Source: a virus. Taken from it: 64,000 bases of DNA. The stretch covers positions 19,020-83,019 of IMG/VR virus record IMGVR_UViG_3300032677_000017, one strand, 5' to 3'. Shown one piece after another: positions 1-64,000 of the stretch. Position 1 is the first letter of the stretch, and every line of letters starts with the position of its first letter. Both the position numbers and the translations under genes were made by a program. Under the pieces are notes generated by a model. That model did no database searches, was not told the origin of the DNA, and saw only the letters and a list, made by a program, of their open reading frames with translations.

Positions 1-66
1 CAGAGAGACAAGCTCGTCAACGTCCATGCGGTCTGCGGAAAAGTTCTTGAAAGTGCTGATGTTCAC
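1..66 (-). CDS. 5' part of a protein of unknown function (cut by window edge)
   Basis: A GTG start overlaps the stop codon of the TROVE gene in a GTGA arrangement, and the frame is open to the left edge, giving the first 22 codons (MNISTFKNFSADRMDVDELV...). The 4-base overlap suggests translational coupling to the TROVE gene. Too little is visible to assign a function. Confidence 0.5.
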   Translation of the reverse strand, partial: MNISTFKNFSADRMDVDELVSL

Positions 67-1526
67 GCGTATACCTTATCCTTTCTCGTGTCTTTCAGCA
101 CGTCGTTGAGCGAGAGCAGAGGGGTGGCCATAATTTCATCGGCCAAACCATACACCCGGGTTCTCATTGTTGCCGCGAGGTTGGGAATCGAAAAATAATC
201 CACTCCCCCGCGAATATCGAACGTCTGCATTTCGATACCGGCCCTGTTCATCGATCCCGACAGGTTCATCGAGCCGCCGCTGCACTGATAGAAGTACACC
301 GGAATTTCCTTGCCGACAAACTCCGCGTAGCGCTTGTACACATCCGCGAAATAGGGCGCGGTGTTTTCGTCGCCATCGGAGACAATCGCGATCCCATCGA
401 TTTCGACCTTCTCCGACAACATCCGGTTCAGTCCGCACCCAATGGAGGTTCCACCGACAGCCCTGATGTGCCGAGTTGCCTTCTGAATTTCATCCAGGGG
501 CATCCCGGTGACATCCACGGTTACCGGAGCGGTATCGAAGAACACCAGGTAGACCTTCCCCTGACAGATCTTGCTCAGGGTTGCAGCTACATGCTTCGCC
601 GCCTCAATGGCGCTTCCCATGCTGCCGCTCTTGTCAGCCAAAACCAGCCAGTTCCCCTCGGGTCCGCCAAGCGCAGCAATCTGCTTGTCCTGCAAGCCGC
701 GCAGCTTCTCCTTCAAGCCGCTATCGGAGACCGCTTCGGCCGCCCGGGTGGTCTTCAGGGTGTTCTTTTTGCTTGTCGCCGCCCTCTGGAGAGCCTCATC
801 GAAGGCTCCACGGAGAGACGGGTTGCTCTTCAGGCCGAGCTTCTCCAACATCTTGACGTTGGTGGTAAGCTCGGTCGGCGTCATGCGCTCAATCAGGGCC
901 CTGACAAGATCCGGCTGTTTTGCTTTCTCTCCCAACGCGCCCATGGCGATCAGGAAAGGGATCTTGAAGTGCATGATTGCCCCTGCGGCCTCGGTCGGCG
1001 ACATCTCCGCCAGATGAGCAACGGCCTCAAACACGGAACCGCGAGGACGCTCTCCCTTGAAGAGAATCTTGTCCGCGTAAGCAGACGGCGCTACATGCCC
1101 AAGAGCATACAGCTCCTTCAATGTGCCGCGATGCTGTACGGCCAGGTGGTCCCAGCCCTTCTGAGACTCCTTCTCGCGCAAATATGCCTCTACCAGGCGG
1201 CGCAACTCCCGCATCTTGCCCTTGGGGCGTACCTCCAGGGCAAAACGATACGCTCTCGCCAGTTCACGCGGCCCCAGAAGGGCAATATGCGCGAAGCTGT
1301 TGTCAAGCAGTTCGGGGTCGTTCTCATAGGCCAACCCGACGACCGGAAGAGCCACCTTCGAATCGCGAATCTGCCCTTTGAGGCGATCCCATGCGATCAG
1401 GTGCTGGAAAAACTCGCCTTCCTGCTGGACTGCAACCTTACCGATAGGCAAATAGTCCTTCAGGGAGCCATGCGGTGACCGAGACAACTCGGACACGATT
1501 CTGTTTCTCGTGATTCCAGTTTCCAT
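63..1526 (-). CDS. Ro60-like TROVE/vWA RNA-binding protein
   Basis: The protein has 487 residues. The N-terminal two thirds is helical and resembles the TROVE HEAT-like ring of Ro60/Rsr; the C-terminal third (from about residue 290) is a von Willebrand A domain. The metal site (MIDAS) is intact: DKSGS, the Thr of GGTS and the Asp of SDGDEN. Bacterial Ro60 orthologues bind Y RNAs and act in RNA decay and stress survival; some mycobacteriophages are known to carry one. A ribosome binding site GAGGAGGA precedes the ATG. The gene follows an HNH gene, and further upstream lie a tRNA and a tRNA-like RNA behind one promoter, which fits the usual neighbourhood of Y RNA genes. The family call is firm; the RNA partner and role are inferred. 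Confidence 0.85.
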   Translation of the reverse strand: METGITRNRIVSELSRSPHGSLKDYLPIGKVAVQQEGEFFQHLIAWDRLKGQIRDSKVALPVVGLAYENDPELLDNSFAHIALLGPRELARAYRFALEVRPKGKMRELRRLVEAYLREKESQKGWDHLAVQHRGTLKELYALGHVAPSAYADKILFKGERPRGSVFEAVAHLAEMSPTEAAGAIMHFKIPFLIAMGALGEKAKQPDLVRALIERMTPTELTTNVKMLEKLGLKSNPSLRGAFDEALQRAATSKKNTLKTTRAAEAVSDSGLKEKLRGLQDKQIAALGGPEGNWLVLADKSGSMGSAIEAAKHVAATLSKICQGKVYLVFFDTAPVTVDVTGMPLDEIQKATRHIRAVGGTSIGCGLNRMLSEKVEIDGIAIVSDGDENTAPYFADVYKRYAEFVGKEIPVYFYQCSGGSMNLSGSMNRAGIEMQTFDIRGGVDYFSIPNLAATMRTRVYGLADEIMATPLLSLNDVLKDTRKDKVYA

Positions 1527-1552
1527 GTATTCATCCTCCTCTCGATGAAAAG

Positions 1553-2095
1553 TTACGGAAGTGTGCGGTTCCTCAGATAATCAACGTAGAAGTCATAGTC
1601 GTAACCCTCGGAAGCGCAAAATTCTTTCGGATCTCGTCCCCCCTTCAATTTATTCTCCCTGCGGCAACAACTCAGGTAGTTGGCGGTGCTGTTTTCTCCA
1701 CCCATCTCCAGCGGAATAAAATGATCCACCGTCATCTGCACATCGCCCATCTTCCGGCCGCAATACCCACACTTGAAGCCGTCGGCAACCCACACCTTCT
1801 GCTGCACCGCGCCGCTGATTTCGTAGCGCAATTTGCGGTGAAAGGCCTTGGCTGGCATCACCAGAACTTCAGGGTTGTCGCTGCGCTGAAGGAAGTCAGT
1901 CCACTCTTCCATATCCAAATGGCACACGGCTGCACCCCTATTGAGATCCATACTGGTGCCGGGGAGCATGAGGACAGCCTGAGCGCCTTCGCCGCCAACC
2001 ACAACACCCTCGATCTTCAAGAGATTGCCGATGTCGCCCTTCAAGGCGGAACGGTGCGCCAAGTCTAACTGGTAGAATCTGTCAAAACTGGACAT
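1553..2095 (-). CDS. HNH endonuclease
   Basis: The protein has 180 residues from the ATG that lies 5 nt after a strong AAGGAGGGG site; an ATG seven codons further upstream lacks such a site. The C-terminal half carries an HNH fold: a CGYC pair, then the TVDHF.PLEMGGEN core and a downstream Asn/His-type helix (NYLSCCRRENKLKG). The N-terminal half is not recognised. It is probably a nicking or homing nuclease, or a DNA-packaging helper. It is co-directional with the TROVE gene and 26 nt upstream of it. Confidence 0.75.
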   Translation of the reverse strand: MSSFDRFYQLDLAHRSALKGDIGNLLKIEGVVVGGEGAQAVLMLPGTSMDLNRGAAVCHLDMEEWTDFLQRSDNPEVLVMPAKAFHRKLRYEISGAVQQKVWVADGFKCGYCGRKMGDVQMTVDHFIPLEMGGENSTANYLSCCRRENKLKGGRDPKEFCASEGYDYDFYVDYLRNRTLP

Positions 2096-2119
2096 TTCCC
2101 CTCCTTTGAAGGACAAAAC

Positions 2120-2159
2120 AAGCCCCCACTCGCCGAAGTGGGGAAGGGTGGCGGGGCTT
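2120..2159 (-). terminator. GC-rich hairpin, possible terminator or leader structure
   Basis: CCCCACT (2124-2130) pairs with AGTGGGG (2137-2143), and AAGCCCC (2120-2126) can alternatively pair with GGGGCTT (2153-2159). Read on the minus strand the inner hairpin is followed by GCTTGTTTTGT. It sits between the small-RNA region and the HNH start, so it could partly uncouple the tRNAs from the HNH and TROVE genes. Confidence 0.4.
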
Positions 2160-2330
2160 CCCGTTATGAGCGGGAAACGCTCTTTCGAGCGGTCAAACCA
2201 TGTAGCTCCTGACAGTGGTAGACGAATCTACAAGTCGTCTGAAGTTCCTGTTTAGAAGCCCCGATAAAATTTCTGGCGTTAAGTTGTTTCTGGTTGTTTT
2301 CGCGCTTGACCTTCAAGCTAACCCCCCTCA
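2160..2330. other. non-coding stretch, no gene seen
   Basis: This 171-nt stretch has no convincing ORF. It holds small palindromes such as CCCGTTATGAGCGGG and an arm AGACGA...TCGTCT on the plus strand, which does not complete into a tRNA. Confidence 0.4.
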
Positions 2331-2405
2331 TGGTGGAGGGCGAAGGAATCGAACCTTCAACTCGGTCTCCCAAGGACATGTAACCAAATACAGTGAACGC
2401 CAAAC
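2331..2405 (-). ncRNA. degenerate tRNA-Pro-like RNA (Y RNA module candidate)
   Basis: On the minus strand there is a perfect T-arm (GAAGG-TTCGATT-CCTTC), a 3' GCCCTCCACCA end, a Pro-type loop CTTGGGA (anticodon TGG) and a D-loop-like TTTGGTTA. The acceptor stem pairs at only about four of seven positions and the D and anticodon stems are poor. It is therefore either a decayed tRNA or a tRNA mimic. Bacterial YrlA Y RNAs contain such a tRNA-like module, and this one lies in the same transcription unit as a TROVE gene. The Y RNA reading is inference. Confidence 0.4.
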
Positions 2406-2423
2406 CTACAGCGGAAGTCGAAC

Positions 2424-2460
2424 CGGCTTTATTAGATTCATCAATGAGTCATGTAAGCCG
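2424..2460 (-). ncRNA. imperfect hairpin RNA next to the tRNA-like element
   Basis: CGGCTT pairs with AAGCCG at the ends, and GACTCAT faces ATGAATC inside (one mismatch), separated by internal loops. A TTCGAC stretch follows. It lies between a good tRNA (2516-2591) and the tRNA-like element (2331-2405). It resembles no tRNA I can fold and may belong to the same structured transcript. Confidence 0.3.
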
Positions 2461-2515
2461 ATTCAGTACCGCCAAAACAAAAAATACTCCGTCAAATCTG
2501 TCAGCTATTACCGCT

Positions 2516-2591
2516 TGGTAAATGAAATGGGATTTGAACCCACTACCCTTCGCTTATTATGCAAATGCTCTACCGAGTGAGCTATTCATTC
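2516..2591 (-). tRNA. tRNA-Ile(AAT), nominal
   Basis: This is a full cloverleaf: acceptor GAATGAA with TTCATTT, D stem GCTC/GAGC, anticodon stem TTTGC/GCGAA, T-arm GTGGG-TTCAAAT-CCCAT and an encoded CCA. The loop ATAATAA gives anticodon AAT. An unmodified A34 Ile tRNA is unusual in bacteria, so the identity should be checked. Confidence 0.8.
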
Positions 2592-2646
2592 GTGTAAGCT
2601 GCCAAGCAGACGGAATCTCTCAAAACCAAAACTCAAAACCTTCCTC

Positions 2647-2690
2647 ATCTTGCCACTATCCCCAAACCAAGTCAAGAAAACTTTGGTAAC
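2647..2690 (-). promoter_or_regulatory. promoter with upstream GTTACC box (tRNA/HNH/TROVE unit)
   Basis: On the minus strand: GTTACCAAAG at 2690-2681, 9 bp from GTTACC to TTGACT (-35, 2675-2670), a 17-bp spacer and CAAGAT (-10, 2652-2647). The same box-9-TTGA-17 layout recurs at several other phage promoters in this window. It would drive the tRNA-Ile, the tRNA-like RNA, the HNH gene and the TROVE gene. Confidence 0.65.
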
Positions 2691-2795
2691 CTGCGGGGCA
2701 ACCAGTTCCTGGAAGAACCTTGAGGCCACCCCGCAAAACACACCGTCAGGAGATGATTTCAATGTACCACAATTCTGCGGCTACAATGGAAAAAT

Positions 2796-3503
2796 ATGAA
2801 GGATTTTTCTTTCGTCGGCGCGAAGGAGGCCCTGTGGAGTGGAGATGGCATCCCCATTGTCATCATGGCTGAGGAACTGGGCACCACCGAGGAAACGGTC
2901 GAGAAGCTCATCCAGTATGGCTACCTGCACATTGTCCGAGACCACAAACTGCGGCAGTTGAGGCTTGTGGGGCGTCCCAAGATGGCCGGAATGACCTGGC
3001 TCAGGCAGGCCATGGGCCCCTTGCCGATGGTCCCCATCGTTCCCCTCAAGTACGCGGCAGAGATGCTCGACATGAAGGAGAGGCCCCTCAGAAAGATGAT
3101 CTTGGAGCACAACATCGTGCTTTATATCGACCCTCTTCTGGGAGAAATGATGACCATAGCCTCATTTCACAGGCTTTTCAATGTCATCTATCCGTGGCAT
3201 GAGAGGACAAGATTCGACCGTCAAATGTTCCTGAACATCCTCTGCGGAATCGATAGCGGCAGCGCGGAGAAGTTTGTCCGGCCGCTACCCTATGACCAGA
3301 AACTTGAGCAGGAACTGCGCCGGATCTCGCTCCTTCCCCAGCCGGAGAGAACGCTTCGCGCGATGGAGGTCTACGAGGCGTTCAGGGACGCGAAAAAGAT
3401 CAGCGATGTCGTCAAGGTTGCCAAGAAGACACCGCTCCAGTCAAGGGTGGAAAGAATGATGAAGGGTCTCAAGCAGAAAATCGAGAAGGACAATCAGGAT
3501 TGA
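2796..3503 (+). CDS. conserved-looking protein of unknown function
   Basis: The protein has 235 residues and is the only plus-strand gene in this part of the genome. The N-terminal part (EELGTTEETVEKLIQYGYLHIV) and a second segment (KYAAEMLDMKERPLRKMILEHNI) look like helix-turn-helix or excisionase-type units, which would suit a DNA-binding regulator. The C-terminus is basic and helical. A TACAAT box lies 8 nt before the ATG and no good ribosome site is seen. It overlaps the end of the convergent small acidic gene by 10 bp. The function is not known. Confidence 0.6.
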   Translation: MKDFSFVGAKEALWSGDGIPIVIMAEELGTTEETVEKLIQYGYLHIVRDHKLRQLRLVGRPKMAGMTWLRQAMGPLPMVPIVPLKYAAEMLDMKERPLRKMILEHNIVLYIDPLLGEMMTIASFHRLFNVIYPWHERTRFDRQMFLNILCGIDSGSAEKFVRPLPYDQKLEQELRRISLLPQPERTLRAMEVYEAFRDAKKISDVVKVAKKTPLQSRVERMMKGLKQKIEKDNQD

Positions 3504-3724
3504 TCCTCATCCTCGGGGTCTTCCTTTTTCTTCCCCTTGTGGGGCTCAGGCTCGTCGTCCTCATCCTCTTCATCGAGAATATCGGCCAGTTCCAAGGCTG
3601 GGCGGCGCACATCGAACGGATCAACTCTTCCCTTGACGTAGACGCGGCATTTCTTCGCCCCGGTCTCCTGGATGGCAATGATGCAGCACTCGCTGATAAA
3701 CAGACCCTCTTCAACCTCGATCAT
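3494..3724 (-). CDS. small acidic protein, end of the virion operon
   Basis: The protein has 76 residues. The N-terminal half looks like a small beta fold (VEEGLFISECCIIAIQETGAKKCRVYVKG), and the tail is a strongly acidic run with lysines (DEEDEDDEPEPHKGKKKEDPEDED). Its ATG overlaps the stop of the 1,505-residue gene (ATGA), so it is probably coupled to it. The role is unknown; an acidic partner for an internal virion protein is possible. Confidence 0.6.
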   Translation of the reverse strand: MIEVEEGLFISECCIIAIQETGAKKCRVYVKGRVDPFDVRRPALELADILDEEDEDDEPEPHKGKKKEDPEDEDQS

Positions 3725-6700
3725 TGGAAGCTCCTTAGTTTTTCTCTCAACTCGTCCAGTTTAGCCTTGTCGGCATCGGTCAGAAGGGTTGAGTCAAGAA
3801 GTTCAAATGACTCATTTGAGTTAACGAATCCCTTAACCGAACCCCCTACTTTGAGGGCGGCGGTGCCGTCTCCCGGCCCTGAAGAACCTTTTTTATTCCA
3901 CTGGGCCCCTGCCGAACGAACGCGTCCCACAACTCCCGGATCTGTTTTTCTGAGGGAAGCCCAGTCTGGTTTTGGTTTTCTTGCTTCATCGATGAAACCC
4001 TCCTTCAACCGCCTTACTGCGTTGGTGGTGTGAGTCAGTTTCTGGAAACCCTGCACCCCGTACTCACGATACACCTGCTGGAAGAACTTGAGAAGATAGG
4101 CTGTCGCCTCGTCAACCGTCAGACCGAATTCGCTCGGCTTGTCTGACATCAGCTTCGCGGTTGCCTCAAAAACACGCTGCTCAACGCCGTTTTCAGACAT
4201 GTCGCTCTTGTCCGGGTATCCGTTAGTCTCCAAATACAGCTCCAAGGGCTTGGGAATGGATTTGTCCATTTCCTTCATGCCGTAAACCGACAACAGCCCC
4301 AGGTTCATCCTGATTTTCACAAGGCTTTCCTGCCACTTGTGATTCAGCTCTTCACGAAGAACGGCCAGTACGCTGTGAATCTTCTCTCCGCGAGGAAGAA
4401 AGGAAACAATAGCCCCTCCATCATAATTCTGCCCAATCCTCAAGAGCTTATTCAGCTCCTCTGGAGGGTTCATGATCTTCGCTTGGTTGAAGTAGTGCTT
4501 GTATGCGTCGGGACTAATCGAGCATCCGCGCGATTCGTAGTCCAGGTTCTCCTTGCCGTCAAATGTGGTATTCAGCGCCCTCAATCCCTTGCGGCTCAGG
4601 AACACAATCTTCGTTCCGTCGGAGGATTTACGCACCTCACCCAACCCACGACCATCAAGGTCGAGGTATTTTTTAACTGCCATATCGCGCTTCAACACAA
4701 GCGGAAGATTCGCCCGCATCCAGTCCTGATGACGCTTCAGCCACTTGTCGGTTCCGAATTGCGCGTCCGGGGTCTCTGGAGGAGCCATCTTCTTCAATTG
4801 CTCGGATATCTCCTCCAACTCCTTCTTGGCGGCAGCAACTTCCTTTGGACCGGCGGTATTCGGGTCCACATAGATCTTGTTGAAGAACGGCTGGTCGAGG
4901 TCGGCGGAGCGGTAGATGAGGTTTTGGTGGAATCCGGGAACAGGGACTTCTCCGCCAGGATGTACGCCTCCGTCACCACCCTGTTGTCCTCTGGCGTGAG
5001 CCATTTCGGAACGCAGTTCTTCGCCCCCAAAAATATCGGGTGAAGATTCGCTTCTCCCACGGCTTTCCCGATAGATTTGAAGCGGTCCACTAAGGTCTTC
5101 GCGTATTCTTGTGCTGTCATTGGGGTCTGCATAAATCTTCCTCAGCTCGTTGAGAGCCTTGACCTCCATCTCACCCAGGGACCGGGCTATTCTCACCTCT
5201 CCAGTGGTAAACGACTGGTTGTGCCCTTTATAGGTGTCGTGAAGAATCTCATGTTTGATGGTGTGCCACACCGAGCTTGCGGCCTGGTATGGATTTTCTC
5301 CGATTTGATTAAATGGATCAATGAAAATTGTCGCCTTTGACGTGTCGGCCGGATTGGGAATATACACGCCGTGAACCTTGTCGGAAAACACAATCCCGAT
5401 ACGATCTATTCCGGACCCGGTTCCATGAATCTCCGACCCCTTCAGCATGTCAATGGCCCCGCGGGCCAAACTCTGAATCTTGGACGCGATTTTAATCACC
5501 TGGGCATTGGCGGAAATCTCTTTCATCTCCTCCAGAGTGAACCTTTGCCCCGAGTCGAACAGCGGAATATCCTTCCGCCCCTTGAAGGTGGGAAGGCTGT
5601 TGTAGATACCGGCAACGGTGTTCCGATGGCCCTGCACGACAGGATCAATCACCCTCTCCTGAATCAGCTTTTTGATATCGCTCGAAGCCTCATCGCGAAG
5701 CGACTCCCTGTTCAGCAAGAACGGATAATCCGGATTGCCCTCGGGGACGGTGGCGTGAACGTCTATAGCCACGCGCGAAGGAAGGCCCCTCACCCCCTCC
5801 GGGACGTCCATGTACATCATGAACTGGTAAATTCCGTTGTTGTGGACCTCGACGTTTAGCTTGTTCCACCTGTCAAAAGCCTTGTCACCCTTGACCTTGC
5901 TGATATACAGGTCCATATCAGCGCCCTGATAGTGCTCTGTGCTGTCCGGGGCGCTTGGAAGCTGCTTGGCCTCCTCTGGGCCTACCTCGTGCCCATTACT
6001 AATCACCTTGATGGTTGCCGGAGGGCGAAGAGACAGCCTTGAAGAACCCAGGTATTCGTAAGCCCCGTACATGTACGCATTGTCGGGGAGCTTGCAAAGC
6101 ACAGAGGTTCCGGTCGGCTCAGGGGTGGACAGTTTTTCGGTGTGAATATCAACACCGCCACCCAACAGGTCTTCCGGGGTAGCCTCGAAGGTATGGCGAT
6201 AAAGAGATCCACCCTCATTGACAACCGTTGTCACCTTGATGCTCTTGCTCATCATGAGCGGAGCCGCCTTGGCCAGACCAAAACCTCCGGAGGCGGTAAC
6301 ATCATCACGTTTACCGCTGGAGCCGAGATCGGTAAACACCGTCTCCAGCTCATTCTTGGTCATCCCCTTGCCGGTGTCCTTGACCTGAATGGTGTGTTCA
6401 TAGTCATCGACAGACACCGTGACGTTCTTATCTCCTGACTCTCCGCGCACCGCGTCCATGGCGTTCTGAACCAGCTCTTTCGTGATAACCATCGAGCTGT
6501 TTGAGCCATAAAGACTGGACCCGAGAAGTTTGCCGAGAGCAGCGGGATCAGCGCCCAGCTTCAGCTTACCCTCGGAAGAACGAGCCTCCTGAACGCCAGA
6601 ACCATCCTGTGGATCCGACACCTTGAACATGGGGGCGTCGGCGGTTCCGCCGATCTTGTCCACCCTGCCAAACCTCTTCTCCAGCTCGGACTTCAAGAGG

Positions 6701-8238
6701 CTGCCATTCAGACCGGCAAACTTACGCGGCGTCTTGGGCAGGTTCACAAAGGCATCCCCACCCGGTTTCACGGCATCGCGGATCTGATCGAGGGTTTTGC
6801 CAAGCATTTCCGGAGAAGACTGAACATTCAAGACGTTTGAGGCGTACACATGGTCGTACTTCCGGCTCAGGGCGTCAAAATCATGAAAACCAGGCCTTGC
6901 ATTGGAGCCAAAATCGTGCGCCGTGACATTAAGGCCCCTCCCTCTTAGATCGCGGGCGTGACCGGCATCCACTCCGGCACCAAAATCAAGAATCGACTCC
7001 CCGGGACGAGCGATAGAGGCCACATGCCTCGGCACAACAGCGTTTTTCCCAACCGCGCCAGAGGAGCGAGAGGTTTTGTTCGCAACAGACACATCCTCGG
7101 GGCTGAATTGGGGCTGAGGGGCCATCTTGGTATCAACCTTCCCCTCTATAGGTGCCACCGGAGCCTCAGATTTGACCTCTGTGGCCTCCGTGGAGGCTTT
7201 GGCTGGCGACATATCCTTCTTGAGGTGAGAGCCGCTTAAAAAGGCAAAAAGAGCATCCACGCTGGAGGTTGTAACCTCCTCGGAGAAGCTGATCGCATCA
7301 CCCTTCTTTGCGGCTTTGACTGCCTTCTGGAACCCCTCGGCGGCCGACTTCGCCATGCTGTAGGTAAAACCAAGGTCCACCATCATCCTGACCAGGCGGA
7401 ATGGGGCCATTACCGTCATCAGGCCAATAAGGGCGAGATTCTCTGGATTGCTCAGGCCATCAGCAACCTGACGCCCGCCCGCCTCAACCCCGCGAACCAT
7501 GTTGACCACCGACCAGCCGCGATCTTTGATCTCGTCAATCTTCTTCTGGTCGTTCGCGTTGTAGACGTTGATCAGGTCACGCAGCGGGCTGCTGGTCATC
7601 GCCTTATATTTCTCGGCCTCGGCCTCCGGTACACCCTTGCTGATCAGGTACTTCTTGTTTTCTTCTGGCGTGAGTTCCGGACCGGCGTACTTTTCCAACC
7701 CCTTCACCAGCTTCGGCAGAAGCGGCTCCGACATGGCGGGAAAAGTCGCGTTCTCTATAGTCTTGACGTCCGGTGCCGGGGCCCCGCGCAGCTTCATCTG
7801 CCGCTGGTGCTCCGACTCCTCGGTGGTGATTCCGGTTGGAGTCGGAGACTTCCAGTGAATCTGACCCTTGTGCTTGGCGATAGCCGCAGCAATATGCTCA
7901 TCCGGCATCTCGTCCGGAAACTTCCAGGGAGACAGAATGTTGGACATGTGGAGCTGGCGCTGGTGCTCCGACTCCTCGGTGGTGATTCCGGTTGGAGTCG
8001 GAGACTTCCAGTGAATCTGAGCGGCGCGGCTCTTGGCAATCTTCGGAGACAGAATGTTGGGCATGTGGAGCTGGCGCTGGTGCTCCGACTCCTCGGTGGT
8101 GATTCCGGTTGGAGTCGGAGACTTCCAGTGAATCTGACCCTTGTGCTTGGCGATAGCCGCAGCAATATGCTCATCCGGCATCTCGTCCGGAAACTTGACC
8201 ACGCCCAACCCGTCCACCTTGACCAGCTTGTCGCTCAT
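3721..8238 (-). CDS. giant polyvalent virion protein: methyltransferase, GHKL ATPase and metallopeptidase domains
   Basis: The protein has 1,505 residues. Residues 1-150 carry three Q-I-H-W-K-S-P-T-P-T-G repeats. About 410-510 is a SAM methyltransferase-like domain (ILDFGAGVDAGHA...AHDFG, then VKPGGDAFVNLP). About 580-760 is a GHKL (Hsp90/histidine-kinase-type) ATPase with an N box (ELVQNAMDA), DTGKGM, a GSSGKRDDVTASGGFGLAKA lid and PTGTSV. Near residue 1,000 lies HEILHD, an HExxH zinc peptidase motif, and a second candidate EELNH occurs near 1,300. Such multi-enzyme proteins are the polyvalent proteins described for phages and conjugative elements, which enter the host with the DNA. The ATG overlaps the upstream stop. 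Domain calls come from motifs; ejection into the cell is inferred. Confidence 0.7.
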   Translation of the reverse strand: MSDKLVKVDGLGVVKFPDEMPDEHIAAAIAKHKGQIHWKSPTPTGITTEESEHQRQLHMPNILSPKIAKSRAAQIHWKSPTPTGITTEESEHQRQLHMSNILSPWKFPDEMPDEHIAAAIAKHKGQIHWKSPTPTGITTEESEHQRQMKLRGAPAPDVKTIENATFPAMSEPLLPKLVKGLEKYAGPELTPEENKKYLISKGVPEAEAEKYKAMTSSPLRDLINVYNANDQKKIDEIKDRGWSVVNMVRGVEAGGRQVADGLSNPENLALIGLMTVMAPFRLVRMMVDLGFTYSMAKSAAEGFQKAVKAAKKGDAISFSEEVTTSSVDALFAFLSGSHLKKDMSPAKASTEATEVKSEAPVAPIEGKVDTKMAPQPQFSPEDVSVANKTSRSSGAVGKNAVVPRHVASIARPGESILDFGAGVDAGHARDLRGRGLNVTAHDFGSNARPGFHDFDALSRKYDHVYASNVLNVQSSPEMLGKTLDQIRDAVKPGGDAFVNLPKTPRKFAGLNGSLLKSELEKRFGRVDKIGGTADAPMFKVSDPQDGSGVQEARSSEGKLKLGADPAALGKLLGSSLYGSNSSMVITKELVQNAMDAVRGESGDKNVTVSVDDYEHTIQVKDTGKGMTKNELETVFTDLGSSGKRDDVTASGGFGLAKAAPLMMSKSIKVTTVVNEGGSLYRHTFEATPEDLLGGGVDIHTEKLSTPEPTGTSVLCKLPDNAYMYGAYEYLGSSRLSLRPPATIKVISNGHEVGPEEAKQLPSAPDSTEHYQGADMDLYISKVKGDKAFDRWNKLNVEVHNNGIYQFMMYMDVPEGVRGLPSRVAIDVHATVPEGNPDYPFLLNRESLRDEASSDIKKLIQERVIDPVVQGHRNTVAGIYNSLPTFKGRKDIPLFDSGQRFTLEEMKEISANAQVIKIASKIQSLARGAIDMLKGSEIHGTGSGIDRIGIVFSDKVHGVYIPNPADTSKATIFIDPFNQIGENPYQAASSVWHTIKHEILHDTYKGHNQSFTTGEVRIARSLGEMEVKALNELRKIYADPNDSTRIREDLSGPLQIYRESRGRSESSPDIFGGEELRSEMAHARGQQGGDGGVHPGGEVPVPGFHQNLIYRSADLDQPFFNKIYVDPNTAGPKEVAAAKKELEEISEQLKKMAPPETPDAQFGTDKWLKRHQDWMRANLPLVLKRDMAVKKYLDLDGRGLGEVRKSSDGTKIVFLSRKGLRALNTTFDGKENLDYESRGCSISPDAYKHYFNQAKIMNPPEELNKLLRIGQNYDGGAIVSFLPRGEKIHSVLAVLREELNHKWQESLVKIRMNLGLLSVYGMKEMDKSIPKPLELYLETNGYPDKSDMSENGVEQRVFEATAKLMSDKPSEFGLTVDEATAYLLKFFQQVYREYGVQGFQKLTHTTNAVRRLKEGFIDEARKPKPDWASLRKTDPGVVGRVRSAGAQWNKKGSSGPGDGTAALKVGGSVKGFVNSNESFELLDSTLLTDADKAKLDELREKLRSFQ
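7798..8194 (-). repeat. in-frame direct repeats encoding the HWxSP motif
   Basis: Two near-identical copies of about 125 bp (about 7798-7923 and 8071-8194) flank a shorter copy (about 7953-8020). All are in frame and encode GQIHWKSPTPTGITTEESEHQRQ-type units. High DNA identity implies recent duplication or conversion. Confidence 0.8.
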
Positions 8239-10298
8239 GGGAAAACCGCCAGCAACTTCCTCAACCTGTCCGTGGAGCGCTGCAATTCTAAAGCATGCTC
8301 CGAGGATCTCTTTTTCTCTTCATCCCTTTTCTCTATGTACTCCATGGAGTAATCTCTTCCGGAGAGTGAAGCGGAGTCGGGGACGGTGGATAGACGATCA
8401 TACCAACTCATATCGTTGTTGCCCATCTCAGCCTTCTCCCTGCCAGCATCCTCTTCAGCCCGCTCAACGGCGCGGTCAATGTTGTCCTTGGATGGGCGCC
8501 ACGCTCCACGGAGAGCATCCATCCCGGAAACTCCCAACCCAAAGGGAGCAATCACCATGCCAAGGCGGGCGGTTTTGTATGCCTCCCTCAAAGCTGCATC
8601 CTTGTCTCCACCTGTTTCGGCATATGACTGAATCAGGGCCGTAATGGCGTCCTGCGATACACCCTTGCTGCAACTTGCTGCCTCCCTGGACATCTTGTAC
8701 TTCTTAACGGCACTCGCGAGGTCGGCTATCTTCTCGGACTTGAATACAAAGCCGATGGATTCATACAGCGAGTCCAGACTGCGACCGCCAATTTCAAACT
8801 CTATAATGTCGCCCAGCATCTCCCCCACCGGGCCGCCGGAGCGGGTAGGCACCTCGTCCAAATAGTCCCGAATAGCCTTCCGTATCGAGTTGGACGAAGA
8901 CGGCTTGCTCATCTCCATCAGCTTGTCCGTGCCAATTTGCTTTTGCAGCTTCTTGGGAACCCAGTCGTATGACTTGGATTCGCTATCCTTTCCTAGGCCG
9001 GAGAAAAACAGACGCGCCGTCTTGCGAATCAACCCGTTCGCTATCGCTCCGATGCGGGTCTCCTCCATCTCCTTCTCCCACTCCGGCTGATATCCCTCGG
9101 GAAGCGGGGCGATTTCACTCGGAACATCCTCATTCCGGTACTTCTTCGCCATTCTTACCTGCGACAAAAACTCGCTGTTGGGGTGCCTTCCGTGCGCCTC
9201 ATCTTGTCTGTAGCGGCTCAGCTCCCACTCATCGGGGAACTTGTACCCGTTCCGCACATAATCCTGCACCGCCCCTAACTCGACATTCACGGGATCCTTG
9301 GACAACGCACTGTCTCCCGGCTTTATCATCCTGTACGTTCCCGGATTGGTTCCCGGGCCTGCGGTCACCACGTCTCCAGAATGACGAGCCAAATTCACCT
9401 CTTCATCTGAGGGGAGCTTTTGCAAAGTTGCCGCCCATGCTTTTGGAGACACAAAATGAGACTGCGCTCTCTGTGCCGCAGTCATTGGAGGCGTGGCGCT
9501 GATGTTGTACTGTATCTTGCCTCTTGAATTAACGATGTCCTCTGGATTCTTGTCCAGCCAATACTCTCCGTTGGCGTTGTAGTTTCCGCCATTCCTGTAG
9601 GCCTGAAACCCACCCTGCTTCAGGTGAAGGTAAACAGCATACTCTTCAGAATCTTTCTCCGCAGTCGGGCCATCGAAAATTCCCAAGTGCTGGCCGGTGA
9701 CCCTTGCGCGATCAAAAGCCTGTTCCTCGGTGAGGATGTGGCCAGCGGGAGTAATGCCTGGAGTTACCATCCACTTCGTGGTGCCGGGGATAGGCGTGTT
9801 GTAGCTGAACAGCGACCCCGATTGTCCATTGGGAAAATGAACCGACGGGCGCTTGGTGATGTCAATCGTTCCCGGCGCAATCATCCCCTTCGCCTTGCTT
9901 GGCCCCGTGTTCTTCCAGGTGTTAAAAAGAGGAACATCTTCCGGGCGCGGCTTCTCTCCGACGCTATATGCGCCGTCATAGGTTTTTTCGGGAGACTTCT
10001 TGGGCTCCTTTTGAGACGGAAGGAGGGGATTCACGGGAGGAGTGGCTGGAGGAGGAAGTTTGGTTTCTGTTCCAGCGCCACGGAACTGCGGAGACTGCCA
10101 GTGGGTCTGGCGCTTCTGCTGCTCCGTCATGACCGGGGGAGCCTGGCTCACGGGAGTGCGTGGCGGAGGGGCAGATGACTGCATCCGCGCATCGTTGCCT
10201 GTGCCAACGACCGTAGGCGATGCCCAGTGCGTGTGCTGCCTCTGCCAGTCCGTCATGTTCTGGCCCAGCGTAGTGTCGAGGTTGTTGTTGTCTTCCAT
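8235..10298 (-). CDS. putative internal virion protein with HWxSP repeats
   Basis: The protein has 687 residues. The N-terminus carries RQHTHWASPTVVG and RQTHWQSPQFRGAG, and near residue 270 RAQSHFVSP, the same short motif as in the downstream 1,505-residue protein. Proline-rich linkers surround the motifs, and the C-terminal 350 residues are mostly helical and charged. No enzyme motif is recognised. The ATG overlaps the preceding stop (TAATG), and its own stop overlaps the next start. By position it is a candidate ejection protein. Product family unknown. Confidence 0.55.
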   Translation of the reverse strand: MEDNNNLDTTLGQNMTDWQRQHTHWASPTVVGTGNDARMQSSAPPPRTPVSQAPPVMTEQQKRQTHWQSPQFRGAGTETKLPPPATPPVNPLLPSQKEPKKSPEKTYDGAYSVGEKPRPEDVPLFNTWKNTGPSKAKGMIAPGTIDITKRPSVHFPNGQSGSLFSYNTPIPGTTKWMVTPGITPAGHILTEEQAFDRARVTGQHLGIFDGPTAEKDSEEYAVYLHLKQGGFQAYRNGGNYNANGEYWLDKNPEDIVNSRGKIQYNISATPPMTAAQRAQSHFVSPKAWAATLQKLPSDEEVNLARHSGDVVTAGPGTNPGTYRMIKPGDSALSKDPVNVELGAVQDYVRNGYKFPDEWELSRYRQDEAHGRHPNSEFLSQVRMAKKYRNEDVPSEIAPLPEGYQPEWEKEMEETRIGAIANGLIRKTARLFFSGLGKDSESKSYDWVPKKLQKQIGTDKLMEMSKPSSSNSIRKAIRDYLDEVPTRSGGPVGEMLGDIIEFEIGGRSLDSLYESIGFVFKSEKIADLASAVKKYKMSREAASCSKGVSQDAITALIQSYAETGGDKDAALREAYKTARLGMVIAPFGLGVSGMDALRGAWRPSKDNIDRAVERAEEDAGREKAEMGNNDMSWYDRLSTVPDSASLSGRDYSMEYIEKRDEEKKRSSEHALELQRSTDRLRKLLAVFP

Positions 10299-12622
10299 TA
10301 CGCAGCCTCAATTTGTCCAGTCTCGTGATTATAGACGTGAGTGTAGTTCTTCGATTGCGGTTCGGGTGCCTTCTCCTTGCCGCCCTCGGGGGACTCTACA
10401 TCTTTCAGCTTCTCCTCTTTCTTGGGCTCCTCTTTTTTCTTGGGAGCCGGAGAAACACCACGCGCCACAATCATCAGACGCCGCATGGCAACCCTCAGCT
10501 CCGCAGGAGTTTTTGCCTTGCTCAGGGCCCTCATGGCGCTCACTCCGTCAATATCGGTCATGGCGATAACCAGCCTCTGCTCTCCAATCTTCTGGATGGC
10601 AAAACCAAGCAACGCGCCCATCTCGAACCCTGTCGCAAGAGAACCGGAGAGCATACCAATGCCGCCTCCAATGGCTCCACCCACGGCCGCTCCAGTGAGA
10701 TTCCCAGACAACCCGGAGATAAAGTGCGTGATTGCACGAGAGCGGGAGATTGACTCGCCGGAACTCATTCCCGGGGTGGCATCCTGAGAGCGCTTGATAA
10801 TCTCCGCGCACTCGCGAAGGTTGGTAATCTGCCTGGCGTTGAACGCCTCTTCAAGAATACCGTCATCATACAAGGTGTTCAGAGTCCTGACCAGCCTCCT
10901 GCCCTGCATCTCGGTAGGAACCTGCTTGATAAGTGGATCCTTGATGACACCTTCAGGAGTTCCCTCGGTGTCCTTCTTTAAAGCATCGGAGATCTCGGAA
11001 AGAGCATACCCCTTCGACCATAGCTTGTTTGCCTCCATCCAGTTCTCATACATATCCGAGTCCTTGAAGGCAACCTTGGCATCCTCATTCATGGTCCTGA
11101 TTTCTTTTCCGACCTCGTAAGAGGTTTTTGCGTCATTCGCGTCCAGCGCCGCTCTTTGCATCTTGAGAAGCTGCGAGCGAACCTCCATATACGTTTGCAG
11201 TGGCTGTTTCGCCATCTTCATCGGCTCGATGCGAAGGTTTCCTTCCTTGATGGCCTTCTCTATCGTTGACTGGCCGTAATCGAGTTTGTGAACCAGGTTG
11301 CCGTTCCTGTCAACAAGGAAATTCTTCTCCTCTTCTGCGGAATCAATTTTGATGCCAAATTTCTCGGCCCTCGCAATGGCCGTCTTGACCAAGGAGCTGG
11401 CATCCGCCCAATCCTTTGGAACGTATTCCAAAGAGCGGTCCATGGCAGCATAGATCGGCTTGGCTCTCATAAAAGACGCGGTTGCCGCATCCTTCATGGC
11501 CGCCCCGGGCTCATATTGAATCGGCCCGGTCATGCCGGAGGTTTCACGGGCAACATCGCGAATCACCTGCTTCAGGGCTGCCTGCTGTGCCAGTCCAACC
11601 TTTGCCCAATGCTTTCTTCCAACACCAGACTTCTTCAGGTTGGTTGCGATGTCTCCGGCGCGGCTTTGCGGGTCTTTTTCTATGATGGTAACTGGAACCT
11701 TTGTTCCGTTGATATCAACCTCGGATGGCTTGATATCTCCGACGACCTTCTCTACCACCTTGTCGCCAATCTTTGATGCGGCCTCTTTGACGAACTCTTT
11801 TCCCGGGAACCTTTTTAATCCTAAAGCATAGAGGGGTATATCCACCAACCCGCGCCCCCACGCCCCGGAGATGTCTCCGCGATCCATGGCATCGTTGATG
11901 TTAAGAGCTACCCCGGCAATTCCAGCAATAGGAGTGACAGATGCCGCTAAAGTAGTACCGCCGCGAATATACTCCAGCATTTTGACAAGATCATTACCTT
12001 TCGGGATATCATTGTGCGCCTGAACGATATACCTCTCTGCCTCTTCCGCAGCCGCCTGGCGCGACCCCATTTCGGATTTCGCAAAGCGCTCTGCGGCAAT
12101 CGCGGCCGGAGCGACAGGAGGATCCACCTTGAACATGATTTTCTCTGCGGGAGTCGCAGGCGGAGCAAGCATGGATGCCGCCCCCTCCGGAATACCCTTC
12201 AGTTCCGCTTTTACGTTCGCCCAAAGTCCAACAGGGGGCGCGTTCTCTTTTTCCACCTTAGGGCCATGTGCAACATCGTGCTCATACTGCCTCTTCAGGT
12301 CCGGGTCAGTGAAGTCATATCCAAGCTCTTTGGCCTCCCCCACCTTTCCATACAGAACACTCACCGGCTTGCCGCCGCCCTTGGGGCGCATCAGGTAGTG
12401 GCCCTGCGGCTCCTTGTCTTTCTGTTGATCGGCCCAATACGTCTCTTGCAGCTTCGAGACATTGCTCTTGATCCTTTCATCATCAAGATGAGCATACTCC
12501 GGAAAGGCTGACCTGAACTTGGCGGGGTCAGACATGTTTTCCAAGATGCGTCCATCGCCCCAATCCTTGAGGCCCGGATACCTCTTGCGAACATCCTCTA
12601 TTGGATTCCAACGATCAGGCAT
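10298..12622 (-). CDS. putative internal virion protein with RxxYP-type N-terminal domain
   Basis: The protein has 774 residues. It opens with a small domain (IEDVRKRYPGLKDWGDGRI...) of the kind found at the N-termini of phage polyvalent and ejected proteins. A Gly/Ala-rich stretch near residues 640-690 (GLSGNLTGAAVGGAIGGGIGM...) could enter a membrane, and a Lys/Glu-rich tail follows. It sits between two other large internal-protein candidates. This suits an ejection or pore-forming protein, but no homology can be proved here. Confidence 0.5.
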   Translation of the reverse strand: MPDRWNPIEDVRKRYPGLKDWGDGRILENMSDPAKFRSAFPEYAHLDDERIKSNVSKLQETYWADQQKDKEPQGHYLMRPKGGGKPVSVLYGKVGEAKELGYDFTDPDLKRQYEHDVAHGPKVEKENAPPVGLWANVKAELKGIPEGAASMLAPPATPAEKIMFKVDPPVAPAAIAAERFAKSEMGSRQAAAEEAERYIVQAHNDIPKGNDLVKMLEYIRGGTTLAASVTPIAGIAGVALNINDAMDRGDISGAWGRGLVDIPLYALGLKRFPGKEFVKEAASKIGDKVVEKVVGDIKPSEVDINGTKVPVTIIEKDPQSRAGDIATNLKKSGVGRKHWAKVGLAQQAALKQVIRDVARETSGMTGPIQYEPGAAMKDAATASFMRAKPIYAAMDRSLEYVPKDWADASSLVKTAIARAEKFGIKIDSAEEEKNFLVDRNGNLVHKLDYGQSTIEKAIKEGNLRIEPMKMAKQPLQTYMEVRSQLLKMQRAALDANDAKTSYEVGKEIRTMNEDAKVAFKDSDMYENWMEANKLWSKGYALSEISDALKKDTEGTPEGVIKDPLIKQVPTEMQGRRLVRTLNTLYDDGILEEAFNARQITNLRECAEIIKRSQDATPGMSSGESISRSRAITHFISGLSGNLTGAAVGGAIGGGIGMLSGSLATGFEMGALLGFAIQKIGEQRLVIAMTDIDGVSAMRALSKAKTPAELRVAMRRLMIVARGVSPAPKKKEEPKKEEKLKDVESPEGGKEKAPEPQSKNYTHVYNHETGQIEAA

Positions 12623-12628
12623 AGATTA

Positions 12629-14272
12629 TTACCATCCATCAGGCATAGATTTCGGAGCAGAACCCGCAGGTGCCGGTTGCGTAACAACTCCGGGAGTTAT
12701 CCTCTTCCTGTTCAACGAAGATGATCCAACTGCCGAAACAGCATCAGGGTTGAACTCTTCAGCGCCAGACAAAAATGCCTCGCGCCTTGCTTTCATTTTA
12801 TCTGCCGCAGATTTGATGATGGAGGCCATCTGCTTCCGTTGGGTGTCGTCGTAAAGAGTACCGCTTCCCCATCTCTCCGCATTAGCGGTCGCAGCATCCG
12901 CCCATCCACGAGAACCCTGAATCAACTTTTGTTCCTGTTGCGTAAAGCGAATACCAGCACCACTCCCGGGAGCAGCATCCTTGGCAACCTCAAAGAAGGC
13001 AAGCGTAAGCGCAACATCTCCCGGGCCGGTCGGATTGGATATGTAATCATCGGCAGCGCTTGCGGTGGTTTCAATCTTATCCATTGGGGCAAGTTGCTTC
13101 TGAAAAGCGAGAAAGTCTTTCAGGTTTGTCTCAGACCTCCTCAACTGATAATTCAAGTCGGCCAAGTGGGATGCGTGGCCCGCCAACGCCATGCGCTTGG
13201 AAGCATACGGGTTCTTGCTGTCGTAGCGAGACTTGTAAAACTGTCCCTCCTCGTTCCACCCCCACTCACTCACTGGCTTGCTGATAGACTTCGCAAACAG
13301 TTCTTTGTCCTGATCCTCCGCGCTCTTCTTGGCTGTCGAGGCAAACGTCAGACCTGGAGGGATGCTGGAGCTTACCTTTCCACTTGGATCCTTGTACTCC
13401 CCACTGTTCTCGTTATAGAAGTATGGGTAGTGCTGCCCAGACTCGTCCACCATGTCAAGTTTCTTCCACTTTTCCTTCTCGACGATTGGAGAAAGGGTCT
13501 CTGTCAATCTCTGCAATTCACCATCTTCTTCTTCACCCCGGTGGCTCTTCAACAGTAAGGCCTCGCGCCTGTCCATCAGTTCTTTGGTCTTCTTCGCGGA
13601 TGAGAATTGCGAGTCTTCTAGTTGAATCGCCTGCGCCGCCTGGTGAGCTTGCTGCGCCACTCCAAGAAGGGTTCCATAGACCGGCGGAGGCATCTTTGAC
13701 CACATCTCGATGATTCCCTCCCGCTTCGTGGCGGGATCGGGAGACTGGGCCTTCTGCTGAGGAGTCATTTCATCCTGCTTCTTGCCGCCCTTTTTCTTTT
13801 TCCCGTCATCCCATTGCGACACGCGAAACTGCTTGACCTTTCCCCACGCGTTATCCACCAGAGCCTTGTCGTCATGAAGGAGCTTGAAGTCCTCGTCAGT
13901 CATGCCCTCCGGCTTCTGGTTGGGGTTCTGCATGAGCTTCTGGATGTCTTCCGGCTTGACGCTCTTCTGAACGGCACCGGCAATCGTCCCCTGGAGCTTC
14001 TGCGCCGCCATCGTGTAGAGGGCGACATTGGTCTTGTCGGTACGATCAAGCTCCTTGGCTTGCTTCTCCTGAGCCTGTGCCCTTCCAGCCATGATGCCGC
14101 GCATCACGGAATCAAGGACAGATGCCACGCCTCCAGCCTTGGTCGGAGCCACCGAAAACTGCTTCGTCTCCGGAGCAGGAATAGGAGAAGGACTCGGCTC
14201 CCTCAGCGGAGGAAGCTCTGGTGCTTGATAAGGAGTCGGATTGGTTGGATCATACTGTGCCACATTTGCCAT
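12629..14272 (-). CDS. putative internal virion protein
   Basis: The protein has 547 residues with a proline-rich first 50 residues, then a mostly helical Lys/Glu/Gln-rich body. A GGAGATAAAA site precedes the ATG. It has no cysteine cluster and no catalytic motif that I recognise. Its position after the small glycine-tailed protein and before the giant proteins suggests a core or ejection component of a podovirus-like particle. Confidence 0.5.
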   Translation of the reverse strand: MANVAQYDPTNPTPYQAPELPPLREPSPSPIPAPETKQFSVAPTKAGGVASVLDSVMRGIMAGRAQAQEKQAKELDRTDKTNVALYTMAAQKLQGTIAGAVQKSVKPEDIQKLMQNPNQKPEGMTDEDFKLLHDDKALVDNAWGKVKQFRVSQWDDGKKKKGGKKQDEMTPQQKAQSPDPATKREGIIEMWSKMPPPVYGTLLGVAQQAHQAAQAIQLEDSQFSSAKKTKELMDRREALLLKSHRGEEEDGELQRLTETLSPIVEKEKWKKLDMVDESGQHYPYFYNENSGEYKDPSGKVSSSIPPGLTFASTAKKSAEDQDKELFAKSISKPVSEWGWNEEGQFYKSRYDSKNPYASKRMALAGHASHLADLNYQLRRSETNLKDFLAFQKQLAPMDKIETTASAADDYISNPTGPGDVALTLAFFEVAKDAAPGSGAGIRFTQQEQKLIQGSRGWADAATANAERWGSGTLYDDTQRKQMASIIKSAADKMKARREAFLSGAEEFNPDAVSAVGSSSLNRKRITPGVVTQPAPAGSAPKSMPDGW

Positions 14273-14332
14273 TTTTATCTCCTACGTCCTAATTCACCGA
14301 CCGCCAACACCACCAAATATGCCACCACCACC

Positions 14333-14944
14333 TCACTTTCCACCGCCACCGCCCCCATGGGCAATACCGGCCGCGCCCATGGTGGCGGCATCTCCAGCCA
14401 GAGAAGTAAACGCCCCCAGCGTCTGACCCTTCTGCTGAAGCTGAAGCTGTTGGGTTTCAAGCTGCTGGCTCCCCATGGTTGAGGAGAGGTTTCCTGCGGC
14501 ACTGGTTCCCTGGATACCAAGACTTCCCGCTCCCTGTGAAAGGCCTACAGTCTGAGATCCTATCTGGCCGAGCGCATTGAAGGATCCCAGGTAACCCTGC
14601 GTGGCAGCCGCGCCCACGTCTGCCCCCTGCTTGGCAGATACGCCCTCCAAGGCGAGATTCTTTTCGCCGCCCGCCGGAGCGTTCTGCATGATGTTTTGTT
14701 TGGCACCGGCCGCAGCCTCGTTGACCTGTTGCTCGATAGGAGCAATGGCCGTGTGAATCGCGGAGGGAGATCCGCTGGCTTCAGCCTGATAAAACTGATT
14801 GGCGGCGCTGATACCCTGAATCCCGGTCTCGTACATCTGGTTCGACTGGGACATGAAGTTGTTGGCATTCCGCGTCAGAGCGTTGACATCTGCCGTCTGG
14901 GCGCTGGTAGTGCTTGGGGATATCCCGATATTTGGTTTTCCCAC
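14333..14944 (-). CDS. putative small virion protein, Gly/Ala/Gln-rich
   Basis: The protein has 203 residues with low complexity: Ser/Asn/Gln-rich helices followed by a GGGGGGK tail. Composition and position (immediately before the large internal proteins) resemble internal virion proteins of T7-like phages, such as the gp14 position. No direct motif supports this, so the assignment is by context. Confidence 0.45.
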   Translation of the reverse strand: MGKPNIGISPSTTSAQTADVNALTRNANNFMSQSNQMYETGIQGISAANQFYQAEASGSPSAIHTAIAPIEQQVNEAAAGAKQNIMQNAPAGGEKNLALEGVSAKQGADVGAAATQGYLGSFNALGQIGSQTVGLSQGAGSLGIQGTSAAGNLSSTMGSQQLETQQLQLQQKGQTLGAFTSLAGDAATMGAAGIAHGGGGGGK

Positions 14945-14949
14945 AGGAG

Positions 14950-14963
14950 GTTACCTCAGTAAC
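14950..14963. promoter_or_regulatory. GTTAC-N4-GTAAC inverted repeat
   Basis: A small inverted repeat lies in the 45-bp gap between the GNAT-like gene and the next gene. It contains the same GTTAC half-site seen upstream of phage promoters, but no -35/-10 pair at the usual distance is visible. It may be a binding site. Confidence 0.25.
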
Positions 14964-14989
14964 ATCCTAGACCAAAACACCGGCAACGA

Positions 14990-15604
14990 CTAGGTTTGCA
15001 GCATCCATTGTGTCAAACGAATCTCAAAATCCTCTCGGGAAAGAGTGGAGATAACACCTCCCACCAAGCCATCTCCTCGGGCAATCATCTTGGGAACTGT
15101 CGCCAGATCCCTGAAGCCAAACCGTTTCAGGTAGTTGGCGGACAGATGATTGTCTTCGTAGCGCTGTGCGTGGATATAGAGCAGGTTCATCTCATTGAAG
15201 AGGTGAGAAATTCCGAGCCAGGTCATAATCTCCTGGTCTTCTGTCCCCCACGTCCACCGAATGAAACCGTAGGCCCCAAAAGCGGAGCGCTCCTTGCCGC
15301 CCATCACGGATACCGTCCAAACCATCCCGCCGGTTCTGAAGACGTCCCCCTCCCACTTGCCCATAATCACCATGGGCTGCATGGCTAGATAGGTAGTTAT
15401 CGCGTCGAAGGATAGATCTTTCACGCCGCAAAACATGGCCTGGAGGTTTTCCCGGCGATAAACAGAGCGCCTGCCACCGGCCAAGGCAAAATAGAGGTTG
15501 CCGAGGAATCCGTCTGGAAAGATGGGATTATTGCGGTCGTACCGGATCGCCTGCCAATCACCAATCCGGTAGTTCTCTTTCTTTAGTTCGTCGAAGATGG
15601 ACAT
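14990..15604 (-). CDS. GNAT-like virion protein (T7 gp13-type candidate)
   Basis: The protein has 204 residues. The C-terminal half reads like a GNAT acetyltransferase fold ending in the acceptor helix (YIHAQRYEDNHLSANYLKRFGFRDLATVPKMI), with a YGFIRWTWG strand before it. GNAT-like proteins occupy the first internal-protein position (gp13) of T7-like podoviruses, which matches its place here before the internal proteins. Catalytic activity is uncertain. The TCCGTATACGGA palindrome fills the gap just before its ATG. Confidence 0.55.
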   Translation of the reverse strand: MSIFDELKKENYRIGDWQAIRYDRNNPIFPDGFLGNLYFALAGGRRSVYRRENLQAMFCGVKDLSFDAITTYLAMQPMVIMGKWEGDVFRTGGMVWTVSVMGGKERSAFGAYGFIRWTWGTEDQEIMTWLGISHLFNEMNLLYIHAQRYEDNHLSANYLKRFGFRDLATVPKMIARGDGLVGGVISTLSREDFEIRLTQWMLQT

Positions 15605-15619
15605 TCCGTATACGGACTA
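15605..15619. promoter_or_regulatory. TAGTCCGTATACGGA stop-linked palindrome, copy 1
   Basis: The perfect 12-bp palindrome TCCGTATACGGA follows directly after the TAG stop of the 15617-15880 gene and abuts the next ATG. It can fold as TCCG-TATA-CGGA. Two more copies occur at 42021-42037 and 61909-61924. Confidence 0.5.
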
Positions 15620-15880
15620 CTGTGGACGCCCGGGGATGGCGATATTCGATGGGCCGGAAAGTTCGCGCACCGCGTGGTTCAGAGTCGCCACAACGTTCAT
15701 CAGCAGAACCGTCCTCTGGTCAGCGATGGCCAGCTCACGCTTGCCGATGGCATCGGTAACCACATCATCAAGAAACAGCTTGATCTGGTTGACAGCCCGG
15801 GCGATCTGGGCAACAGATGCCCCTGGCTCCAGAGTGATGGACGGAAGAGTATTACCGACAGGCATCGTTACAAGCGACAC
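15617..15880 (-). CDS. small protein of unknown function
   Basis: The protein has 87 residues from a GTG start 5-6 nt after an AGGAGG site; the open frame extends further upstream without such a site. The body is helical (SVAQIARAVNQIKLFLDDVVTDAIGKRELAIADQRTVLLMNVVATLNHAVREL). Small helical proteins at this place may be tail or internal-core chaperones, but nothing identifies it. Confidence 0.55.
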   Translation of the reverse strand: MSLVTMPVGNTLPSITLEPGASVAQIARAVNQIKLFLDDVVTDAIGKRELAIADQRTVLLMNVVATLNHAVRELSGPSNIAIPGRPQ

Positions 15881-15888
15881 ATTTCCTC

Positions 15889-16161
15889 CTAAAACGTCAA
15901 AACATTTCCCTTGAGAGATTCTACAGCATCCGACATGGCCGTAACCTCGCGGCTGCGCCCCATCTCTCCGGCGTGACGATCCCTCAACCAGCACCCGATA
16001 GCCCTTTGGATGCTTTCCTTGGTGGGAGATCCTGCTCCGTGGTAGTTGCTGATCAGAGAATCCACATCAATCCATGCAGGCTCACACACGCCATTCACAT
16101 GAACATGAACAGCAATCTCGCCGGTCTGCCGATCAAACTCCGAATTGAGAATCCGCAACAT
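15889..16161 (-). CDS. small protein of unknown function
   Basis: The protein has about 90 residues if it starts at MLRILNSEFDRQTG; the frame is open for another 33 codons upstream, with poor coding character. The N-terminal part is beta-like (GEIAVHVHVNGVCEPAWIDVDSLI) and the rest helical. The start is uncertain because no clear ribosome site is visible. Confidence 0.45.
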   Translation of the reverse strand: MLRILNSEFDRQTGEIAVHVHVNGVCEPAWIDVDSLISNYHGAGSPTKESIQRAIGCWLRDRHAGEMGRSREVTAMSDAVESLKGNVLTF

Positions 16162-16231
16162 GCCTATAGCATGGCACGGCCGCTGCGTCAAAGTCAAAAC
16201 ATTTCTGCGGTCAATTCGTCTGATCGATTGT

Positions 16232-16708
16232 CTAGCTCGGTGCCGTGAAAGCCGTAACAATGCCGTTCTTGAAGGTCAATGACCCGTTCGATCCGCCGCC
16301 TGTCAGCTTGGCCAGAACCACGGTTCCACTCGCCCCACTCTGCGTCAACTGATTGAATTGAAGCTGGAGTCCGGTGAGACCCTTCAGGGCGCTCGGTCCG
16401 CCAAGGTCCAACTGGGGGCCGAGGGCTGGGGCGCTATACGAACTGTTCGCGTGAGACAGAGAAACGGCATCCGTGGGGTTCTCTGGCTTTGCCAGGCCCG
16501 TTAGCTTACCCCCGGCCACATCCACACCGGCAGGAAGAACGGACGGGCCTACGGCCCCATTCGCCAGATTGGCGGCGTTGACAATCTGATCCATGAACTG
16601 GTTGAAATATGCCAACCCCCCCTCTGGAGCCAAATCCTCGGGGCGGAAGTTGGGCCTTTGAATAGGAACCGGATTGCTCTTTGTGGGCGCAACACTGCCT
16701 TTTGCCAT
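16232..16708 (-). CDS. putative virion/tail appendage protein
   Basis: The protein has 158 residues. A proline-rich head is followed by a helix (GGLAYFNQFMDQIVNAANLANGAVGPSVLPAGVDVAGGKLTGL) of the sort seen at trimeric fibre or tail N-termini, then a beta-rich C-terminus (GTVVLAKLTGGGSNGSLTFKNGIVTAFTAP). A short tail-fibre-like protein is possible. Assigned by composition and position only. Confidence 0.4.
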   Translation of the reverse strand: MAKGSVAPTKSNPVPIQRPNFRPEDLAPEGGLAYFNQFMDQIVNAANLANGAVGPSVLPAGVDVAGGKLTGLAKPENPTDAVSLSHANSSYSAPALGPQLDLGGPSALKGLTGLQLQFNQLTQSGASGTVVLAKLTGGGSNGSLTFKNGIVTAFTAPS

Positions 16709-16716
16709 ATATCCTC

Positions 16717-16926
16717 CTACGCCATCAAGCCGACGCTGCGGCTCGGTCTACGCCGGTCCTCATACCACTTCTCGCAGTCTGTAAGGCGATGAATGGAGAG
16801 TTCGAAGATATCGCGGCTCTCCATATGAGCCGCCCCGCACGAGTTGCAGTACGGGTGGTGGTCAATAAGCCACACGCAGCGCTTGCGGCGATTGTTGCAC
16901 TTGAAGCAAAGGAGCCTTACGGTCAT
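16717..16926 (-). CDS. small zinc-ribbon protein
   Basis: The protein has 69 residues with two CxxC-type pairs (CFKC and CNSC) spaced 18 residues apart, a typical zinc ribbon. Its start overlaps the end of the 1,442-residue gene (ATGA). It may be an assembly factor or nucleic-acid binder. Confidence 0.6.
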   Translation of the reverse strand: MTVRLLCFKCNNRRKRCVWLIDHHPYCNSCGAAHMESRDIFELSIHRLTDCEKWYEDRRRPSRSVGLMA

Positions 16927-19900
16927 GTCGTCAAATCCGCCTGTTTATATCCAACCGACTCAAGGCAGGCCTTCCACCAAAGCTGAGGAGACTGCCACAT
17001 TTGGAAGCCCGTAGACCCCGAGGCGATGTTTCCCACCATTCTGAAGTCGCGCAGCTTGATTGCCGGGAAACGAACGCGCACCGTCGCGCGTCCAGGTTCT
17101 GCCGGGAGAGTGAAAGTGTAATAGGGGACCGTTGATCCGTCGGCATACAAGCCAAACGTCACGGCCAGTGCACTCGTGTAATCAAACACGCACTGCTTGA
17201 CCAGCTTGTTAAGCTCGGTCCCGCCAAGAATCCAGTAAGTGTCAAACGTGTAGCGGAACGCCGCCAGCTCGGCCGCGTATACGTTCTCCTGATAGAGAAT
17301 AGGAGCCACGGTGACCGGCATGGTGTGAGTCAGAGACATGCGGTACCCCTGCTGCCCAAGACCGGCATTGACCTCAAGCTGCACTTTCTGGCGAGAGGTT
17401 GTTGACGCCGTGGCCAGCGGGACGGTAACCGAACCATCATCGAAGGTCAGCGAAGTCGTCATCACCTGACCCTGGGTGTTTACGTCCGTCTCGATCACGT
17501 TCCACTGCTTCGGATAGTGGGGCTTCCCAAGATCCTGATATGGCATCTGGATTGCGATGTTGATTGGGTTCTTGAGAAGGTATCCCGAGTACCACCCTCC
17601 ATCGTCGTAATCCATTGAGTACACCTGATCCTGAACAATGGCGTAGTTCCCGGCGGAGATGAGATATGAGCCCAAAAAGGTGTTTGTGTCGCGCTCCCAC
17701 AACATCGCCGTCATCGGCAAAGAGTCGTTCCTGAAGCGCTTGTATACCGTGTCGTAGATCAGGCGATAACGCAAACCGCTCAGAGAGATGTAGGAAACAT
17801 ACACCTCGTTGTTGTAGTAGCACATCACATCGTTTGCGGCTTGAGAGTTGTCGGCCAGAGGAAGTGGCGTGAGTGGATTGTTGCGGTATACCCACTCCAC
17901 GGGAAGGCTCATATACGCGCCCTCCGAACCTTTGAACTCGCGCAGCCCGTCCGCCGCACGATACCAGATTGCCCCCTCCGTCTGAGTCCACCCTTGCTGG
18001 GCCACAATGCCATGCTGTGAGCCCGTTGGCTGCGCGATGGGGTTTGCCCCACCCTGGATGACATACCAGGTCGTCAGAGTGCCAACAAAGAGCGTTCCGC
18101 GCCAGTTGATCACCGCGTTGATTGGATCCGACGGGGTGGATACGTTCAGGTAGTTCTCTGGACCAAAGTTTTCCGGCTGCCCCGGCTTCGAGAAGTAAAG
18201 ATATCCGGGGTTGTTTTTGTCTCCGGCCAGCCACACGCGATTGTACGCAAGGGCGCACAGGTTACATGGTTGGCGAGGAACGGCATAGACGTTTACCGGC
18301 TCTCCCTGATTGTGCTTCAGGCGGAGGATCGCATAAAACGTGGTCGTCGTGCTGGTTGTTCCTCCAACCTGAGTAATTGCCACCTCCTCCAGGTTTGAAG
18401 GGTTGCCGACAATAACAATTTGATTGACGACCAATCCCGAATACACGCCATTGACTGTCACCGCCTGCGGAGAAAAGGTGCTATAGGCGGAGTTAAGACC
18501 AGCCTGGGTGGTGGACAGTGCGAGTGTGGTCTGAATCGGGTTCACGAGAGAGCTTGTGACCGGCGGGTCGTTGTCTTCCACCAGAATCTGCGCCTGACCA
18601 ACATAGGAATCGGAGATCACATCCTTGAACACATATTGGCCGCCGCCGGTAATGTTGGGAATCTGTCCCACCTGAACCCAGTCCTGGGAAAGAACTCCGC
18701 CACGGCGATAGTTGCGAACATGAGTCACCTGCGGATCGGAAGAATACTGGCCAGTCACCCGAACAGCCTGACGAAGAACCGTCAGCGGATCTGTTGAGGC
18801 GAGATATCCGAAATCCTCATTGAAGGTCTGTTCTGGACACGGAGAAGACTCCGTTCCGGTGTTCGCGTTGTAATAGGTTTGGCGGTAATCGTACCCCACT
18901 CCAGCAAAAGACGATAGACCATACCCCCACTGCAAATACAGGCCGTTGACAGAAAACGTAACCCCCCCTGTATTGGTGTTGGTGGTAACGCCAAGGGTCC
19001 ACCCGGTGACGTTCGACCAATTCAATCCGGGTTGACCGGCCTGTCCGACCGGCAAAAAATCTCCCCTCCTCATGTAGCAAGCAGACCAGGAACCAGCGCC
19101 TGAAGAGATATTAGATGGCTGAATCTGTGCCGAGATAGACCCCGGAGGCTGACCAGTAACCAGGTTGAGGCTGTCAGCTAGAATCTGCTGCTCCGTTGCC
19201 GAATATGCCAGTTGGGTCTCTGCGACCGCCTGCTGGTAATAGGCTGGCGAAATGAACTTGGTGTAGTAGTTGACCGGATTGCCTAGATTGCTTGCCCCAA
19301 CCCAGAATTGAAGCTGAATCTGAGACACATTGATAGGTGCCGATGTAAGGAGCGTTAACACAATCAGGTCGTCATCGGTAACCTGATTGTTCTGGTTCAG
19401 GTCAAGGGCAACCGTTCTTGAGATGGTTCCAGTTGTTGGGGTTGATCCGCTACTTGCCGCCACGGTCCCAGACCACGCGCCAATAGGAAAACTGTTCAAC
19501 GTGCTCGATGCGGTTCCGCTGTCAGAGGTAGACCCAACAGCTCCCGGGGTAAACGACGAATTGCTTGCCGTAAAGGTCGATCCGGTCGAGGCCACCGTGA
19601 ACAGAAGACCATTCATCTGAAGCCCAATGGTTGTGCTTAGTCCGGCGATCAAAACCACCTGTCCAGAAACAAAGGAATTGGACGCAGTAACAAAGCTGAC
19701 CACATTCCCGGCCGACACAGAGTACGATGTAATCGCCGCCGACACGGTAGACCCAACAGGAACCCACTGATAGAAACCCCAAGCCGTCATCTGAGATGGA
19801 TAGGGAGTCGTGTACTGGTTGGACAAAGCGCAGGCATATGGAGACGACGCTCCTCCAGTAACATACCCCCCAGTGGCTCCAATGATCGTTGCCGAAGTAA

Positions 19901-21251
19901 ATGGAATGGTGAATGTGTTCGATGTCGGTGTGGCGGCAACCTGATAAAAACCATCCACTAAATCGCTGGAGGAGGCATAAATTCCAATCATGCTTCCAGC
20001 AGATAATCCGTGGGCGGTTGTCGTGGTGACAAGGAGTTGCGTATACAGCCCCCCCACCAAGGTCTGCGCTGTAACGGTGGAGATGGGAACATTGATCGTG
20101 GTGTTGGTGTTAAGAATTGACACCATGCCGTTCTGAACAGGACCAAATGCTCCGGGGTTGGAAACGGTGATTACGGCCCCGGTGATTGAGGCGCTGCACG
20201 AGATGATGTTGTAGCTGAACGCTGTCGCTTGACACGTTACATTCAAATACACCGTATTGATGTTTGCCACGGAAAACGTCGCAGCCCCTCCGGCAGACAC
20301 GACATTTCCGGTTATCGTATTCGAGTAGCTGTTCAAGGGTATCCATGTGACCCCAGAGTCCAGGCTATACTCATACGTCGCCGTAGCGTTGCCGTTGGCG
20401 TTGCTGGAAAATGAGAAGCTTACGCTTCCAAACACCTGCACGGTGACGGTCTGTCCAGACACCGGAACCAGAGAAGGAAAACCATAAACATTTGCTCCCG
20501 CCTGCGGGCCCACGCTCCCGGGAACGCTTATCGAAACAGAAGAAATGTTCGTCGATGATGTTGGGGTATACTGAGAGCCTCCTCCGCCAGCCGGAGATAT
20601 CTGCGAAAACTGACTGAAATCCGTAACCATAGAACCGGACGATGCGTTAAGGGTTTCAATGTTCGACCACCCCCACCCGGTCACGCTTGCTGATACGCTG
20701 TACGGGTTTGATATATTCGCAAACGAGTCGATCATCGACAGAAGCGGCGCATACGGAATAGAGTTCACCGTATACGGAGACATGTCGATGCCTGTCAACT
20801 GTGAAGCTGAAAGGCTGCCGTTGTCTTTGATTGAAACGCTCTGGTCGTAGATGAACAGGTATGGCTGGCTGGTCTCAAAACAGGCAGTAATCAGGGAATC
20901 GAATGGCTTTCCAGACATCCCTGAGTAAATAGACGTGTAGCTTCCCTGAGAGTTTCCGGAGATGCGGTAAAGACTCCCGTCAGATGTCCCCGCATACCGC
21001 CACGCGCTGCCTTGATAGGTCAGCCGGGCAAGCGATGTCACAGGGTATGAGAAGTAGTAGTTGTTGGCGGTGACGGCGTTGCGATTGATCACAAGCGTAC
21101 CGTACCGCGAGGACATGGACGTCTCTTCGCGAACCTGACAGTTCAGGGTCGTCAGATATGTGTACTCGGGAGCGCGGTCCGTGATATCCCGCGCAATCAA
21201 ACCCTTCGATGAATAAAGGTACGATACCGGCCGGTAGGCTGTGTCTGTCAT
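16923..21251 (-). CDS. large tail nozzle-like structural protein
   Basis: The protein has 1,442 residues. The N-terminus (PEYTYLTTLNCQVREE...) and the C-terminal part with repeated beta-propeller-like strands (CALAYNRVWLAGDKNNPGYL, INWRGTLFVGTLTTWYVIQG, GAIWYRAADGLREFKG) resemble the nozzle (tail tubular protein B, gp12-like) of short-tailed phages. A long Ser/Thr/Gly-rich middle of immunoglobulin-like strands is inserted, making it much longer than the roughly 800 residues of T7 gp12. It overlaps the connector gene by 4 bp. Fair confidence from fold-like patterns and order. Confidence 0.55.
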   Translation of the reverse strand: MTDTAYRPVSYLYSSKGLIARDITDRAPEYTYLTTLNCQVREETSMSSRYGTLVINRNAVTANNYYFSYPVTSLARLTYQGSAWRYAGTSDGSLYRISGNSQGSYTSIYSGMSGKPFDSLITACFETSQPYLFIYDQSVSIKDNGSLSASQLTGIDMSPYTVNSIPYAPLLSMIDSFANISNPYSVSASVTGWGWSNIETLNASSGSMVTDFSQFSQISPAGGGGSQYTPTSSTNISSVSISVPGSVGPQAGANVYGFPSLVPVSGQTVTVQVFGSVSFSFSSNANGNATATYEYSLDSGVTWIPLNSYSNTITGNVVSAGGAATFSVANINTVYLNVTCQATAFSYNIISCSASITGAVITVSNPGAFGPVQNGMVSILNTNTTINVPISTVTAQTLVGGLYTQLLVTTTTAHGLSAGSMIGIYASSSDLVDGFYQVAATPTSNTFTIPFTSATIIGATGGYVTGGASSPYACALSNQYTTPYPSQMTAWGFYQWVPVGSTVSAAITSYSVSAGNVVSFVTASNSFVSGQVVLIAGLSTTIGLQMNGLLFTVASTGSTFTASNSSFTPGAVGSTSDSGTASSTLNSFPIGAWSGTVAASSGSTPTTGTISRTVALDLNQNNQVTDDDLIVLTLLTSAPINVSQIQLQFWVGASNLGNPVNYYTKFISPAYYQQAVAETQLAYSATEQQILADSLNLVTGQPPGSISAQIQPSNISSGAGSWSACYMRRGDFLPVGQAGQPGLNWSNVTGWTLGVTTNTNTGGVTFSVNGLYLQWGYGLSSFAGVGYDYRQTYYNANTGTESSPCPEQTFNEDFGYLASTDPLTVLRQAVRVTGQYSSDPQVTHVRNYRRGGVLSQDWVQVGQIPNITGGGQYVFKDVISDSYVGQAQILVEDNDPPVTSSLVNPIQTTLALSTTQAGLNSAYSTFSPQAVTVNGVYSGLVVNQIVIVGNPSNLEEVAITQVGGTTSTTTTFYAILRLKHNQGEPVNVYAVPRQPCNLCALAYNRVWLAGDKNNPGYLYFSKPGQPENFGPENYLNVSTPSDPINAVINWRGTLFVGTLTTWYVIQGGANPIAQPTGSQHGIVAQQGWTQTEGAIWYRAADGLREFKGSEGAYMSLPVEWVYRNNPLTPLPLADNSQAANDVMCYYNNEVYVSYISLSGLRYRLIYDTVYKRFRNDSLPMTAMLWERDTNTFLGSYLISAGNYAIVQDQVYSMDYDDGGWYSGYLLKNPINIAIQMPYQDLGKPHYPKQWNVIETDVNTQGQVMTTSLTFDDGSVTVPLATASTTSRQKVQLEVNAGLGQQGYRMSLTHTMPVTVAPILYQENVYAAELAAFRYTFDTYWILGGTELNKLVKQCVFDYTSALAVTFGLYADGSTVPYYTFTLPAEPGRATVRVRFPAIKLRDFRMVGNIASGSTGFQMWQSPQLWWKACLESVGYKQADLTT

Positions 21252-22360
21252 TTCTTTACCCCCATCGCCGCTCCCTGCTCACCCTCGAAAAACCTCTGTA
21301 CGATAGCAATCCCGCGATCCACTCTCATCTTGCAATACCCCGCGCGTTGCGGAGAAGCCCATATTCCATCCTTCGAACAGGCATACTCCAGCGCCTTCCA
21401 TTTCGCCAGATACACCAAGCAGTCAGGAAGAACGAACCCGTCAGCCAGGGTCAGTGTGTCGTTGTCGCGGATGCTGTACGTCAGGTTTATGGGAAAATTA
21501 CTCTGCGGCTTCGCGTTCAAGCCCCACTTATAATTCCCAGCCCTATCCTCAAACCAAGATGTCGGCGGGATAAACGTATCGTTCCTCCATGTCCTCTCCT
21601 GCATTGTCTGCTCCTCCTGGGTAATCTCATAGAGGCGGTTAAACAATGCGAAGGATGCCGTAGCCGATGATGCCGATCCATATTGGATATAGGTTATTGT
21701 CGTCAAGGAAACGACAGAGGCGACACTGAACGCACCCAGGAACGACGTATCGGGAGACGACGCGTAAACCGTGAACGTCTGCCCTTGAGTCATGCCGTGA
21801 TTATAAGGAAACACGGCGGTCACGGTTCCCGTTCCGTTCCTTGTCAGAGCAACCATTGTCAGCGATTGCGTGGACAAGGACACCCGCTCCATCTCCACCA
21901 TGTTCGCCGGAGAACTCTGGAATATCTGACCAAACACAGCCGTCGCCGGAGACTGCGAATACACCACGGGGAGCTGGGAAAGAATCTCATTTTGGGCGCG
22001 AGACAGGTAGCTTAAAAACTCGGCCTGGGTGTAGATTGGATCGGTTGCCTGCTGAAGCGGCCAAGTGGCCCCACTGACCACCACTCCGGCGGCATGAGCA
22101 TAAACAAAACTTGCAGATACAGTGCTCGAAGACACCGCAGTCAAGGTGATAACCTCGTTGCCGTTCGTCGCATCAGTGACCAGAAGTTGAGCCCCCACAT
22201 ACACCGCATATGTGGGGATCCCAAAAGACGACAACGCAAAGACATTTGGACCCACCGTTACAGGATTGGACAATGTTGCATAGACTATCGGCTGAACGAG
22301 GTGAAGAGAGCACTCGATCAAAACATCGTTCGCCAGCCTGTATCCATTGCCGGGGATCAC
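21248..22360 (-). CDS. head-tail connector/adaptor-like protein C
   Basis: The protein has 370 residues. It begins with a short helical stretch, has beta-rich inserts (TVGPNVFALSSFG..., MVALTRNGTGTVTAVFPYNHGM), and ends with a helical segment (DCLVYLAKWKALEYACSKDGIWASPQRAGYCKMRVDRGIAIVQRF) like that of adaptor proteins such as T7 gp11. Two further proteins (22755-23453 and 24757-25767) share this order of parts. Probably part of the connector ring below the portal. Confidence 0.5.
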   Translation of the reverse strand: MIPGNGYRLANDVLIECSLHLVQPIVYATLSNPVTVGPNVFALSSFGIPTYAVYVGAQLLVTDATNGNEVITLTAVSSSTVSASFVYAHAAGVVVSGATWPLQQATDPIYTQAEFLSYLSRAQNEILSQLPVVYSQSPATAVFGQIFQSSPANMVEMERVSLSTQSLTMVALTRNGTGTVTAVFPYNHGMTQGQTFTVYASSPDTSFLGAFSVASVVSLTTITYIQYGSASSATASFALFNRLYEITQEEQTMQERTWRNDTFIPPTSWFEDRAGNYKWGLNAKPQSNFPINLTYSIRDNDTLTLADGFVLPDCLVYLAKWKALEYACSKDGIWASPQRAGYCKMRVDRGIAIVQRFFEGEQGAAMGVKK

Positions 22361-22385
22361 CTTGCACCTCGAATGTCAGTTGCGG

Positions 22386-22742
22386 TTAGAGACTGGCAAC
22401 CGTCTCCGGCATGATCAGCCTCTGCTTCTCGGAGTTGGTAACCTCGGGAAAAAGCGGAGCGCCTTCCTTTTCCTCAGCGCTGACCGCATCGGGGTGCTCT
22501 GCCAGATATGCCTCCTTGGAGGCCGGGAAGTGCCCCTTGCCGCCACAAAGATTGCAGGTGGACTCCATGGTTCCAACAGATCCGCCAACCGAAACCACTG
22601 TCTTCCCCTTGCCATCACAGTTCAGGCAAAGAGCCACATAGCCACGGTCAAAACAGTGCTGACAAAACACATGGCTCACTCCCTGGTTGGGAAGGCACAG
22701 TCCACACTTACTGACCGGCCCACGATAATCGCTCAGATTCAT
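22386..22742 (-). CDS. DnaJ-type zinc-finger protein
   Basis: The protein has 118 residues. It contains CxxC pairs of the DnaJ cysteine-rich type: CGLC, CQHC, CLNCDGKGK and CNLCGGKGH, the latter two being CxxCxGxG repeats. There is no J domain. A strong AGGAGGAAGT site precedes the ATG. It may be a chaperone-like assembly factor for the connector proteins on both sides. Confidence 0.7.
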   Translation of the reverse strand: MNLSDYRGPVSKCGLCLPNQGVSHVFCQHCFDRGYVALCLNCDGKGKTVVSVGGSVGTMESTCNLCGGKGHFPASKEAYLAEHPDAVSAEEKEGAPLFPEVTNSEKQRLIMPETVASL

Positions 22743-22754
22743 ACTTCCTCCTCG

Positions 22755-23453
22755 TTACCTTTGATCCGGAGCCTGTCCCCGGTCTGCTGCCGCGCCAACC
22801 CCGCGCGTGAAAATGTAGGGGTCGCGGCGATCCTCGATGGCGGTCATGCGCTTCATATCCGCCAAGAACCCATCATACAGGCTGATGGCTGTCTGAAACT
22901 CAATTCCGCTCTCCTTGAAGCGAAGGTAGTGGGCGGCATACTTCTCTACCGCCTGGACGAATTCATCGTGAAGATTGATGGTCTGGGTACCCAGGAACGG
23001 CCACGCCGTCTGTATGGGGCTCTGGATGCCGGTAATGGTCACATTCTGAGCCTGTGGGACACATGGCCACACGAAAAATTTGGTGAACCCCAAGGGCCCC
23101 CACCGCATGATTGTCTGGCCGGGCGTCACGTCATTCTCCCAGTCAGACCCATTCCCCGACTGAAGAAAATCCATGTCCCTCAAGGTCCACTTCCACACCT
23201 GAGACGCCGGGCCCTGAATATCGGTAATCGCCAACACCCCTGTCGGCATTGTCTGCCAGGGAGTATTGGGGGCGATGGACATCACCTGTGTCACAGTTTG
23301 GGTGGGGCGGCCGACAAGAAGGGTGGCCTCACATAGAGCCTCATTGATTGCGGTGAATATCTCGAAGGACTCGCTCCAGAAAACGGGAGCCCCGCGTACT
23401 TCCTCAACGCGATCCTCAACAAGATACGCGGACTGCTGCACCGTTATCGACAT
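22755..23453 (-). CDS. connector/adaptor-like protein B
   Basis: The protein has 232 residues. An N-terminal helix (FEIFTAINEALCEATLLVGRP) is followed by beta strands including WPCVPQAQNVTITGIQ, then C-terminal helices (INLHDEFVQAVEKYAAHYLRFKESGIEFQTAISLYDGFLADMKRM). This arrangement suits phage head-completion or adaptor proteins. It shares the layout of the 370- and 336-residue neighbours. Confidence 0.5.
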   Translation of the reverse strand: MSITVQQSAYLVEDRVEEVRGAPVFWSESFEIFTAINEALCEATLLVGRPTQTVTQVMSIAPNTPWQTMPTGVLAITDIQGPASQVWKWTLRDMDFLQSGNGSDWENDVTPGQTIMRWGPLGFTKFFVWPCVPQAQNVTITGIQSPIQTAWPFLGTQTINLHDEFVQAVEKYAAHYLRFKESGIEFQTAISLYDGFLADMKRMTAIEDRRDPYIFTRGVGAAADRGQAPDQR

Positions 23454-23455
23454 GA

Positions 23456-24040
23456 TTAGCCCTGCGTCATCTGCACAACAACCTTGTCCCCGTTTGCGCC
23501 GTTGATCCAGAACTCCGTCGTGTTGTACGCATGCGCCTTATCCGTGGTCGGAGTCTGAAAGACATTGAACACATAGGTTCCGGTCGAGGGATTGGTCAAA
23601 ATCGAATAGGTCTGCGTACTCGCGGCTCCAGTTGTCCAATCCCTGCCCAAGTAAATAAGGGCGGAGTTTCCCTGAACCGGGGCGACTGTCACCGTCTGGA
23701 TCGCCTCATTGAGAAGAACATACGCACCACTCGGAACAGAGGCGTTCAAGCCTTTTACCGAGATGGTCGAGGCAGCCGAATTGAGGCCCGTAATCAGACC
23801 AACGTTCGGCTGGATGCTGGAGTTGTAAAGAGTGCTGCTCGTTCCGCATATGATCATCTGCCCGATGCGGAACCCCATCATCGAGGTCAGGGCCAGGGTT
23901 GTCTGGGACTGGTTTGCGCCAGTCACGTTTCCCGCGAATTGATCGTATACCGGCGTAGCTGCCGCGCTCGTCGTCGTGCCAAACAACGGCTGCGCCGACC
24001 CATTCAATGTCAACAATCCACCAAAACCATAAATCGGCAT
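23456..24040 (-). CDS. beta-rich virion protein
   Basis: The protein has 194 residues, rich in Thr/Ser/Gly and predicted strands, with no cysteine pairs or enzyme motifs. One stretch (QTTLALTSMMGFRIGQMIICG) resembles the small all-beta modules also seen in the capsid-adjacent gene at 27175-28059. Decoration or tail-hub protein is possible. Confidence 0.4.
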   Translation of the reverse strand: MPIYGFGGLLTLNGSAQPLFGTTTSAAATPVYDQFAGNVTGANQSQTTLALTSMMGFRIGQMIICGTSSTLYNSSIQPNVGLITGLNSAASTISVKGLNASVPSGAYVLLNEAIQTVTVAPVQGNSALIYLGRDWTTGAASTQTYSILTNPSTGTYVFNVFQTPTTDKAHAYNTTEFWINGANGDKVVVQMTQG

Positions 24041-24041
24041 C

Positions 24042-24371
24042 TTACCGCTCCTTGCGCCTGGGCTCAGACTTATAGCTGGTCCCGTTCAGTACGCCGCCCA
24101 TGCTCTCTCTCACGTTGTCCATGACGCTGGCTTTGACTTCAATCATCTTCCCCGGCGGCACGCCAATTGATGTCCAAACCCCAGACCTGTCCATCTTCTC
24201 CGCTTTTTTCTGATAGGCAGGATTGGTCTCCCACTTCAACTTGGTCTTCAAGCGGCTCTGGTCAATCGCGAAGCTCGACTCCGGAGAAATAGAATCCCTG
24301 GTTGCCTCAACGCCCCAATCGGAGGCGTTGCGGCGGTTGCGGAGCCCGTAAAAGTCATCAATCTTCGGCAT
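24042..24371 (-). CDS. small basic protein of unknown function
   Basis: The protein has 109 residues, Lys/Arg-rich, with no recognised motif. It is packed between structural genes with a one-base overlap to the upstream gene, so it is probably a virion or assembly component. Confidence 0.5.
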   Translation of the reverse strand: MPKIDDFYGLRNRRNASDWGVEATRDSISPESSFAIDQSRLKTKLKWETNPAYQKKAEKMDRSGVWTSIGVPPGKMIEVKASVMDNVRESMGGVLNGTSYKSEPRRKER

Positions 24372-24757
24372 CAGCTTCTCCTTAGATACTTCGTGTCGAT
24401 TCCGCGCTCAACCAGCCGCGAAGTTACATATTCCCTGCGGTCCCTGATGTTCTTGTACAGCCCAGAGTCAAAGGTGTTTGCCTTCTGGTCCGGAGGGATA
24501 TAGTTCTCACCGTAAGATGTCACGGCGTGGACAAAGTGATACTTCTCCTCAGCCTTGCTCATATCCCTCAAGCTGTTCACGACTATCGGCCTTCCGTTTT
24601 CATCGTGAGCATGCTCAAGAACCAGGCCCTGATACGGAGAATTCACGTTGTCGGCAGAGTGGTCTTTTCCCAAGCATCCGCAATCGGTTCCAATCCACTC
24701 TTTGCCACGAAGGGCCCGGCGGTATTGTGGCACCTGACATCTATCGCAAACCTGCAT
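24371..24757 (-). CDS. small zinc-binding protein
   Basis: The protein has 128 residues from an ATG that shares a base with the stop of the previous gene (TAATG) and follows GGGAGAGG. The N-terminus has CDRC and then CGC (MQVCDRCQVPQYRR...TDCGCLG), a zinc-ribbon-like set; the C-terminal half is charged and helical. Function unknown. Confidence 0.55.
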   Translation of the reverse strand: MQVCDRCQVPQYRRALRGKEWIGTDCGCLGKDHSADNVNSPYQGLVLEHAHDENGRPIVVNSLRDMSKAEEKYHFVHAVTSYGENYIPPDQKANTFDSGLYKNIRDRREYVTSRLVERGIDTKYLRRS

Positions 24758-25767
24758 TACCAACCCTCTCCCAACGGTCCCCATCCACCCATGGTGGCGG
24801 GTGAGGCGTGAGTCGCATCCCAATAAGCCCCGCCGGGGTTGAACATCGGCAACTGCTCCGACTTCCACTCCACATTCTGGCGGTACAGATTCTCATCAGC
24901 CCTTGCCATCTGGTCGAGTTCAGAATTGAACTCCCCCATCAACTGAGCCGCTCTCTGAAGATTATAGTACGGATTCTTCTTGGGGCCGCGCCAGGTTAGC
25001 GCCTGGGCTATCGCATGCTTGGCAACAATGTCTCCGCGAATAAACGGAGGCAGGTTATCGGTATCGTAGACCAGATTCGGAGGCTGTATGTAGGCCGAGT
25101 AGGGGAAGCTCTGCTGGATAATCGGCACCGGATACATCTCGATGACATAGTTGCCGTATTGGTCGGGGGCGGTCGGAGCAATGCCATACGGAGAGAACTG
25201 CTGCGCCCTCCATGGATCAGTCGAATCCAGGGTCTTCTGATTGAGATTCGTCCACATCCTGTAACCCAGCAACAGGTTCTTCATTTCGTAGACGTATTTG
25301 ATGTTCCCGCCGATGTTGTAATAATACTGGGCAATGAAGTATCCCCAGGTGCCGCTATTCCATCCCCACGGCAGATTTATGGTCAGGGAGGTGGTCGAGT
25401 TCACGGCCGTGATGGTGTAGATCGGCGCGTTATAGCCAACGCGAAACTGCCTGCCAACCATTGAACTCGTCCAGGTGGTTCCCGTTCCGGTAACCGATTG
25501 GGATCCATTCGCCACCGTGGCTGTGCCGATATTGTAGACCTGCGGAGAATTGACCTGCCCGTTGATCATCAAGCCGAACCAGTTGCGCCGGTCATAGATG
25601 ACGCGCACCGCCTCGTTCACAAAGATGCCAGCCTGCGATCCCCCGGTGTCTGGATTCTCTGACGCCACTCTTCCCTGCAATTGTCCATAATTATATTGCT
25701 GACTGTAAGGAGGCGAAGAGTTAGGCAATAATTGACCACTTGGTTGTGGTGGTGCTGGTAACGGCAT
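24757..25767 (-). CDS. connector/adaptor-like protein A
   Basis: The protein has 336 residues: a proline/glutamine-rich start, a first helix (QAGIFVNEAVRVIYDRRNW), an inserted beta module (SVTGTGTTWTSSMVGRQFRVGYNAPIYTITAV), then C-terminal helices (RGDIVAKHAIAQALTWRGPKKNPYYNLQRAAQLMGEFNSELDQM). The pattern matches head-tail adaptor proteins, and it is the first of three genes with this layout. Confidence 0.5.
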   Translation of the reverse strand: MPLPAPPQPSGQLLPNSSPPYSQQYNYGQLQGRVASENPDTGGSQAGIFVNEAVRVIYDRRNWFGLMINGQVNSPQVYNIGTATVANGSQSVTGTGTTWTSSMVGRQFRVGYNAPIYTITAVNSTTSLTINLPWGWNSGTWGYFIAQYYYNIGGNIKYVYEMKNLLLGYRMWTNLNQKTLDSTDPWRAQQFSPYGIAPTAPDQYGNYVIEMYPVPIIQQSFPYSAYIQPPNLVYDTDNLPPFIRGDIVAKHAIAQALTWRGPKKNPYYNLQRAAQLMGEFNSELDQMARADENLYRQNVEWKSEQLPMFNPGGAYWDATHASPATMGGWGPLGEGW

Positions 25768-25777
25768 GTCTTACCTC

Positions 25778-26683
25778 CTATCCTGCCACTACTTGAAGTT
25801 TACCGCACATTACCAGAAAACCAATCTTTTCAGCTTCATGATGAAGCTTCTTGTGCTCCGAATTTGTAACTATCTTAAAGTTCTCCACGCGGTTGTCCTG
25901 GTGATCTCCATTGATGTGATGGATATGTTCGCTAGGCTTTAGTTTTCTTCCGATATGGACCTCCATGATATACCTATGCTCTGGAATCCATTTCCCATCC
26001 TCCGCCCTAACGCACCACTCGTTACTGCTTGGCCACCACCTGCGAGATCCAATTGTTCCGCTCGAAAGGCTTGATTGGTACTTCCCTTGGCACTCCTTAC
26101 CGCAGAGCATATTATTCCTCTTCCACGACTTGCTCCTGTCTTTAGGTATAGGATTCCCGCAGTATATGCACTTCTTTTCCGGGTAGGCGTCATGCCACTT
26201 TTGCTCTGCAATCCTCTTCTTCAACAGCACCGCGCACCGCACCTTACAGCACACCTTTTCCGAGGAAGGTATAACATCGAACTTATCCCCACACTCCACA
26301 CACTCGCGGGTTTCAATCTTTCTCATAATCACAGAACGGCACTTTCTGCTGCATGTTTTTCTTAAGTTATCCTCACACTGGCTTATCCAAAAACTACCCC
26401 CGCACGCGAGGCACTTCTTTTCGATCTTCTTGCCGCTTCCCGGCCTGTATAGGCGACGATAATTGCGATTCGCGCAGGATTTGCTGTGATACTTCCTCCT
26501 TCCAATATGGCTCGGAACAACGCGCATCATAACCCCGCATCCCAAGCATGGAATCTCGACACTATTTCTTGCCCTCCACCTATAAGAACACGACTTACCG
26601 CAAGTGGGGCGATCTGCATCTCTTTCGGCAACAATAAAATTGTTACCACATACCTCACAGCGTTTTTCTACCATCTTAGCCAT
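25778..26683 (-). CDS. HNH homing endonuclease with multiple zinc ribbons
   Basis: The protein has 301 residues. Six or so CxxC pairs make an array of zinc ribbons over residues 8-200, followed by the HNH core (WIPEHRYIMEVHIGRKLKPSEHIHHINGDHQDNRVENFKIV). Such genes are mobile and commonly sit between phage structural genes. It is A+T-richer than its neighbours and lacks a clear ribosome site, consistent with recent insertion. Confidence 0.8.
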   Translation of the reverse strand: MAKMVEKRCEVCGNNFIVAERDADRPTCGKSCSYRWRARNSVEIPCLGCGVMMRVVPSHIGRRKYHSKSCANRNYRRLYRPGSGKKIEKKCLACGGSFWISQCEDNLRKTCSRKCRSVIMRKIETRECVECGDKFDVIPSSEKVCCKVRCAVLLKKRIAEQKWHDAYPEKKCIYCGNPIPKDRSKSWKRNNMLCGKECQGKYQSSLSSGTIGSRRWWPSSNEWCVRAEDGKWIPEHRYIMEVHIGRKLKPSEHIHHINGDHQDNRVENFKIVTNSEHKKLHHEAEKIGFLVMCGKLQVVAG

Positions 26684-26790
26684 GAGGTTATTTTACAACA
26701 AAACAATTACTCCTGAGGCATGTTTCGTCCTCATACACCAAGGGGCTGACCGCTTATCGCAGCCAGCCCCGAAGCGGTTAAAGATGCCAG
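26684..26790 (-). promoter_or_regulatory. intergenic region with two mutually exclusive hairpins
   Basis: On the minus strand ACCGCTT can pair with AAGCGGT, and GGGGCTG with CAGCCCC (26742-26780). The four segments are interleaved with no spare linker, so only one helix can form fully. This resembles an attenuator or a weak terminator after the capsid-linked genes. Confidence 0.4.
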
Positions 26791-27165
26791 TTAGTAGCCG
26801 TACACGATCAGACCAAACGGGAATCCGCTGAGATCGGTGCTGGCCGAAACTTCCGGCTGCAATCCGGCAGAAGACGCATCGCCATACGCGCTAACCGCGA
26901 AGCTCGTGCCTGTCGGCTGCTGACTCGTGTAGAAGGAGGAGGGCATGTTGACCATGAAGTCATATGATCCACCGGACACATACTTCTGGCCCAACAACTG
27001 AGCCCCAAAGATGTTTCCGTTCCCAAATCCAACCTGGGTCGGAGTGATCACCCACCCGCCAGTCGGATAATCCGAGACTGCCGGAGCACAGGTGACCATC
27101 TGTGCCTTCATCGAGGGCCCCACATAGAACAGGGTATCGGGAACAATTGTGATCGTAAGCGCCAT
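26791..27165 (-). CDS. small beta-rich virion protein
   Basis: The protein has 124 residues and is rich in Gly, Ser, Thr, Tyr and predicted strands. It lies two genes after the major capsid protein, a common place for head decoration or fibre proteins. No motif allows a firmer call. Confidence 0.45.
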   Translation of the reverse strand: MALTITIVPDTLFYVGPSMKAQMVTCAPAVSDYPTGGWVITPTQVGFGNGNIFGAQLLGQKYVSGGSYDFMVNMPSSFYTSQQPTGTSFAVSAYGDASSAGLQPEVSASTDLSGFPFGLIVYGY

Positions 27166-27174
27166 GACTTCTCC

Positions 27175-28059
27175 TTAAATCTGTTGCAACGCCGGGTTCA
27201 GAAGCACGTCGCAGGTGGTGTTGGTCGAAAGATTGGACCACGCCACGCCGAGGTAGTTCTGATACGGGTTGGCTGTTCCCTGGGCTGTGCGTACCACCGT
27301 AAACGCGTTCGTCGATGTCACCGACATAGACAAAGAGTCTCCGATGACCACCGAGGCCACAGCCGAAACGTTTGGCACCAGTCCGCCGACCGCGATCCAG
27401 CACCAGTTGCCATTCAAGGCAGCCGCTGTTGCACCAGAGGTCGTGTTGGCCAAAAGAACCCCGGCGCATGCGTTCGGGATCATGGCGGCGTTGTTGGTTG
27501 TTACGCCATACGCTTCGTTCGCGTATCCAGAAACCGTCGTGCATGTCGAGTCGGTGTAGTAAACACCGGCCGAGTAGGCCAGCAACGTCGGGTTGTTCTG
27601 GCTCGAATAGCGCACATACTTCACAACCGGAGGAACGCCGTTCGGAACCTTGGAGCCAAAGAAGCAGGTCAACTGGGCCAAGGTAACGCTGGTCGTCGTC
27701 GCCTTTGAGAGCGTCAGGGTTGTCGTGCTCGGGATGGCCGCAATCGTGGTGCCGGTAGGCACACCGGATCCGGTGACCGTCATTCCGACAGACAACTGGG
27801 TGGTGTTGGTTACGGCCGTCACGTTCACGGATGTGCTGGTCGTGCCAAGCACCGTGGTTGCCGGGGCATAGTTCGTGCTGAACCCGGAGTATTGGGTGAA
27901 ATACTGCCACGGAAGGCCAGCATACACCGCGCCCGGAGGATTCAGTGCGCCATTCGGCCACTGGGTTTGGCTGGTCTGGCTGCCGGTCGCCACATAGGGG
28001 TCGATGGCGGTATACAGGTTTCCAGTCGAGATATTCGGGAAATCAATTCCGTAGCTCAT
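27175..28059 (-). CDS. beta-rich virion protein, possible head decoration
   Basis: The protein has 294 residues. It contains a repeat-like module (SVGMTVTGSGVPTGTTIAAI, then TTLTLSKATT) seen in bacterial and phage surface proteins, plus many Thr/Ser strands. An AAGGAG site precedes the ATG. It directly follows the capsid gene, so a decoration or vertex protein is plausible. Confidence 0.45.
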   Translation of the reverse strand: MSYGIDFPNISTGNLYTAIDPYVATGSQTSQTQWPNGALNPPGAVYAGLPWQYFTQYSGFSTNYAPATTVLGTTSTSVNVTAVTNTTQLSVGMTVTGSGVPTGTTIAAIPSTTTLTLSKATTTSVTLAQLTCFFGSKVPNGVPPVVKYVRYSSQNNPTLLAYSAGVYYTDSTCTTVSGYANEAYGVTTNNAAMIPNACAGVLLANTTSGATAAALNGNWCWIAVGGLVPNVSAVASVVIGDSLSMSVTSTNAFTVVRTAQGTANPYQNYLGVAWSNLSTNTTCDVLLNPALQQI

Positions 28060-28078
28060 TACATGTCTCCTTGAAGGT

Positions 28079-28191
28079 CTACTGTCCCATTAGTTGTTCC
28101 AACTGTTCAACCTCTTCTGACTTCTTGTAGTCGAGAAGGTTTTCTCCATCTACAATAGTCGGAACAACAGTTGTTTTTAGCCAGTTATACC
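28079..28191 (-). other. candidate -1 frame extension of the major capsid protein
   Basis: The -1 frame at the end of the capsid gene stays open for about 37 codons (GYNWLKTTVVPTIVDGENL...EQLMGQ) and ends just before the ribosome site of the next gene. The charged, protein-like composition and the lack of any spare spacer recall the T7 10A/10B frameshift. A slip at GGT to GGG is possible, but no classic heptamer is visible. Confidence 0.4.
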
Positions 28192-29151
28192 CGTCAGCAC
28201 AAAGCCGGTGCGCGGCATCGAAACAACGACGTCGCCGATAAAGCAAAGCTGTCCAGCGGCCTGCCATGCGTTCGGAAGCTCCTTGAAGCCGGTGAATCCG
28301 AAAGCAAACTGCTCCTGCGTCGAGATGTACACCGTGAGAGCGTTGGTGTTCATGCCGAACAGATAGCCAGCCGGGCAATACTGGTCAACCACAACACGCT
28401 GGCCGTTGAAGCGGAACGAGTTGAAGCCGATGTTCTGGGTGTTGTCCTCGCCAAAGTTATCCATAACGCGCTGCGCCGGGAGCATCTTGGCCCACAGGGC
28501 GTTGTAGATGATCTGCGTGGTTGAGAACAGGTTCGGCTGCATGGGGCCAAACGTCGCCTGACCGTATGCCTTCTGAAGCGTGTTCAGGGAGACGATTCCA
28601 CCCACGTTCAGGTAGTAACCGTTGATTCCAGCTGAGGCTCCAGTACCAACCAGCGACCGCGACACGTTGCCGTAGGAGGGATAGTTGGTGCCGTCGTCAT
28701 ATGCGGCCTGTAGGCCGTCCAGCGCGATGATCGAGGAGTTTGTTCCCTGGCCATCCAGATAGAAGTCGGTAACCAGGTTGGTTGCCATCGCCTGACCGCC
28801 GTTCACCATCTGCTGCTCGACGTAGCCCATCACACCAGCGCCGCCATGGTTAATGGCAAGCTGCGCCTCGTCGATGGTCACGTTGACGTAATACTGCTTC
28901 GGGTTGAAGGTCATCGCAGTGTCAACCTGAACCTGCGAAATGTCGAAGGTTGAGCCGAAGGTAGTCGCCCCGCCCTTCAGCGGTGCATACTGGAACGGCT
29001 GCTGAATCCAGGTGCCGCCGTTGTAATCGGCTGTCCGATCACCCTTGAACATCAAGTAGAAAACTGGCGAATACTTATAATAGTTGTCCGCCATCTCCGG
29101 CACGATGAATGGGAGGGTGATCGCATTGATGTTGTTGTAATTCAGCGCCAT
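28177..29151 (-). CDS. major capsid protein (HK97 fold)
   Basis: The protein has 324 residues. It has the N-arm and E-loop style start (YYKYSPVFYLMFKGDRTADYNGGTWIQQPFQYAPLKGGATTFG) and a C-terminal P/A-domain pattern (NGQRVVVDQYCPAGYLFGMNTNALTVYISTQEQFAFGFTGFKELPNAWQAAGQLCFIGDVVVSMPRTGFVLTGI) typical of phage major capsid proteins. The scaffold-like gene is directly upstream. A short -1 frame extension may exist beyond its stop. Confidence 0.85.
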   Translation of the reverse strand: MALNYNNINAITLPFIVPEMADNYYKYSPVFYLMFKGDRTADYNGGTWIQQPFQYAPLKGGATTFGSTFDISQVQVDTAMTFNPKQYYVNVTIDEAQLAINHGGAGVMGYVEQQMVNGGQAMATNLVTDFYLDGQGTNSSIIALDGLQAAYDDGTNYPSYGNVSRSLVGTGASAGINGYYLNVGGIVSLNTLQKAYGQATFGPMQPNLFSTTQIIYNALWAKMLPAQRVMDNFGEDNTQNIGFNSFRFNGQRVVVDQYCPAGYLFGMNTNALTVYISTQEQFAFGFTGFKELPNAWQAAGQLCFIGDVVVSMPRTGFVLTGITG

Positions 29152-29167
29152 TGCTCATTCTCCTTGG

Positions 29168-29827
29168 TTAGCTTGCCCGTTCCAACTGGGACAGCTTCTC
29201 GTTCAATACTTCAGCCCGCGTCTTGCCATCAGCGTTCACGGCCCGCCCAAAAGCCTTCAGGGCCCCACGGACCCCGGTTGCTGCCGCAGGAGTAACCCCG
29301 GGAATCGACTGAGAAGAACTCTTCTCCTTCGCTTTCTCCTCCGCGCGGCGCTCAACCTCAAGCTCCGTGTGGCGGTCGCGGGTCCACTCCTTGTAGGCTT
29401 CCTTCGGAGACGAGAAAGTCCTCCCCGAGTCACCCACAAACTTGTTCAAGGCTTCCAAATCAAGATCCTCGCCAAAGAGCTGCTTGTGCTCGTTGCGGAT
29501 CTGCATGGTGTCGTCAGCCATCCTGATCGCGCGGCCGAGAAAGGCAGAGCCCTCAGCCTGAACAACAGCCTTGGCTTGCTCTTTTGCGATCTCGCTAAAC
29601 TTCGGCGTCAGAGATGTCTCAAAATCTGTAAACGATGTCTTCAGGGTCTTGGTCAAATCTTCCAAGGTGAAACCAGAAATAGAGCCAGACTCAGGAATAC
29701 CCCTTCCATCGTCCAGATAGGTGACCAGCTCTTCGCCGCGCACCAACTTGTCCGCAAGGCCTGCCGCCTGAATCTTGGCGATTGCGTCTTCCCCGAGAAC
29801 ACCCTTCAGCTCGTCAATGATTGCCAT
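29168..29827 (-). CDS. scaffolding-like protein
   Basis: The protein has 219 residues, highly charged and helical, rich in Glu/Lys/Ala, with a basic C-terminal helix (GALKAFGRAVNADGKTRAEVLNEKLSQLERAS). Composition and the position immediately upstream of the major capsid gene fit a capsid scaffold. No sequence motif exists for these proteins, so the call rests on context. Confidence 0.6.
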   Translation of the reverse strand: MAIIDELKGVLGEDAIAKIQAAGLADKLVRGEELVTYLDDGRGIPESGSISGFTLEDLTKTLKTSFTDFETSLTPKFSEIAKEQAKAVVQAEGSAFLGRAIRMADDTMQIRNEHKQLFGEDLDLEALNKFVGDSGRTFSSPKEAYKEWTRDRHTELEVERRAEEKAKEKSSSQSIPGVTPAAATGVRGALKAFGRAVNADGKTRAEVLNEKLSQLERAS

Positions 29828-29844
29828 AAAATCCTATCCTCCTG

Positions 29845-30234
29845 TTACGCGCCCGGAACAGCCTCGGGACCTGGTTGCGGCGGAGGAGCCGAAGCCTCAG
29901 CCGGTGGGGGTGCTTGTCCGCCAGGAGCGCCGCCGCCATCAAGAACGGAGGGATCCTGCTTCATAGAGGTTGCAACAAATTTCTTGAGGCTATCCTTGGC
30001 CGCATCCAGATTTGGATCCGGCTTTCCGCCAAGTTTGGCTTCGAGCTTCTTGAAAACCTCAAACACGGCCTTCAATGCCTCGATAACCTCGTCACCTGCC
30101 CCACCCTTCTTAGCCGGAGGAGGCGCTTGACGCATGGACGCGACCCTGGAGTAGTAGTCCGGGGGGGTGGACCCAGAAGGCCCCCCACCGCTGCCGCCGC
30201 CGAAGCTGTCCGCTACTACGTTTGCGTTTGCCAT
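29845..30234 (-). CDS. Pro/Gly-rich protein of unknown function
   Basis: The protein has 129 residues. Gly/Ser-rich and Pro/Ala-rich ends flank a helix (DEVIEALKAVFEVFKKLEAKLGGKPDPNLDAAKDSLKKFVATSM). It lies between a short Lys-rich gene and the scaffold-like gene and is probably an assembly or capsid-associated protein. Confidence 0.45.
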   Translation of the reverse strand: MANANVVADSFGGGSGGGPSGSTPPDYYSRVASMRQAPPPAKKGGAGDEVIEALKAVFEVFKKLEAKLGGKPDPNLDAAKDSLKKFVATSMKQDPSVLDGGGAPGGQAPPPAEASAPPPQPGPEAVPGA

Positions 30235-30242
30235 CTTGTCCC

Positions 30243-30422
30243 TTACTGGTTATCCGGGTAGGCGTTCTTCACGTTGGGAGAGATACCCTTGGCCGGGATC
30301 TTTCCGGCATCGTGATAGGACACGCCAATTGCATGAAACACACCCTTCTTCAGCTTTGCCGTCTTGGCTGCTGGTCCGAAGGTGTCTTCCGTCGCCTTGT
30401 TGGTCTCAACAAACTTCTTCAT
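30243..30422 (-). CDS. small basic protein, 59 residues
   Basis: An ORF of 59 codons begins MKKFVETNKATEDTFG and ends ...SPNVKNAYPDNQ, with an AACTGGAG site before the ATG. It is Lys-rich and lies in the capsid operon between a microprotein and the Pro/Gly-rich gene. Function unknown. Confidence 0.55.
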   Translation of the reverse strand: MKKFVETNKATEDTFGPAAKTAKLKKGVFHAIGVSYHDAGKIPAKGISPNVKNAYPDNQ

Positions 30423-30439
30423 CTGGATTCTCCAGTTGT

Positions 30440-30463
30440 GAGGGGGATGTCTCCATCCCCCTC
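30440..30463. terminator. strong GC hairpin between capsid-operon microgenes
   Basis: GAGGGGGATG (30440-30449) pairs perfectly with CATCCCCCTC (30454-30463) over a 4-nt loop. No U tract follows on the minus strand, where the genes run, so it may be an RNA processing or stability hairpin rather than a terminator. On the plus strand it is followed by TTGGTTTT. Confidence 0.4.
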
Positions 30464-30486
30464 TTGGTTTTAAATCTGCTGCGTGA

Positions 30487-30555
30487 TTACTTCACGCGCT
30501 TTGCGCTACGCTTGCCGTGGCGCTTTCCACCCTTGCGGCCCTTGTGACGTGCCAT
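30487..30555 (-). CDS. 22-residue highly basic microprotein
   Basis: The ORF encodes 22 residues (starts MARHKGRKGGKRHGK) and nearly every second residue is Lys, Arg or His. A strong AAAGGAG site lies at good spacing from the ATG, and it is the first gene of the leftward capsid operon. Such a peptide could bind DNA or RNA inside the head, like a protamine. It is a candidate by composition only. Confidence 0.5.
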   Translation of the reverse strand: MARHKGRKGGKRHGKRSAKRVK

Positions 30556-30754
30556 ATGGATGTACTCCTTTCGTGAAAGGATCGGCGTTTTTAACGTGCC
30601 CGTCTCCACGAACACCAAAGTAACCAAACATGGTTACCTTGGAGTTGATTTAACTGTACCCAATCAGATTGGCGTGTCAAGAGATACGTCCAAATTGACA
30701 TCTTTTTTCCTCGACCCGTTCTGCGCCAGAGTAAAATGTTCTTGCGGAGGAGAC
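30556..30754. promoter_or_regulatory. divergent control region between the capsid operon and the sugar/radical-SAM cassette
   Basis: It contains the inverted repeat GTAACC-N6-GGTTAC (30620-30637), a palindrome CCTTTC-AC-GAAAGG before the microprotein, and a TTGACA at about 30697 without a good -10. The GTTACC half-sites match those at other phage promoters. Transcripts must start in both directions here, but no complete promoter is certain. Confidence 0.4.
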
Positions 30755-31930
30755 GTGCCACATAAAATCCTTGTTCTCTCGGACTTACCGACATCCAGCT
30801 CTGGATTAGCGAAAATATCGCGCGAACTGGCGTGCAGAATCAATAAGATGGAAGATTTCGAGGTTGCCAGTTATGGGTCTGGAGGAATCGCCTCCAAGCG
30901 CTTCCCGTGGCCACAATGCGAACTGGCTGGTCCAAATGCTCTTGCCCCTCAAAATCTCCCAGAAGCATGGACAGACTTCGCCGGAAATGAAAGAGGAACC
31001 CTGCTTACGATATGGAATCCGGGATGGCTCGGGTGGCTTACGCATCCAGAGCTTCTGCCGGACGGGAAGCTGAAAAACTTCATCCAATCCGATCCATTTG
31101 ATGTTTGGGCATACCTCCCCCTGGACGCCGAAGGCCCGGACGGCCGCGTACCACTGGGAATTGCGAATATCATCAAGAGGTTCGACCGGCCCCTGGCTTA
31201 CACGCAATGGGAGGCCGACATGATCGACAAGACCATCGGCGGCAACATAGAACATCTTCCACATGGAACCGACTCGTCAATCTTCTATCCGCGAGACAGA
31301 GAGTCATCCCGGTCCTCCCTGGTCAACTTGGTCACAGAAAAAGGCGACTATCCAATCAAAGATGGAACCCTGATGATTGGGGTTGTGGCCACAAACAGCG
31401 CCAGAAAGGATTGGCAACTGGCGTTCCAAGTTGGGCGGGAACTCGTGAATCGCGGACTCAATATCGGCCTCTGGTGCCACACGGATGCCTATGTAAAATA
31501 CTGGGATATCCCCGCCCTTATTGCCGAATACGGGTTGGATGGGAGGGTTATCGTCTCCAACAAACACCTCACCGACAACGAGGTGGCTACCTGCTTTTCC
31601 GCCTGCGACGTCACCTTTGGAATAGGTAGGGGCGAGGGGTGGGGATTACCCCTAAGCGAATCTCTTGCGGCCGGGACTCCGGTTGTTCATGGAAAATACG
31701 CCGGAGCCACCGAATTCATACCGCCCAATATGCTCGTTGAGCCCATAGCGCTTTTCAACGACGACTTCTACGGACACCAGAGGCCGGTCTTCAATGTGTC
31801 AGACTGGGCAGACAAAACCATCTTCGCGGCATCGCTCGGAACCGGAAAATCTCTCCTCGATCCCAAGTTCTACTGGGACAACTGCTGGGCGAGCTGGGAA
31901 GAGTGGCTGAAGAGAGGAATTGCCAAGTGA
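30755..31930 (+). CDS. GT4-family glycosyltransferase
   Basis: The protein has 391 residues from a GTG preceded by GGAGGAG. The first strand and loop (HKILVLSDLPTSSSGLAKISREL) and the C-terminal nucleotide-sugar site (SACDVTFGIGRGEGWGLPLSESLAAGTPVVHGKYAGATEFI) are classic for GT-B glycosyltransferases of family 4, including the E-x7-E type region. It is the first gene of a four-gene plus-strand cassette with 4-base overlaps. The sugar donor and the acceptor are not evident. Confidence 0.8.
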   Translation: MPHKILVLSDLPTSSSGLAKISRELACRINKMEDFEVASYGSGGIASKRFPWPQCELAGPNALAPQNLPEAWTDFAGNERGTLLTIWNPGWLGWLTHPELLPDGKLKNFIQSDPFDVWAYLPLDAEGPDGRVPLGIANIIKRFDRPLAYTQWEADMIDKTIGGNIEHLPHGTDSSIFYPRDRESSRSSLVNLVTEKGDYPIKDGTLMIGVVATNSARKDWQLAFQVGRELVNRGLNIGLWCHTDAYVKYWDIPALIAEYGLDGRVIVSNKHLTDNEVATCFSACDVTFGIGRGEGWGLPLSESLAAGTPVVHGKYAGATEFIPPNMLVEPIALFNDDFYGHQRPVFNVSDWADKTIFAASLGTGKSLLDPKFYWDNCWASWEEWLKRGIAK

Positions 31931-33336
31931 GAATCTGTCTGGTTACTCCACCCAGCCCATTCCTCCTCGACCAGCGGGTCTTTGTCTCTCTCGGAATCCT
32001 GAAGGTCGGAGCCGTACTTGAGCGCCAAGGGTTCTCCGTTGACCACGTTGACCTGACTGGAGTCTCCAACTACGAGGAGGCTATAAGGGACTACCCCCAC
32101 AAAGACGCAATCTTCGCCCTCACGGCAACCACCCCTCAAATGCCATCCGCGATAGCCATCAGATCTGCCCTTGCAGGCTCTCGCACCATCCTGGGAGGCC
32201 CACATACCACCCTAATCAACGCAGCGGCCAAGAAGGGCAACCAGAGGTCAGCAGAGATGCTGTCAGAGCTGGTCTCCATATTTGGAACAGTGGTCGCCGG
32301 AGATGGAGAGAAGTCAATTTTCACCGCCATACACCAGCGGGGGCTTATTGACGCCGACGACCCCAAGTCGATCCTCTGGAATACCTCCAAAGACTTCACA
32401 GATGACCCATGGCCAGCCCGTCACCTGGTGGACATGTCTTCCTACCACTACACGGTAGACGGAAGAAAGTCATACTCTCTGATCGGCCAAACCGGGTGCC
32501 CGATGCACTGCAACTTCTGCGGAGGAAGAAACTCTCCCATGTTGAGGCAGATTCGCAAGCGGTCCACAGAAAACATCGTCGCCGAAATGATGCACCTTCA
32601 CGACGTGTATGGTGCCGATGGAGCCATGTTTTACGACGACGAACTCAATATCAACAAAAGCATCATCCCACTGATGAGGCAAATTGCCAACACCGGGGTT
32701 GACTGGCGTCTGCGCGGATTCGTGAAGTCTGAATTGTTCACCGAAGAGCAGGCGGAGTCGATGTATGCGGCCGGTTTTCGCTGGCTTCTCTGTGGATTCG
32801 AGGCGGCGCATCCGCGCATCCTCCGCAATATCGCCAAAAACGCCACCGTCCAAGACAACACTAACATGCTAAGAATCGCCCACAAGCACGGCTTAAAGGT
32901 CAAAGCCCTCATGAGCGTCGGCCACCCCGCAGAGAGCGAAGAGACAATCCTCGCCATGCGCGACTGGCTGCTCGACGAAAAGCCCGACGACTTCGACGTA
33001 ACCGTGATCACTGTGTATCCGGGAACTCCGTACCATGACAGCGCTATCGAGGTCGCGCACCCGATATACAGGTTCGACACGTTTGGCGATTCTCTCTACT
33101 TTGAGAGCGTTGACTTCAACAAAGAGCAAGCCTTTTACAAGGGAAAGCCGGGAGAATACCGCTCCTATGTGTGGACAGACTTCATTTCGCGCGAACGCCT
33201 GGCGCAGATGCGAGATGAGATAGAAGATGAGGTGCGGTCAAAACTGTCCATCCCTTACCCCACGGCGGCGGAAGCAGTAGCCTATGAACACAGCATGGGC
33301 ATGAGCCTGCCCACCAACATATTGAGGACAAAATGA
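31927..33336 (+). CDS. B12-binding-type radical SAM enzyme
   Basis: The protein has 469 residues from a GTG overlapping the previous stop (GTGA). An N-terminal Rossmann-like domain (ICLVTPPSPFLLDQ..., FALTATTPQMPSA, ILGGPHTTL) matches the cobalamin-binding domain of class B radical SAM proteins. The cluster motif CPMHCNFC (CxxxCxxC) follows at about residue 190, with a TIM-barrel core and a C-terminal DUF4070-like region. These enzymes methylate or rearrange unactivated carbons in lipids, cofactors and natural products. The substrate is unknown; the neighbours suggest a glycan or glycolipid. Confidence 0.8.
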   Translation: MRICLVTPPSPFLLDQRVFVSLGILKVGAVLERQGFSVDHVDLTGVSNYEEAIRDYPHKDAIFALTATTPQMPSAIAIRSALAGSRTILGGPHTTLINAAAKKGNQRSAEMLSELVSIFGTVVAGDGEKSIFTAIHQRGLIDADDPKSILWNTSKDFTDDPWPARHLVDMSSYHYTVDGRKSYSLIGQTGCPMHCNFCGGRNSPMLRQIRKRSTENIVAEMMHLHDVYGADGAMFYDDELNINKSIIPLMRQIANTGVDWRLRGFVKSELFTEEQAESMYAAGFRWLLCGFEAAHPRILRNIAKNATVQDNTNMLRIAHKHGLKVKALMSVGHPAESEETILAMRDWLLDEKPDDFDVTVITVYPGTPYHDSAIEVAHPIYRFDTFGDSLYFESVDFNKEQAFYKGKPGEYRSYVWTDFISRERLAQMRDEIEDEVRSKLSIPYPTAAEAVAYEHSMGMSLPTNILRTK

Positions 33337-33866
33337 ACATTGAGAAAGCCCTCGCAACACCCGGATGGATGGGGGAAAGGGACCTGGAGTACCTTGCCCA
33401 TGCCGCATCCAAATCCTCAACCATCGTTGAAGTAGGGTCGTGGATGGGACGCAGCACCCTGGCCCTGGCCTGCAATACCGCCGGAACAATCTATGCCGTG
33501 GATACATGGCAAGGAACCGAACAGCAGGGCGACTTTTTGGCAGACAAGGATCCGGACTGGCTCCTTGGAGAATTCAGAAAATACACCTCATGCGCGGCAA
33601 ATATCATCATCTGCAAGGGGCCATCGGCAGATATCGCCGCATCCTTTCCAGACATCACCGCCGACCTGATCTTCATCGATGGGTATCACACCTATGAAGG
33701 AGTGAGAGACGACATCCTGGCATGGAGACCCAAACTTCGCCCCGGAGGAATCCTCTGCGGACACGATTACGGAGCCCCGCCTTGGGATGGAGTCAAGCAG
33801 GCGGTGGATGAGCTGGTACCCAAGTTTCGCATTATCGATTCAATCTGGACTACGGAGGAAGAGTGA
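33333..33866 (+). CDS. class I SAM-dependent methyltransferase (Methyltransf_24/CmcI-like)
   Basis: The protein has 177 residues. Motif I is VEVGSWMGRST, motif II IYAVDTWQG, and the metal/acid strand DLIFIDGYHTYEGVRDDI is followed by LRPGGILCGHDY, all typical of the family used on sugars and small molecules. It overlaps both neighbours by 4 bp, so it is coupled to the radical SAM and GT2-like genes. Confidence 0.8.
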   Translation: MNIEKALATPGWMGERDLEYLAHAASKSSTIVEVGSWMGRSTLALACNTAGTIYAVDTWQGTEQQGDFLADKDPDWLLGEFRKYTSCAANIIICKGPSADIAASFPDITADLIFIDGYHTYEGVRDDILAWRPKLRPGGILCGHDYGAPPWDGVKQAVDELVPKFRIIDSIWTTEEE

Positions 33867-34513
33867 GCGATTACAAGATGTGGATTCCATACCTTAACCG
33901 TCCCGACCTTCTCGATACGGCCGTAAGGTCATCTGAAGCCTACGGTTCAAACCGTATCATTATTGACAACTCCCCAGAAGGCCTGCCAACAGACACCTGG
34001 ATGCACTGGCATGGAGTCTACGTTCTTCGCCCCCTGGTTCCCCTTTCATGCCCCCAAACCTTCAACTACATCATGAGGACGACACAAGAACAGGGAGCAA
34101 ACATCTGCATCTGGATGCACAACGACGCCGAGCCCCACCCAGGCGTATGCGAAGAGCTTCTCAAGATCGCGCGTCAGTCCAACCTTCAAGGCAGAAAGTG
34201 GGGAGTCCTGTGGACCCACTACGACACGCTGTCGGCTATCAACACAGATTTACTGTCGGCAGGCGTCGAGTGGGACACAACCTTTTGGCAGTATTTTTGC
34301 GACAACGACTTCTATCGGAGGGTTCGTCTGGCTGGATACGAGTGCATTGACACTGGTCTTCAGGTGAACCACCCCGGAAGCCAGACCATCAACAGCGATC
34401 CAGCCATAAAACTGAAGAACAATGCAACCTTCATGCTCTACAGGGACTACTACATCCGCAAGTGGGGCGGAGAGCCGGGGCACGAAGCATTTACAACCCC
34501 ATTCGGAGTCTAA
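33863..34513 (+). CDS. GT2-like glycosyltransferase
   Basis: The protein has 216 residues from a GTG start overlapping the previous stop (GTGA). It has the pattern of a GT-A fold: an opening strand, IWMHNDAEPHPGVCEELLK (a DxD-like NDAE metal motif), then WQYFCDNDFYRRVRLAGYECIDTGLQVNHPGS. The final gene of the cassette, it ends next to the convergent portal gene. Acceptor unknown. Confidence 0.65.
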   Translation: MSDYKMWIPYLNRPDLLDTAVRSSEAYGSNRIIIDNSPEGLPTDTWMHWHGVYVLRPLVPLSCPQTFNYIMRTTQEQGANICIWMHNDAEPHPGVCEELLKIARQSNLQGRKWGVLWTHYDTLSAINTDLLSAGVEWDTTFWQYFCDNDFYRRVRLAGYECIDTGLQVNHPGSQTINSDPAIKLKNNATFMLYRDYYIRKWGGEPGHEAFTTPFGV

Positions 34514-36337
34514 CTACTTCTTCTTCCCAGATTCCTTTGCTTGGTGGGCAGCCTGCCCCATAGCCATGGCCATCTGCGCCTTCTTCGCGGACTCTTCGTC
34601 GAGGCGGCGCTGAATCAGTGAGATGTTCAGGTTCGCGTTGAACTTGGAGTTCAGGAACTCAAGGAAGGTGGTGTGATCAATCTCACCCGCCCTGCGAAGC
34701 TGCGACATCTGCGCCAGCTCATCCGTGCGCTCAATCGCCAGCAAAGAACCACGGCGAATCGTAAACGACACGTTGCGAACGAAATCCTCGGGCTCCATGG
34801 TGGCTGGGCAGAGGTGCTTGTAGTAGGGGTGGAAGTCGGAGTCGGTCAATCCCTTCGATCCATACTGAGCCACGCGCTTATCGGCCGTCTCAAACTGCAA
34901 CATGTTGCTGACAACCATCACGCCGACCTCTTCCATAAAAGACTGGAGGCCGCGCCCATACAGGCGAATGTTTCCCGCCCGCGAGTTGACAATCATTTCC
35001 AGGGAATCGCCGCCCGGAATCTGTTTCTTCTGGAGGGTCTGGTTCACTGCCGCCGCGCCAGAGTTCATCGCCATCTCCTTGTCGATTCCGTCACGCATCG
35101 GCATGGTGTAGTTGCCAAGCTCGGGAGGCTTGCGAAACTCAGGAGGACGAGGAGAGTTGTTGCGGTAGAAAATCTTGCCACCAGGGGCTCCGGGGTCAAT
35201 TGAGTCTTTGTCCTGATCGCTAAACGCCGCCATAGGGGCCATCATCGTCGGCTCTATAGTGGAGTTGATTACATCCAGAACTCCTCCCTCAATCCGATTC
35301 AAAATAGCCTGCATGGCGCACAGGGGATCCATGATGCTTTGACCGGCAAACTTCCACGGAACGCGGAGTGGGCGATAGATCGCGAACGGAAACCGGCCGT
35401 GCCAATATGGATTCGGCGCATCCTCAAGAACCCTTCCTCCGGCCACCGCCAACACGCGGCCACGAGGATACTTCGGCATGCCCGGTTCAACCCGATACGA
35501 CCAGCAGGCGTTCGGATCTCCAATGATTATCGACTCCGACCCATCCCAAATGCTGTCGTCCTTAAACCAGAACTCCTTGTAAATCACCTTGGGAAACTTG
35601 GTGGTTGGAGCCCCGGCCCCAGAGTTGGCCAATTTGGAGTGGATGTTCCTCATCAAAGGACTCAATTTGGCCCAGCGGCGAGAAGACACAGCGTTCGGCC
35701 TTTGCGGGGTAGCCGACATCTCCGACTCGATGTCAGGCTGAACTCCGTAAGCAACCTCCCCAAACCGGCGGACCAGCCATGGCTTGGTAACCACCCGGCG
35801 AACAATGCAAACCTCAGCCTCGGCCTGAAGACGGCCAGAAGCGCCAATCTGAAGAAAATCGAGGGGCGACAGCGGCTGGAAATCGTTGCTTCCCATGCCG
35901 TTTCGCAGATAGGGGTTCCACTGAACCTTGACGGGACCATAGGAGATCAGGCCATACATGACCACCTGAACCAGTTCCTGCTCGAAATCGGACATATACG
36001 TCCAATCCGTGAGCATCCGATTCATCAGGCTTTCGACTTCAGAGTAGTTCTCGTCCGCATCGGTGAACTTGACCCGGACATCCGGCTGAATATCGGTGAG
36101 CATCGACGCCATCTCGACAAACTGACGAACAACGCGATTAGCCACCGGACGTGAGCGTCCGTGCCTGGCCGTTGAAGCCCACTGTTTTCCCTCAAGGAAG
36201 TCGATGACTCTCTGAACCTGTTTCGATTCGGGAGACGACATAAGCTCTGAATCGGCTTCCTCATAGACAGAATTTGCCCAATCGAGGACTTCGGCTTCCA
36301 GCTTAACTTCGGGGCGCTCTTGTAGGGAGGCGTTCAC
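34514..36337 (-). CDS. portal protein
   Basis: The protein has 607 residues. It has the composition and layout of phage portal proteins: an N-terminal wing with helices, a conserved crown/stem region (SIMDPLCAMQAILNRIEGGVLDVINSTIEPTMMAP), then GIDKEMAMNSGAAAVNQTLQKKQIPGG and a long helical C-terminus. It stands between the terminase genes and the scaffold/capsid genes, separated from the latter by the plus-strand cassette. Confidence 0.75.
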   Translation of the reverse strand: MNASLQERPEVKLEAEVLDWANSVYEEADSELMSSPESKQVQRVIDFLEGKQWASTARHGRSRPVANRVVRQFVEMASMLTDIQPDVRVKFTDADENYSEVESLMNRMLTDWTYMSDFEQELVQVVMYGLISYGPVKVQWNPYLRNGMGSNDFQPLSPLDFLQIGASGRLQAEAEVCIVRRVVTKPWLVRRFGEVAYGVQPDIESEMSATPQRPNAVSSRRWAKLSPLMRNIHSKLANSGAGAPTTKFPKVIYKEFWFKDDSIWDGSESIIIGDPNACWSYRVEPGMPKYPRGRVLAVAGGRVLEDAPNPYWHGRFPFAIYRPLRVPWKFAGQSIMDPLCAMQAILNRIEGGVLDVINSTIEPTMMAPMAAFSDQDKDSIDPGAPGGKIFYRNNSPRPPEFRKPPELGNYTMPMRDGIDKEMAMNSGAAAVNQTLQKKQIPGGDSLEMIVNSRAGNIRLYGRGLQSFMEEVGVMVVSNMLQFETADKRVAQYGSKGLTDSDFHPYYKHLCPATMEPEDFVRNVSFTIRRGSLLAIERTDELAQMSQLRRAGEIDHTTFLEFLNSKFNANLNISLIQRRLDEESAKKAQMAMAMGQAAHQAKESGKKK

Positions 36338-36381
36338 GCTTGGATTTTATCCTGACATCACTGTTTTGTCGCGAGTTACGT

Positions 36382-36915
36382 CTATTCCTGTGAACCCTGC
36401 CCCTGTAGACCCTTGGCCGCATTGGCAAACAGGGCCGCCAAACGCTGGGAGTCGCGCGTAACCTGCTCGTTCTCGGCAACCAGACGAGCGTTGTCCTCAA
36501 CCACAGCCAAAATGTCCTCCTGCTTGCGAATGTTGGACTTTTGCAGCTTCCTCACCGTATCCCCGGTCAGAAACAAAAAGTCGTCATCCAGCATGGTTGA
36601 GAGAACAGAGTTCAAGGTAGAGTTCACGCGCCCCGAGAATTTAGAGGAAAAGCGATTCCAGATATCCTTCCGCAGCCAGCACTCCGCCTTCACGTCCAGG
36701 GTAGGATTCGGAATCTCCTTGGTGACGAACGGCACCATGTCAGGGTGCATAGACTGAAGCTGCATATAGGGAATCTCGTGGCCAACATCACACTTAAACA
36801 GGTGGGCAGAGCGCTTCAGGTTGACATCTCTCACCCCGCGCGTATCCCTGCACATTGGGCAATACATACCACTTTCCGCACTCATGGGCGGTAAAAACTG
36901 ACCCGTCGTCGCCAT
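36382..36915 (-). CDS. zinc-ribbon protein with coiled-coil tail
   Basis: The protein has 177 residues. A CPMC...C.VGHE zinc ribbon (residues 19-46) is followed by a conserved-looking middle and a C-terminal coiled coil. A TTTGGAGGAG site precedes the ATG. It lies between portal and large terminase. Role unknown. Confidence 0.55.
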   Translation of the reverse strand: MATTGQFLPPMSAESGMYCPMCRDTRGVRDVNLKRSAHLFKCDVGHEIPYMQLQSMHPDMVPFVTKEIPNPTLDVKAECWLRKDIWNRFSSKFSGRVNSTLNSVLSTMLDDDFLFLTGDTVRKLQKSNIRKQEDILAVVEDNARLVAENEQVTRDSQRLAALFANAAKGLQGQGSQE

Positions 36916-36927
36916 TACTCCTCCAAA

Positions 36928-39141
36928 CTACCAATCATCATTGTAGCCGACCAACTCCTCCGCGCTCGATCCGGAACGGGCGGACTCCCTCCAGTTGCGG
37001 AACGCAGAAACCATCTCGGGCGTTATCTCTTGATCTGGAACACCTAGAACCCTCTTTGCCTGATACTGTATGCTACTTCCGGAGTAGCCCGGCGGAGAGG
37101 ATTGGTGAATCGGGGAAACCAGGGGGTTCGCTGCCGCAAAAGCCCAGTGAGGACTGACTGTGTATACCCCCTTCAGCCCCTTGATCGCCCTCTCGGCGTC
37201 CTCCCGGCGCTGGAAAACACCATCCGCAATTGGACGCATCGCTGAGTCGCGGATAACCCACGGACCCTGCCACGAAAAAGGCAGAGATCCCCAAATCTTC
37301 CCCTCGGCATCGCGTGGCTGCGCCATCGCCAAACCTGGAGACTCTCTCACCGACTGTAGCGTCTCACGCAGGCAATAGAGACAAATTGTCGAAGCCAGCA
37401 CTCCGTCGTCGTTGGAATCAACACCCTCGTATCTCTTGCGCCCCGGCCCCTCGTCGAGGGTTGCGAAGTCGCCCATCTCATCCAAAAGATCATGTGAGTA
37501 GATGACAATCGAATCAGTCAGAAGGGCATCGCGCATCTCGTCAATCACCAGGTCGCGCGTCTTGATTGAAGTCACCCAGTGAAGGTAGGGGGTGAAGGTT
37601 GTTTGAACCCTGTCCTTATGTCTCGGCCTCCACAGGTTTGGATAGTCCATATCGACCAAGGCGTCTCCGGTGGTGATTCCGGGTCCATTGTATTCATTTG
37701 TCACCTCAGCCCCGTTATACCAATACCCCAGGGCGGCCACGATTCCGGCAAATCTCTTCGGCGATTCCCAGCCCCACCACTCGGCAACCTGAACGTCTTT
37801 CTGCCCCAGAGACCCGGCCATAAACACCTCAGCCACGCTATAGTCTCCGCCATTTCCAAGAGCAGCATCCGAGCCGACATAGTAAGACCTTCCCGGCTCA
37901 GGCAAATGCCAAACATGAAGACGGTGACCACCTTTTCCACGCTTGCGAACAGGAAGATCTTCCCCCGGATCCACGGCGCGAATATCAAGCTCCTCGCGCT
38001 TTCCTCTGAGACGAATCTCTCCCGCATAAGCAGGATTCTTAGGGGCCCTCATTCTCTGCTCATCCATAGCATCGCGATCAAAGGCGCACAGGCCGGAGTT
38101 CTGGAACGCCTCTTCCGGGGTAATCGGGTAGGACTCCAGAAAACCGGCTTTGTTCTTTTTGGAACGCTTCAGGCCAAAATGGCGAAACTTCCAAAAACCG
38201 AGAGGAATTTCGTATTTTTGCTCCTTTTTCACCCGGTCATGAAACACCTGCTCAGTCTCGCTGAGGACGATATTGTCCGACTTTGAAACCGGAAGAAAAT
38301 ACTTCCTAACCCGATAGGTAGGAACAAATACCGGACGCCATCCGGTATCGCCAGCCACCGTATCTTGCCACCAATCGTAGAAAAGGCCATTCTTTCCCAG
38401 ACCAGTTGATTCCATCACATAGAACCCATCAATAGCGTTCATTGAGGGAAGAATGTCAGCCTCAAAAACCTGAGCATCAGGCCAGCGCGAAACCTCGCTA
38501 TAGTGGCCACTCCGTATGCTGCGGCCGATAGCCACGCCGCTCATCTTTTGAGCGTGAGAGATCTTCAACACAGATCCCAAGCCGGGATCGGACATAACCT
38601 GGTCCTCACCCTCGCGTTGAAAGTCAATACCTTCCGCGACCGACTTGTATCTCCACTCCGGCCTCATCCACCACGGGAGATTCTCATACGCCTTCACAGA
38701 CATCTTGTAGATGTGTGTGGACACAACTTTATCCTGAGCGACAATCAAGGTGAAGGTGTGGGGATAGAAGATCGTGCGGTGGAACATGTGCGCCTGAATA
38801 TGTGTGCTGCCGCCAAACTGACGCCCCTTGAGAAGAATCAGCTTGCAGCATCCGTTGTTCTCCCACTCCTCCTTCATTGCCGCGCTGACGATCTCCTGCT
38901 GATCCCAGTACGGATACAGGGTTTTCAGTTCGCCATTTTCGGTTGTGATTGTAAAGTAGTTTTTCGTCCAGTAGTCGGGATCAATGCACCTCTCCAGCTC
39001 CTCGTTGATCCAATCGTTTTCCGAGCGAGACAAGGCGGCGCTGGCCTCATCAACAGCATTGTTCCCGTGGAATCTTGCGAAGTGGCGCTCCAGCTCCTCG
39101 ATGGCGTCGTTCAGGTCGGGGTCTTGTCTAGGAAGCCTCAT
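36928..39141 (-). CDS. terL: terminase large subunit
   Basis: The protein has 737 residues. The ATPase has LKGRQFGGST (Walker A variant), DGFYVMESTG (Walker B and the coupling region) and FQNSG; the RNase H-like nuclease has GSDAALGNGGDYS and the DSNDDGV acidic site. It packages DNA into the prohead with the portal. The C-terminus is longer than average (about 130 extra residues). Confidence 0.9.
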   Translation of the reverse strand: MRLPRQDPDLNDAIEELERHFARFHGNNAVDEASAALSRSENDWINEELERCIDPDYWTKNYFTITTENGELKTLYPYWDQQEIVSAAMKEEWENNGCCKLILLKGRQFGGSTHIQAHMFHRTIFYPHTFTLIVAQDKVVSTHIYKMSVKAYENLPWWMRPEWRYKSVAEGIDFQREGEDQVMSDPGLGSVLKISHAQKMSGVAIGRSIRSGHYSEVSRWPDAQVFEADILPSMNAIDGFYVMESTGLGKNGLFYDWWQDTVAGDTGWRPVFVPTYRVRKYFLPVSKSDNIVLSETEQVFHDRVKKEQKYEIPLGFWKFRHFGLKRSKKNKAGFLESYPITPEEAFQNSGLCAFDRDAMDEQRMRAPKNPAYAGEIRLRGKREELDIRAVDPGEDLPVRKRGKGGHRLHVWHLPEPGRSYYVGSDAALGNGGDYSVAEVFMAGSLGQKDVQVAEWWGWESPKRFAGIVAALGYWYNGAEVTNEYNGPGITTGDALVDMDYPNLWRPRHKDRVQTTFTPYLHWVTSIKTRDLVIDEMRDALLTDSIVIYSHDLLDEMGDFATLDEGPGRKRYEGVDSNDDGVLASTICLYCLRETLQSVRESPGLAMAQPRDAEGKIWGSLPFSWQGPWVIRDSAMRPIADGVFQRREDAERAIKGLKGVYTVSPHWAFAAANPLVSPIHQSSPPGYSGSSIQYQAKRVLGVPDQEITPEMVSAFRNWRESARSGSSAEELVGYNDDW

Positions 39142-39754
39142 CGTCGTCCCCTTCCTCCAAGTCCTCCAGGTCGCCGTCCTCCAAATCTATTCCAGCCTCC
39201 TCAAACTCTGCAACAATTTTCTCGGCGCGAGTCATTTGTGGAGGAGCCTCCAAGAGCATCGGATTATTCCCCGGAATCTGCTGAACCTCCCGCTTTGCCC
39301 TTATCTCGCGAAGCCGCTGCTCAAAACTCATGCCGCCGCTTGCCCCAACCCCACTCGCCACATTTTGCTGCACATTGACCTGCGTGGATGGAACCCTCGG
39401 CCGGGTCACCTCAATCAACTCCCTCGCGGTATCGATTGCCTTCAGCCTCGTCAGATGGTCAGGAATCGACTCCTGCCTGCCGTCAGGAAATGTCCTCCAC
39501 GTCTCAGCCACCATCGCGCTGCGAAGGGTGTTTTCCTGATCTTCAATCAGATTCAAGGCGAGATGATTGTAAGCAACATCCACCTCCTCCACGGAGGCGA
39601 TGAAGCGATATGCCTCAACCCTGTCGATGGACTTTCGAATGGTCTCTACGGATGCCCGTTCCCGGGCCGCAATCTCCTCAAGAGGCTTCTCGCTGCGCCA
39701 GAGATACCAGCGCTGCCTGTCGCGCACCGTGGGCTTTTGTAGGGCCATTGTCAT
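39128..39754 (-). CDS. terS: terminase small subunit
   Basis: The protein has 208 residues. The N-terminus is a helix-turn-helix (WRSEKPLEEIAARERASVETIRKSIDRVEAYRF), the middle is helical and the C-terminus is very acidic (DLEDGDLEDLEEGDDDEAS). It overlaps the large subunit by 14 bp and the upstream membrane protein by 4 bp. Confidence 0.7.
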   Translation of the reverse strand: MTMALQKPTVRDRQRWYLWRSEKPLEEIAARERASVETIRKSIDRVEAYRFIASVEEVDVAYNHLALNLIEDQENTLRSAMVAETWRTFPDGRQESIPDHLTRLKAIDTARELIEVTRPRVPSTQVNVQQNVASGVGASGGMSFEQRLREIRAKREVQQIPGNNPMLLEAPPQMTRAEKIVAEFEEAGIDLEDGDLEDLEEGDDDEAS

Positions 39755-40341
39755 TGAGTAAACAGCTCCCCGCCAACCATGCGATCAAAAGCCTCCCCGG
39801 TCTCAGTCTCATCCACCGCATCGCGGTCATAGACAGAACGGCCAACCCTCGACTGCTCTGGAGAAGCTGACTCCGTAGCCCGCGCCGACTCTGACCACTC
39901 TGAGGGGGTTCCATCCGCAGCTCCCGCTGAAGATATCAACTCGCCAAGAGACTGGGCCACAAATTCAAGACGCTTCACGGCTGAAACGTTTTGCTTTGAC
40001 GCCTCCATCATGGCCTTGCCGTTCAGGTTCCTCAAGGCCCCACGAAACGCATCTTCAAACATCTTGAAGGTTTGACGCATTTCGCTGGACTGGGCATCCA
40101 GAATGGACTTCATATCCGCCCTGATGCCCTGGAACACACCCTTCCCCGACTCCATGGCTTTGCTCTGGGCCTCCAAGTGTTGAACCTGAAGGGCGTCATA
40201 AGCCTCCAGAGCAACCCTCAAAGCCTTCACCTGCTTGTATACAAACCACGAGATCCACAGGGAGGCCGCCAGGGCCAAGCAGACCACGATGAGAAAGATC
40301 CCCCCGATAAAGGCAAGAGCAACAACGCCGATAGTGTTCAT
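39751..40341 (-). CDS. membrane-anchored coiled-coil protein
   Basis: The protein has 196 residues. A long N-terminal membrane segment (IGVVALAFIGGIFLIVVCLA...) is followed by coiled coil and a Ser/Glu-rich tail. An inner-membrane spanin-like or infection-complex protein is possible but unproved. The -10 element TATTTT ends only 7 nt before the ATG, so the mRNA is probably leaderless. Confidence 0.55.
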   Translation of the reverse strand: MNTIGVVALAFIGGIFLIVVCLALAASLWISWFVYKQVKALRVALEAYDALQVQHLEAQSKAMESGKGVFQGIRADMKSILDAQSSEMRQTFKMFEDAFRGALRNLNGKAMMEASKQNVSAVKRLEFVAQSLGELISSAGAADGTPSEWSESARATESASPEQSRVGRSVYDRDAVDETETGEAFDRMVGGELFTQ

Positions 40342-40348
40342 AGGTTAC

Positions 40349-40377
40349 AAAATAGCAGCACTTGTGCGGCATCGCAA
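40349..40377 (-). promoter_or_regulatory. promoter of the terminase operon
   Basis: TTGCGA (40377-40372), a 17-bp spacer and TATTTT (40354-40349) run leftward into the membrane-protein ATG at 40341. Transcription would start at or within a base or two of the start codon. Confidence 0.5.
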
Positions 40378-40490
40378 CGGGTTTAAGCGGGGACATGGCT
40401 GGGGGAGGATGCCCAGCAGGGAGGTCGGCGTCTCTCGGTGCCCCCGCTAAAAACAGTCTGCCCCACCACAACCATCCACGCAAGAGATAT
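40378..40490. other. non-coding region with nested GC hairpins
   Basis: AGCGGGG (40386-40392) can pair with CCCCGCT (40442-40448) around an inner GCTGGG/CCCAGC hairpin. It is not followed by a U tract in either direction. No gene is seen. Confidence 0.35.
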
Positions 40491-40535
40491 GGTTACCAAA
40501 GTAACAATTACCAGAAATACCTTGCCAATTAGATG
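40491..40535 (+). promoter_or_regulatory. plus-strand promoter with GTTACC box
   Basis: GGTTACCAAAGTAAC (an inverted GTTAC-N4-GTAAC) lies 10 bp upstream of TTACCA (-35), followed after 16 bp by TAGATG (-10, 40530-40535). It would serve the 40557 and 40702 genes. Confidence 0.4.
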
Positions 40536-40556
40536 TGCCCGGTAGAAAATGTGAAC

Positions 40557-40724
40557 ATGAACAAAGGCGAGCTTTTCCACATCATCGACCAAGAAATTAT
40601 CAGGCTGAAAAAAATCGCCGCGCGAGGAACTATTCCTCTTGTTGGAACTCAGTCTGGCATTGCCGCCCTCAATGAACTCAAGGTAAAGATCGAGGAGCTA
40701 CTTGAACAAGTTCCGCAATCGTAA
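40557..40724 (+). CDS. small helical protein of unknown function
   Basis: The protein has 55 residues from ATG (MNKGELFHIIDQEIIRLKKIA...), or slightly longer from an upstream GTG or ATG. It is helical with a Glu/Leu-rich end. It overlaps the DUF1064 nuclease start by 23 bp. Confidence 0.5.
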   Translation: MNKGELFHIIDQEIIRLKKIAARGTIPLVGTQSGIAALNELKVKIEELLEQVPQS

Positions 40725-41019
40725 GACCGGCGGCTTTGACAGCAAGAAAGAGTTCAATCGGGCTCAGGAACTCAGGCTCCTGGAAAAGGCAGGAGCCATC
40801 TCTGGTTTGGAGTTTCAGATCACCTTCGTTCTCATCCCAAAACAAGTGGACGACAAAGGAAAGACCATCGAGAGGGCCTGCTCCTATGTCGCCGACTTCC
40901 AATATGTGGAGGATGGAAGGATTGTTGTCGAGGACTGCAAGGGGTTCCGCACTCCGGATTACATCTTGAAGCGGAAGATGATGCTTTACTTTTACAAGAT
41001 CAGAATTCGGGAAACCTAA
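40702..41019 (+). CDS. DUF1064-type nuclease-fold protein
   Basis: The protein has 105 residues from a TTG start with GAGGAG before it. It fits the DUF1064 family: NRKTGGFDSKKEFNRAQELRLLEKAG, then YVADFQYVEDGRIVVEDCKGFRT and KRKMMLYFYKIRIRE. Residues D (ADF) and E/K (VEDCKG) form a restriction-endonuclease-like site. The family is common in phage replication and recombination regions. Confidence 0.75.
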   Translation: MNKFRNRKTGGFDSKKEFNRAQELRLLEKAGAISGLEFQITFVLIPKQVDDKGKTIERACSYVADFQYVEDGRIVVEDCKGFRTPDYILKRKMMLYFYKIRIRET

Positions 41020-41197
41020 AGTGCATCTGGCTGGACCCAAGAAACCCCCTGGCATCCTTGGACCACTCAGAAAGCAACTTTTTCTCGCCACACGCCGGAC
41101 ACTCGTATACCCGCCCAAGACGAACCAGGCGAACACGAGACCTCCAAAGAAAACCAAACACGCGATGGCGATAGCAGAAATAGCCGCTCTTCTTCAT
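41000..41197 (-). CDS. small zinc-binding protein
   Basis: The protein has 65 residues from an ATG after AGAGGAAAA. A CPACGEKK pair lies in the middle of an Arg-rich sequence. It overlaps the 3' end of the convergent DUF1064 gene by 20 bp and the Phd-like gene by 4 bp. Confidence 0.5.
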   Translation of the reverse strand: MKKSGYFCYRHRVFGFLWRSRVRLVRLGRVYECPACGEKKLLSEWSKDARGFLGSSQMHFRFPEF

Positions 41198-41355
41198 TTT
41201 TCCTCTTTGTAGGGGATGATCTTTACGATTGGAGTTTTTACGGGTCTCACGCCAGCGCCACCATGGCAAATGATTACAGTTTTTCCAGACTCCACCTCCC
41301 TGAGAATCTTGTGCAGGATCTTCTTGGCCTGAGAAATCGTGTACACGCTGGGCAT
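41194..41355 (-). CDS. Phd/YefM-like antitoxin-fold protein
   Basis: The protein has 53 residues (MPSVYTISQAKKILHKILREVESGKTVIICHGGAGV...). It matches the N-terminal Phd/YefM DNA-binding fold: T-I-S-x-A-x3-L, an ESGK turn and then VII. No toxin gene is next to it, so it is probably an orphan repressor. GGAGTGGTT precedes the ATG. Confidence 0.55.
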   Translation of the reverse strand: MPSVYTISQAKKILHKILREVESGKTVIICHGGAGVRPVKTPIVKIIPYKEEK

Positions 41356-41399
41356 AACCACTCCTTGAAGTATCCGCACAAACGGGGTACTATTACCAT

Positions 41400-41648
41400 G
41401 TGGAATCAAAAAAGTTTTTCAGTCCAGAAGATGCTGTTCTTATGATTCGGTCCAGGATGGGAGCAAGAAGCTCGTCGGCCTATGCCAGGGCCATGGGGGT
41501 TTCCCGCCAATTCATGTCCGATGTCTTGACAGGAAACCGTGGCCCCTCAAAAGAAATGCTTGCCTCGATTGGTTTGGAGCGGGTAATCATGTACCGCCGC
41601 CTTCGCTACTCGGGGAAGCCTGCATCCCAATCTGACCCCGACGACTGA
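41400..41648 (+). CDS. XRE-type helix-turn-helix regulator
   Basis: The protein has 82 residues from GTG. The HTH is SSSAYARAMGVSRQFMSDVLTGNRGPSKEMLASIGLERV, similar in layout to the regulator at 46411-46713. It lies divergent from the Phd-like gene and convergent with SSB, so it may regulate this small interval. Confidence 0.6.
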   Translation: MESKKFFSPEDAVLMIRSRMGARSSSAYARAMGVSRQFMSDVLTGNRGPSKEMLASIGLERVIMYRRLRYSGKPASQSDPDD

Positions 41649-42007
41649 GGGTCGTCTTGAGCATCCTTGGGTTTGTTGCCGAGAAGCACCAGCTCGAACG
41701 CCATAATCTCCGTCCGGTACTTTTTCTCGCCCGTATTCTTGTCGTTCCAGCTCTGGGTGCGGAGCTTCCCCTCGATGTAAATCTTGTCGCCCTTGTGGAC
41801 ATAATCCCTGATCACTTCGGCCGTCTTCGAGAAGGTCACGATGTTGTGCCACTCGGTCCTGTCTGTCCAGTTACCACCAGAATCCTTTTCGCGCTCCGTG
41901 GTGGCAATAGAAAAGTTGGCAACAACCGTACCCCCGGGAGTTACCTTGACGTCTGGATCCTTGCCCACATGGCCAAGAATCTGCACCTTGTTCACTGTCT
42001 TGCTCAT
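41606..42007 (-). CDS. ssb: single-stranded DNA-binding protein
   Basis: The protein has 133 residues with an OB fold: KVQILGHVGKDPDVKVTPGGTVVANFSIATTEREKD, TEWHNIVTFSKTAEVIRDYVHKGDKIYIEGKLRTQSW. The C-terminal acidic tip (SDWDAGFPE) is atypical of the usual DDDIPF end. AGGAGGAAG precedes the ATG. It acts in DNA replication. Confidence 0.9.
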   Translation of the reverse strand: MSKTVNKVQILGHVGKDPDVKVTPGGTVVANFSIATTEREKDSGGNWTDRTEWHNIVTFSKTAEVIRDYVHKGDKIYIEGKLRTQSWNDKNTGEKKYRTEIMAFELVLLGNKPKDAQDDPQSSGSDWDAGFPE

Positions 42008-42020
42008 TCTTCCTCCTGTT

Positions 42021-42037
42021 TGTCCGTATACGGACTA
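42021..42037. promoter_or_regulatory. TAGTCCGTATACGGAC stop-linked palindrome, copy 2
   Basis: The perfect 14-bp palindrome GTCCGTATACGGAC begins at the TAG stop of the 42035-42580 gene and lies just upstream of the SSB ribosome site. It can form a 5-bp hairpin with a UAUA loop. Confidence 0.5.
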
Positions 42038-42580
42038 CTGTCCGTTTTGTAAAATGCTCATCACTGTCTTCTGCATTACAGCAGAGAGTTCCAGTGGATT
42101 GAAGGTTGTAAGGGTTTCCACGCGTCCGCTTCCACCATGATCCATAAACCTGAAGACAATGACATCCTTGACGGCATCCATGTTCTCCATGGCCTTAATC
42201 ATTAACCCCGTCAGGCTTCTGTCGCTCTTCAGCTCGGTCAACACTTCGTCTCCCTCTGCTGGCTTGGCATCCTCCTCCTCCTGGGCGTTCAGTAAGCCTT
42301 GGAGTATATCGCCGTGATTCGAAGACCCAATACACCCCGCAGGACAGGCCATAGAAAACTCCACGGGAACCCCACAAAAAAACAATCTCTTATCCAGCTT
42401 GCGAAACGGATGAAGAATGGAAAAGTGAGAGCATGGGAATGGATCAGCTCCCCACTCAATCAGGTATGCAACAAGCTGGGAAGCGCTGGATGGATGAACC
42501 ACAAGGCGCTCGATCTCCAGGCCCCGCCTACGCATACTCCAGATGGCATCTTTGAATGATTCAAACCTCATATCAGACAT
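42035..42580 (-). CDS. protein of unknown function
   Basis: The protein has 181 residues. The N-terminal half (FKDAIWSMRRRGLEIERLVVHPSSASQLVAYLIEWGADPF...) resembles small phage proteins next to SSB, and the C-terminal half is helical. The promoter's -10 element (TAGACT) ends 6 nt before the ATG, so the transcript is probably leaderless. Confidence 0.55.
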   Translation of the reverse strand: MSDMRFESFKDAIWSMRRRGLEIERLVVHPSSASQLVAYLIEWGADPFPCSHFSILHPFRKLDKRLFFCGVPVEFSMACPAGCIGSSNHGDILQGLLNAQEEEDAKPAEGDEVLTELKSDRSLTGLMIKAMENMDAVKDVIVFRFMDHGGSGRVETLTTFNPLELSAVMQKTVMSILQNGQ

Positions 42581-42586
42581 GGTGAA

Positions 42587-42630
42587 AGTCTACCCCCTCA
42601 TCGATTTGTAATCAACAAAACTTTGGTAAC
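42587..42630 (-). promoter_or_regulatory. promoter with GTTACC box (42035/SSB unit)
   Basis: GTTACCAAAG (42630-42621), 9 bp from GTTACC to TTGATT (-35, 42615-42610), a 17-bp spacer and TAGACT (-10, 42592-42587). The box and spacing match the TROVE-unit promoter, and 14 upstream bases are identical to it (GTTACCAAAGTTTT). Confidence 0.7.
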
Positions 42631-42687
42631 AAACAACCTCAGTGGCCCTTCTTTGCCTTGCGTAAGGCGTCCTTCGAAAACAGGGCA

Positions 42688-43005
42688 TCATCCCTTTCTT
42701 TTTTTCTGTTTTTCGATAATTGCAGCCCTCGCCTCGAAACGCTCCCTGCACTTAACCCTCTTCGCCTCGGCCTCGCGATAGTGGTCCGAGCAAAACACAA
42801 GAACCCCCACCTTGTACAAGCCGGTTTTTCCGCAATGACAGAGGCGGTGCTTGTATGCCGACTCCCCGAGACGAATGTATCCATGCTCGTTAACCAGGTG
42901 ATCAGTAAACTCGGCGTGATTCACAAATGTCCTTTTTCCAAGACACTCCATACACGACGCCTCTTTCTTGCCGTAACTCGGAACAAAGCGCGGAAGCAGA
43001 CTCAT
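42688..43005 (-). CDS. zinc-finger protein
   Basis: The protein has 105 residues. It has C2H2-like and CxC pairs: CMEC...H.EFTDHLVNEH and HRLCHC...FCSDHY. It follows DnaB with 2 bp between them and ends with a basic coiled tail. It may be a nucleic-acid binding or HNH-derived protein. Confidence 0.55.
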   Translation of the reverse strand: MSLLPRFVPSYGKKEASCMECLGKRTFVNHAEFTDHLVNEHGYIRLGESAYKHRLCHCGKTGLYKVGVLVFCSDHYREAEAKRVKCRERFEARAAIIEKQKKRKG

Positions 43006-43007
43006 CG

Positions 43008-44360
43008 CTACCCTCTTTCAAACGTCGCAAAGTCGGTGTTGAATTTTGTTTTCACGTTGCCCGTAAACCCAAAACGCTGCTTGGGAACCACAATCATTCC
43101 GCTGGTTGAGTGGTACCCCTTCTCTTTGTCGTACTCCCTCCAGAGAAGGGCGATACAGTGGGCGTCGTTCTCAATCTGCCCACTCTCCCTCAAGTCGCGC
43201 ATGGTTGGAAAAGAATTGTCGTCGCGGCGGCGCAGTTGACTCAAAAGCATCAGATGGGCCCCCGTTCCCTTGATTAGATCCGCAAGCCTCTTGGAACACT
43301 CCGCCACCTTCAGGCGCTCATCCTTGTTGCCGGGAACCGTAATCCTCTGAAGATAGTCCACGCCGACAAAACGAACTCCCTTGCGCTTGATGTGAAGACG
43401 GGCTGTAGCCAAAATCTCATTCAGACTCATGCCGCCGCGATCATAGATATCCAGAGGCCACTCTGCAATCTCCAAAGCCGCAGAACGAATCCTCCTCACC
43501 TGCTCCTCGGTTGCCGTCCTTGGGAACCTGACAAACCGATATGGAACCTCGGCGACAATTGACCACATCTTGCCAAGAAGCTGGCTCTTGGTCATCTCCA
43601 GTGAATAGCAAACCGAAGGATAGCCGTTCCGGCCGGTGCGAATCAAAGCCTGTGCCAGAGCGGAACTCTTGCCAACCCCCGACTCGCCGCCAACCACCGT
43701 AACCTCTCCGGCAAACATACCCCCAGTCAACTCATCCATCTCTGGGGTCATGCCATAGGAAAGAGTTTCGTCGCTTTCCGCCTGCCGCCTGGACTCAAAC
43801 TCATTCAGGGCGGCCATTGTTGCCTCAGAAACGTCCGTGCTGACACGATCAACGCTTCCGGCACCCTCAACTATCGAACCGATCTTCTCGCCCGCCCATG
43901 AGGCGATGTCGAGAGCTGGTTCCGATTGGTCCTGAGCCCGGTCCGCCATGGCACCCGACACGCGCATCAACTCGCGCAACATGGCGCGATCCTTCACGAT
44001 GTCGATGTACTCCGCAATAACCGGACGGCGCGGAAGGCCCTCTGTCAGGGATGCCAGGTACGCAACCCCGCCAATAGCATCGATCTCCTTCCTGCGAGAC
44101 AGCTCATTGACCAAGGTCACAAGATCGACCGACTTCTGTCCATCCACCAAGCCAACCATTGCGTGGAAGATGCGGCGATGCGAGTCGTATGCGAAGTCGT
44201 CCGAACAAAGAACCTCAGACGCCTCCAACAAAGCATTGTTGTCCAACAACACCGCCCCGAGAATCGTCTTCTCGGCGTGTTCGTTCATGGGAAGAGACTT
44301 GTAAGAAACATCAACAATCTCCGGGGCCTCCTCGGGAACCGACCAGTCATCGTATTTCAT
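43008..44360 (-). CDS. dnaB: replicative DNA helicase, DnaB family
   Basis: The protein has 450 residues. The N-terminal DnaB domain (LPMNEHAEKTILGAVLLDNNALLEASEVL) is followed by the RecA-like domain with Walker A GGESGVGKSSA (about residue 230), Walker B VRFVGVDYLQRI and the arginine-finger region (FPTMRDLRESGQIENDAHCIALLWRE). It unwinds DNA at the phage fork. It overlaps the upstream gene by 4 bp. Confidence 0.9.
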   Translation of the reverse strand: MKYDDWSVPEEAPEIVDVSYKSLPMNEHAEKTILGAVLLDNNALLEASEVLCSDDFAYDSHRRIFHAMVGLVDGQKSVDLVTLVNELSRRKEIDAIGGVAYLASLTEGLPRRPVIAEYIDIVKDRAMLRELMRVSGAMADRAQDQSEPALDIASWAGEKIGSIVEGAGSVDRVSTDVSEATMAALNEFESRRQAESDETLSYGMTPEMDELTGGMFAGEVTVVGGESGVGKSSALAQALIRTGRNGYPSVCYSLEMTKSQLLGKMWSIVAEVPYRFVRFPRTATEEQVRRIRSAALEIAEWPLDIYDRGGMSLNEILATARLHIKRKGVRFVGVDYLQRITVPGNKDERLKVAECSKRLADLIKGTGAHLMLLSQLRRRDDNSFPTMRDLRESGQIENDAHCIALLWREYDKEKGYHSTSGMIVVPKQRFGFTGNVKTKFNTDFATFERG

Positions 44361-44686
44361 TTGCCCCCCACAAACGAGACATTCGCCATCTCTGGATTAG
44401 AGAACCCCATCTTGGCGGCCCTTACCCGGCGAACCTCCACAAGAATCGTTCCAAGATCGGGAAGCGCAAACTCCCCCTGCTGGCGCGGCCTTTTTCCCAA
44501 GCACTCCAGGGCCGCGAGAACCTCATCCAAGGGCTCACTCGATAGAGCTTTCGAGAAGAGCGGCAGAAAGTTCTCTGGTATCGTTGCCTGGCGGTAACAC
44601 GCCATCTCCGTCAACGCACACTTGATCTTGCCCAAGTGAATCGCGGAGCATTTGGATGTTGTGATTGATTTTTCCTGATTTTCCAT
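44357..44686 (-). CDS. possible helicase-loading accessory protein
   Basis: The protein has 109 residues, helical, placed between an O-like initiator and DnaB with overlaps on both sides. This is where lambda-type phages keep the helicase loader, but no P-loop is present and no direct similarity is visible. Confidence 0.5.
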   Translation of the reverse strand: MENQEKSITTSKCSAIHLGKIKCALTEMACYRQATIPENFLPLFSKALSSEPLDEVLAALECLGKRPRQQGEFALPDLGTILVEVRRVRAAKMGFSNPEMANVSFVGGK

Positions 44687-45401
44687 TCATTCCCCCTTCG
44701 ATTGGCCGACCAAACTCCCCGGCGGCCCCATTCAACCAACTTGCCGCATACCGGATCCAGGCACTCAACGGATTGCCGTGGGCCACAGGACTCCGTGCCC
44801 GATTCCGAAGAATTGCCCCCCACTGTTCCAGCGAAACGGTTGGGTTGGACTCCAGCCACACCTTCAAATCTTTTGCCTCGCGCCCGTTCCAAGGAGCGGG
44901 GATTCCGTTCCTGCTTTGGTAGTACCCGCAGAAGGCTTCCTTGAAGGGAGAGAACCGGGACGTGACCGCTTCAGCGGAATAGTTCTTCTTTCCTTCTTTT
45001 TCATTCTTATTGTTAGGGTAGCTATTAGCACCCACCCCCTTGCTATTAGCAACCGGGGGGTGGTAGCTATTAGCACCCACCCCCTTGCCAATAGAGCCGA
45101 TATTGACCTGAAGGAGGATGTACTGGTTGGAGTCTCGCGCCCCATCCGACTGCCTCACCTCAACGCTTATCAGGAGGTGTTTTTCGAGATCCTTCAATCC
45201 ATCAGACACGGTATCCTTCGACACCCCCAAGAGGGAGGCTAGGGTTGATTTGGACGGGAAGCAGGCCTGACTCGTTCCGTTGGCAAATGCAACCAGCCCC
45301 ATGTACACGAGGTTGGCCTTCCACCCCAAACCCATTTTCAAGATCGATTTATTGAACCACGCAAAATCCCCATCGCGAAGATCACGAATACTGTCAGCCA
45401 T
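44535..45401 (-). CDS. phage replication initiator, O-like with winged helix
   Basis: The protein has 288 residues from an ATG after GGGAGCGG; the upstream open frame lacks coding character. The N-terminal winged helix (ACFPSKSTLASLLGVSKDTVSDGLKDLEKHLLISVEV) matches the HTH_36 domain of replication initiators. A repetitive linker (KGVGANSYHPPVANSKGVGANSY) is encoded by iterons. The C-terminal helical domain is likely the helicase-recruiting part. DnaB lies downstream. Confidence 0.65.
   Translation of the reverse strand: MADSIRDLRDGDFAWFNKSILKMGLGWKANLVYMGLVAFANGTSQACFPSKSTLASLLGVSKDTVSDGLKDLEKHLLISVEVRQSDGARDSNQYILLQVNIGSIGKGVGANSYHPPVANSKGVGANSYPNNKNEKEGKKNYSAEAVTSRFSPFKEAFCGYYQSRNGIPAPWNGREAKDLKVWLESNPTVSLEQWGAILRNRARSPVAHGNPLSAWIRYAASWLNGAAGEFGRPIEGGMNGKSGKINHNIQMLRDSLGQDQVCVDGDGVLPPGNDTRELSAALLESSIE
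45017..45088. repeat. iterons inside the initiator gene, candidate replication origin
   Basis: Three copies of GCTATTAGCA (45021-45030, 45042-45051, 45066-45075) sit in the initiator coding sequence, and a 27-bp unit is repeated exactly (45017-45043 and 45062-45088). In lambda the O-protein origin iterons also lie inside the O gene. Confidence 0.55.
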
Positions 45402-45570
45402 TACCGCTCCCAGCTTCTTTTGAGCACAACTCTCCCGTAGGCGCTGGACTTTCGGTCTGCGGATAAGGATGTGCCAATGGATTTCCCAGCTCGGGGTATT
45501 GCGGGGGCTGATTGGGCAACCAACCCCCGAAACCACTCCATCGGCTAGGCATCGGGTGATCAAGCCCGAC
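45402..45570 (-). other. leader of the initiator-helicase operon, no gene
   Basis: This 169-nt leader holds a GGGGG/CCCCC stem with an inner TTGG...CCAA hairpin. The open frame through it is low-complexity and lacks a ribosome site. Confidence 0.4.
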
Positions 45571-45572
45571 AG

Positions 45573-45607
45573 TGACCACTTTAGGTCATCGCTTGTTTTT
45601 TTGTCAA
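45573..45607 (-). promoter_or_regulatory. promoter with operator over the -10 (initiator-helicase operon)
   Basis: TTGACA (45607-45602), an 18-bp spacer and TAAAGT (45583-45578). The perfect inverted repeat TGACC-N6-GGTCA (45573-45588) brackets the -10 hexamer exactly, as expected for a repressor operator. Confidence 0.65.
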
Positions 45608-45776
45608 GAGGGGGGGGTGGGCACTCTGTTTCATGGGGGGAATCAGAAAGAGGAAAAAGCCCCGTCCGGAACTCTCTTCCGGAACCATAACGCGCCCACC
45701 TGCTCAGTGTACCACGTTTCTGTGGACAGCGAGGGGGTACCTGTACGATACCCCCAAGCACTCGTCGAACATGCTC
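45608..45776. other. non-coding gap before the vWA gene end
   Basis: It holds a G-run (GGGGGGGGTGGG), an inverted repeat TTCCGG...CCGGAA (45666-45692 region) and no gene. A terminator for the vWA gene is not obvious. Confidence 0.3.
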
Positions 45777-46493
45777 TTATTTTACGCGACGGCTCATCCC
45801 GGCAGCAGCCACCTTCCCGCCACGCACATGCGTCAGGAAGTCCTGTGTGTTTGATTGCAGGCTGGATGTGTATGCGGAGGTCGCATCAGCCAGACAGCTC
45901 ATGGTCATCCCCATGTTGGCCTGGTTGTACATAATTGAGTTCGCCGTCCTGATTCCCATCTGATCTCCCACTTGGTAGGCAGAGATATCCGCTCCAAGGA
46001 AAACGAAGGTCCAGTTGCCCAAATCCTCCTTGGATTTGATCAGGGACTTGATCGCGGACAACGTAAACTCCCGCGAAGAATTCTCTTCCCCGTCGGTCAG
46101 GATCACGGTCAACACCTTGTCGTACTTCTTGCCCAGGTCGTCTACCGCCGCAACCGTTTTTCCGATGGCGTCATACAGAGCCGTCCACCCGTTGGGGGTA
46201 TAGGTCTTCAGGTTGAGTTCCTGGACATCCTTGAGATCCACCGAGACATAGCGGGTCTCGTAAGAGGTATCGAATAAGGTGAGGCTGAACGCGTACTCGT
46301 TCTTCTTGTCCGCCTTCAGCGTGTTGATGTAGGAGTTGAATCCGCCGATGGTGTCGTTGATGCACGATTGCATCGATCCCGACCTGTCGAGCACAAAGTT
46401 GACCAGCATCTTACCGGCGGCTTTTGCGCTTTTTGCTGGAGACTTCCTTGGGCTTTTTGTTGCTGGCTTTTTGACTGCCTTCTTTGCTGGCAT
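45777..46493 (-). CDS. von Willebrand A domain protein with Lys-rich head
   Basis: The protein has 238 residues from an ATG after CGGAGGAAGC. A Lys/Pro/Ser-rich head of about 30 residues (MPAKKAVKKPATKS...) precedes a vWA domain with intact MIDAS: FVLDRSGSMQS, the Thr of NGWTALYD, and LTDGEENS. It is related in fold to the TROVE gene's vWA part but has no RNA-binding domain. Its first 83 bp overlap the upstream regulator gene in another frame. Role unknown. Confidence 0.75.
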   Translation of the reverse strand: MPAKKAVKKPATKSPRKSPAKSAKAAGKMLVNFVLDRSGSMQSCINDTIGGFNSYINTLKADKKNEYAFSLTLFDTSYETRYVSVDLKDVQELNLKTYTPNGWTALYDAIGKTVAAVDDLGKKYDKVLTVILTDGEENSSREFTLSAIKSLIKSKEDLGNWTFVFLGADISAYQVGDQMGIRTANSIMYNQANMGMTMSCLADATSAYTSSLQSNTQDFLTHVRGGKVAAAGMSRRVK

Positions 46494-46713
46494 TGCTTCC
46501 TCCGATACTGCTGGTGAATGTTTCTGGAACAAGGTACGATCTCGTCGCCCCCATGGAGCTAAGGATCGCAGGTCCAGGTTCGCGGCGCTGTTTGTAGACG
46601 TCGCAAAGATATTGAGGTGTCACGCCAATACTTCTTGCGTACTCGGCCTGCGTCTTACCCCCCTGCATGATTCTCATGATTTCAAGGAGTCCCTTGACGT
46701 CGGTGTTGTACAT
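46411..46713 (-). CDS. XRE-type repressor-like regulator
   Basis: The protein has 100 residues (MYNTDVKGLLEIMRIMQ...). The HTH KTQAEYARSIGVTPQYLCDVYKQRREP is clear; a Lys/Ser-rich tail follows. Its promoter (TTGCCA-17-TATACT) ends 7 nt before the ATG, so translation is leaderless, as for lambda cI from PRM. It overlaps the vWA start. Confidence 0.65.
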   Translation of the reverse strand: MYNTDVKGLLEIMRIMQGGKTQAEYARSIGVTPQYLCDVYKQRREPGPAILSSMGATRSYLVPETFTSSIGGSNASKEGSQKASNKKPKEVSSKKRKSRR

Positions 46714-46720
46714 GATTTTG

Positions 46721-46749
46721 AGTATACCCTTCCTTGTGGTACATGGCAA
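46721..46749 (-). promoter_or_regulatory. promoter of the XRE regulator
   Basis: TTGCCA (46749-46744), a 17-bp spacer and TATACT (46726-46721); the ATG is at 46713. Confidence 0.65.
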
Positions 46750-46765
46750 CTGTTTTTTTGTTTGG

Positions 46766-46794
46766 TTGACATCCATCGTCCGATATGTGATGAT
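46766..46794 (+). promoter_or_regulatory. divergent plus-strand promoter
   Basis: TTGACA (46766-46771), a 17-bp spacer and GATGAT (46789-46794). It faces away from the XRE promoter with the -35 elements 16 bp apart, like a lysogeny-type switch region. Confidence 0.5.
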
Positions 46795-46799
46795 GTGAA

Positions 46800-46925
46800 C
46801 CATGAGCTTCCGCGCCCATACCGCATTTACACCAGCGACGGCACAGCCGCGCCAGGGTAACGATATGTAAGCGCCGGGAGATCTCCAAGTTTCGAGACCC
46901 TCGGCCGCAAGGTTCGAGGGTTTTT
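46800..46925 (+). ncRNA. short plus-strand transcript ending in a terminator
   Basis: A transcript from the divergent promoter would run about 125 nt to a hairpin ACCCTCG/CGAGGGT (46897-46921) followed by TTTTT. It contains one 22-codon ORF (46802-46870, MSFRAHTAFTPATAQ...) without a good ribosome site. It may be a small RNA or encode a microprotein that opposes the XRE protein. Confidence 0.4.
46897..46925 (+). terminator. intrinsic terminator
   Basis: ACCCTCG pairs with CGAGGGT over an 11-nt loop, followed by five T residues. It separates the regulator region from the tRNA array. Confidence 0.7.
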
Positions 46926-46933
46926 AGTTGGGG

Positions 46934-46962
46934 TTGAATAATGGTAGCATGCGTGTTAATGT
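46934..46962 (+). promoter_or_regulatory. promoter of the first tRNA-array endonuclease
   Basis: TTGAAT (46934-46939), a 17-bp spacer and TAATGT (46957-46962), five nt before the ATG at 46968. It may also start the plus-strand tRNA array. Confidence 0.45.
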
Positions 46963-46967
46963 AAGGC

Positions 46968-47444
46968 ATGCGAAACGGCCTCTATGAACTCGTCATCGCT
47001 CCAGAAGGATATCCCGGGAAGCTGTATCGAGGAAGATACTGCTATGAACACCACTTAGTGTGGTGGAAAAACACTGGGGAATTGGTAGTCGAGCCAATGC
47101 TCATTCACCACAAGAATGACCAAAAGCGCGACAATCGTTTTGAAAATTTGGAGAAGAAAGAACGCGCCAAGCATAGTAGCGACCATACCAAAGAAAGAAT
47201 GGGACCTCCTGGTTACGTTGAATTGAAATGCGCTTGGTGTGAAAAAACTTTTCAGATTCTTCGCAGAAATTTTGCTTTCAGAAGGCGATACACGAACAAC
47301 CACTGCTCCAGATCTTGTGCGGTCAAGAATCAGTGGCGGTTAGGGTTTGTAAATGTTGGCAAGAAAAAGTTTATTCACGGGAAGCTCTATGGCGAGCATT
47401 CCGCTGTTAACGGAAAAGGTGTGGGTTCGAATCCCTCCCCGTGA
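46968..47444 (+). CDS. HNH homing endonuclease overlapping tRNA-Asn
   Basis: The protein has 158 residues. The HNH core is YEHHLVWWKNTGELVVEPMLIHHKNDQKRDNRFENLE, followed by a CAWC...HCSRSC zinc ribbon. The last 24 codons (FIHGKLYGEHSAVNG...) are the tRNA-Asn gene read as protein; the stop lies in the tRNA acceptor stem. It is one of five endonuclease genes in the tRNA array. Confidence 0.75.
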   Translation: MRNGLYELVIAPEGYPGKLYRGRYCYEHHLVWWKNTGELVVEPMLIHHKNDQKRDNRFENLEKKERAKHSSDHTKERMGPPGYVELKCAWCEKTFQILRRNFAFRRRYTNNHCSRSCAVKNQWRLGFVNVGKKKFIHGKLYGEHSAVNGKGVGSNPSP

Positions 47445-47447
47445 GCC
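47375..47447 (+). tRNA. tRNA-Asn(GTT)
   Basis: Acceptor TCACGGG/CCCGTGA, anticodon arm TTCCG-CTGTTAA-CGGAA, T-loop TTCGAAT. It lies wholly inside the 3' end of the HNH reading frame, and CCA is only partly encoded. Confidence 0.85.
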
Positions 47448-47460
47448 TTTAGAAGTATGT

Positions 47461-47535
47461 TGCGCGTTGGTGAAATTGGAATCACAGATGGCTCTGAACC
47501 ATCAGTAGGGGGATCAAAACCTCCACGCGCAGCCA
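47461..47535 (+). tRNA. tRNA-Gln(CTG)
   Basis: Acceptor TGCGCGT/ACGCGCA, D stem GTGA/TCAC, anticodon arm GATGG-CTCTGAA-CCATC, G73 and CCA. The T-loop is ATCAAAA, with A in place of the usual T54. Confidence 0.8.
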
Positions 47536-47541
47536 AGTTAT

Positions 47542-47615
47542 AGCGGGATGGCCGATTGGTTAGGCACTGGCCTTTGGCACCAGTAAGACAGGTTCAATTC
47601 CTGTTCCCGCTGCCA
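47542..47615 (+). tRNA. tRNA-Gln(TTG)
   Basis: Acceptor AGCGGGA/TCCCGCT, G73 and CCA, T-arm ACAGG-TTCAATT-CCTGT. The anticodon arm CTGGC-CTTTGGC-ACCAG has one mismatch at the loop closure; anticodon TTG suits the G73. Confidence 0.7.
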
Positions 47616-47616
47616 T

Positions 47617-47692
47617 GCGGACGTAGCTCAATTGGTAGAGCATTGCGCTGCCAGCGCGAAGGTTGCCGGATCATTGCCGGTCGTCCGCTCCA
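47617..47692 (+). tRNA. tRNA-Gly(GCC)
   Basis: Acceptor GCGGACG/CGTCCGC, anticodon arm TTGCG-CTGCCAG-CGCGA, T73 and CCA. The T-loop ATCATTG is atypical. Confidence 0.8.
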
Positions 47693-47698
47693 GGTTTT

Positions 47699-47772
47699 GC
47701 CGGGTTGGTTTAGTGACATAACGGCGGGTCCGTACCCCGCAAGCAGGCGTTTGAATCGCCTACCCGGCTCCA
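47699..47772 (+). tRNA. tRNA-Thr(CGT), C33
   Basis: Acceptor GCCGGGT/ACCCGGC, anticodon arm GCGGG-TCCGTAC-CCCGC, T-arm AGGCG-TTTGAAT-CGCCT. Position 33 is C instead of T. Confidence 0.7.
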
Positions 47773-47792
47773 ACTATGATACGATTTAATTT

Positions 47793-48557
47793 ATGAGACT
47801 CGTATCAAAGCAGCAGTTTAATTCCGCTCGCAGTCGCGACCTTATCGACTTACGTTGCGATTTTTGCGACAGGATTTTCTGGTTACCGAAGCACGAGGCG
47901 ATGAGGAGAGCAAAACGCGGAACAGGAAAAACGTACTGCTCTCCTCTTTGCTCAAATGATTCACAGAGGAGGAATAAGCCAAAGCCTTGCAAGCAGTGCG
48001 GAAAAGATTGCCGCAAGATTTTTTGTTCTCACAGGTGTTCTGCGTTATTCAACAACCCCCTCAAGGCTAACAAGAAGAAAAAGTGCCTTGAGTGTGGAGT
48101 AAAGCACTCGAACAAAAAATTTTGTAGCCATGGATGCAATCAGAAAAACAAAGAGAAAGCGGTGCTCGTAGAATGGCGATCCGGAGCGCGTAGTGGGTTA
48201 ACAAAGAATGGCTTTCTTTGTGAAACCGTAAGACGGTACCTTCTTGGGAAATACGACAACAAGTGCTCTAGGTGTGGATGGTGCGAGGTTAACCATAAAA
48301 GTGGAAAGGTGCCGGTTCAGATCGAGCATATCGACGGGGATTTTCGCAATTGCAGTGAAAGCAATTTGATCGTTTTGTGCCCTAATTGCCATTCTTTAAC
48401 TCCGACATACATGTCGCTTAATCGGGGCAATGGAAGAGACGTTAACGGAATGAGGCGCAAAAAGGATGCCGGAATAGCTCAACAGGAAGAGCATATCATC
48501 GGTAATGATACGACTGGGGTTCGAGGCCCCATTTCGGCTCCAAGGTTTTTAATGTAA
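47793..48557 (+). CDS. HNH homing endonuclease overlapping tRNA-Thr(GGT)
   Basis: The protein has 254 residues. Several zinc ribbons (CDFC, CKQCG, CLECG) precede an HNH domain with CSRCGW, VQIEHIDGDFRNCSESNLIVLCPNCH. The last 30 codons are the tRNA-Thr(GGT) gene read as protein. A TTGAAT-18-TATGAT promoter starts inside the preceding tRNA's T-arm. Confidence 0.75.
   Translation: MRLVSKQQFNSARSRDLIDLRCDFCDRIFWLPKHEAMRRAKRGTGKTYCSPLCSNDSQRRNKPKPCKQCGKDCRKIFCSHRCSALFNNPLKANKKKKCLECGVKHSNKKFCSHGCNQKNKEKAVLVEWRSGARSGLTKNGFLCETVRRYLLGKYDNKCSRCGWCEVNHKSGKVPVQIEHIDGDFRNCSESNLIVLCPNCHSLTPTYMSLNRGNGRDVNGMRRKKDAGIAQQEEHIIGNDTTGVRGPISAPRFLM
48468..48542 (+). tRNA. tRNA-Thr(GGT), C33
   Basis: Acceptor GCCGGAA/TTTCGGC, D stem GCTC/GAGC, anticodon arm TATCA-TCGGTAA-TGATA, T-arm TGGGG-TTCGAGG-CCCCA. 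Position 33 is C. It lies inside the 3' end of the HNH frame. Confidence 0.75.
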
Positions 48558-48563
48558 GTTTTT

Positions 48564-48638
48564 GCCCTGCAAGCATTGCCGTCGATGCACCGGGCCTGTA
48601 CCCCGGACAATGCCGTTAGACTCGGCAGCAGGGCTCCA
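48564..48638 (+). tRNA. tRNA-Thr(TGT), C33
   Basis: Acceptor GCCCTGC/GCAGGGC, anticodon arm CCGGG-CCTGTAC-CCCGG, T-arm TGCCG-TTAGACT-CGGCA. Position 33 is C and position 56 is A. Confidence 0.7.
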
Positions 48639-48641
48639 AGT

Positions 48642-48721
48642 GTGGCCGTGCCGACTATTGGTATGTCGGGCATGTCTGTGGAACATGTCTCTTGTGGATT
48701 CGATTTCCACCGGCCACCCCA
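48642..48721 (+). tRNA. tRNA-His(GTG)
   Basis: Acceptor GTGGCCG/CGGCCAC, the hallmark C73, anticodon arm CATGT-CTGTGGA-ACATG, T-loop TTCGATT. The base before position 1 is T, not the encoded G of most His tRNAs. Confidence 0.8.
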
Positions 48722-48728
48722 TTTACGC

Positions 48729-48804
48729 GGGCCCTTAGCTCATTTGGGAGAGCGCCTCGTTTGCACCGAGGAGGCGGTCGGATCGAAGCCGACAGGGTCC
48801 ACCA
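48729..48804 (+). tRNA. tRNA-Ala(TGC)
   Basis: Acceptor GGGCCCT/AGGGTCC gives the G3-T70 alanine identity pair. Anticodon arm CCTCG-TTTGCAC-CGAGG, A73 and CCA. Confidence 0.9.
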
Positions 48805-48866
48805 GTTTTGCCGATTGAGCTAGTGCGGTCATAGCAGTGGTTTGATTTTAATGGTATAATGCTTGC

Positions 48867-49871
48867 ATGTTCAGAACTATACCATGTAGTAAATGTGGGA
48901 CAGAAATAGGGATGAATCGTATCAAGACGCATGAACGTCTGTGCGATGGTTTTGGACCTGCCCGCCGCAGGAAAACAGTGATTTTCGAGACCGATGTAGA
49001 CGGCAAGAAGATTTGTCCAGATTGCGGTAAGAAGTGCAGCAAATATGGCGCTGCAACTCACTGGAGGATTGCTCATCGTGGCGATTATGCTGGAAGACCG
49101 TTAGGCACTGGGCCAGCAAAAGGGAAATCTTGGAACAGAGGTCTGACAAAGGAAACGGACGAAAGGATAGCGAGAGCCTGTGCCAATGTCAGTGAAGGAG
49201 TAAGGCGATACGTTGCCAACATGACCGATGAGGACCGCAAGAAGCGATCTGAAATTGGAAGGAGAAAAAGTCCGACTAAAGGTGGCCCAAGAAAGGGGGC
49301 TGGACGTGGTAAAAGTGGGTGGTATCAAGGATTTTGGTGTGATTCGTCTTGGGAGTTGGCTTGGGTAATACACGCTATCGATCATTCAATTTCTTTCAGC
49401 AGAAATACGCTTGGTTATGAATATGAGTTTGAGGGTAAGCGATCCAAGTTTTATCCAGACTTTCTTTTGGGTGCTGGAAACCTAGTCGAAGTCAAGGGGT
49501 ATTTTGACCGACGCAACAATGCAAAGATAGCAGCAGTTGAAGGATTAACGGTTTTAGGCGAAAAAGAAATAAAGCCGTATTTGTTATATGCGGTTGAAAG
49601 GTTTGGTACTGATTTCGTTTCTGCTGCTTATCAACAACCGCCAGAATACAGATGTTGTGATTGTGGCACTGCCGTAACAAATAATGCTCCGCGCTGTGCA
49701 AGATGTGCTGGATTGAAGAGTGCGAAGTATAAGATTCAATGGCCGACAAATGAACAGTTGATCGATATGATTGGTTTAAGTAACCGAAATCAAGTTGCAA
49801 AACGGCTAGGGGTATCATTTAGTGCGATTGCGAAGCGTTTGAAAGTTCATGGACTCGTAGCTCCAATGTAG
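48867..49871 (+). CDS. PD-(D/E)XK homing endonuclease ending in tRNA-Phe
   Basis: The protein has 334 residues. Zinc fingers (CSKCG, CPDCGKKC...H) are followed by a PD-(D/E)XK nuclease site: CDSSWELAW, YPDFLL and LVEVKG. A C-terminal zinc ribbon and an HTH-like tail (NRNQVAKRLGVSFSAIAKRL) finish it. The stop codon lies in the D-arm of tRNA-Phe. A TATAAT with TGG before it ends 6 nt before the ATG, so it is leaderless. Confidence 0.75.
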   Translation: MFRTIPCSKCGTEIGMNRIKTHERLCDGFGPARRRKTVIFETDVDGKKICPDCGKKCSKYGAATHWRIAHRGDYAGRPLGTGPAKGKSWNRGLTKETDERIARACANVSEGVRRYVANMTDEDRKKRSEIGRRKSPTKGGPRKGAGRGKSGWYQGFWCDSSWELAWVIHAIDHSISFSRNTLGYEYEFEGKRSKFYPDFLLGAGNLVEVKGYFDRRNNAKIAAVEGLTVLGEKEIKPYLLYAVERFGTDFVSAAYQQPPEYRCCDCGTAVTNNAPRCARCAGLKSAKYKIQWPTNEQLIDMIGLSNRNQVAKRLGVSFSAIAKRLKVHGLVAPM

Positions 49872-49925
49872 AGCGACACGTTGAAGCCGTGTGCGGTGCT
49901 GGTTCAAGTCCAGTCGAGTCCACCA
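49851..49925 (+). tRNA. tRNA-Phe(GAA)
   Basis: Acceptor GGACTCG/CGAGTCC, D stem GCTC/GAGC, anticodon arm ACACG-TTGAAGC-CGTGT, A73 and CCA. Its first 21 nt are the end of the endonuclease gene. Confidence 0.9.
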
Positions 49926-49933
49926 TAGTTTAT

Positions 49934-50010
49934 CCGGGCCTAGCCTAGCGGCTTCAGGCACCTGTTTCGGGAACAGGATGAGCGGCGTTCAACTCGCCGG
50001 GTCCGGACCA
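49934..50010 (+). tRNA. tRNA-Pro(CGG)
   Basis: Acceptor CCGGGCC/GGTCCGG with the C1-G72 and A73 expected for Pro, anticodon arm CCTGT-TTCGGGA-ACAGG. Confidence 0.9.
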
Positions 50011-50016
50011 GCTTAA

Positions 50017-50093
50017 CCGTGTGTGGCGCAGCCAGGAAGCGCACCTGATTTGGGATCAGGGGGTCATCAGTTCGAATCTGATCACGCGGACCA
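50017..50093 (+). tRNA. tRNA-Pro(TGG)
   Basis: Acceptor CCGTGTG/CACGCGG, anticodon arm CCTGA-TTTGGGA-TCAGG, T-loop TTCGAAT, A73 and CCA. Confidence 0.9.
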
Positions 50094-50097
50094 TTGA

Positions 50098-50174
50098 GGG
50101 GCTGTAGCTCATCTGGATAGAGCGCCGGTTTGCGGAACCGGAGGCAGCAAGTTCGAACCTTGCCAGCCCCACCA
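50098..50174 (+). tRNA. tRNA-Arg(GCG)
   Basis: Acceptor GGGGCTG/CAGCCCC, anticodon arm CCGGT-TTGCGGA-ACCGG, T-loop TTCGAAC, A73 and CCA. Confidence 0.9.
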
Positions 50175-50180
50175 TACTTC

Positions 50181-50256
50181 GCACCTGTGGCAGAGTGGAT
50201 TATGCTCCTGTATTCGAAACAGGAAGACGCGGGTTCGAATCCTGCCAGGTGCCCCA
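50181..50256 (+). tRNA. tRNA-Arg(TCG)
   Basis: Acceptor GCACCTG/CAGGTGC, anticodon arm CCTGT-ATTCGAA-ACAGG, T-loop TTCGAAT, C73 and CCA. Confidence 0.85.
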
Positions 50257-50303
50257 GGTTACCAAAGTTCTCTTGCAATCTTCCCCCAGACCGGCGTTAT
50301 ACT
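50257..50303 (+). promoter_or_regulatory. promoter with GTTACC box inside the tRNA array (tmRNA unit)
   Basis: GGTTACCAAAG follows directly after tRNA-Arg(TCG); 9 bp from GTTACC is TTGCAA (50273-50278), and TATACT (50298-50303) follows after 19 bp. It would restart transcription for tRNA-Met, tRNA-Asp, the microproteins and the tmRNA. Confidence 0.55.
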
Positions 50304-50310
50304 TGTCTCC

Positions 50311-50387
50311 AGCGGATATGGAGAAAGGGAGTCTCGTCAGCCTCATAAGCTGAATATCGCCGGAGTCGGGGTCCGGATCCGCAACCA
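50311..50387 (+). tRNA. tRNA-Met(CAT), A1-A72 mismatch
   Basis: Acceptor AGCGGAT/ATCCGCA has an unpaired A1-A72, a feature like that of bacterial initiator tRNAs, but the anticodon stem TCAGC/GCTGA lacks their three G-C pairs. Loop CTCATAA. It could serve as initiator, elongator or Ile2. Confidence 0.75.
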
Positions 50388-50392
50388 AGTTT

Positions 50393-50466
50393 GGACCATT
50401 GTTCTATGGGTATGATGTTCGGCTGTCTACCGAACAGAGCGAGTTCGAGTCTCGCATGGTCCGCCA
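50393..50466 (+). tRNA. tRNA-Asp(GTC)
   Basis: Acceptor GGACCAT/ATGGTCC, G73 and CCA, anticodon arm TTCGG-CTGTCTA-CCGAA, T-arm GCGAG-TTCGAGT-CTCGC. Confidence 0.85.
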
Positions 50467-50543
50467 ATGTCCGGGCTGGTGTAGGCCTCCTTTCCTCCGC
50501 GCCCACCGGAGGGGACAAAGTGGGCACAAGTTTTGGAGGAACA

Positions 50544-50579
50544 ATGATTCACGCGGAGGATGCCATGACAAGTACATAG
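50544..50579 (+). CDS. 11-residue micro-ORF (possible leader peptide)
   Basis: ATG after TTGGAGGAACA opens MIHAEDAMTST and stops at TAG. It lies 16 nt before the next small gene's start. A leader peptide is possible. Confidence 0.35.
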   Translation: MIHAEDAMTST

Positions 50580-50595
50580 TGAAAGGAGACTTGTC

Positions 50596-50781
50596 ATGGG
50601 CAATGCACACGCTTCAAGGCACCGTCGTGGGCTCGGAAAGCCATGTTCCATCGGTTGCCTTTATTGCGCGATGCGCCCCAAGGATGGGCCACCCGGGAAG
50701 CGGCGCAAAAACTACGCCAACAAAACTTCCAGGGGCCGCCATGTTCCCCATGGGCGCAACGCAAACCGCCGCAAGGGTTAA
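50596..50781 (+). CDS. small basic zinc-motif protein upstream of the tmRNA
   Basis: The protein has 61 residues from an ATG after AAAGGAGACTTGTC. It is Arg/Lys/His-rich with CSIGCLYC in the middle. A basic peptide directly before the tmRNA could be an RNA-binding or ribosomal-type protein. Its stop lies about 9 nt before the tmRNA acceptor piece. Confidence 0.55.
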   Translation: MGNAHASRHRRGLGKPCSIGCLYCAMRPKDGPPGKRRKNYANKTSRGRHVPHGRNANRRKG

Positions 50782-50787
50782 GCATGT

Positions 50788-51083
50788 CAACGCTGTAGGG
50801 ATGTGGTTTCGGACGCGGGTTCAATTCCCACCGGGTCCACCAGAGAGGGTTGGAAGCTGCTTTAGGACTTACCCCCTTGGAAAAAGTGAGCGGTTAATGT
50901 CAACCCTCTCTTGTGGGCCCGTCACGGTTTCGACGGGATCAGGGATCTACAGTTTCATGCCGGGATTGATGCTCACCGCAACGAGAATCAAACCATAAGT
51001 GCAGCAGCATTTGCGCTCCCGGTTGCCGCCTAAACAACGGTAACCCGTGGACGGCCGGGTTCCATGTAAAAAAACACCCGGCA
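50788..51083 (+). ncRNA. ssrA: two-piece (circularly permuted) tmRNA
   Basis: The acceptor piece comes first (about 50788-50842): a P2 strand with CTGTAG, T-arm GCGGG-TTCAATT-CCCAC, acceptor CGGGTCC, A73 and CCA. The coding piece follows (50915 to about 51083): GGGCCCG, which pairs with CGGGTCC and gives the G3-U70 alanine pair, then the signature GGTTTCGACGGG, CTACAG that pairs with CTGTAG, and a tag frame ending ...ISAAAFALPVAA and TAA, then a GCCGGGT/ACCCGGC hairpin. Between the pieces GAGAGGGTTG pairs with CAACCCTCTC, the expected precursor stem. It tags proteins from stalled ribosomes. Confidence 0.85.
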
Positions 51084-51090
51084 AGGTTTT

Positions 51091-51167
51091 GGCCCTGTCT
51101 GCTAAGTGGATAGGCAACTGGACTCTCACTCCGGAAATGACGGGTTCGAATCCCGCCAGGGCTACCA
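51091..51167 (+). tRNA. tRNA-Glu(CTC)
   Basis: Acceptor GGCCCTG/CAGGGCT (G1-T72), anticodon arm CTGGA-CTCTCAC-TCCGG, T-arm ACGGG-TTCGAAT-CCCGC, A73 and CCA. Confidence 0.85.
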
Positions 51168-51214
51168 AGTTGCATTTGTTTGGGAATTACGTACTTAACT
51201 CCCTTGGAGGGTAA

Positions 51215-51688
51215 ATGAGCATCGTTCATCAAAGTCAGTTGATGCCAGCCGAGAACAAGTTTCACGTCGGCAATAGCGAAGATGGAAAACATTACTGGAT
51301 CACTCCGCCTGATCTCTATTCGGCGCTGGACACAGAGTTTCACTTCGATTTTGACCCATGCCCCTTCCCGCTTCCGGTAGGCTTTGACGGCCTCACTTGC
51401 GAATGGGGTAAGTCTAATTACGTCAATCCGCCGTTTGGGTCCATCATTCATCAAGGCAAGAAGAAAGGTCCGACCGCTTGGGTCCGTAAGTCCATTGAAG
51501 AGCAGCAAAAAGGGAACCTCGTTGTGCTTGTCTACCCCGTCGATAAATGGGTGCTCATGATGCTCAAGGCTATCGGGACTAAAGTCCGAAACCTTGGCGA
51601 CGTTCGATGGCTTGCAACTGAGGACATGTCCATCGGCAAAGGTACTGGAAGGCATATTGCAGCTTTCATTTTGGAGCCGAAACTGTGA
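51215..51688 (+). CDS. DNA N6-adenine methyltransferase (phage Dam family)
   Basis: The protein has 157 residues. It has the phage Dam_MTase pattern: YWITPPDLYSALDTEFHFDFDPCPFP, then the catalytic NPPF (KSNYVNPPFGS) and LVVLVYPVDKW. A CTTGGAGGG site precedes the ATG. It may protect phage DNA from restriction. Confidence 0.8.
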   Translation: MSIVHQSQLMPAENKFHVGNSEDGKHYWITPPDLYSALDTEFHFDFDPCPFPLPVGFDGLTCEWGKSNYVNPPFGSIIHQGKKKGPTAWVRKSIEEQQKGNLVVLVYPVDKWVLMMLKAIGTKVRNLGDVRWLATEDMSIGKGTGRHIAAFILEPKL

Positions 51689-51721
51689 AAGGGACTCAAG
51701 TATATAAGTCCCATTTGTTTT

Positions 51722-51799
51722 GAGATGGCAGGCTGCGTCGGTTTGGCCCACGGTCTTTCACACCGTGCTACGCGGGTTCGACTCCCGTCCATCTCGCCA
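51722..51799 (+). tRNA. tRNA-Glu(TTC)
   Basis: Acceptor GAGATGG/CCATCTC, G73 and CCA, anticodon arm ACGGT-CTTTCAC-ACCGT, T-loop TTCGACT. Confidence 0.9.
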
Positions 51800-51817
51800 G
51801 TTCTATGAGGAGGAATC

Positions 51818-52000
51818 GTGAAGGTTGCAAGGAGTCACATCGTCGCCGCAATCGAGGTAGCTGATCAGATCAAGAACGGCAAGATTCTTTTTTATCCCAA
51901 ATACGCCATCAAGGCCAAACGCTATGCCGGAAAAGACAAATCCACCGGCGAGTTTGGGTGGACGGTATCGGTTGTTCCTCTCCGGCCAGTCAAAGCATAA
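51818..52000 (+). CDS. small protein upstream of the GGQ gene
   Basis: The protein has 60 residues from a GTG after GAGGAGGAATC (MKVARSHIVAAIEVADQIKNG...). It is a small alpha/beta sequence without a known motif. Its stop is 2 nt before the GGQ gene start, so the two are likely coupled. Confidence 0.5.
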   Translation: MKVARSHIVAAIEVADQIKNGKILFYPKYAIKAKRYAGKDKSTGEFGWTVSVVPLRPVKA

Positions 52001-52002
52001 AA

Positions 52003-52335
52003 ATGAAAACCCTCTTGTTTTCCCTTACTTCAAAAGATTTCGAGTTTCAGACTTTTTGCACTGGCGGCAACGGCGGCCAACACCGCAACGCAAAGCAAAA
52101 CGGTGTGCGGTGTATCCATACAGCCTCTGGGGCCAGGGCCGAACACCGCGACGGACGCGATCAGCGGAAGAATAAGGAAGAAGCCTTCCGCAAATGCGCC
52201 GAGACCCCTCAGTTTAAGGCTTGGCACAGGGCTGAAACTATGCGCCGCATGGGCCTCATGAAGAGCGTTGACCGGGCCGTTGATGAGGCTATGAGGCCAG
52301 AAAACATCAAGGTCGAGATTTTGAATGGGATCTAA
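52003..52335 (+). CDS. stop-codon-independent release-factor-like protein (GGQ domain, ArfB/RF-H type)
   Basis: The protein has 110 residues. The catalytic loop CTGGNGGQHRN has GGQ at residues 24-26, followed by GVRCIHTASG and RDQRKNKEEAFRKC, the RF-1 domain signature that cleaves peptidyl-tRNA on the ribosome. There is no codon-recognition domain. This is the layout of ArfB/ICT1-like rescue factors and PrfH. It lies 0.9 kb from the tmRNA and tRNA genes. Family assignment is strong; which rescue pathway is inferred. Confidence 0.8.
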   Translation: MKTLLFSLTSKDFEFQTFCTGGNGGQHRNAKQNGVRCIHTASGARAEHRDGRDQRKNKEEAFRKCAETPQFKAWHRAETMRRMGLMKSVDRAVDEAMRPENIKVEILNGI

Positions 52336-52359
52336 AGAGGACTTCGAGGAGTCTGATTG

Positions 52360-52433
52360 TGGAGCGGCCGAGGAGATTCAAACTCCCGTCATCGGATTGG
52401 AAGTCCGAGGCCCTATCATTGGACGACGGCCGC
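52360..52433 (-). tRNA. tRNA-Gly(TCC)
   Basis: Acceptor GCGGCCG/CGGCCGC, anticodon arm TCGGA-CTTCCAA-TCCGA, T-arm GGGAG-TTTGAAT-CTCCT, T73 and CCA. Confidence 0.85.
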
Positions 52434-52438
52434 AAATT

Positions 52439-53051
52439 TGGTGCCGGATGCTGGGCTTGAACCAGCTACCTCTCGCTTATATCGTATCCAATTGATCAAC
52501 CGATTTTAATTCATAGTCTGATGCCAATCTAACTCCTCGCACTTGATTGTTGGCTGACGGCTTGAATCTCAAGGCAATATCCCTTTTCAATTGTCTCAAT
52601 AAATCTGGTCCGAATAGATAGAACTTCCGATCATTCGGTTCGTAAGCTACGAGTGCATCTACTTGATTTTCGTAGCTACGATGAACAACTTTTCCGTGGT
52701 CAGTTGTATTATTTACAAATGATACCGAGAATGTCTTACCATTATTACGCCATGTTGTTTTTACCTGCACTCGTAGCAGTCGTTTTCCAGTGTCTACGAT
52801 CATATCGTAGCGGTGGCGGTCTCCAAGTGGAACAGATACCGCTAATCCTTGTTCAACACACCATAGAGCAAACCTCATCTCAGATATGTCGCCTGTCTGC
52901 TTGGTGTTAATTTTTGTTGTCGCGTTAATCATCGAACTCACAACCTTTCCATTATCGATGGAATCCTATTCCAAATTTATCTACGCTACAATCATATAAC
53001 ACATTACTCCTGTATACCGAACGCTCTAAGCCATCGGTGAGCTAATCCGGC
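52439..53051 (-). tRNA. split tRNA gene interrupted in the anticodon loop
   Basis: The 5' half (53051 to about 53014) has acceptor GCCGGAT, D-arm GCTC...GAGC and TTCGG. The 3' half (about 52479-52439) has CGAG, T-arm GCTGG-TTCAAGC-CCAGC, ATCCGGC, A73 and CCA. The acceptor halves pair perfectly. A 465-bp endonuclease gene lies between, with about 70 nt of A+T-rich spacer on its 5' side. The anticodon cannot be read; TAT is suggested by the 3' half (TATAAG). Confidence 0.6.
52477..52941 (-). CDS. PD-(D/E)XK homing endonuclease inside a split tRNA
   Basis: The protein has 154 residues from GTG after GGAAAGG. The PDDEXK pattern is TGDISEMRFALWC (E), GDRHRYDMIVD (D) and VQVKTTW (QxK type). This type of fold is known for I-Ssp6803I, encoded in a group I intron of a cyanobacterial tRNA-fMet. 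The gene's stop codon touches the 3' tRNA half. Confidence 0.7.
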   Translation of the reverse strand: MSSMINATTKINTKQTGDISEMRFALWCVEQGLAVSVPLGDRHRYDMIVDTGKRLLRVQVKTTWRNNGKTFSVSFVNNTTDHGKVVHRSYENQVDALVAYEPNDRKFYLFGPDLLRQLKRDIALRFKPSANNQVRGVRLASDYELKSVDQLDTI

Positions 53052-53056
53052 AAACC

Positions 53057-53132
53057 TGGTGCGGAGTGAGGGACTCGAACCCCCGACGACCTGCTTGTAA
53101 GGCAGACGATCTAGCCGCTGATCAAACTCCGC
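53057..53132 (-). tRNA. tRNA-Val(TAC)
   Basis: Acceptor GCGGAGT/ACTCCGC, anticodon arm TCTGC-CTTACAA-GCAGG, T-loop TTCGAGT, A73 and CCA. Confidence 0.85.
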
Positions 53133-53205
53133 AAAATACCCTAAACAACTTATAACTTAGGCGTATACATCAAAAAACCGGAACACGCCCAAGATACAAA
53201 GCAAC

Positions 53206-53282
53206 TGGAGCTGCCGACAGGACTCGAACCTGCCTTATCCACCTACGGTGTTCGCCTTCGGAGGGCGACCCGGTACGGCAGC
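53206..53282 (-). tRNA. odd tRNA with CCG anticodon, no D-arm and a long variable arm
   Basis: Acceptor GCTGCCG/CGGCAGC, T-arm GCAGG-TTCGAGT-CCTGT and anticodon arm TCGCC-CTCCGAA-GGCGA are strong. Only five nt separate positions 9 and 27, so there is no D-arm, while an 18-nt variable region can form CACC/GGTG. Nominally Arg(CCG). Confidence 0.55.
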
Positions 53283-53286
53283 AAAC

Positions 53287-53363
53287 TGGTGGTCGCAGGA
53301 AGAGTCGAACTTCCGGCCTACGGTTTAGGAAACCATCGCTCTATCCGTCTGAGCTATGCGACC
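53287..53363 (-). tRNA. tRNA-Arg(CCT)
   Basis: Acceptor GGTCGCA/TGCGACC, anticodon arm ATGGT-TTCCTAA-ACCGT, T-arm GGAAG-TTCGACT-CTTCC, A73 and CCA. Confidence 0.85.
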
Positions 53364-53380
53364 AAATCTGGTGATCCTAA

Positions 53381-53455
53381 TGGAAGACCTATCCCGGATC
53401 GAACGGGAATCATTCGCTTAGAAGGCGAGGCTCTATCCCTTTGAGCTATAGGTCC
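53381..53455 (-). tRNA. tRNA-Arg(TCT)
   Basis: Acceptor GGACCTA/TAGGTCT, anticodon arm CTCGC-CTTCTAA-GCGAA (one mismatch), T-arm TCCCG-TTCGATC-CGGGA, T73 and CCA. Confidence 0.75.
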
Positions 53456-53457
53456 AT

Positions 53458-53536
53458 TGGTGAGACGGGTGAGATTTGAACTCACGTTTATGACGACTTA
53501 AAAGGTCGTTGCCGAACCAGACTAGGCGACCGTCTC
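53458..53536 (-). tRNA. tRNA-Lys(TTT)
   Basis: Acceptor GAGACGG/CCGTCTC, anticodon arm ACGAC-CTTTTAA-GTCGT, T-arm GTGAG-TTCAAAT-CTCAC, A73 and CCA. Its first 15 nt are the end of the upstream endonuclease gene. Confidence 0.85.
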
Positions 53537-54121
53537 TCGTAAATTCTTGGTATATTCTCTGTTTGCTCTTGTACAACCATCGCAATGCCGAAGACCGCGA
53601 CGAGCTTCTGCTAAGTATCCCGACCTTGTTCCGTGCTGAATTTCAAGCAGTTTTCTCGGACCACCGTTGTTCTTCTTTTGATATTTACGAACGCAATCCT
53701 TGCAGTCAGATGCTAAACCATCCCAACGGCTTTTGTTCTTGCTGAACATCGCAACTGGCTGAGGCTTTTTGCAGGTTGAGCATCGTTTTGTCCCGTCTTC
53801 TTGGAGAGCGTTTCTGTACCTGCCGGATTGTTCCGCGCAATTCTGCATCTGTGAAACAATCCTTATGTTTCCAAGTTCGTAGTGACCAGAATCGCCAATC
53901 CTTGCCGCGTTAGGTGTAACGTCAGGATTCTCTTTTTGAAACTTCTCGTATTCAGGGATGGCCCATTTCAGCCATTCATCCCACGTCATTCGTAATTCCA
54001 CATTCGCGTAAGAGGGGTTCTTCCCATCTTTATTAAGACACCTTTTCAACATCCCATAATACGCTGCTTTTGCTCGATAAAGAGGGGTGCGATGAATCTC
54101 CGGGCTTTTGTAGGCAATCAT
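53522..54121 (-). CDS. HNH-type homing endonuclease ending in tRNA-Lys
   Basis: The protein has 199 residues. RIGDSGHYELGNIRIVSQMQN is the conserved HNH/NUMOD-type segment, and two CxxC pairs (CSTC...CKDC, CDGC) follow. The final codons ETVA and the stop are the acceptor and D-arm start of tRNA-Lys(TTT). A TTGACA-17-TAAGTT promoter ends 6 nt before the ATG. Confidence 0.7.
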   Translation of the reverse strand: MIAYKSPEIHRTPLYRAKAAYYGMLKRCLNKDGKNPSYANVELRMTWDEWLKWAIPEYEKFQKENPDVTPNAARIGDSGHYELGNIRIVSQMQNCAEQSGRYRNALQEDGTKRCSTCKKPQPVAMFSKNKSRWDGLASDCKDCVRKYQKKNNGGPRKLLEIQHGTRSGYLAEARRGLRHCDGCTRANREYTKNLRETVA

Positions 54122-54127
54122 GTCTTA

Positions 54128-54156
54128 AACTTAAAATAATCTTGCCTACGTGTCAA
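54128..54156 (-). promoter_or_regulatory. leaderless-type promoter of the 53522 endonuclease
   Basis: TTGACA (54156-54151), a 17-bp spacer, TAAGTT (54133-54128), then six nt and the ATG at 54121. Confidence 0.6.
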
Positions 54157-54232
54157 TGGTGGATGCGGAAGGATTTGAACCTTCATCTTCACGGGTAAGG
54201 GCCGTGCATACTAGCCGTTGTACTACGCATCC
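54157..54232 (-). tRNA. tRNA-Lys(CTT), C33
   Basis: Acceptor GGATGCG/CGCATCC, anticodon arm CACGG-CCCTTAC-CCGTG, T-arm GAAGG-TTCAAAT-CCTTC, A73 and CCA. Position 33 is C. Confidence 0.75.
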
Positions 54233-54234
54233 AC

Positions 54235-54329
54235 TGGGGCCGGAAGAGGGAATCGAACCCGTCTCGCATCGGTAATCTACCGACAACTACAAGGCTTATA
54301 AGACCTCGCGGCAACCTATGCTTTCCGGC
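54235..54329 (-). tRNA. class II tRNA with TAT anticodon
   Basis: Acceptor GCCGGAA/TTCCGGC, C73 and CCA, T-arm with TTCGATT, anticodon arm GAGGT-CTTATAA-GCCTT. A long variable arm CGGTAGATTACCG is present, as in Leu, Ser or Tyr tRNAs, yet the anticodon reads the Ile codon AUA. Confidence 0.6.
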
Positions 54330-54338
54330 AAAACTGCT

Positions 54339-54438
54339 GTTGTGCGATCCGGCCCTTACATCGGAAAAGATGCAGGATATTCCGGTTACTCGCTAGTCAG
54401 GCTCTCGCCCTTCTGCTGCCGCGTTTCACCCGCACAAC
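54339..54438 (-). ncRNA. unassigned structured RNA with 8-bp closing stem
   Basis: On the minus strand GTTGTGCG (54438-54431) pairs with CGCACAAC (54346-54339), and an inner TGCATC/GATGTA hairpin is present. It sits in the array like a tRNA but lacks a T-loop and CCA. It may be a decayed class II tRNA. Confidence 0.35.
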
Positions 54439-54443
54439 AACCT

Positions 54444-54516
54444 TGGTGCCGCACGGGGGAAACGATCCCCTACTCCGTCTGCTTTATGAGGGCAGCGTTC
54501 CTCTTGGATATGCGGC
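54444..54516 (-). tRNA. second tRNA-Met(CAT)-type gene
   Basis: Acceptor GCCGCAT/GTGCGGC, loop CTCATAA in a CTGCC/AGCAG stem with one mismatch, T-arm with ATCGTTT loop, A73 and CCA. The D-arm is short. It may be an Ile2 (lysidine) tRNA. Confidence 0.65.
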
Positions 54517-54521
54517 GAGTC

Positions 54522-54592
54522 TGGCGCGGGACCGGAGAGTCGAACTCCGCACGGCGGCGTTTGGAGTGCTGCCTGATCTCGGATCGTCCCGC
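54522..54592 (-). tRNA. tRNA-Trp(CCA)
   Basis: Acceptor GCGGGAC/GTCCCGC, G73 and CCA, T-arm CGGAG-TTCGACT-CTCCG, loop CTCCAAA. The anticodon stem has two mismatches. Confidence 0.7.
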
Positions 54593-54608
54593 ATTTTCAA
54601 AGAGCATT

Positions 54609-54632
54609 AAAAAACCCCCACCTGAGTGGAGG
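54609..54632 (-). terminator. intrinsic terminator within the tRNA array
   Basis: On the minus strand CCTCCAC pairs with GTGGGGG over TCAG, followed by TTTTTT. It separates the tRNA-Tyr/Ser/Leu block from tRNA-Trp and those beyond. Confidence 0.7.
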
Positions 54633-54657
54633 TCTGGTGGTGCCAACACGCAGACCC

Positions 54658-54723
54658 CTAAGACACGACTCCCCAAATGACCCGCTTGGTCATCCTGGTT
54701 ATCGGTTTGGTCTTGGTCATCAT
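54658..54723 (-). CDS. 21-residue micro-ORF
   Basis: MMTKTKPITRMTKRVIWGVVS lies between tRNA-Tyr and the terminator. The ribosome site is weak (GGGAAG, 9 nt away). It may not be translated. Confidence 0.25.
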   Translation of the reverse strand: MMTKTKPITRMTKRVIWGVVS

Positions 54724-54759
54724 GTTGTTAATCTTCCCATGGATGGGCTGCGATGTCAA

Positions 54760-54850
54760 TGGTGCGTTCGGCAGGATTCGAACCTGCAGCGTCCTCAAAG
54801 AGGATTCCGGGTTACAGCCGGACAGTGTCCACCGTCTCACCAGCGAACGC
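54760..54850 (-). tRNA. tRNA-Tyr(GTA)
   Basis: Class II: acceptor GCGTTCG/CGAACGC, anticodon arm TCCGG-CTGTAAC-CCGGA, variable hairpin TCCTC/GAGGA, T-arm GCAGG-TTCGAAT-CCTGC, A73 and CCA. Confidence 0.9.
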
Positions 54851-54856
54851 ACAATA

Positions 54857-54943
54857 TGGTGGAGGGTAATGGTATCCATCCATCATCCCTTACGGGAGCC
54901 ACGGTGTTCAGGACCGTTTGCCTCAGCATCGGCGGTACCCTCC
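54857..54943 (-). tRNA. tRNA-Ser(TGA), C33
   Basis: Class II: acceptor GGAGGGT/ACCCTCC, anticodon arm ACGGT-CCTGAAC-ACCGT with C at position 33, variable hairpin TCCC/GGGA. The T-loop ATGGATA is atypical. Confidence 0.7.
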
Positions 54944-54948
54944 AAACT

Positions 54949-55035
54949 TGGCGGTAGCGGCGTGAGTCCAACACGCAACGGCTTTCACCGTGTCCGCTTT
55001 CGAGGCGGGTGGGCTTGGCAATGCCCAACGCTACC
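54949..55035 (-). tRNA. tRNA-Ser(CGA)
   Basis: Class II: acceptor GGTAGCG/CGCTACC, loop CTCGAAA, T-arm GCGTG-TTGGACT-CACGC, G73 and CCA. Confidence 0.85.
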
Positions 55036-55036
55036 G

Positions 55037-55122
55037 TGGAGGAAGGCAGGTCACTCGAAGACCAGTCCTTACGGACCTCATCGCTTTCCAAGCGAGACCA
55101 CAACCTCAGTGGTTTACCTTCC
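55037..55122 (-). tRNA. tRNA-Ser(GGA)
   Basis: Class II: acceptor GGAAGGT/GCCTTCC, loop TTGGAAA, variable hairpin GTCC/GGAC, T-loop TTCGAGT, T73 and CCA. Confidence 0.8.
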
Positions 55123-55127
55123 CAAAC

Positions 55128-55214
55128 TGGCGGAGAGCCGAGGTCTTGATCCCCACTCCCGAAGGAGCCATCGGTTTAGCAAACCGCGCCCATGCCCTGA
55201 CGGGTTGACTCTCC
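55128..55214 (-). tRNA. tRNA-Ser(GCT)
   Basis: Class II: acceptor GGAGAGT/GCTCTCC, loop TTGCTAA in a CGGT/ACCG stem, variable hairpin CTCC/GGAG, G73 and CCA. Confidence 0.85.
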
Positions 55215-55279
55215 AAAATATCTACTGCATCGACATATCACCAAAACATGTCGATTTTCTGCCCATCTTTCGACGTATT

Positions 55280-55360
55280 TGGTGCCGCACGTCAGAATCG
55301 AACTGACAAACAATCAACAGTTTTTGAAACTGTCCGCTTTACCTATTTGCGTAGTGCGGC
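55280..55360 (-). tRNA. tRNA-Leu(CAA)
   Basis: Acceptor GCCGCAC/GTGCGGC, anticodon arm ACAGT-TTCAAAA-ACTGT, T-arm GTCAG-TTCGATT-CTGAC, A73 and CCA. The variable arm is only about 9 nt. Confidence 0.8.
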
Positions 55361-55367
55361 ACAATTT

Positions 55368-55459
55368 TGGTAGGCGTGGTGGGGGTCGAACCCACAGGTG
55401 ACCGTTTAGGGTACGGCAGTTTCTAAGACTGCTGGCTGATCCAATTCGCCGTCACGCCC
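55368..55459 (-). tRNA. tRNA-Leu(TAG)
   Basis: Class II: acceptor GGGCGTG/CACGCCT, anticodon arm GCAGT-CTTAGAA-ACTGC, T-arm GTGGG-TTCGACC-CCCAC, A73 and CCA. Confidence 0.9.
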
Positions 55460-55535
55460 ACGTTTTTGTTTTTTCTTCCACTCGTTAATAGTAAAATTGT
55501 GAGCTTTCTTGCAAGCATCACATCTGCACCCACGT
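55460..55535 (-). pseudogene. remnant of an endonuclease-type ORF between two tRNAs
   Basis: The minus frame here encodes RGCRCDACKKAHNFT followed by a Lys-rich helix, resembling the C-terminal cysteine/helix unit of the 53522 endonuclease (GLRHCDGCTRANREY). It is open into both neighbouring tRNAs but has no start of its own. It looks like a decayed insertion. Confidence 0.35.
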
Positions 55536-55609
55536 TGGAGAGCGCGAGAGGAATCGGACCTCCGTAAACGGCTTTGCAGGCCGCTGCATGACCACTCTGC
55601 CACGCGCTC
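55536..55609 (-). tRNA. tRNA-Cys(GCA)
   Basis: Acceptor GAGCGCG/CGCGCTC, anticodon arm GCGGC-CTGCAAA-GCCGT, T73 and CCA. T-loop TCCGATT. Confidence 0.85.
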
Positions 55610-55610
55610 G

Positions 55611-55685
55611 TGTGGGAACCGGGAGTCGAACCCGGAGACAACGGTTTTTAAGACCGTCCGCTCGATCCATTCGGCGTGTTCCCAC
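55611..55685 (-). tRNA. tRNA-Leu(TAA), short variable arm
   Basis: Acceptor GTGGGAA/TTCCCAC, anticodon arm ACGGT-CTTAAAA-ACCGT, T-arm CCGGG-TTCGACT-CCCGG. The variable region is only 5 nt, unlike normal bacterial Leu tRNAs, and CCA is not encoded. Confidence 0.7.
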
Positions 55686-55690
55686 AAAAG

Positions 55691-55720
55691 AAAAACCCTC
55701 CAAACCTTTCGGCTGGAGGG
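55691..55720 (-). terminator. intrinsic terminator just upstream of tRNA-Leu(TAA)
   Basis: On the minus strand CCCTCCA pairs with TGGAGGG, followed by TTTTTCTTTT. It would end transcripts of the small leftward genes at 55.8 kb and beyond, leaving no visible room for a promoter for the leftward tRNAs. Confidence 0.7.
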
Positions 55721-55842
55721 CGCTTCCTCACGAATCTCTTATCGTGTCAGGCGCACCCATCCCCGCAGGATGACAGATACGAACTGAGCGACAAGTTCTT
55801 CATGTGTTCCACCTTCTCACAAGAGCAACCGCATGACAAGGT
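55721..55842. other. short non-coding gap
   Basis: It lies between the terminator and the end of the 55843 gene. No gene or clear promoter is seen. Confidence 0.4.
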
Positions 55843-56286
55843 TTATTTTTTGGGATCCATCGCCGCATCCCCAAATCCTGCTGCCCGCATGCTATCCCGG
55901 CCGCGACGATAGGCTTCGAGGACATTGTGATTGTAGATTTTCATGTGTTTCAACGCGGGCCAGGGATTGCCGTCATCCCACGCATCATCGACAAACAGGT
56001 CTTTTACCGCGTCGGCTCCTGATTCGTCCACGGGAACGTCATACATTTCCCGCTGCCATTTCTGAATACACTTTTGGATAAATTCGCTTGGCGGCAGGCA
56101 GCTAAAATATGTCCAGAATTCTCTTGCCTGGCTCTCGCTCGGCACGATTGGGTTCTCTGACTGCCAGCGAAGAGCGGCTTCAACGATTCCCCTTACCGAG
56201 CTTTTCGATCTCGCTCCAGTGGACTCCCACTCTACCTCAGCCGCCTTCAACATCCCCTCGGGTACCTTGATCTTTTTCGCCGTCAT
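55843..56286 (-). CDS. protein of unknown function
   Basis: The protein has 147 residues from an ATG after GGGAGATGATGG (MTAKKIKVPEGMLKAAEVEWE...). The N-terminal 45 residues look like a short basic DNA-binding region; the rest is charged. Open frame upstream lacks coding character. Confidence 0.5.
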   Translation of the reverse strand: MTAKKIKVPEGMLKAAEVEWESTGARSKSSVRGIVEAALRWQSENPIVPSESQAREFWTYFSCLPPSEFIQKCIQKWQREMYDVPVDESGADAVKDLFVDDAWDDGNPWPALKHMKIYNHNVLEAYRRGRDSMRAAGFGDAAMDPKK

Positions 56287-56306
56287 CCCATCATCTCCCT
56301 TGCTCG

Positions 56307-56588
56307 TCAATGCAAAACAATCTTTTTCCCTGTTTGCGCGGTGAGCCTTGCCTCGTAGCGACCAACCTCGCGCTCCACCTCGTCGGCAAGCTCCTTCCAG
56401 TATTCCTCTATCGTGATGATGCCCTTTCCGATAAGAAGGCGCAGCAGCGCCGTGTTCTCGCAAAGCGCCGAGTTGACGCCGACGCGCAAATGCTTCGGCT
56501 CCGCATCCTTTGATCCCAACTCCCTCTCTGCCGCCACACCGGCCTGCATGGCCTGCATGGCCTTTTCATAGCGATCCCTGTCGCTCAT
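56307..56588 (-). CDS. small helical protein of unknown function
   Basis: The protein has 93 residues, helical and charged. A GGAGGATCG site precedes the ATG and follows directly after the ancestral stop of the MazG-like gene. Confidence 0.5.
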   Translation of the reverse strand: MSDRDRYEKAMQAMQAGVAAERELGSKDAEPKHLRVGVNSALCENTALLRLLIGKGIITIEEYWKELADEVEREVGRYEARLTAQTGKKIVLH

Positions 56589-56959
56589 CGATCCTCCTCA
56601 GTATTTCTTCCCGTTTGGTTTAAGGCGCTCCTCGCGCGTGTGGTCCTTGCGGGTAAGGTTGTAGGCCATCTTCTCCTGAAACGCCCCACCCAGGTCAATT
56701 CTGAGCCCGCAGACATATCCAGGATGCGGATCAGGCAATCCGCCATCTCGACCTCCAGCATTGTCCGGTGGGGCAGCTTGTCATCCATCAGGTTCTTGCG
56801 ATGACCCTCCATTGCCTCCGCCAGCTCGGACACGCAAAGCATGAGCATCTCGCCGACATTGCGCTCGACGGGTTGACCTGTCTCCAGATCCACCCACCAC
56901 TTTTTGTTGTTTTCATGAACCTCTTCAGCGAGGCTGTTGATCTTTTCTGCGGACGTCAT
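56585..56959 (-). CDS. MazG-like nucleotide pyrophosphohydrolase, frameshifted
   Basis: The frame starts at MTSAEKINSL after GTGAGGAG. Core motif: MLCVSELAEAMEGHRKN...LEVEMADCLIRILD, the metal-binding ExxE...ExxD set. After RILD the family sequence continues in another frame (CGLRIDLGGAFQEKMAYNLTRKDH...NGKKY), whose stop at 56598 lies just before the next gene's ribosome site. This points to a one-base indel near 56705. It may be a sequencing error, a pseudogene or a real shift. Confidence 0.65.
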   Translation of the reverse strand: MTSAEKINSLAEEVHENNKKWWVDLETGQPVERNVGEMLMLCVSELAEAMEGHRKNLMDDKLPHRTMLEVEMADCLIRILDMSAGSELTWVGRFRRRWPTTLPARTTRARSALNQTGRNTEEDR

Positions 56960-56966
56960 GGTCTCC

Positions 56967-57506
56967 TCACGCATAGATGTATTTCTCCCAACAGCTATCC
57001 TCTTCGAGCCCCACCAGCCTCAGCAGCGCCCTGGAGGTGTGAATGGTCAAGCGCCTCGGCCTCTTGATCAGCTTCATGTCGGCCTCCTCGGGAGTTCTGT
57101 CGGCCTTCTTGTGGTTGCAGAGATGGCAGCAGGTGACCAGGTTCTCCCACTTGTTCTGGCCGCCCCTCGATTTGGGAACGATATGGTCGAGCGTCATTCT
57201 CAGGGACGTCTTTTTCCCTCCGGAGACGACAATCTCCCCTGCCTTCCGGCCGCAATACTGGCACACCTTCCTGTCCCGGGAGTAGATGTTCTCGCGGGTG
57301 AGCATGGTGATGCGTATGGGGACTTTTGCCAGATGAGCCAATCTGATCACGGAAGGAAGCATGATCCCCGGGTACACCTCCCGGCCGTAGTCCTCCACAA
57401 TGACGCAGGCCTCCTTGACGTAGAGCGTGATGGCTCTACGCGCGGAGCACACTGCAATCGGCTCGTAGGATGCGTTCAGCACCAGGCAGGCCTTGTGGAT
57501 GCTCAT
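56967..57506 (-). CDS. HNH endonuclease
   Basis: The protein has 179 residues from ATG (MSIHKACLVLNASYEP) after GGGAGCTGG. The core is VCQYCGRKAGE...RMTLDHIVPKSRGGQNKWENLVTCCHLCNHKKADR, a complete HNH with CxxC. This type is common in bacteria and phages. Confidence 0.85.
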   Translation of the reverse strand: MSIHKACLVLNASYEPIAVCSARRAITLYVKEACVIVEDYGREVYPGIMLPSVIRLAHLAKVPIRITMLTRENIYSRDRKVCQYCGRKAGEIVVSGGKKTSLRMTLDHIVPKSRGGQNKWENLVTCCHLCNHKKADRTPEEADMKLIKRPRRLTIHTSRALLRLVGLEEDSCWEKYIYA

Positions 57507-57796
57507 ACCAGCTCCCTTGAGTTCCATGATTCAGCGCGGTGTTTCTTGTTGGCAATGGATTTGGGGACGACGAGTGTCGAGAGGCCATGGGCGCAGCATC
57601 CGGCGTTGATCATGCCCGGACCCGCGCAGTTGCATACCAGCTTTGCCTTGGCCTTGTACTCGGCGCTCTTGGGGTGCAGCAGGGACATATCCGCCAGGAT
57701 CTGCCTCTTCTCCTGGTAGATCAGCTCGATGCGGATCGACTCTTCCGAGTTTTTTTTTCCTCGCTGCTCAAAGTAGCTTTCTGTTGTGGTGTCCAC
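57503..57796 (-). CDS. small protein of unknown function
   Basis: The protein has 97 residues. A helical N-terminal half is followed by a Cys-rich part (CNCAGPGMINAGCC). It overlaps its neighbours by 1 and 4 bp. Confidence 0.5.
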   Translation of the reverse strand: MDTTTESYFEQRGKKNSEESIRIELIYQEKRQILADMSLLHPKSAEYKAKAKLVCNCAGPGMINAGCCAHGLSTLVVPKSIANKKHRAESWNSRELV

Positions 57797-58056
57797 TATG
57801 TGATCCTCATGGGGTTGAGCGACTTGAGGGGCGAGTTTTCCAGCATGGCGCGTTTCATCTTTCTTCTCTCGCGCCTGCGGGCCGAACGTTCCTTGCGCTG
57901 CACAATCTCCTGCTGGGCTTCCTCAATGCAGAGGCAGTCGCATCCGACGTTCTGGCATCCGCCCTCTTTGTGGTCCCGGTGCCAGCACATGTAGCAGATT
58001 TGCTTGTGCGTGAGAGGATCTTCCTGTGTTGGATTCAGGATCCAATTGTGTTCCAT
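57796..58056 (-). CDS. cysteine-rich zinc-binding protein
   Basis: The protein has 86 residues. CYMCWHRDHKEGGCQNVGCDCLC forms a dense Cys/His cluster, and the tail is very basic (KERSARRRERRKMKR). GGAGGAAAC precedes the ATG. Confidence 0.55.
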   Translation of the reverse strand: MEHNWILNPTQEDPLTHKQICYMCWHRDHKEGGCQNVGCDCLCIEEAQQEIVQRKERSARRRERRKMKRAMLENSPLKSLNPMRIT

Positions 58057-58076
58057 GTTTCCTCCATTCGACGACC

Positions 58077-58120
58077 ATCGTAAGTACGGCGGAAGGGGTT
58101 GTCAAGATTACTCCGGTAAC
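58077..58120 (-). promoter_or_regulatory. promoter with GTTACC box (58056 gene set)
   Basis: GTTACC (58120-58115), 9 bp, TTGACA (58105-58100), a 17-bp spacer and TACGAT (58082-58077). This is the strongest copy of the box-promoter layout. Confidence 0.75.
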
Positions 58121-58470
58121 CTGTCCGCCGCGCGGACCGTATCCGCTTCCAGGGGGTACCGTAGCAAACTTTGCCGGACCCCCTCGTAAACTTTGCTGAT
58201 CCGTCCAGGTTCTTCCAAGAAGGATGTAGTTGTTGCTGTGCCGATCTGTTCCCGGCCGATGCCGGTGAGACGCCAGTAGACGCCGTAGACGTTGGTCAGC
58301 GGGTGAACCTCCGACCTGTACCCAGTGTGGATTTTCCCTTCTTTCGAGATTATCCACTGGATGAGGATCTCTGGGGGCGGGGGGATAAGGGCCCATGACA
58401 CCCAGTTGCTGGCGTCCACATAATCCTCGCTGTTTGCGTTTGATTCGACATTAGAAGCGTGGATAGTCAT
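58108..58470 (-). CDS. protein of unknown function
   Basis: The protein has 120 residues from ATG (MTIHASNVESNANSED...) after GGGGGAGCG. It is beta-rich, with no known motif. Its last codons overlap the GTTACC box of the next promoter. Confidence 0.5.
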   Translation of the reverse strand: MTIHASNVESNANSEDYVDASNWVSWALIPPPPEILIQWIISKEGKIHTGYRSEVHPLTNVYGVYWRLTGIGREQIGTATTTSFLEEPGRISKVYEGVRQSLLRYPLEADTVRAADRLPE

Positions 58471-58621
58471 CGCTCCCCCGGAAGAACGTCCAGAGAGTGA
58501 TGGCAAAGGCGAGGAGCGCCGCGACCCTCTGTGTGTCGATGCCTCCGCCGATCACGCCAATCGCCCATCCGACGACGAGGCTGGCGAAGAGGGAACTCAG
58601 GATTGCGATGGTGAACCTCAT
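58451..58621 (-). CDS. small two-helix membrane protein
   Basis: The protein has 56 residues from ATG after AGGAGGAAAA. Two hydrophobic segments (IAILSSLFASLVVGWAIGVIGGG and VAALLAFAITLWTFF) flank a short loop. Holin-like size and topology, but no lysis genes are adjacent. Confidence 0.5.
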   Translation of the reverse strand: MRFTIAILSSLFASLVVGWAIGVIGGGIDTQRVAALLAFAITLWTFFRGSDDYPRF

Positions 58622-58902
58622 TTTTCCTCCTTCTTGCAGGTTCTGGTTACGATTGCCTTGCCGTCGTATACGACGGTCACCTGTCCGTAGCGGCTGGTGG
58701 AGTAGTAGCGGTAGGAGCCATCCGCACTGACGATGAAGGGGTTGGCTTCTGGCAGCGTCATCTTGCTGTCGGCGTAGATGTCCTGCCATTGCCCGTTGCA
58801 GGTTTGCACCCAGACCATGGCGACGACCGGCTGGGGCAGGATCTGGTGTGTTCCGAGGATTGAGCCGGAGTGGGCCACGGCGGCGAGGAGGAGTTCGATC
58901 AT
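58618..58902 (-). CDS. small possibly exported protein
   Basis: The protein has 94 residues from ATG (MIELLLAAVAHSGSILG...) after AAAGGTGGAAAG. The hydrophobic head could be a signal or anchor, and two Cys are present. It overlaps the membrane-protein gene by 4 bp. Confidence 0.45.
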   Translation of the reverse strand: MIELLLAAVAHSGSILGTHQILPQPVVAMVWVQTCNGQWQDIYADSKMTLPEANPFIVSADGSYRYYSTSRYGQVTVVYDGKAIVTRTCKKEEK

Positions 58903-59195
58903 TTGTCTTTCCACCTTTCTAGTGAATCGGCTTTTTGCGACAGCGCATCTTCCCATGCCAAGCGGCAGGCCTCTTGCCAACCAAGGCGCTCAAAGTCAAA
59001 CGCGGCCGAATAAGAGACAGTACAAACATGGTCCGTAAACTCCATCCGAACCGGGCTCTTGTCCGCCATCCTCCGCGTAAACCCTCCCCGGTGCCACACC
59101 CTCCTCCACACCGGCCCCCCGATCATCACAACACCACACCCATGACAGGGAGACGCGTCAGGGTGCAGCACAAGAAACTCCCTTACCGTTTTCAT
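58899..59195 (-). CDS. small protein of unknown function
   Basis: The protein has 98 residues from ATG (MKTVREFLVLHPDASPCHGCGVVM...); a TTG two codons upstream is an alternative. A CHGC pair and a C-terminal helical end are visible. Confidence 0.5.
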   Translation of the reverse strand: MKTVREFLVLHPDASPCHGCGVVMIGGPVWRRVWHRGGFTRRMADKSPVRMEFTDHVCTVSYSAAFDFERLGWQEACRLAWEDALSQKADSLERWKDK

Positions 59196-59256
59196 CGCCA
59201 ATCCCTTAAACCCTTAATCAGGAATCCTTTAATCAGAGAAACACCCAATCAACCAA

Positions 59257-59397
59257 TCAAGAAGGCATCCGCCCTCCCACCAACTCACGCCCCCCCCGGG
59301 GAGGAATGTTCCACCTCGGGCTCTTGCACAAAGGACAATAACGGGGATTCTCCACCTTCGGCTCCCACGTCCCCCTACACCGCATGCACGTCTTCAT
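59257..59397 (-). CDS. small zinc-ribbon protein
   Basis: The protein has 46 residues: MKTCMRCRGTWEPKV...YCPLCKSPRW. The two CxxC pairs spaced 15 residues apart match the family of tiny zinc ribbons found in phages, plasmids and archaea. The ribosome site is weak. Confidence 0.6.
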   Translation of the reverse strand: MKTCMRCRGTWEPKVENPRYCPLCKSPRWNIPPRGGRELVGGRMPS

Positions 59398-59398
59398 A

Positions 59399-59462
59399 AT
59401 AATCATCATCATCATCACTTTTATAACCGGGTGTCAAGAAAAAAATGATGATGATGATTATG
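59399..59462. repeat. long ATC/GAT inverted repeat
   Basis: ATAATCATCATCATCAT on the left arm matches the complement of ATGATGATGATGATTAT on the right arm over 17 bp, with a loop of about 29 nt. It lies at the turning point between leftward and rightward genes and could be a terminator-type or cruciform structure. Confidence 0.6.
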
Positions 59463-60000
59463 ATCAGACCGTGTAAATTTTACATACCATCCACATTTTT
59501 GCGGACAACTGGATCGGATAGTGGGGATTTTTTCGCTGAAGGGGTAACTGTTTCTATCACCCCCCACCATAGGGGGTGTACCCCTTGGTACCCCATCCCG
59601 GTCCCGCTCTGTACCTGCATTGCATGGACCCACATGATCTCATGTACGGTCCCATGGTATGAACAGGGTACACTCTAGAGAGACACTCCAACGCTCCCCG
59701 CGCAGTGTCTAATTGATTGAGGCTGATAGACTCACCATCCAATTGTCTATCACTCTCTATGAGATTGAATAGATATATCTGGATGAGGATATCTCCGCTA
59801 TGGTCCCGAGCTATATCGTGTATGTCATTCCATAGTAATCACTTGCAGGTTACCAAAGAGTTGGCCGGTATGTTACCTCCGTGACGTTGCACTAGCGTGG
59901 GATGTGTATTATTCGCTTGCATTATGTCTATTCCATTGTATGATGAATCTATGAAAGTAATCCACTCCACCTATATCAGCGTGGAGTCTACGAGGATCAA
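59463..60000. promoter_or_regulatory. 540-bp non-coding control region
   Basis: It has no ORF of note and many short palindromes. Two GTTACC boxes occur (59849-59854 and 59872-59877); the second is 9 bp from TTGCAC (-35), followed by TATTAT/TATTCG. ACTCCAC/GTGGAGT forms a hairpin just before the ribosome site of the 60001 gene. It likely starts the rightward transcript. Confidence 0.5.
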
Positions 60001-60729
60001 ATGAGACAATCGAATCGAAATGGAAGGGTACTCTACTCGGATGATAACGTCACTGTTATCGTCACCGGATTATCCCGCAAGAGCGAGAACGTGAAAACGG
60101 GACCCATGTTGCAGGTATTCATCCTGCAAACTGGAGTATCTCCACTAGATGGAGTTAAAACCGGCAGTGATTACGCTATCTGCGGGAATTGTCCGCATCG
60201 TAGAAACCCCATTACTGGTAAACGTTCCTGTTACGTCAATGTGGGCCAATCGCCACAAAATGTCTGGATATCCTTTAAATCAGGGGCTTATGCGCCGTTG
60301 GCGATCGAAGACTACGGCACAGTATTCAATGGTAAGCGAGTGCGATTAGGTGCCTATGGTGACCCTGCTTTTATCCCACAAAACATTGTCAGTGCTATTT
60401 GCTCCTCGTCCGCTAAGTGGGCGGGATACACTCACCAGTGGAAACGGGCAGAATGGTTAAAACCATACACCATGGCCAGTGTGGACAGTCCGGCAGAGCA
60501 AGCTATTGCCGCGGGGCGGGGGTGGCGGACGTTTCGAGTTAACTCCGACAATTCACCCATAGCCGGTGAGATCCGCTGTCCCTCGTCACCCGAGGGGGGG
60601 GACAAGGTTCAGTGTTATAACTGCTGCCTTTGTCATGGGGCGGGATCTGAACGAAACATTACAATTCAGGTACATGGATCTGGCAAAGCCAACTTTGTCT
60701 CTCTCGCGTCATTGACGGCACGCTCTTAA
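60001..60729 (+). CDS. conserved phage protein with CxxCxxR motif
   Basis: The protein has 242 residues. It has the pattern CGNCPHR...SCYVNVGQSPQNVWISFKSGAY, VRLGAYGDPAFIP, GYTHQW, MASVDSPAEQA and GWRTFRV, then a second Cys cluster CYNCCLCHG. This set is shared by a family of phage and plasmid proteins of unknown function. GAGGATCAA precedes the ATG. Confidence 0.65.
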   Translation: MRQSNRNGRVLYSDDNVTVIVTGLSRKSENVKTGPMLQVFILQTGVSPLDGVKTGSDYAICGNCPHRRNPITGKRSCYVNVGQSPQNVWISFKSGAYAPLAIEDYGTVFNGKRVRLGAYGDPAFIPQNIVSAICSSSAKWAGYTHQWKRAEWLKPYTMASVDSPAEQAIAAGRGWRTFRVNSDNSPIAGEIRCPSSPEGGDKVQCYNCCLCHGAGSERNITIQVHGSGKANFVSLASLTARS

Positions 60730-60748
60730 TTGGGCGCGCCGTTTTTTG
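60715..60748 (+). terminator. intrinsic terminator after the 60001 gene
   Basis: ACGGC...CGC pairs with GCG...GCCGT, followed by a TTTTTT run; the stop codon lies in the loop region. Confidence 0.7.
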
Positions 60749-60796
60749 TTTGCACATCAGCCGAGCTCGGGCGCATCCGGGCATGAGGATAGGACC

Positions 60797-61012
60797 ATGA
60801 AAGATACCAGAACGGCAATTGATCAGTACGTTGATTCCGAGGAGTATGAACAGGAACGGGATAAACGGGAACATGATGACGCAATCAAAGCATTTCAGGA
60901 GCAAAATCTTGCATGGGCAAGAATCCGCGAACTACCACGCAAGGACAATGTTTACAGCGCTATGATGCGCCGTTTCTATGGTCCTCCCCCAGATCCGCGT
61001 CCCGGCCTGTAA
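60797..61012 (+). CDS. small acidic/basic helical protein
   Basis: The protein has 71 residues from ATG (MKDTRTAIDQYVDSEEYEQERDKREHDD...) after AGGATAGGACC. It is strongly charged and helical, with no known motif. Confidence 0.5.
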   Translation: MKDTRTAIDQYVDSEEYEQERDKREHDDAIKAFQEQNLAWARIRELPRKDNVYSAMMRRFYGPPPDPRPGL

Positions 61013-61089
61013 TGCCGAAACCCCCCCATGGGGGTCCGCCGGAAATAGCCTACCGGCGCTGATAAGGCAGGCTAGAGAGCAGGGAATCA

Positions 61090-61332
61090 ATGAAGCAGGG
61101 AATCAGAGTACCAGAACCGCGAACCTATGACCTTAACGGGGGAAGTTGTCTCACTGCCACCGTTGCCGGAATTCCAGATCTTCAACTCGCCATCGTGGTA
61201 GACCATCGAGACGCGGCCCTGATAGCAGATGCACTCGCCATTCTTGAGCCGGACAATGACGACGATAGGGAGGCTGCCCAAAAGCTATCAGCCCTTATCG
61301 CTGAAGAGATTGGCCGTCCCATGTCGGCATGA
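61090..61332 (+). CDS. small protein of unknown function
   Basis: The protein has 80 residues with an alpha/beta look and an acidic turn (EPDNDDDREAA). Its stop overlaps the next open frame by 4 bp. Confidence 0.5.
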   Translation: MKQGIRVPEPRTYDLNGGSCLTATVAGIPDLQLAIVVDHRDAALIADALAILEPDNDDDREAAQKLSALIAEEIGRPMSA

Positions 61333-61355
61333 GAAAGGCAGAGGGGGGAGAGAAC

Positions 61356-61559
61356 ATGAGACCTGATCACAAGTACCTCGTAGACCATGGGTGGGTTCGT
61401 GACCCCAACCGGCCACAAAACACCATGGGAAACCGCATCCAGTACCTCTGGATGCACCCGCAGCTACGTCCGCAGGGACTAGCGCCAACCAGCCACGCGC
61501 TGTATGTACAGCAGAGAAAGGGGAATCACAATGAAAATCCATCGGGCAATCTGGTATAA
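61356..61559 (+). CDS. small protein of unknown function
   Basis: The protein has 67 residues from ATG (MRPDHKYLVDHGWVRD...) after a strong GGGGGGAGAG site. No motif is recognised. It overlaps the next gene by 29 bp. Confidence 0.5.
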   Translation: MRPDHKYLVDHGWVRDPNRPQNTMGNRIQYLWMHPQLRPQGLAPTSHALYVQQRKGNHNENPSGNLV

Positions 61560-61911
61560 GGCGGACGGGTCCATCATGAACGTCCAGCCTGTTGACGGTA
61601 AGAAGTTCGACTACAGGGAACTACAGAAGGCCGTCGGCGGCCTGATCGAGAGCATTATCCCGAACAAGGGACGAGTTAACCTGGATACCGGGCGGGTCGA
61701 GGTCACGGCCACGGGGCCCAAGTGCTCTCAAGTGTGGGCCAACGAAGAGGGGTTGCTCCTGGGCCTGAGCCCCAACCCGTTCACCCCGGTATTCGCCAAC
61801 ATGGAAGTCTACCGGTGCAATGGGTACGGGCCTGGCTGGAGAGTGGCAGGGAATGCCATTGCCGTCTACAGCGTCGAGAAGGATGCTGCACCCACCTACC
61901 CCGTCATCTAG
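61531..61911 (+). CDS. DUF3846-like phage protein
   Basis: The protein has 126 residues from ATG after AAAGGGGAATCACA. It fits the DUF3846 pattern: VQPVDGKKFDYRELQKAVGGLIESI, then VWANEEGLLLGLSPNPFTPVF and GNAIAVY. The function is unknown. Its TAG stop starts the third copy of the TCCGTATACG palindrome. Confidence 0.65.
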   Translation: MKIHRAIWYKADGSIMNVQPVDGKKFDYRELQKAVGGLIESIIPNKGRVNLDTGRVEVTATGPKCSQVWANEEGLLLGLSPNPFTPVFANMEVYRCNGYGPGWRVAGNAIAVYSVEKDAAPTYPVI

Positions 61912-61924
61912 TCCGTATACGTAC
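61909..61924. promoter_or_regulatory. TAGTCCGTATACGTAC stop-linked palindrome, copy 3
   Basis: It begins at the TAG stop of the DUF3846-like gene and differs from the other copies by one base in the right half (GTCCGTATACGTAC). Confidence 0.45.
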
Positions 61925-62018
61925 AAAACCGCCCGCCGGAGCGCATCCGGCAGGGTCCATCGGCAAGCCTTCATGGGGCGGACCTGAGCACCTACCGATT
62001 GCCGGGAAAGAGGAGCAC

Positions 62019-62348
62019 ATGACAAGGAAAAACCACAAGGTCGCCGATCTTGGCAGTTTCGCCACTCGAATCAATCCCATGACCATGGGATTCTCGCCCA
62101 AGATGGCCGCCATCGTCGGCGCTATCATCGGCCACGATTACGGCGTTAAGGACCGCAGGGGCAGACGCCCCACCGGGATCTCCATTACCAGCGATGGATT
62201 CGTCATCGCATCCAGCACAGCATCGGACGGCGGCGGTGTCTTTATCGGCGGCGCTGGCGACCTGGAACAGAACCTCTCCATCTGGAAAGCCGACCAGTCG
62301 GAGTTCGAAACCCACTACGCCAAAGTAACCGACTGGCGCAAACGGTAA
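62019..62348 (+). CDS. small protein of unknown function
   Basis: The protein has 109 residues from ATG after AAAGAGGAGCAC (MTRKNHKVADLGSFATRINPM...). Gly-rich strands are present (SDGGGVFIGGAGD). No motif is recognised. Confidence 0.55.
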   Translation: MTRKNHKVADLGSFATRINPMTMGFSPKMAAIVGAIIGHDYGVKDRRGRRPTGISITSDGFVIASSTASDGGGVFIGGAGDLEQNLSIWKADQSEFETHYAKVTDWRKR

Positions 62349-62350
62349 CC

Positions 62351-62394
62351 GTTACTTTCGTGATGTAGACAGTCAATCAGACACCCTGTAGAGT
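62351..62394 (+). promoter_or_regulatory. promoter with GTTAC box (rightward)
   Basis: GTTACT (62351-62356), 9 bp, TAGACA (62366-62371), a 17-bp spacer and TAGAGT (62389-62394). It has the same spacing as the leftward copies. Confidence 0.6.
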
Positions 62395-62421
62395 GGTTTG
62401 TGACATCGAGGGAGGTGAGGT

Positions 62422-62574
62422 TTGGTATTCACGGCGTTTCTGCTTGTGGCGGGTGGAGTTTCAATCTGGGCAGTCAGAAGGGCCCGGAACAACTCCACCC
62501 TTGTGATAGGGGGGTTGGCCCTCTATTGGATCTTCGGACGGCTGATGGCCATTCTGGCCCACCTGCTCTCCTAA
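62422..62574 (+). CDS. small two-helix membrane protein, TTG start
   Basis: The protein has 50 residues from TTG after GGGAGGTGAGG. Two hydrophobic segments (VFTAFLLVAGGVSIWAV and LVIGGLALYWIFGRLMAILA) flank RRARNNS. It is a holin-like candidate by size and topology only. Confidence 0.5.
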   Translation: MVFTAFLLVAGGVSIWAVRRARNNSTLVIGGLALYWIFGRLMAILAHLLS

Positions 62575-62683
62575 CCGGCAGCATGGGCTGCCGTCAGGGT
62601 TCCGGCGCAAGTCGTAATCCTGACGGGAGCCCAAAGCTCCAAATTGCCCACCGGGGGGCTATCCCGGAAGGAGGATTCACCCA

Positions 62684-63196
62684 ATGGAAAACACACCCAC
62701 CGTCGGCCAGATCACTGAACTGGCTCTCCGCTACGACAAGGCCCGTTCCGCCCGGAACCTGGCGCAGGAAGCCCTGAGCCAGATCGAGGCCGAGGCCGTC
62801 GCCATGGTCGAGAAGTATGGCCACTGCCCGGCAAAGGCTGAAAAATCCCGGCGTCTCTCCGGGCTCGGCTGCGACATCACCGTCACCCATGCCGATGCCG
62901 TCTCGGTCGTCACCGAGCGTGTCCTCGACCTGAAAAAGGCCCTCGAAGCCAACAAGAAAGACTCTGCCTTCGATGGCCTGTTCCGTGAGCGCATCTCCTA
63001 TGAGGCGGTGCAGAACCCACAGGAGACCATCGCCAACCTGCCCAAGAGGCTCTCTGTGCGTATCGGCAAGATGTTTGCCGGATGCTTCAAGATCAGCCCC
63101 AAGAAACCGGCCCTGAAGGTCACCGTGACCGATCAGGCGAAGGTTATCGGAGAGGGTCAGGGGTTCAAAGAGTACGTCGCGCAGATCGCGGCCTAA
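62684..63196 (+). CDS. phage protein of unknown function
   Basis: The protein has 170 residues from ATG after GGAAGGAGG. The N-terminal half is a coiled helix, and the C-terminal half has mixed strands. Position and size resemble small phage recombination-region proteins; no motif is seen. Confidence 0.55.
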   Translation: MENTPTVGQITELALRYDKARSARNLAQEALSQIEAEAVAMVEKYGHCPAKAEKSRRLSGLGCDITVTHADAVSVVTERVLDLKKALEANKKDSAFDGLFRERISYEAVQNPQETIANLPKRLSVRIGKMFAGCFKISPKKPALKVTVTDQAKVIGEGQGFKEYVAQIAA

Positions 63197-63249
63197 CCGC
63201 CCGCCCCGGGCGTACCGGGGTAACCCTCATCAGCACCAGCGCCGCCAGA

Positions 63250-63531
63250 GTGCGGGCTGAGGAAGCTGCCGAACGGGCTGCAATCCAAGCCGTAGAGGCT
63301 GAGCAGGAACGGCAAGCAACGGCGGCGCGCAAGGAAGCCGAAGAGAAGGCCGCCCGCGAAGCCAACAAAGAGCACTCCCGGAAGATCAACTCCGAGGCCC
63401 TCGAAGGCATCGTCCAGGCCATCGTGAGCGCCAACACCAACCTCGACGCTGACCAGATAACAGCGGTCGCCCGCGCCGTCACAGTCGCAATCATCAAGGG
63501 CGAAGTTCGCCACACCTCCATCACCTACTAA
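63250..63531 (+). CDS. C-terminal part of a coiled phage protein, start uncertain
   Basis: The frame encodes an Ala/Glu-rich coiled coil followed by INSEALEGIVQAIVSANTNLDADQITAVARAVTVAIIKGEVRHTSITY, a tail often found at the end of larger phage proteins. The frame is open from 63082 but the upstream part overlaps another gene and has poor coding character. A GTG at 63250 is one possible start. It may be a truncated gene. Confidence 0.4.
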   Translation: MRAEEAAERAAIQAVEAEQERQATAARKEAEEKAAREANKEHSRKINSEALEGIVQAIVSANTNLDADQITAVARAVTVAIIKGEVRHTSITY

Positions 63532-63549
63532 CCAGCAAGGAGACCGACC

Positions 63550-64000
63550 ATGGAAATTCTCAAGATCACAAAGGCTGATCTAAACGAGCGGAACGAATAC
63601 ACCCGCTCACGCGACCTTGAATTTGAAGGCCACATCGAAGTTGAAGCATCGCTCGGGCTGGTCAGCGTGCTCGGATTTATCCGAGCCGCCGGCGGGTTGT
63701 TCATCAAGGCCGGGTCGTCCATCAAGGCCGGGGAGTCCATCGAGGCCGGGGAGTTCATCAAGGCCGGGTCGTCCATCAAGGCCGGGGAGTTCATCAAGGC
63801 CGGGTCGTCCATCAAGGCCGGGTGGTCCATCAAGGCCGGGGAGTTCATCAAGGCCGGGTCGTCCATCGAGGCCGGGGAGTTCATCAAGGCCGGGTGGTCC
63901 ATCGAGGCCGGGGAGTACATCAAGGCCGGGTCGTCCATCAAGGCCGGGGAGTACATCAAGGCCGGGTCGTCCATCGAGGCCGGGTCGTCCATCAAGGCCG
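63550..64000 (+). CDS. hexapeptide-repeat protein (beta-helix), cut by window edge
   Basis: ATG after AAGGAGACCGACC opens MEILKITKADLNERNEYTRS. From about residue 55 the frame is an almost perfect [S/E][I]xAGx repeat (for example SIKAGW, SIEAGE, YIKAGS), about 16 units so far and still open at the edge. Regular six-residue repeats with Ile and Ala-Gly suggest a left-handed parallel beta-helix. Likely a surface, spike or decoration protein, or an unknown intracellular scaffold. Confidence 0.65.
   Translation, partial: MEILKITKADLNERNEYTRSRDLEFEGHIEVEASLGLVSVLGFIRAAGGLFIKAGSSIKAGESIEAGEFIKAGSSIKAGEFIKAGSSIKAGWSIKAGEFIKAGSSIEAGEFIKAGWSIEAGEYIKAGSSIKAGEYIKAGSSIEAGSSIKA
63702..64000. repeat. 18-bp tandem coding repeats
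   Basis: Units such as TCCATCAAGGCCGGG and variants recur every 18 bp to the window edge, each encoding one hexapeptide. Near-identity implies recent expansion. Confidence 0.85.

Follow-up and report, generated by a model that had tools for sequence, protein, structure and literature searches.

The 64-kb window analysed here, i.e., the whole stretch of DNA under study, is part of an 83,019-base virus record and very probably carries an intact-looking, functional-looking permuted ssrA gene, coding for the two-piece form of the ribosome-rescue RNA tmRNA, of a tailed phage that is known from metagenomes only. The order of the gene is circularly permuted: the acceptor piece, with its CCA end at 50842, precedes an intervening segment and the coding piece, whose G1 lies at 50915. 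The Rfam family RF04321 (tmRNA_permuted) matched positions 50782-51033 over its full length (model positions 1-213) with 89.4 bits against a curated cut-off of 47, the E-value being 7.4e-16 for the whole window searched against 4227 Rfam families. Independently, a permuted tmRNA (tmRNA*) with the tag AAAFALPVAA was called by ARAGORN. Together with the phage genes on the contig, these two calls bear out the initial annotation, which had proposed a phage-borne permuted tmRNA, perhaps with a tag of its own, and had named covariance models as the check. A match to a clade-specific Rfam model was obtained in part: beta_tmRNA (RF01850) was matched over its full length (E 1.5e-16), but with 56.7 bits the curated cut-off of 84 was not reached.

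RF01850, the betaproteobacterial family, is the best of the older clade-specific models, and the likeness extends to a tag of 10 codons and to the hairpin at the stop codon. The last hairpin of this model is unmatched in the window, where a tRNA-Glu begins at 51091, and its consensus tag is ANDEHFAMAA instead of AAAFALPVAA. Among these clade models, it is the beta type that the window gene resembles most, yet the gene scores below the beta cut-off. Both strands of the 64 kb were scanned for a T loop and CCA followed by a 7-mer of full complementarity; of the two places returned, only the tmRNA site is followed by TTCGAC.

Anatomy, folding and covariation of the gene

The acceptor piece (50782..50842, + strand) comprises the 5' P2 strands, the T arm, the 3' acceptor strand and an encoded CCA, as derived from the RF04321 match from 50782, sequence positions and the fold; its 5' end is an estimate. 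Its sequence closes with CGGGTCC-A-CCA at 50842, and GGGCCCG opens the coding piece at 50915, giving an acceptor stem in which 7/7 pairs are formed and the alanine-type G3-U70 is present. When a five-pair T arm is examined, four of the five T-stem pairs hold and the second is a C-A mismatch. P2 is made up of three segments, namely, GCAUG (50782-50786) with CAUGC (50956-50960), CUGUAG (50793-50798) with CUACAG (50947-50952), and GGUUUCG (50805-50811) with CGGGAUC (50934-50940). Because GCATG at 50782-50786 pairs with CATGC at 50956-50960, the acceptor piece should extend at least to 50782; the CCA end and the coding start given earlier were retained, and the start of the acceptor piece was moved to a position at least as early as 50782. 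A 61-aa frame rich in arginine and lysine (50596-50781, + strand) ends with a stop codon that abuts this first P2 strand. The intervening segment (50843..50914, + strand, 72 nt) is closed by a helix between GAGAGGGTTG (50843-50852) and CAACCCTCTC (50901-50910), which is intact in the fold, and the segment would be expected to be removed.

The coding piece (50915..51084, + strand) was delineated from model matches, the fold and sequence positions, and contains the 5' acceptor strand, the 3' P2 strands, a PK1-like element, the tag frame, a stop-codon hairpin and a final hairpin (51054-51084), from which the 3' end at 51084 is estimated. The PK1-like hairpin UUGAUGCUC/GAGAAUCAA (50966..50991, + strand) lies 5' of the resume codon in the MFE fold and, on a by-eye reading, its loop (CCG) could form a PK1-like pseudoknot with a CGG that lies upstream. 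The tag frame, GCA...TAA (51001..51033, + strand; ARAGORN, translation), is open and encodes AAAFALPVAA, i.e., a hydrophobic VAA end followed by the stop codon. An 8-bp hairpin (51021..51045, + strand) has this stop codon in its loop and is seen in the fold and in the segment aligned by the beta_tmRNA model. Directly downstream, tRNA-Glu (51091..51167, + strand; ARAGORN, Rfam) is probably co-transcribed with the tmRNA. All elements named in the initial annotation, namely, the acceptor piece, the coding piece, G3-U70, P2, the closing helix and the tag, were found to be present.

In unconstrained folding, the precursor reached -120.7 kcal/mol (z -3.7), and 0/100 shuffles were equally stable. This fold recovers P2 and the acceptor stem, the latter stacked on the helix that closes the intervening segment. 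The co-fold of the two presumed mature pieces alone was weakly significant (z -1.8), because the acceptor stem is not formed there in unconstrained folding. For covariation, permuted tmRNAs of viral contigs were gathered by pattern, of which 15 records were confirmed with the Rfam model, and those of XacN1, PaMx31 and Melnitz were added, resulting in 16 distinct tRNA-like domains. The tRNA-like helices covary strongly across these viral homologues: standard pairs occupy 97.4% of their cells, both sides have changed in 11/19 pairs, and double-change cells number 56 vs 17 in shuffles. When the partners were slid by 1-3 columns, pairing dropped to 42-54%, a firmer control than the shuffles, since the latter ignore relatedness. 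A chance resemblance to tmRNA was rejected on the basis of the model E-value, the shuffles and the covariation.

Phage context and integrity of the gene

The contig is metagenomic, and permuted tmRNA genes normally reside on bacterial chromosomes, so that a fragment of a host chromosome or a chimaeric assembly was considered as well. However, the record that holds the tmRNA also encodes a major head protein, a portal, a terminase large subunit, a replication initiator and a DnaB helicase, and a second contig (3300032562_000046) carries an identical tmRNA with 99.995% identity over the surrounding 21 kb. A host or chimaeric origin was rejected on these two grounds as extremely improbable. Two more contigs match other parts of the record with 99.98% identity, and a search with the 334-aa neighbour protein returned the near-identical contig as its only match. 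The phage was left unclassified here, because its terminase and head protein have only distant relatives among named phages.

Within the window, 29 tRNAs were predicted by ARAGORN, 28 of them in a cluster at 47375-55685, where tRNA-Asp and tRNA-Glu are the neighbours of the tmRNA. The left arm of the cluster is on the + strand and the right arm on the - strand; most amino acids are covered, and neither a Met nor a Trp tRNA was called. An HNH-domain frame (46968-47444) overlaps the first tRNA of the cluster, and a type II hammerhead ribozyme (RF02276) was matched elsewhere in the window (61013-61076, + strand, 41.9 bits vs a cut-off of 37). Between 50250 and 51250, the + strand showed no sigma-70-like promoter, and the tmRNA may be transcribed together with the tRNAs. 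SmpB and a tyrosine integrase were not found in searches of the phage record, which may be incomplete.

The gene could also have come from a host and be in decay, in which case it would be a tmRNA homologue that is no longer active and a passenger in the tRNA cluster. The C-A mismatch in the T stem, the atypical tag and a model score that is low beside those of other viral copies (89.4 bits being the second-lowest RF04321 score in the viral tmRNA set) are in line with such decay. It is nevertheless unlikely, as each of the seven pairs in the acceptor stem and of the seven P2-proximal ones is kept with letters unlike those of the relatives, the tag can be read through to a proper stop, and the intervening segment has an intact closing helix.

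Relation to other phage and cellular tmRNAs

The initial annotation had started from the premise that the known phage tmRNAs are one-piece. This premise is outdated, as the two-piece tmRNA of the Methylophilales phage Melnitz was described in 2022 (PMC9004378), and it is also contradicted by the permuted tmRNAs recovered in this study from named cultured phages and IMG/VR contigs. In the 2022 work, 402 phages yielded 133 unique tmRNA structures, 53 of them two-piece as suggested by ARAGORN (PMC9004378), and a 2025 tmRNA database contains 79 phage sequences (PMC11915505). Melnitz (EXVC044M, MZ577097) is likewise a tailed phage with a permuted tmRNA (RF04321, 113 bits). It differs from the window phage in being a marine member of the Kyanoviridae for which a glutamine riboswitch at ssrA has been reported (PMC9004378), and its tmRNA has the acceptor stem GGGGGCG, another T loop and another tag.

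The permuted form was further recovered from Xanthomonas phage XacN1, Pseudomonas phage PaMx31 (Samunavirus), Bordetella phage PHB04 and more viral contigs (loci of cultured phages: L043 and L046, XacN1; L044, PaMx31; L047, SM1; L048, PHB04). XacN1 has two copies, at record positions 37231 and 356026, and the PHB04 record has 94,005 bases, its tmRNA site coinciding with that of contig L002. No feature is annotated at the permuted tmRNA sites in the records of XacN1, SM1 and PHB04. The gene form and tRNA-like domain of XacN1, PaMx31 and PHB04 are as in the window, whereas the XacN1 and PaMx31 tmRNAs score above the beta_tmRNA cut-off and the window tmRNA below it. The tags of these three phages start with AN (ANANTFDYALAA, ANDTSFDVRLAA and ANDDYIRAAA) and that of the window with AAA; throughout the viral set, most tags begin with AN, often AND, and the window tag keeps the VAA end. 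Four loci (L025, L030, L031 and L033) have unusually long ARAGORN tag frames of 27-29 aa, e.g., ANASTGEVTVSGKNVKFSARTVKAESFAV and AEDADTFEFGALSFTGNTVGGEVAVAA, and at L032 the ARAGORN tag GPSEPAQAG... is probably in the wrong frame, the usual resume position reading ANDSVYAQAIAA-stop by eye. The tmRNA known from Pseudomonas and Xanthomonas themselves is one-piece, so the tmRNA forms of phage and host would differ there.

Nucleotide searches with the window tmRNA gave no match among named phages and plasmids. Its acceptor-strand pattern was absent from two scans of genome contigs (~85,000 species genomes), in which the strict patterns and the fixed range of intervening lengths could let a cellular relative escape. 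The window tmRNA is a further example of a known phage form, with a moderately unusual tag. What is particular to it is modest, namely, the acceptor-strand pattern and a tag that lacks the usual AN(D) start and has the VAA end.

Proposed function and implications

From the features described above, we infer a route that would depend on the host throughout. Host tRNA-processing enzymes would cleave the transcript behind the encoded CCA (50842) and in front of G1 (50915), and the resulting pieces would be held together by the acceptor stem and P2. Caulobacter offers a precedent, its permuted transcripts being processed into two pieces (Keiler et al. 2000, as cited in PMC9004378). Host alanyl-tRNA synthetase would charge the molecule via G3-U70 and host SmpB would deliver it to stalled ribosomes, where Ala + AAAFALPVAA would be added to the stalled product. 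The VAA end should be recognised by ClpXP/ClpAP-type proteases, and the likely benefit is that ribosomes are kept circulating during infection, beside the many tRNAs of the phage.

The tag leaves room for other roles. The adaptor SspB binds to the AND region of E. coli-type tags and ClpX to their last residues, so that a loss of adaptor binding with degradation kept is plausible for the window tag. It is conceivable, with a low probability, that evolution has given the phage a tag of its own, by which rescued proteins would bypass an SspB-type adaptor of the host and be handled unlike host-tagged ones; if so, the phage tmRNA would be a re-targeting device, beyond a mere supplement. A role as regulator or decoy, in which the phage RNA would compete for SmpB or alanyl-tRNA synthetase with the tmRNA of the host or alter the fate of tagged proteins through the different tag, would likewise fit the missing AN(D) start, and expression in E. 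coli of a tag-less tmRNA form from phage DS6A inhibits the endogenous tmRNA (PMC11915505). Such a role is doubtful for the window tmRNA, in which, unlike in the DS6A form, the tag frame is complete, with a VAA end that resembles a degron and with a stop codon.

The window gene provides a clear two-piece example, unlike that of Melnitz in sequence, from a phage that also has a large set of tRNAs. The permuted form is spread over several unlike phages, some of them grown on Pseudomonas and Xanthomonas. Phage tags differ among themselves, and therefore it becomes testable whether phage tmRNAs do no more than supplement ribosome rescue by the host or redirect the tagged proteins.
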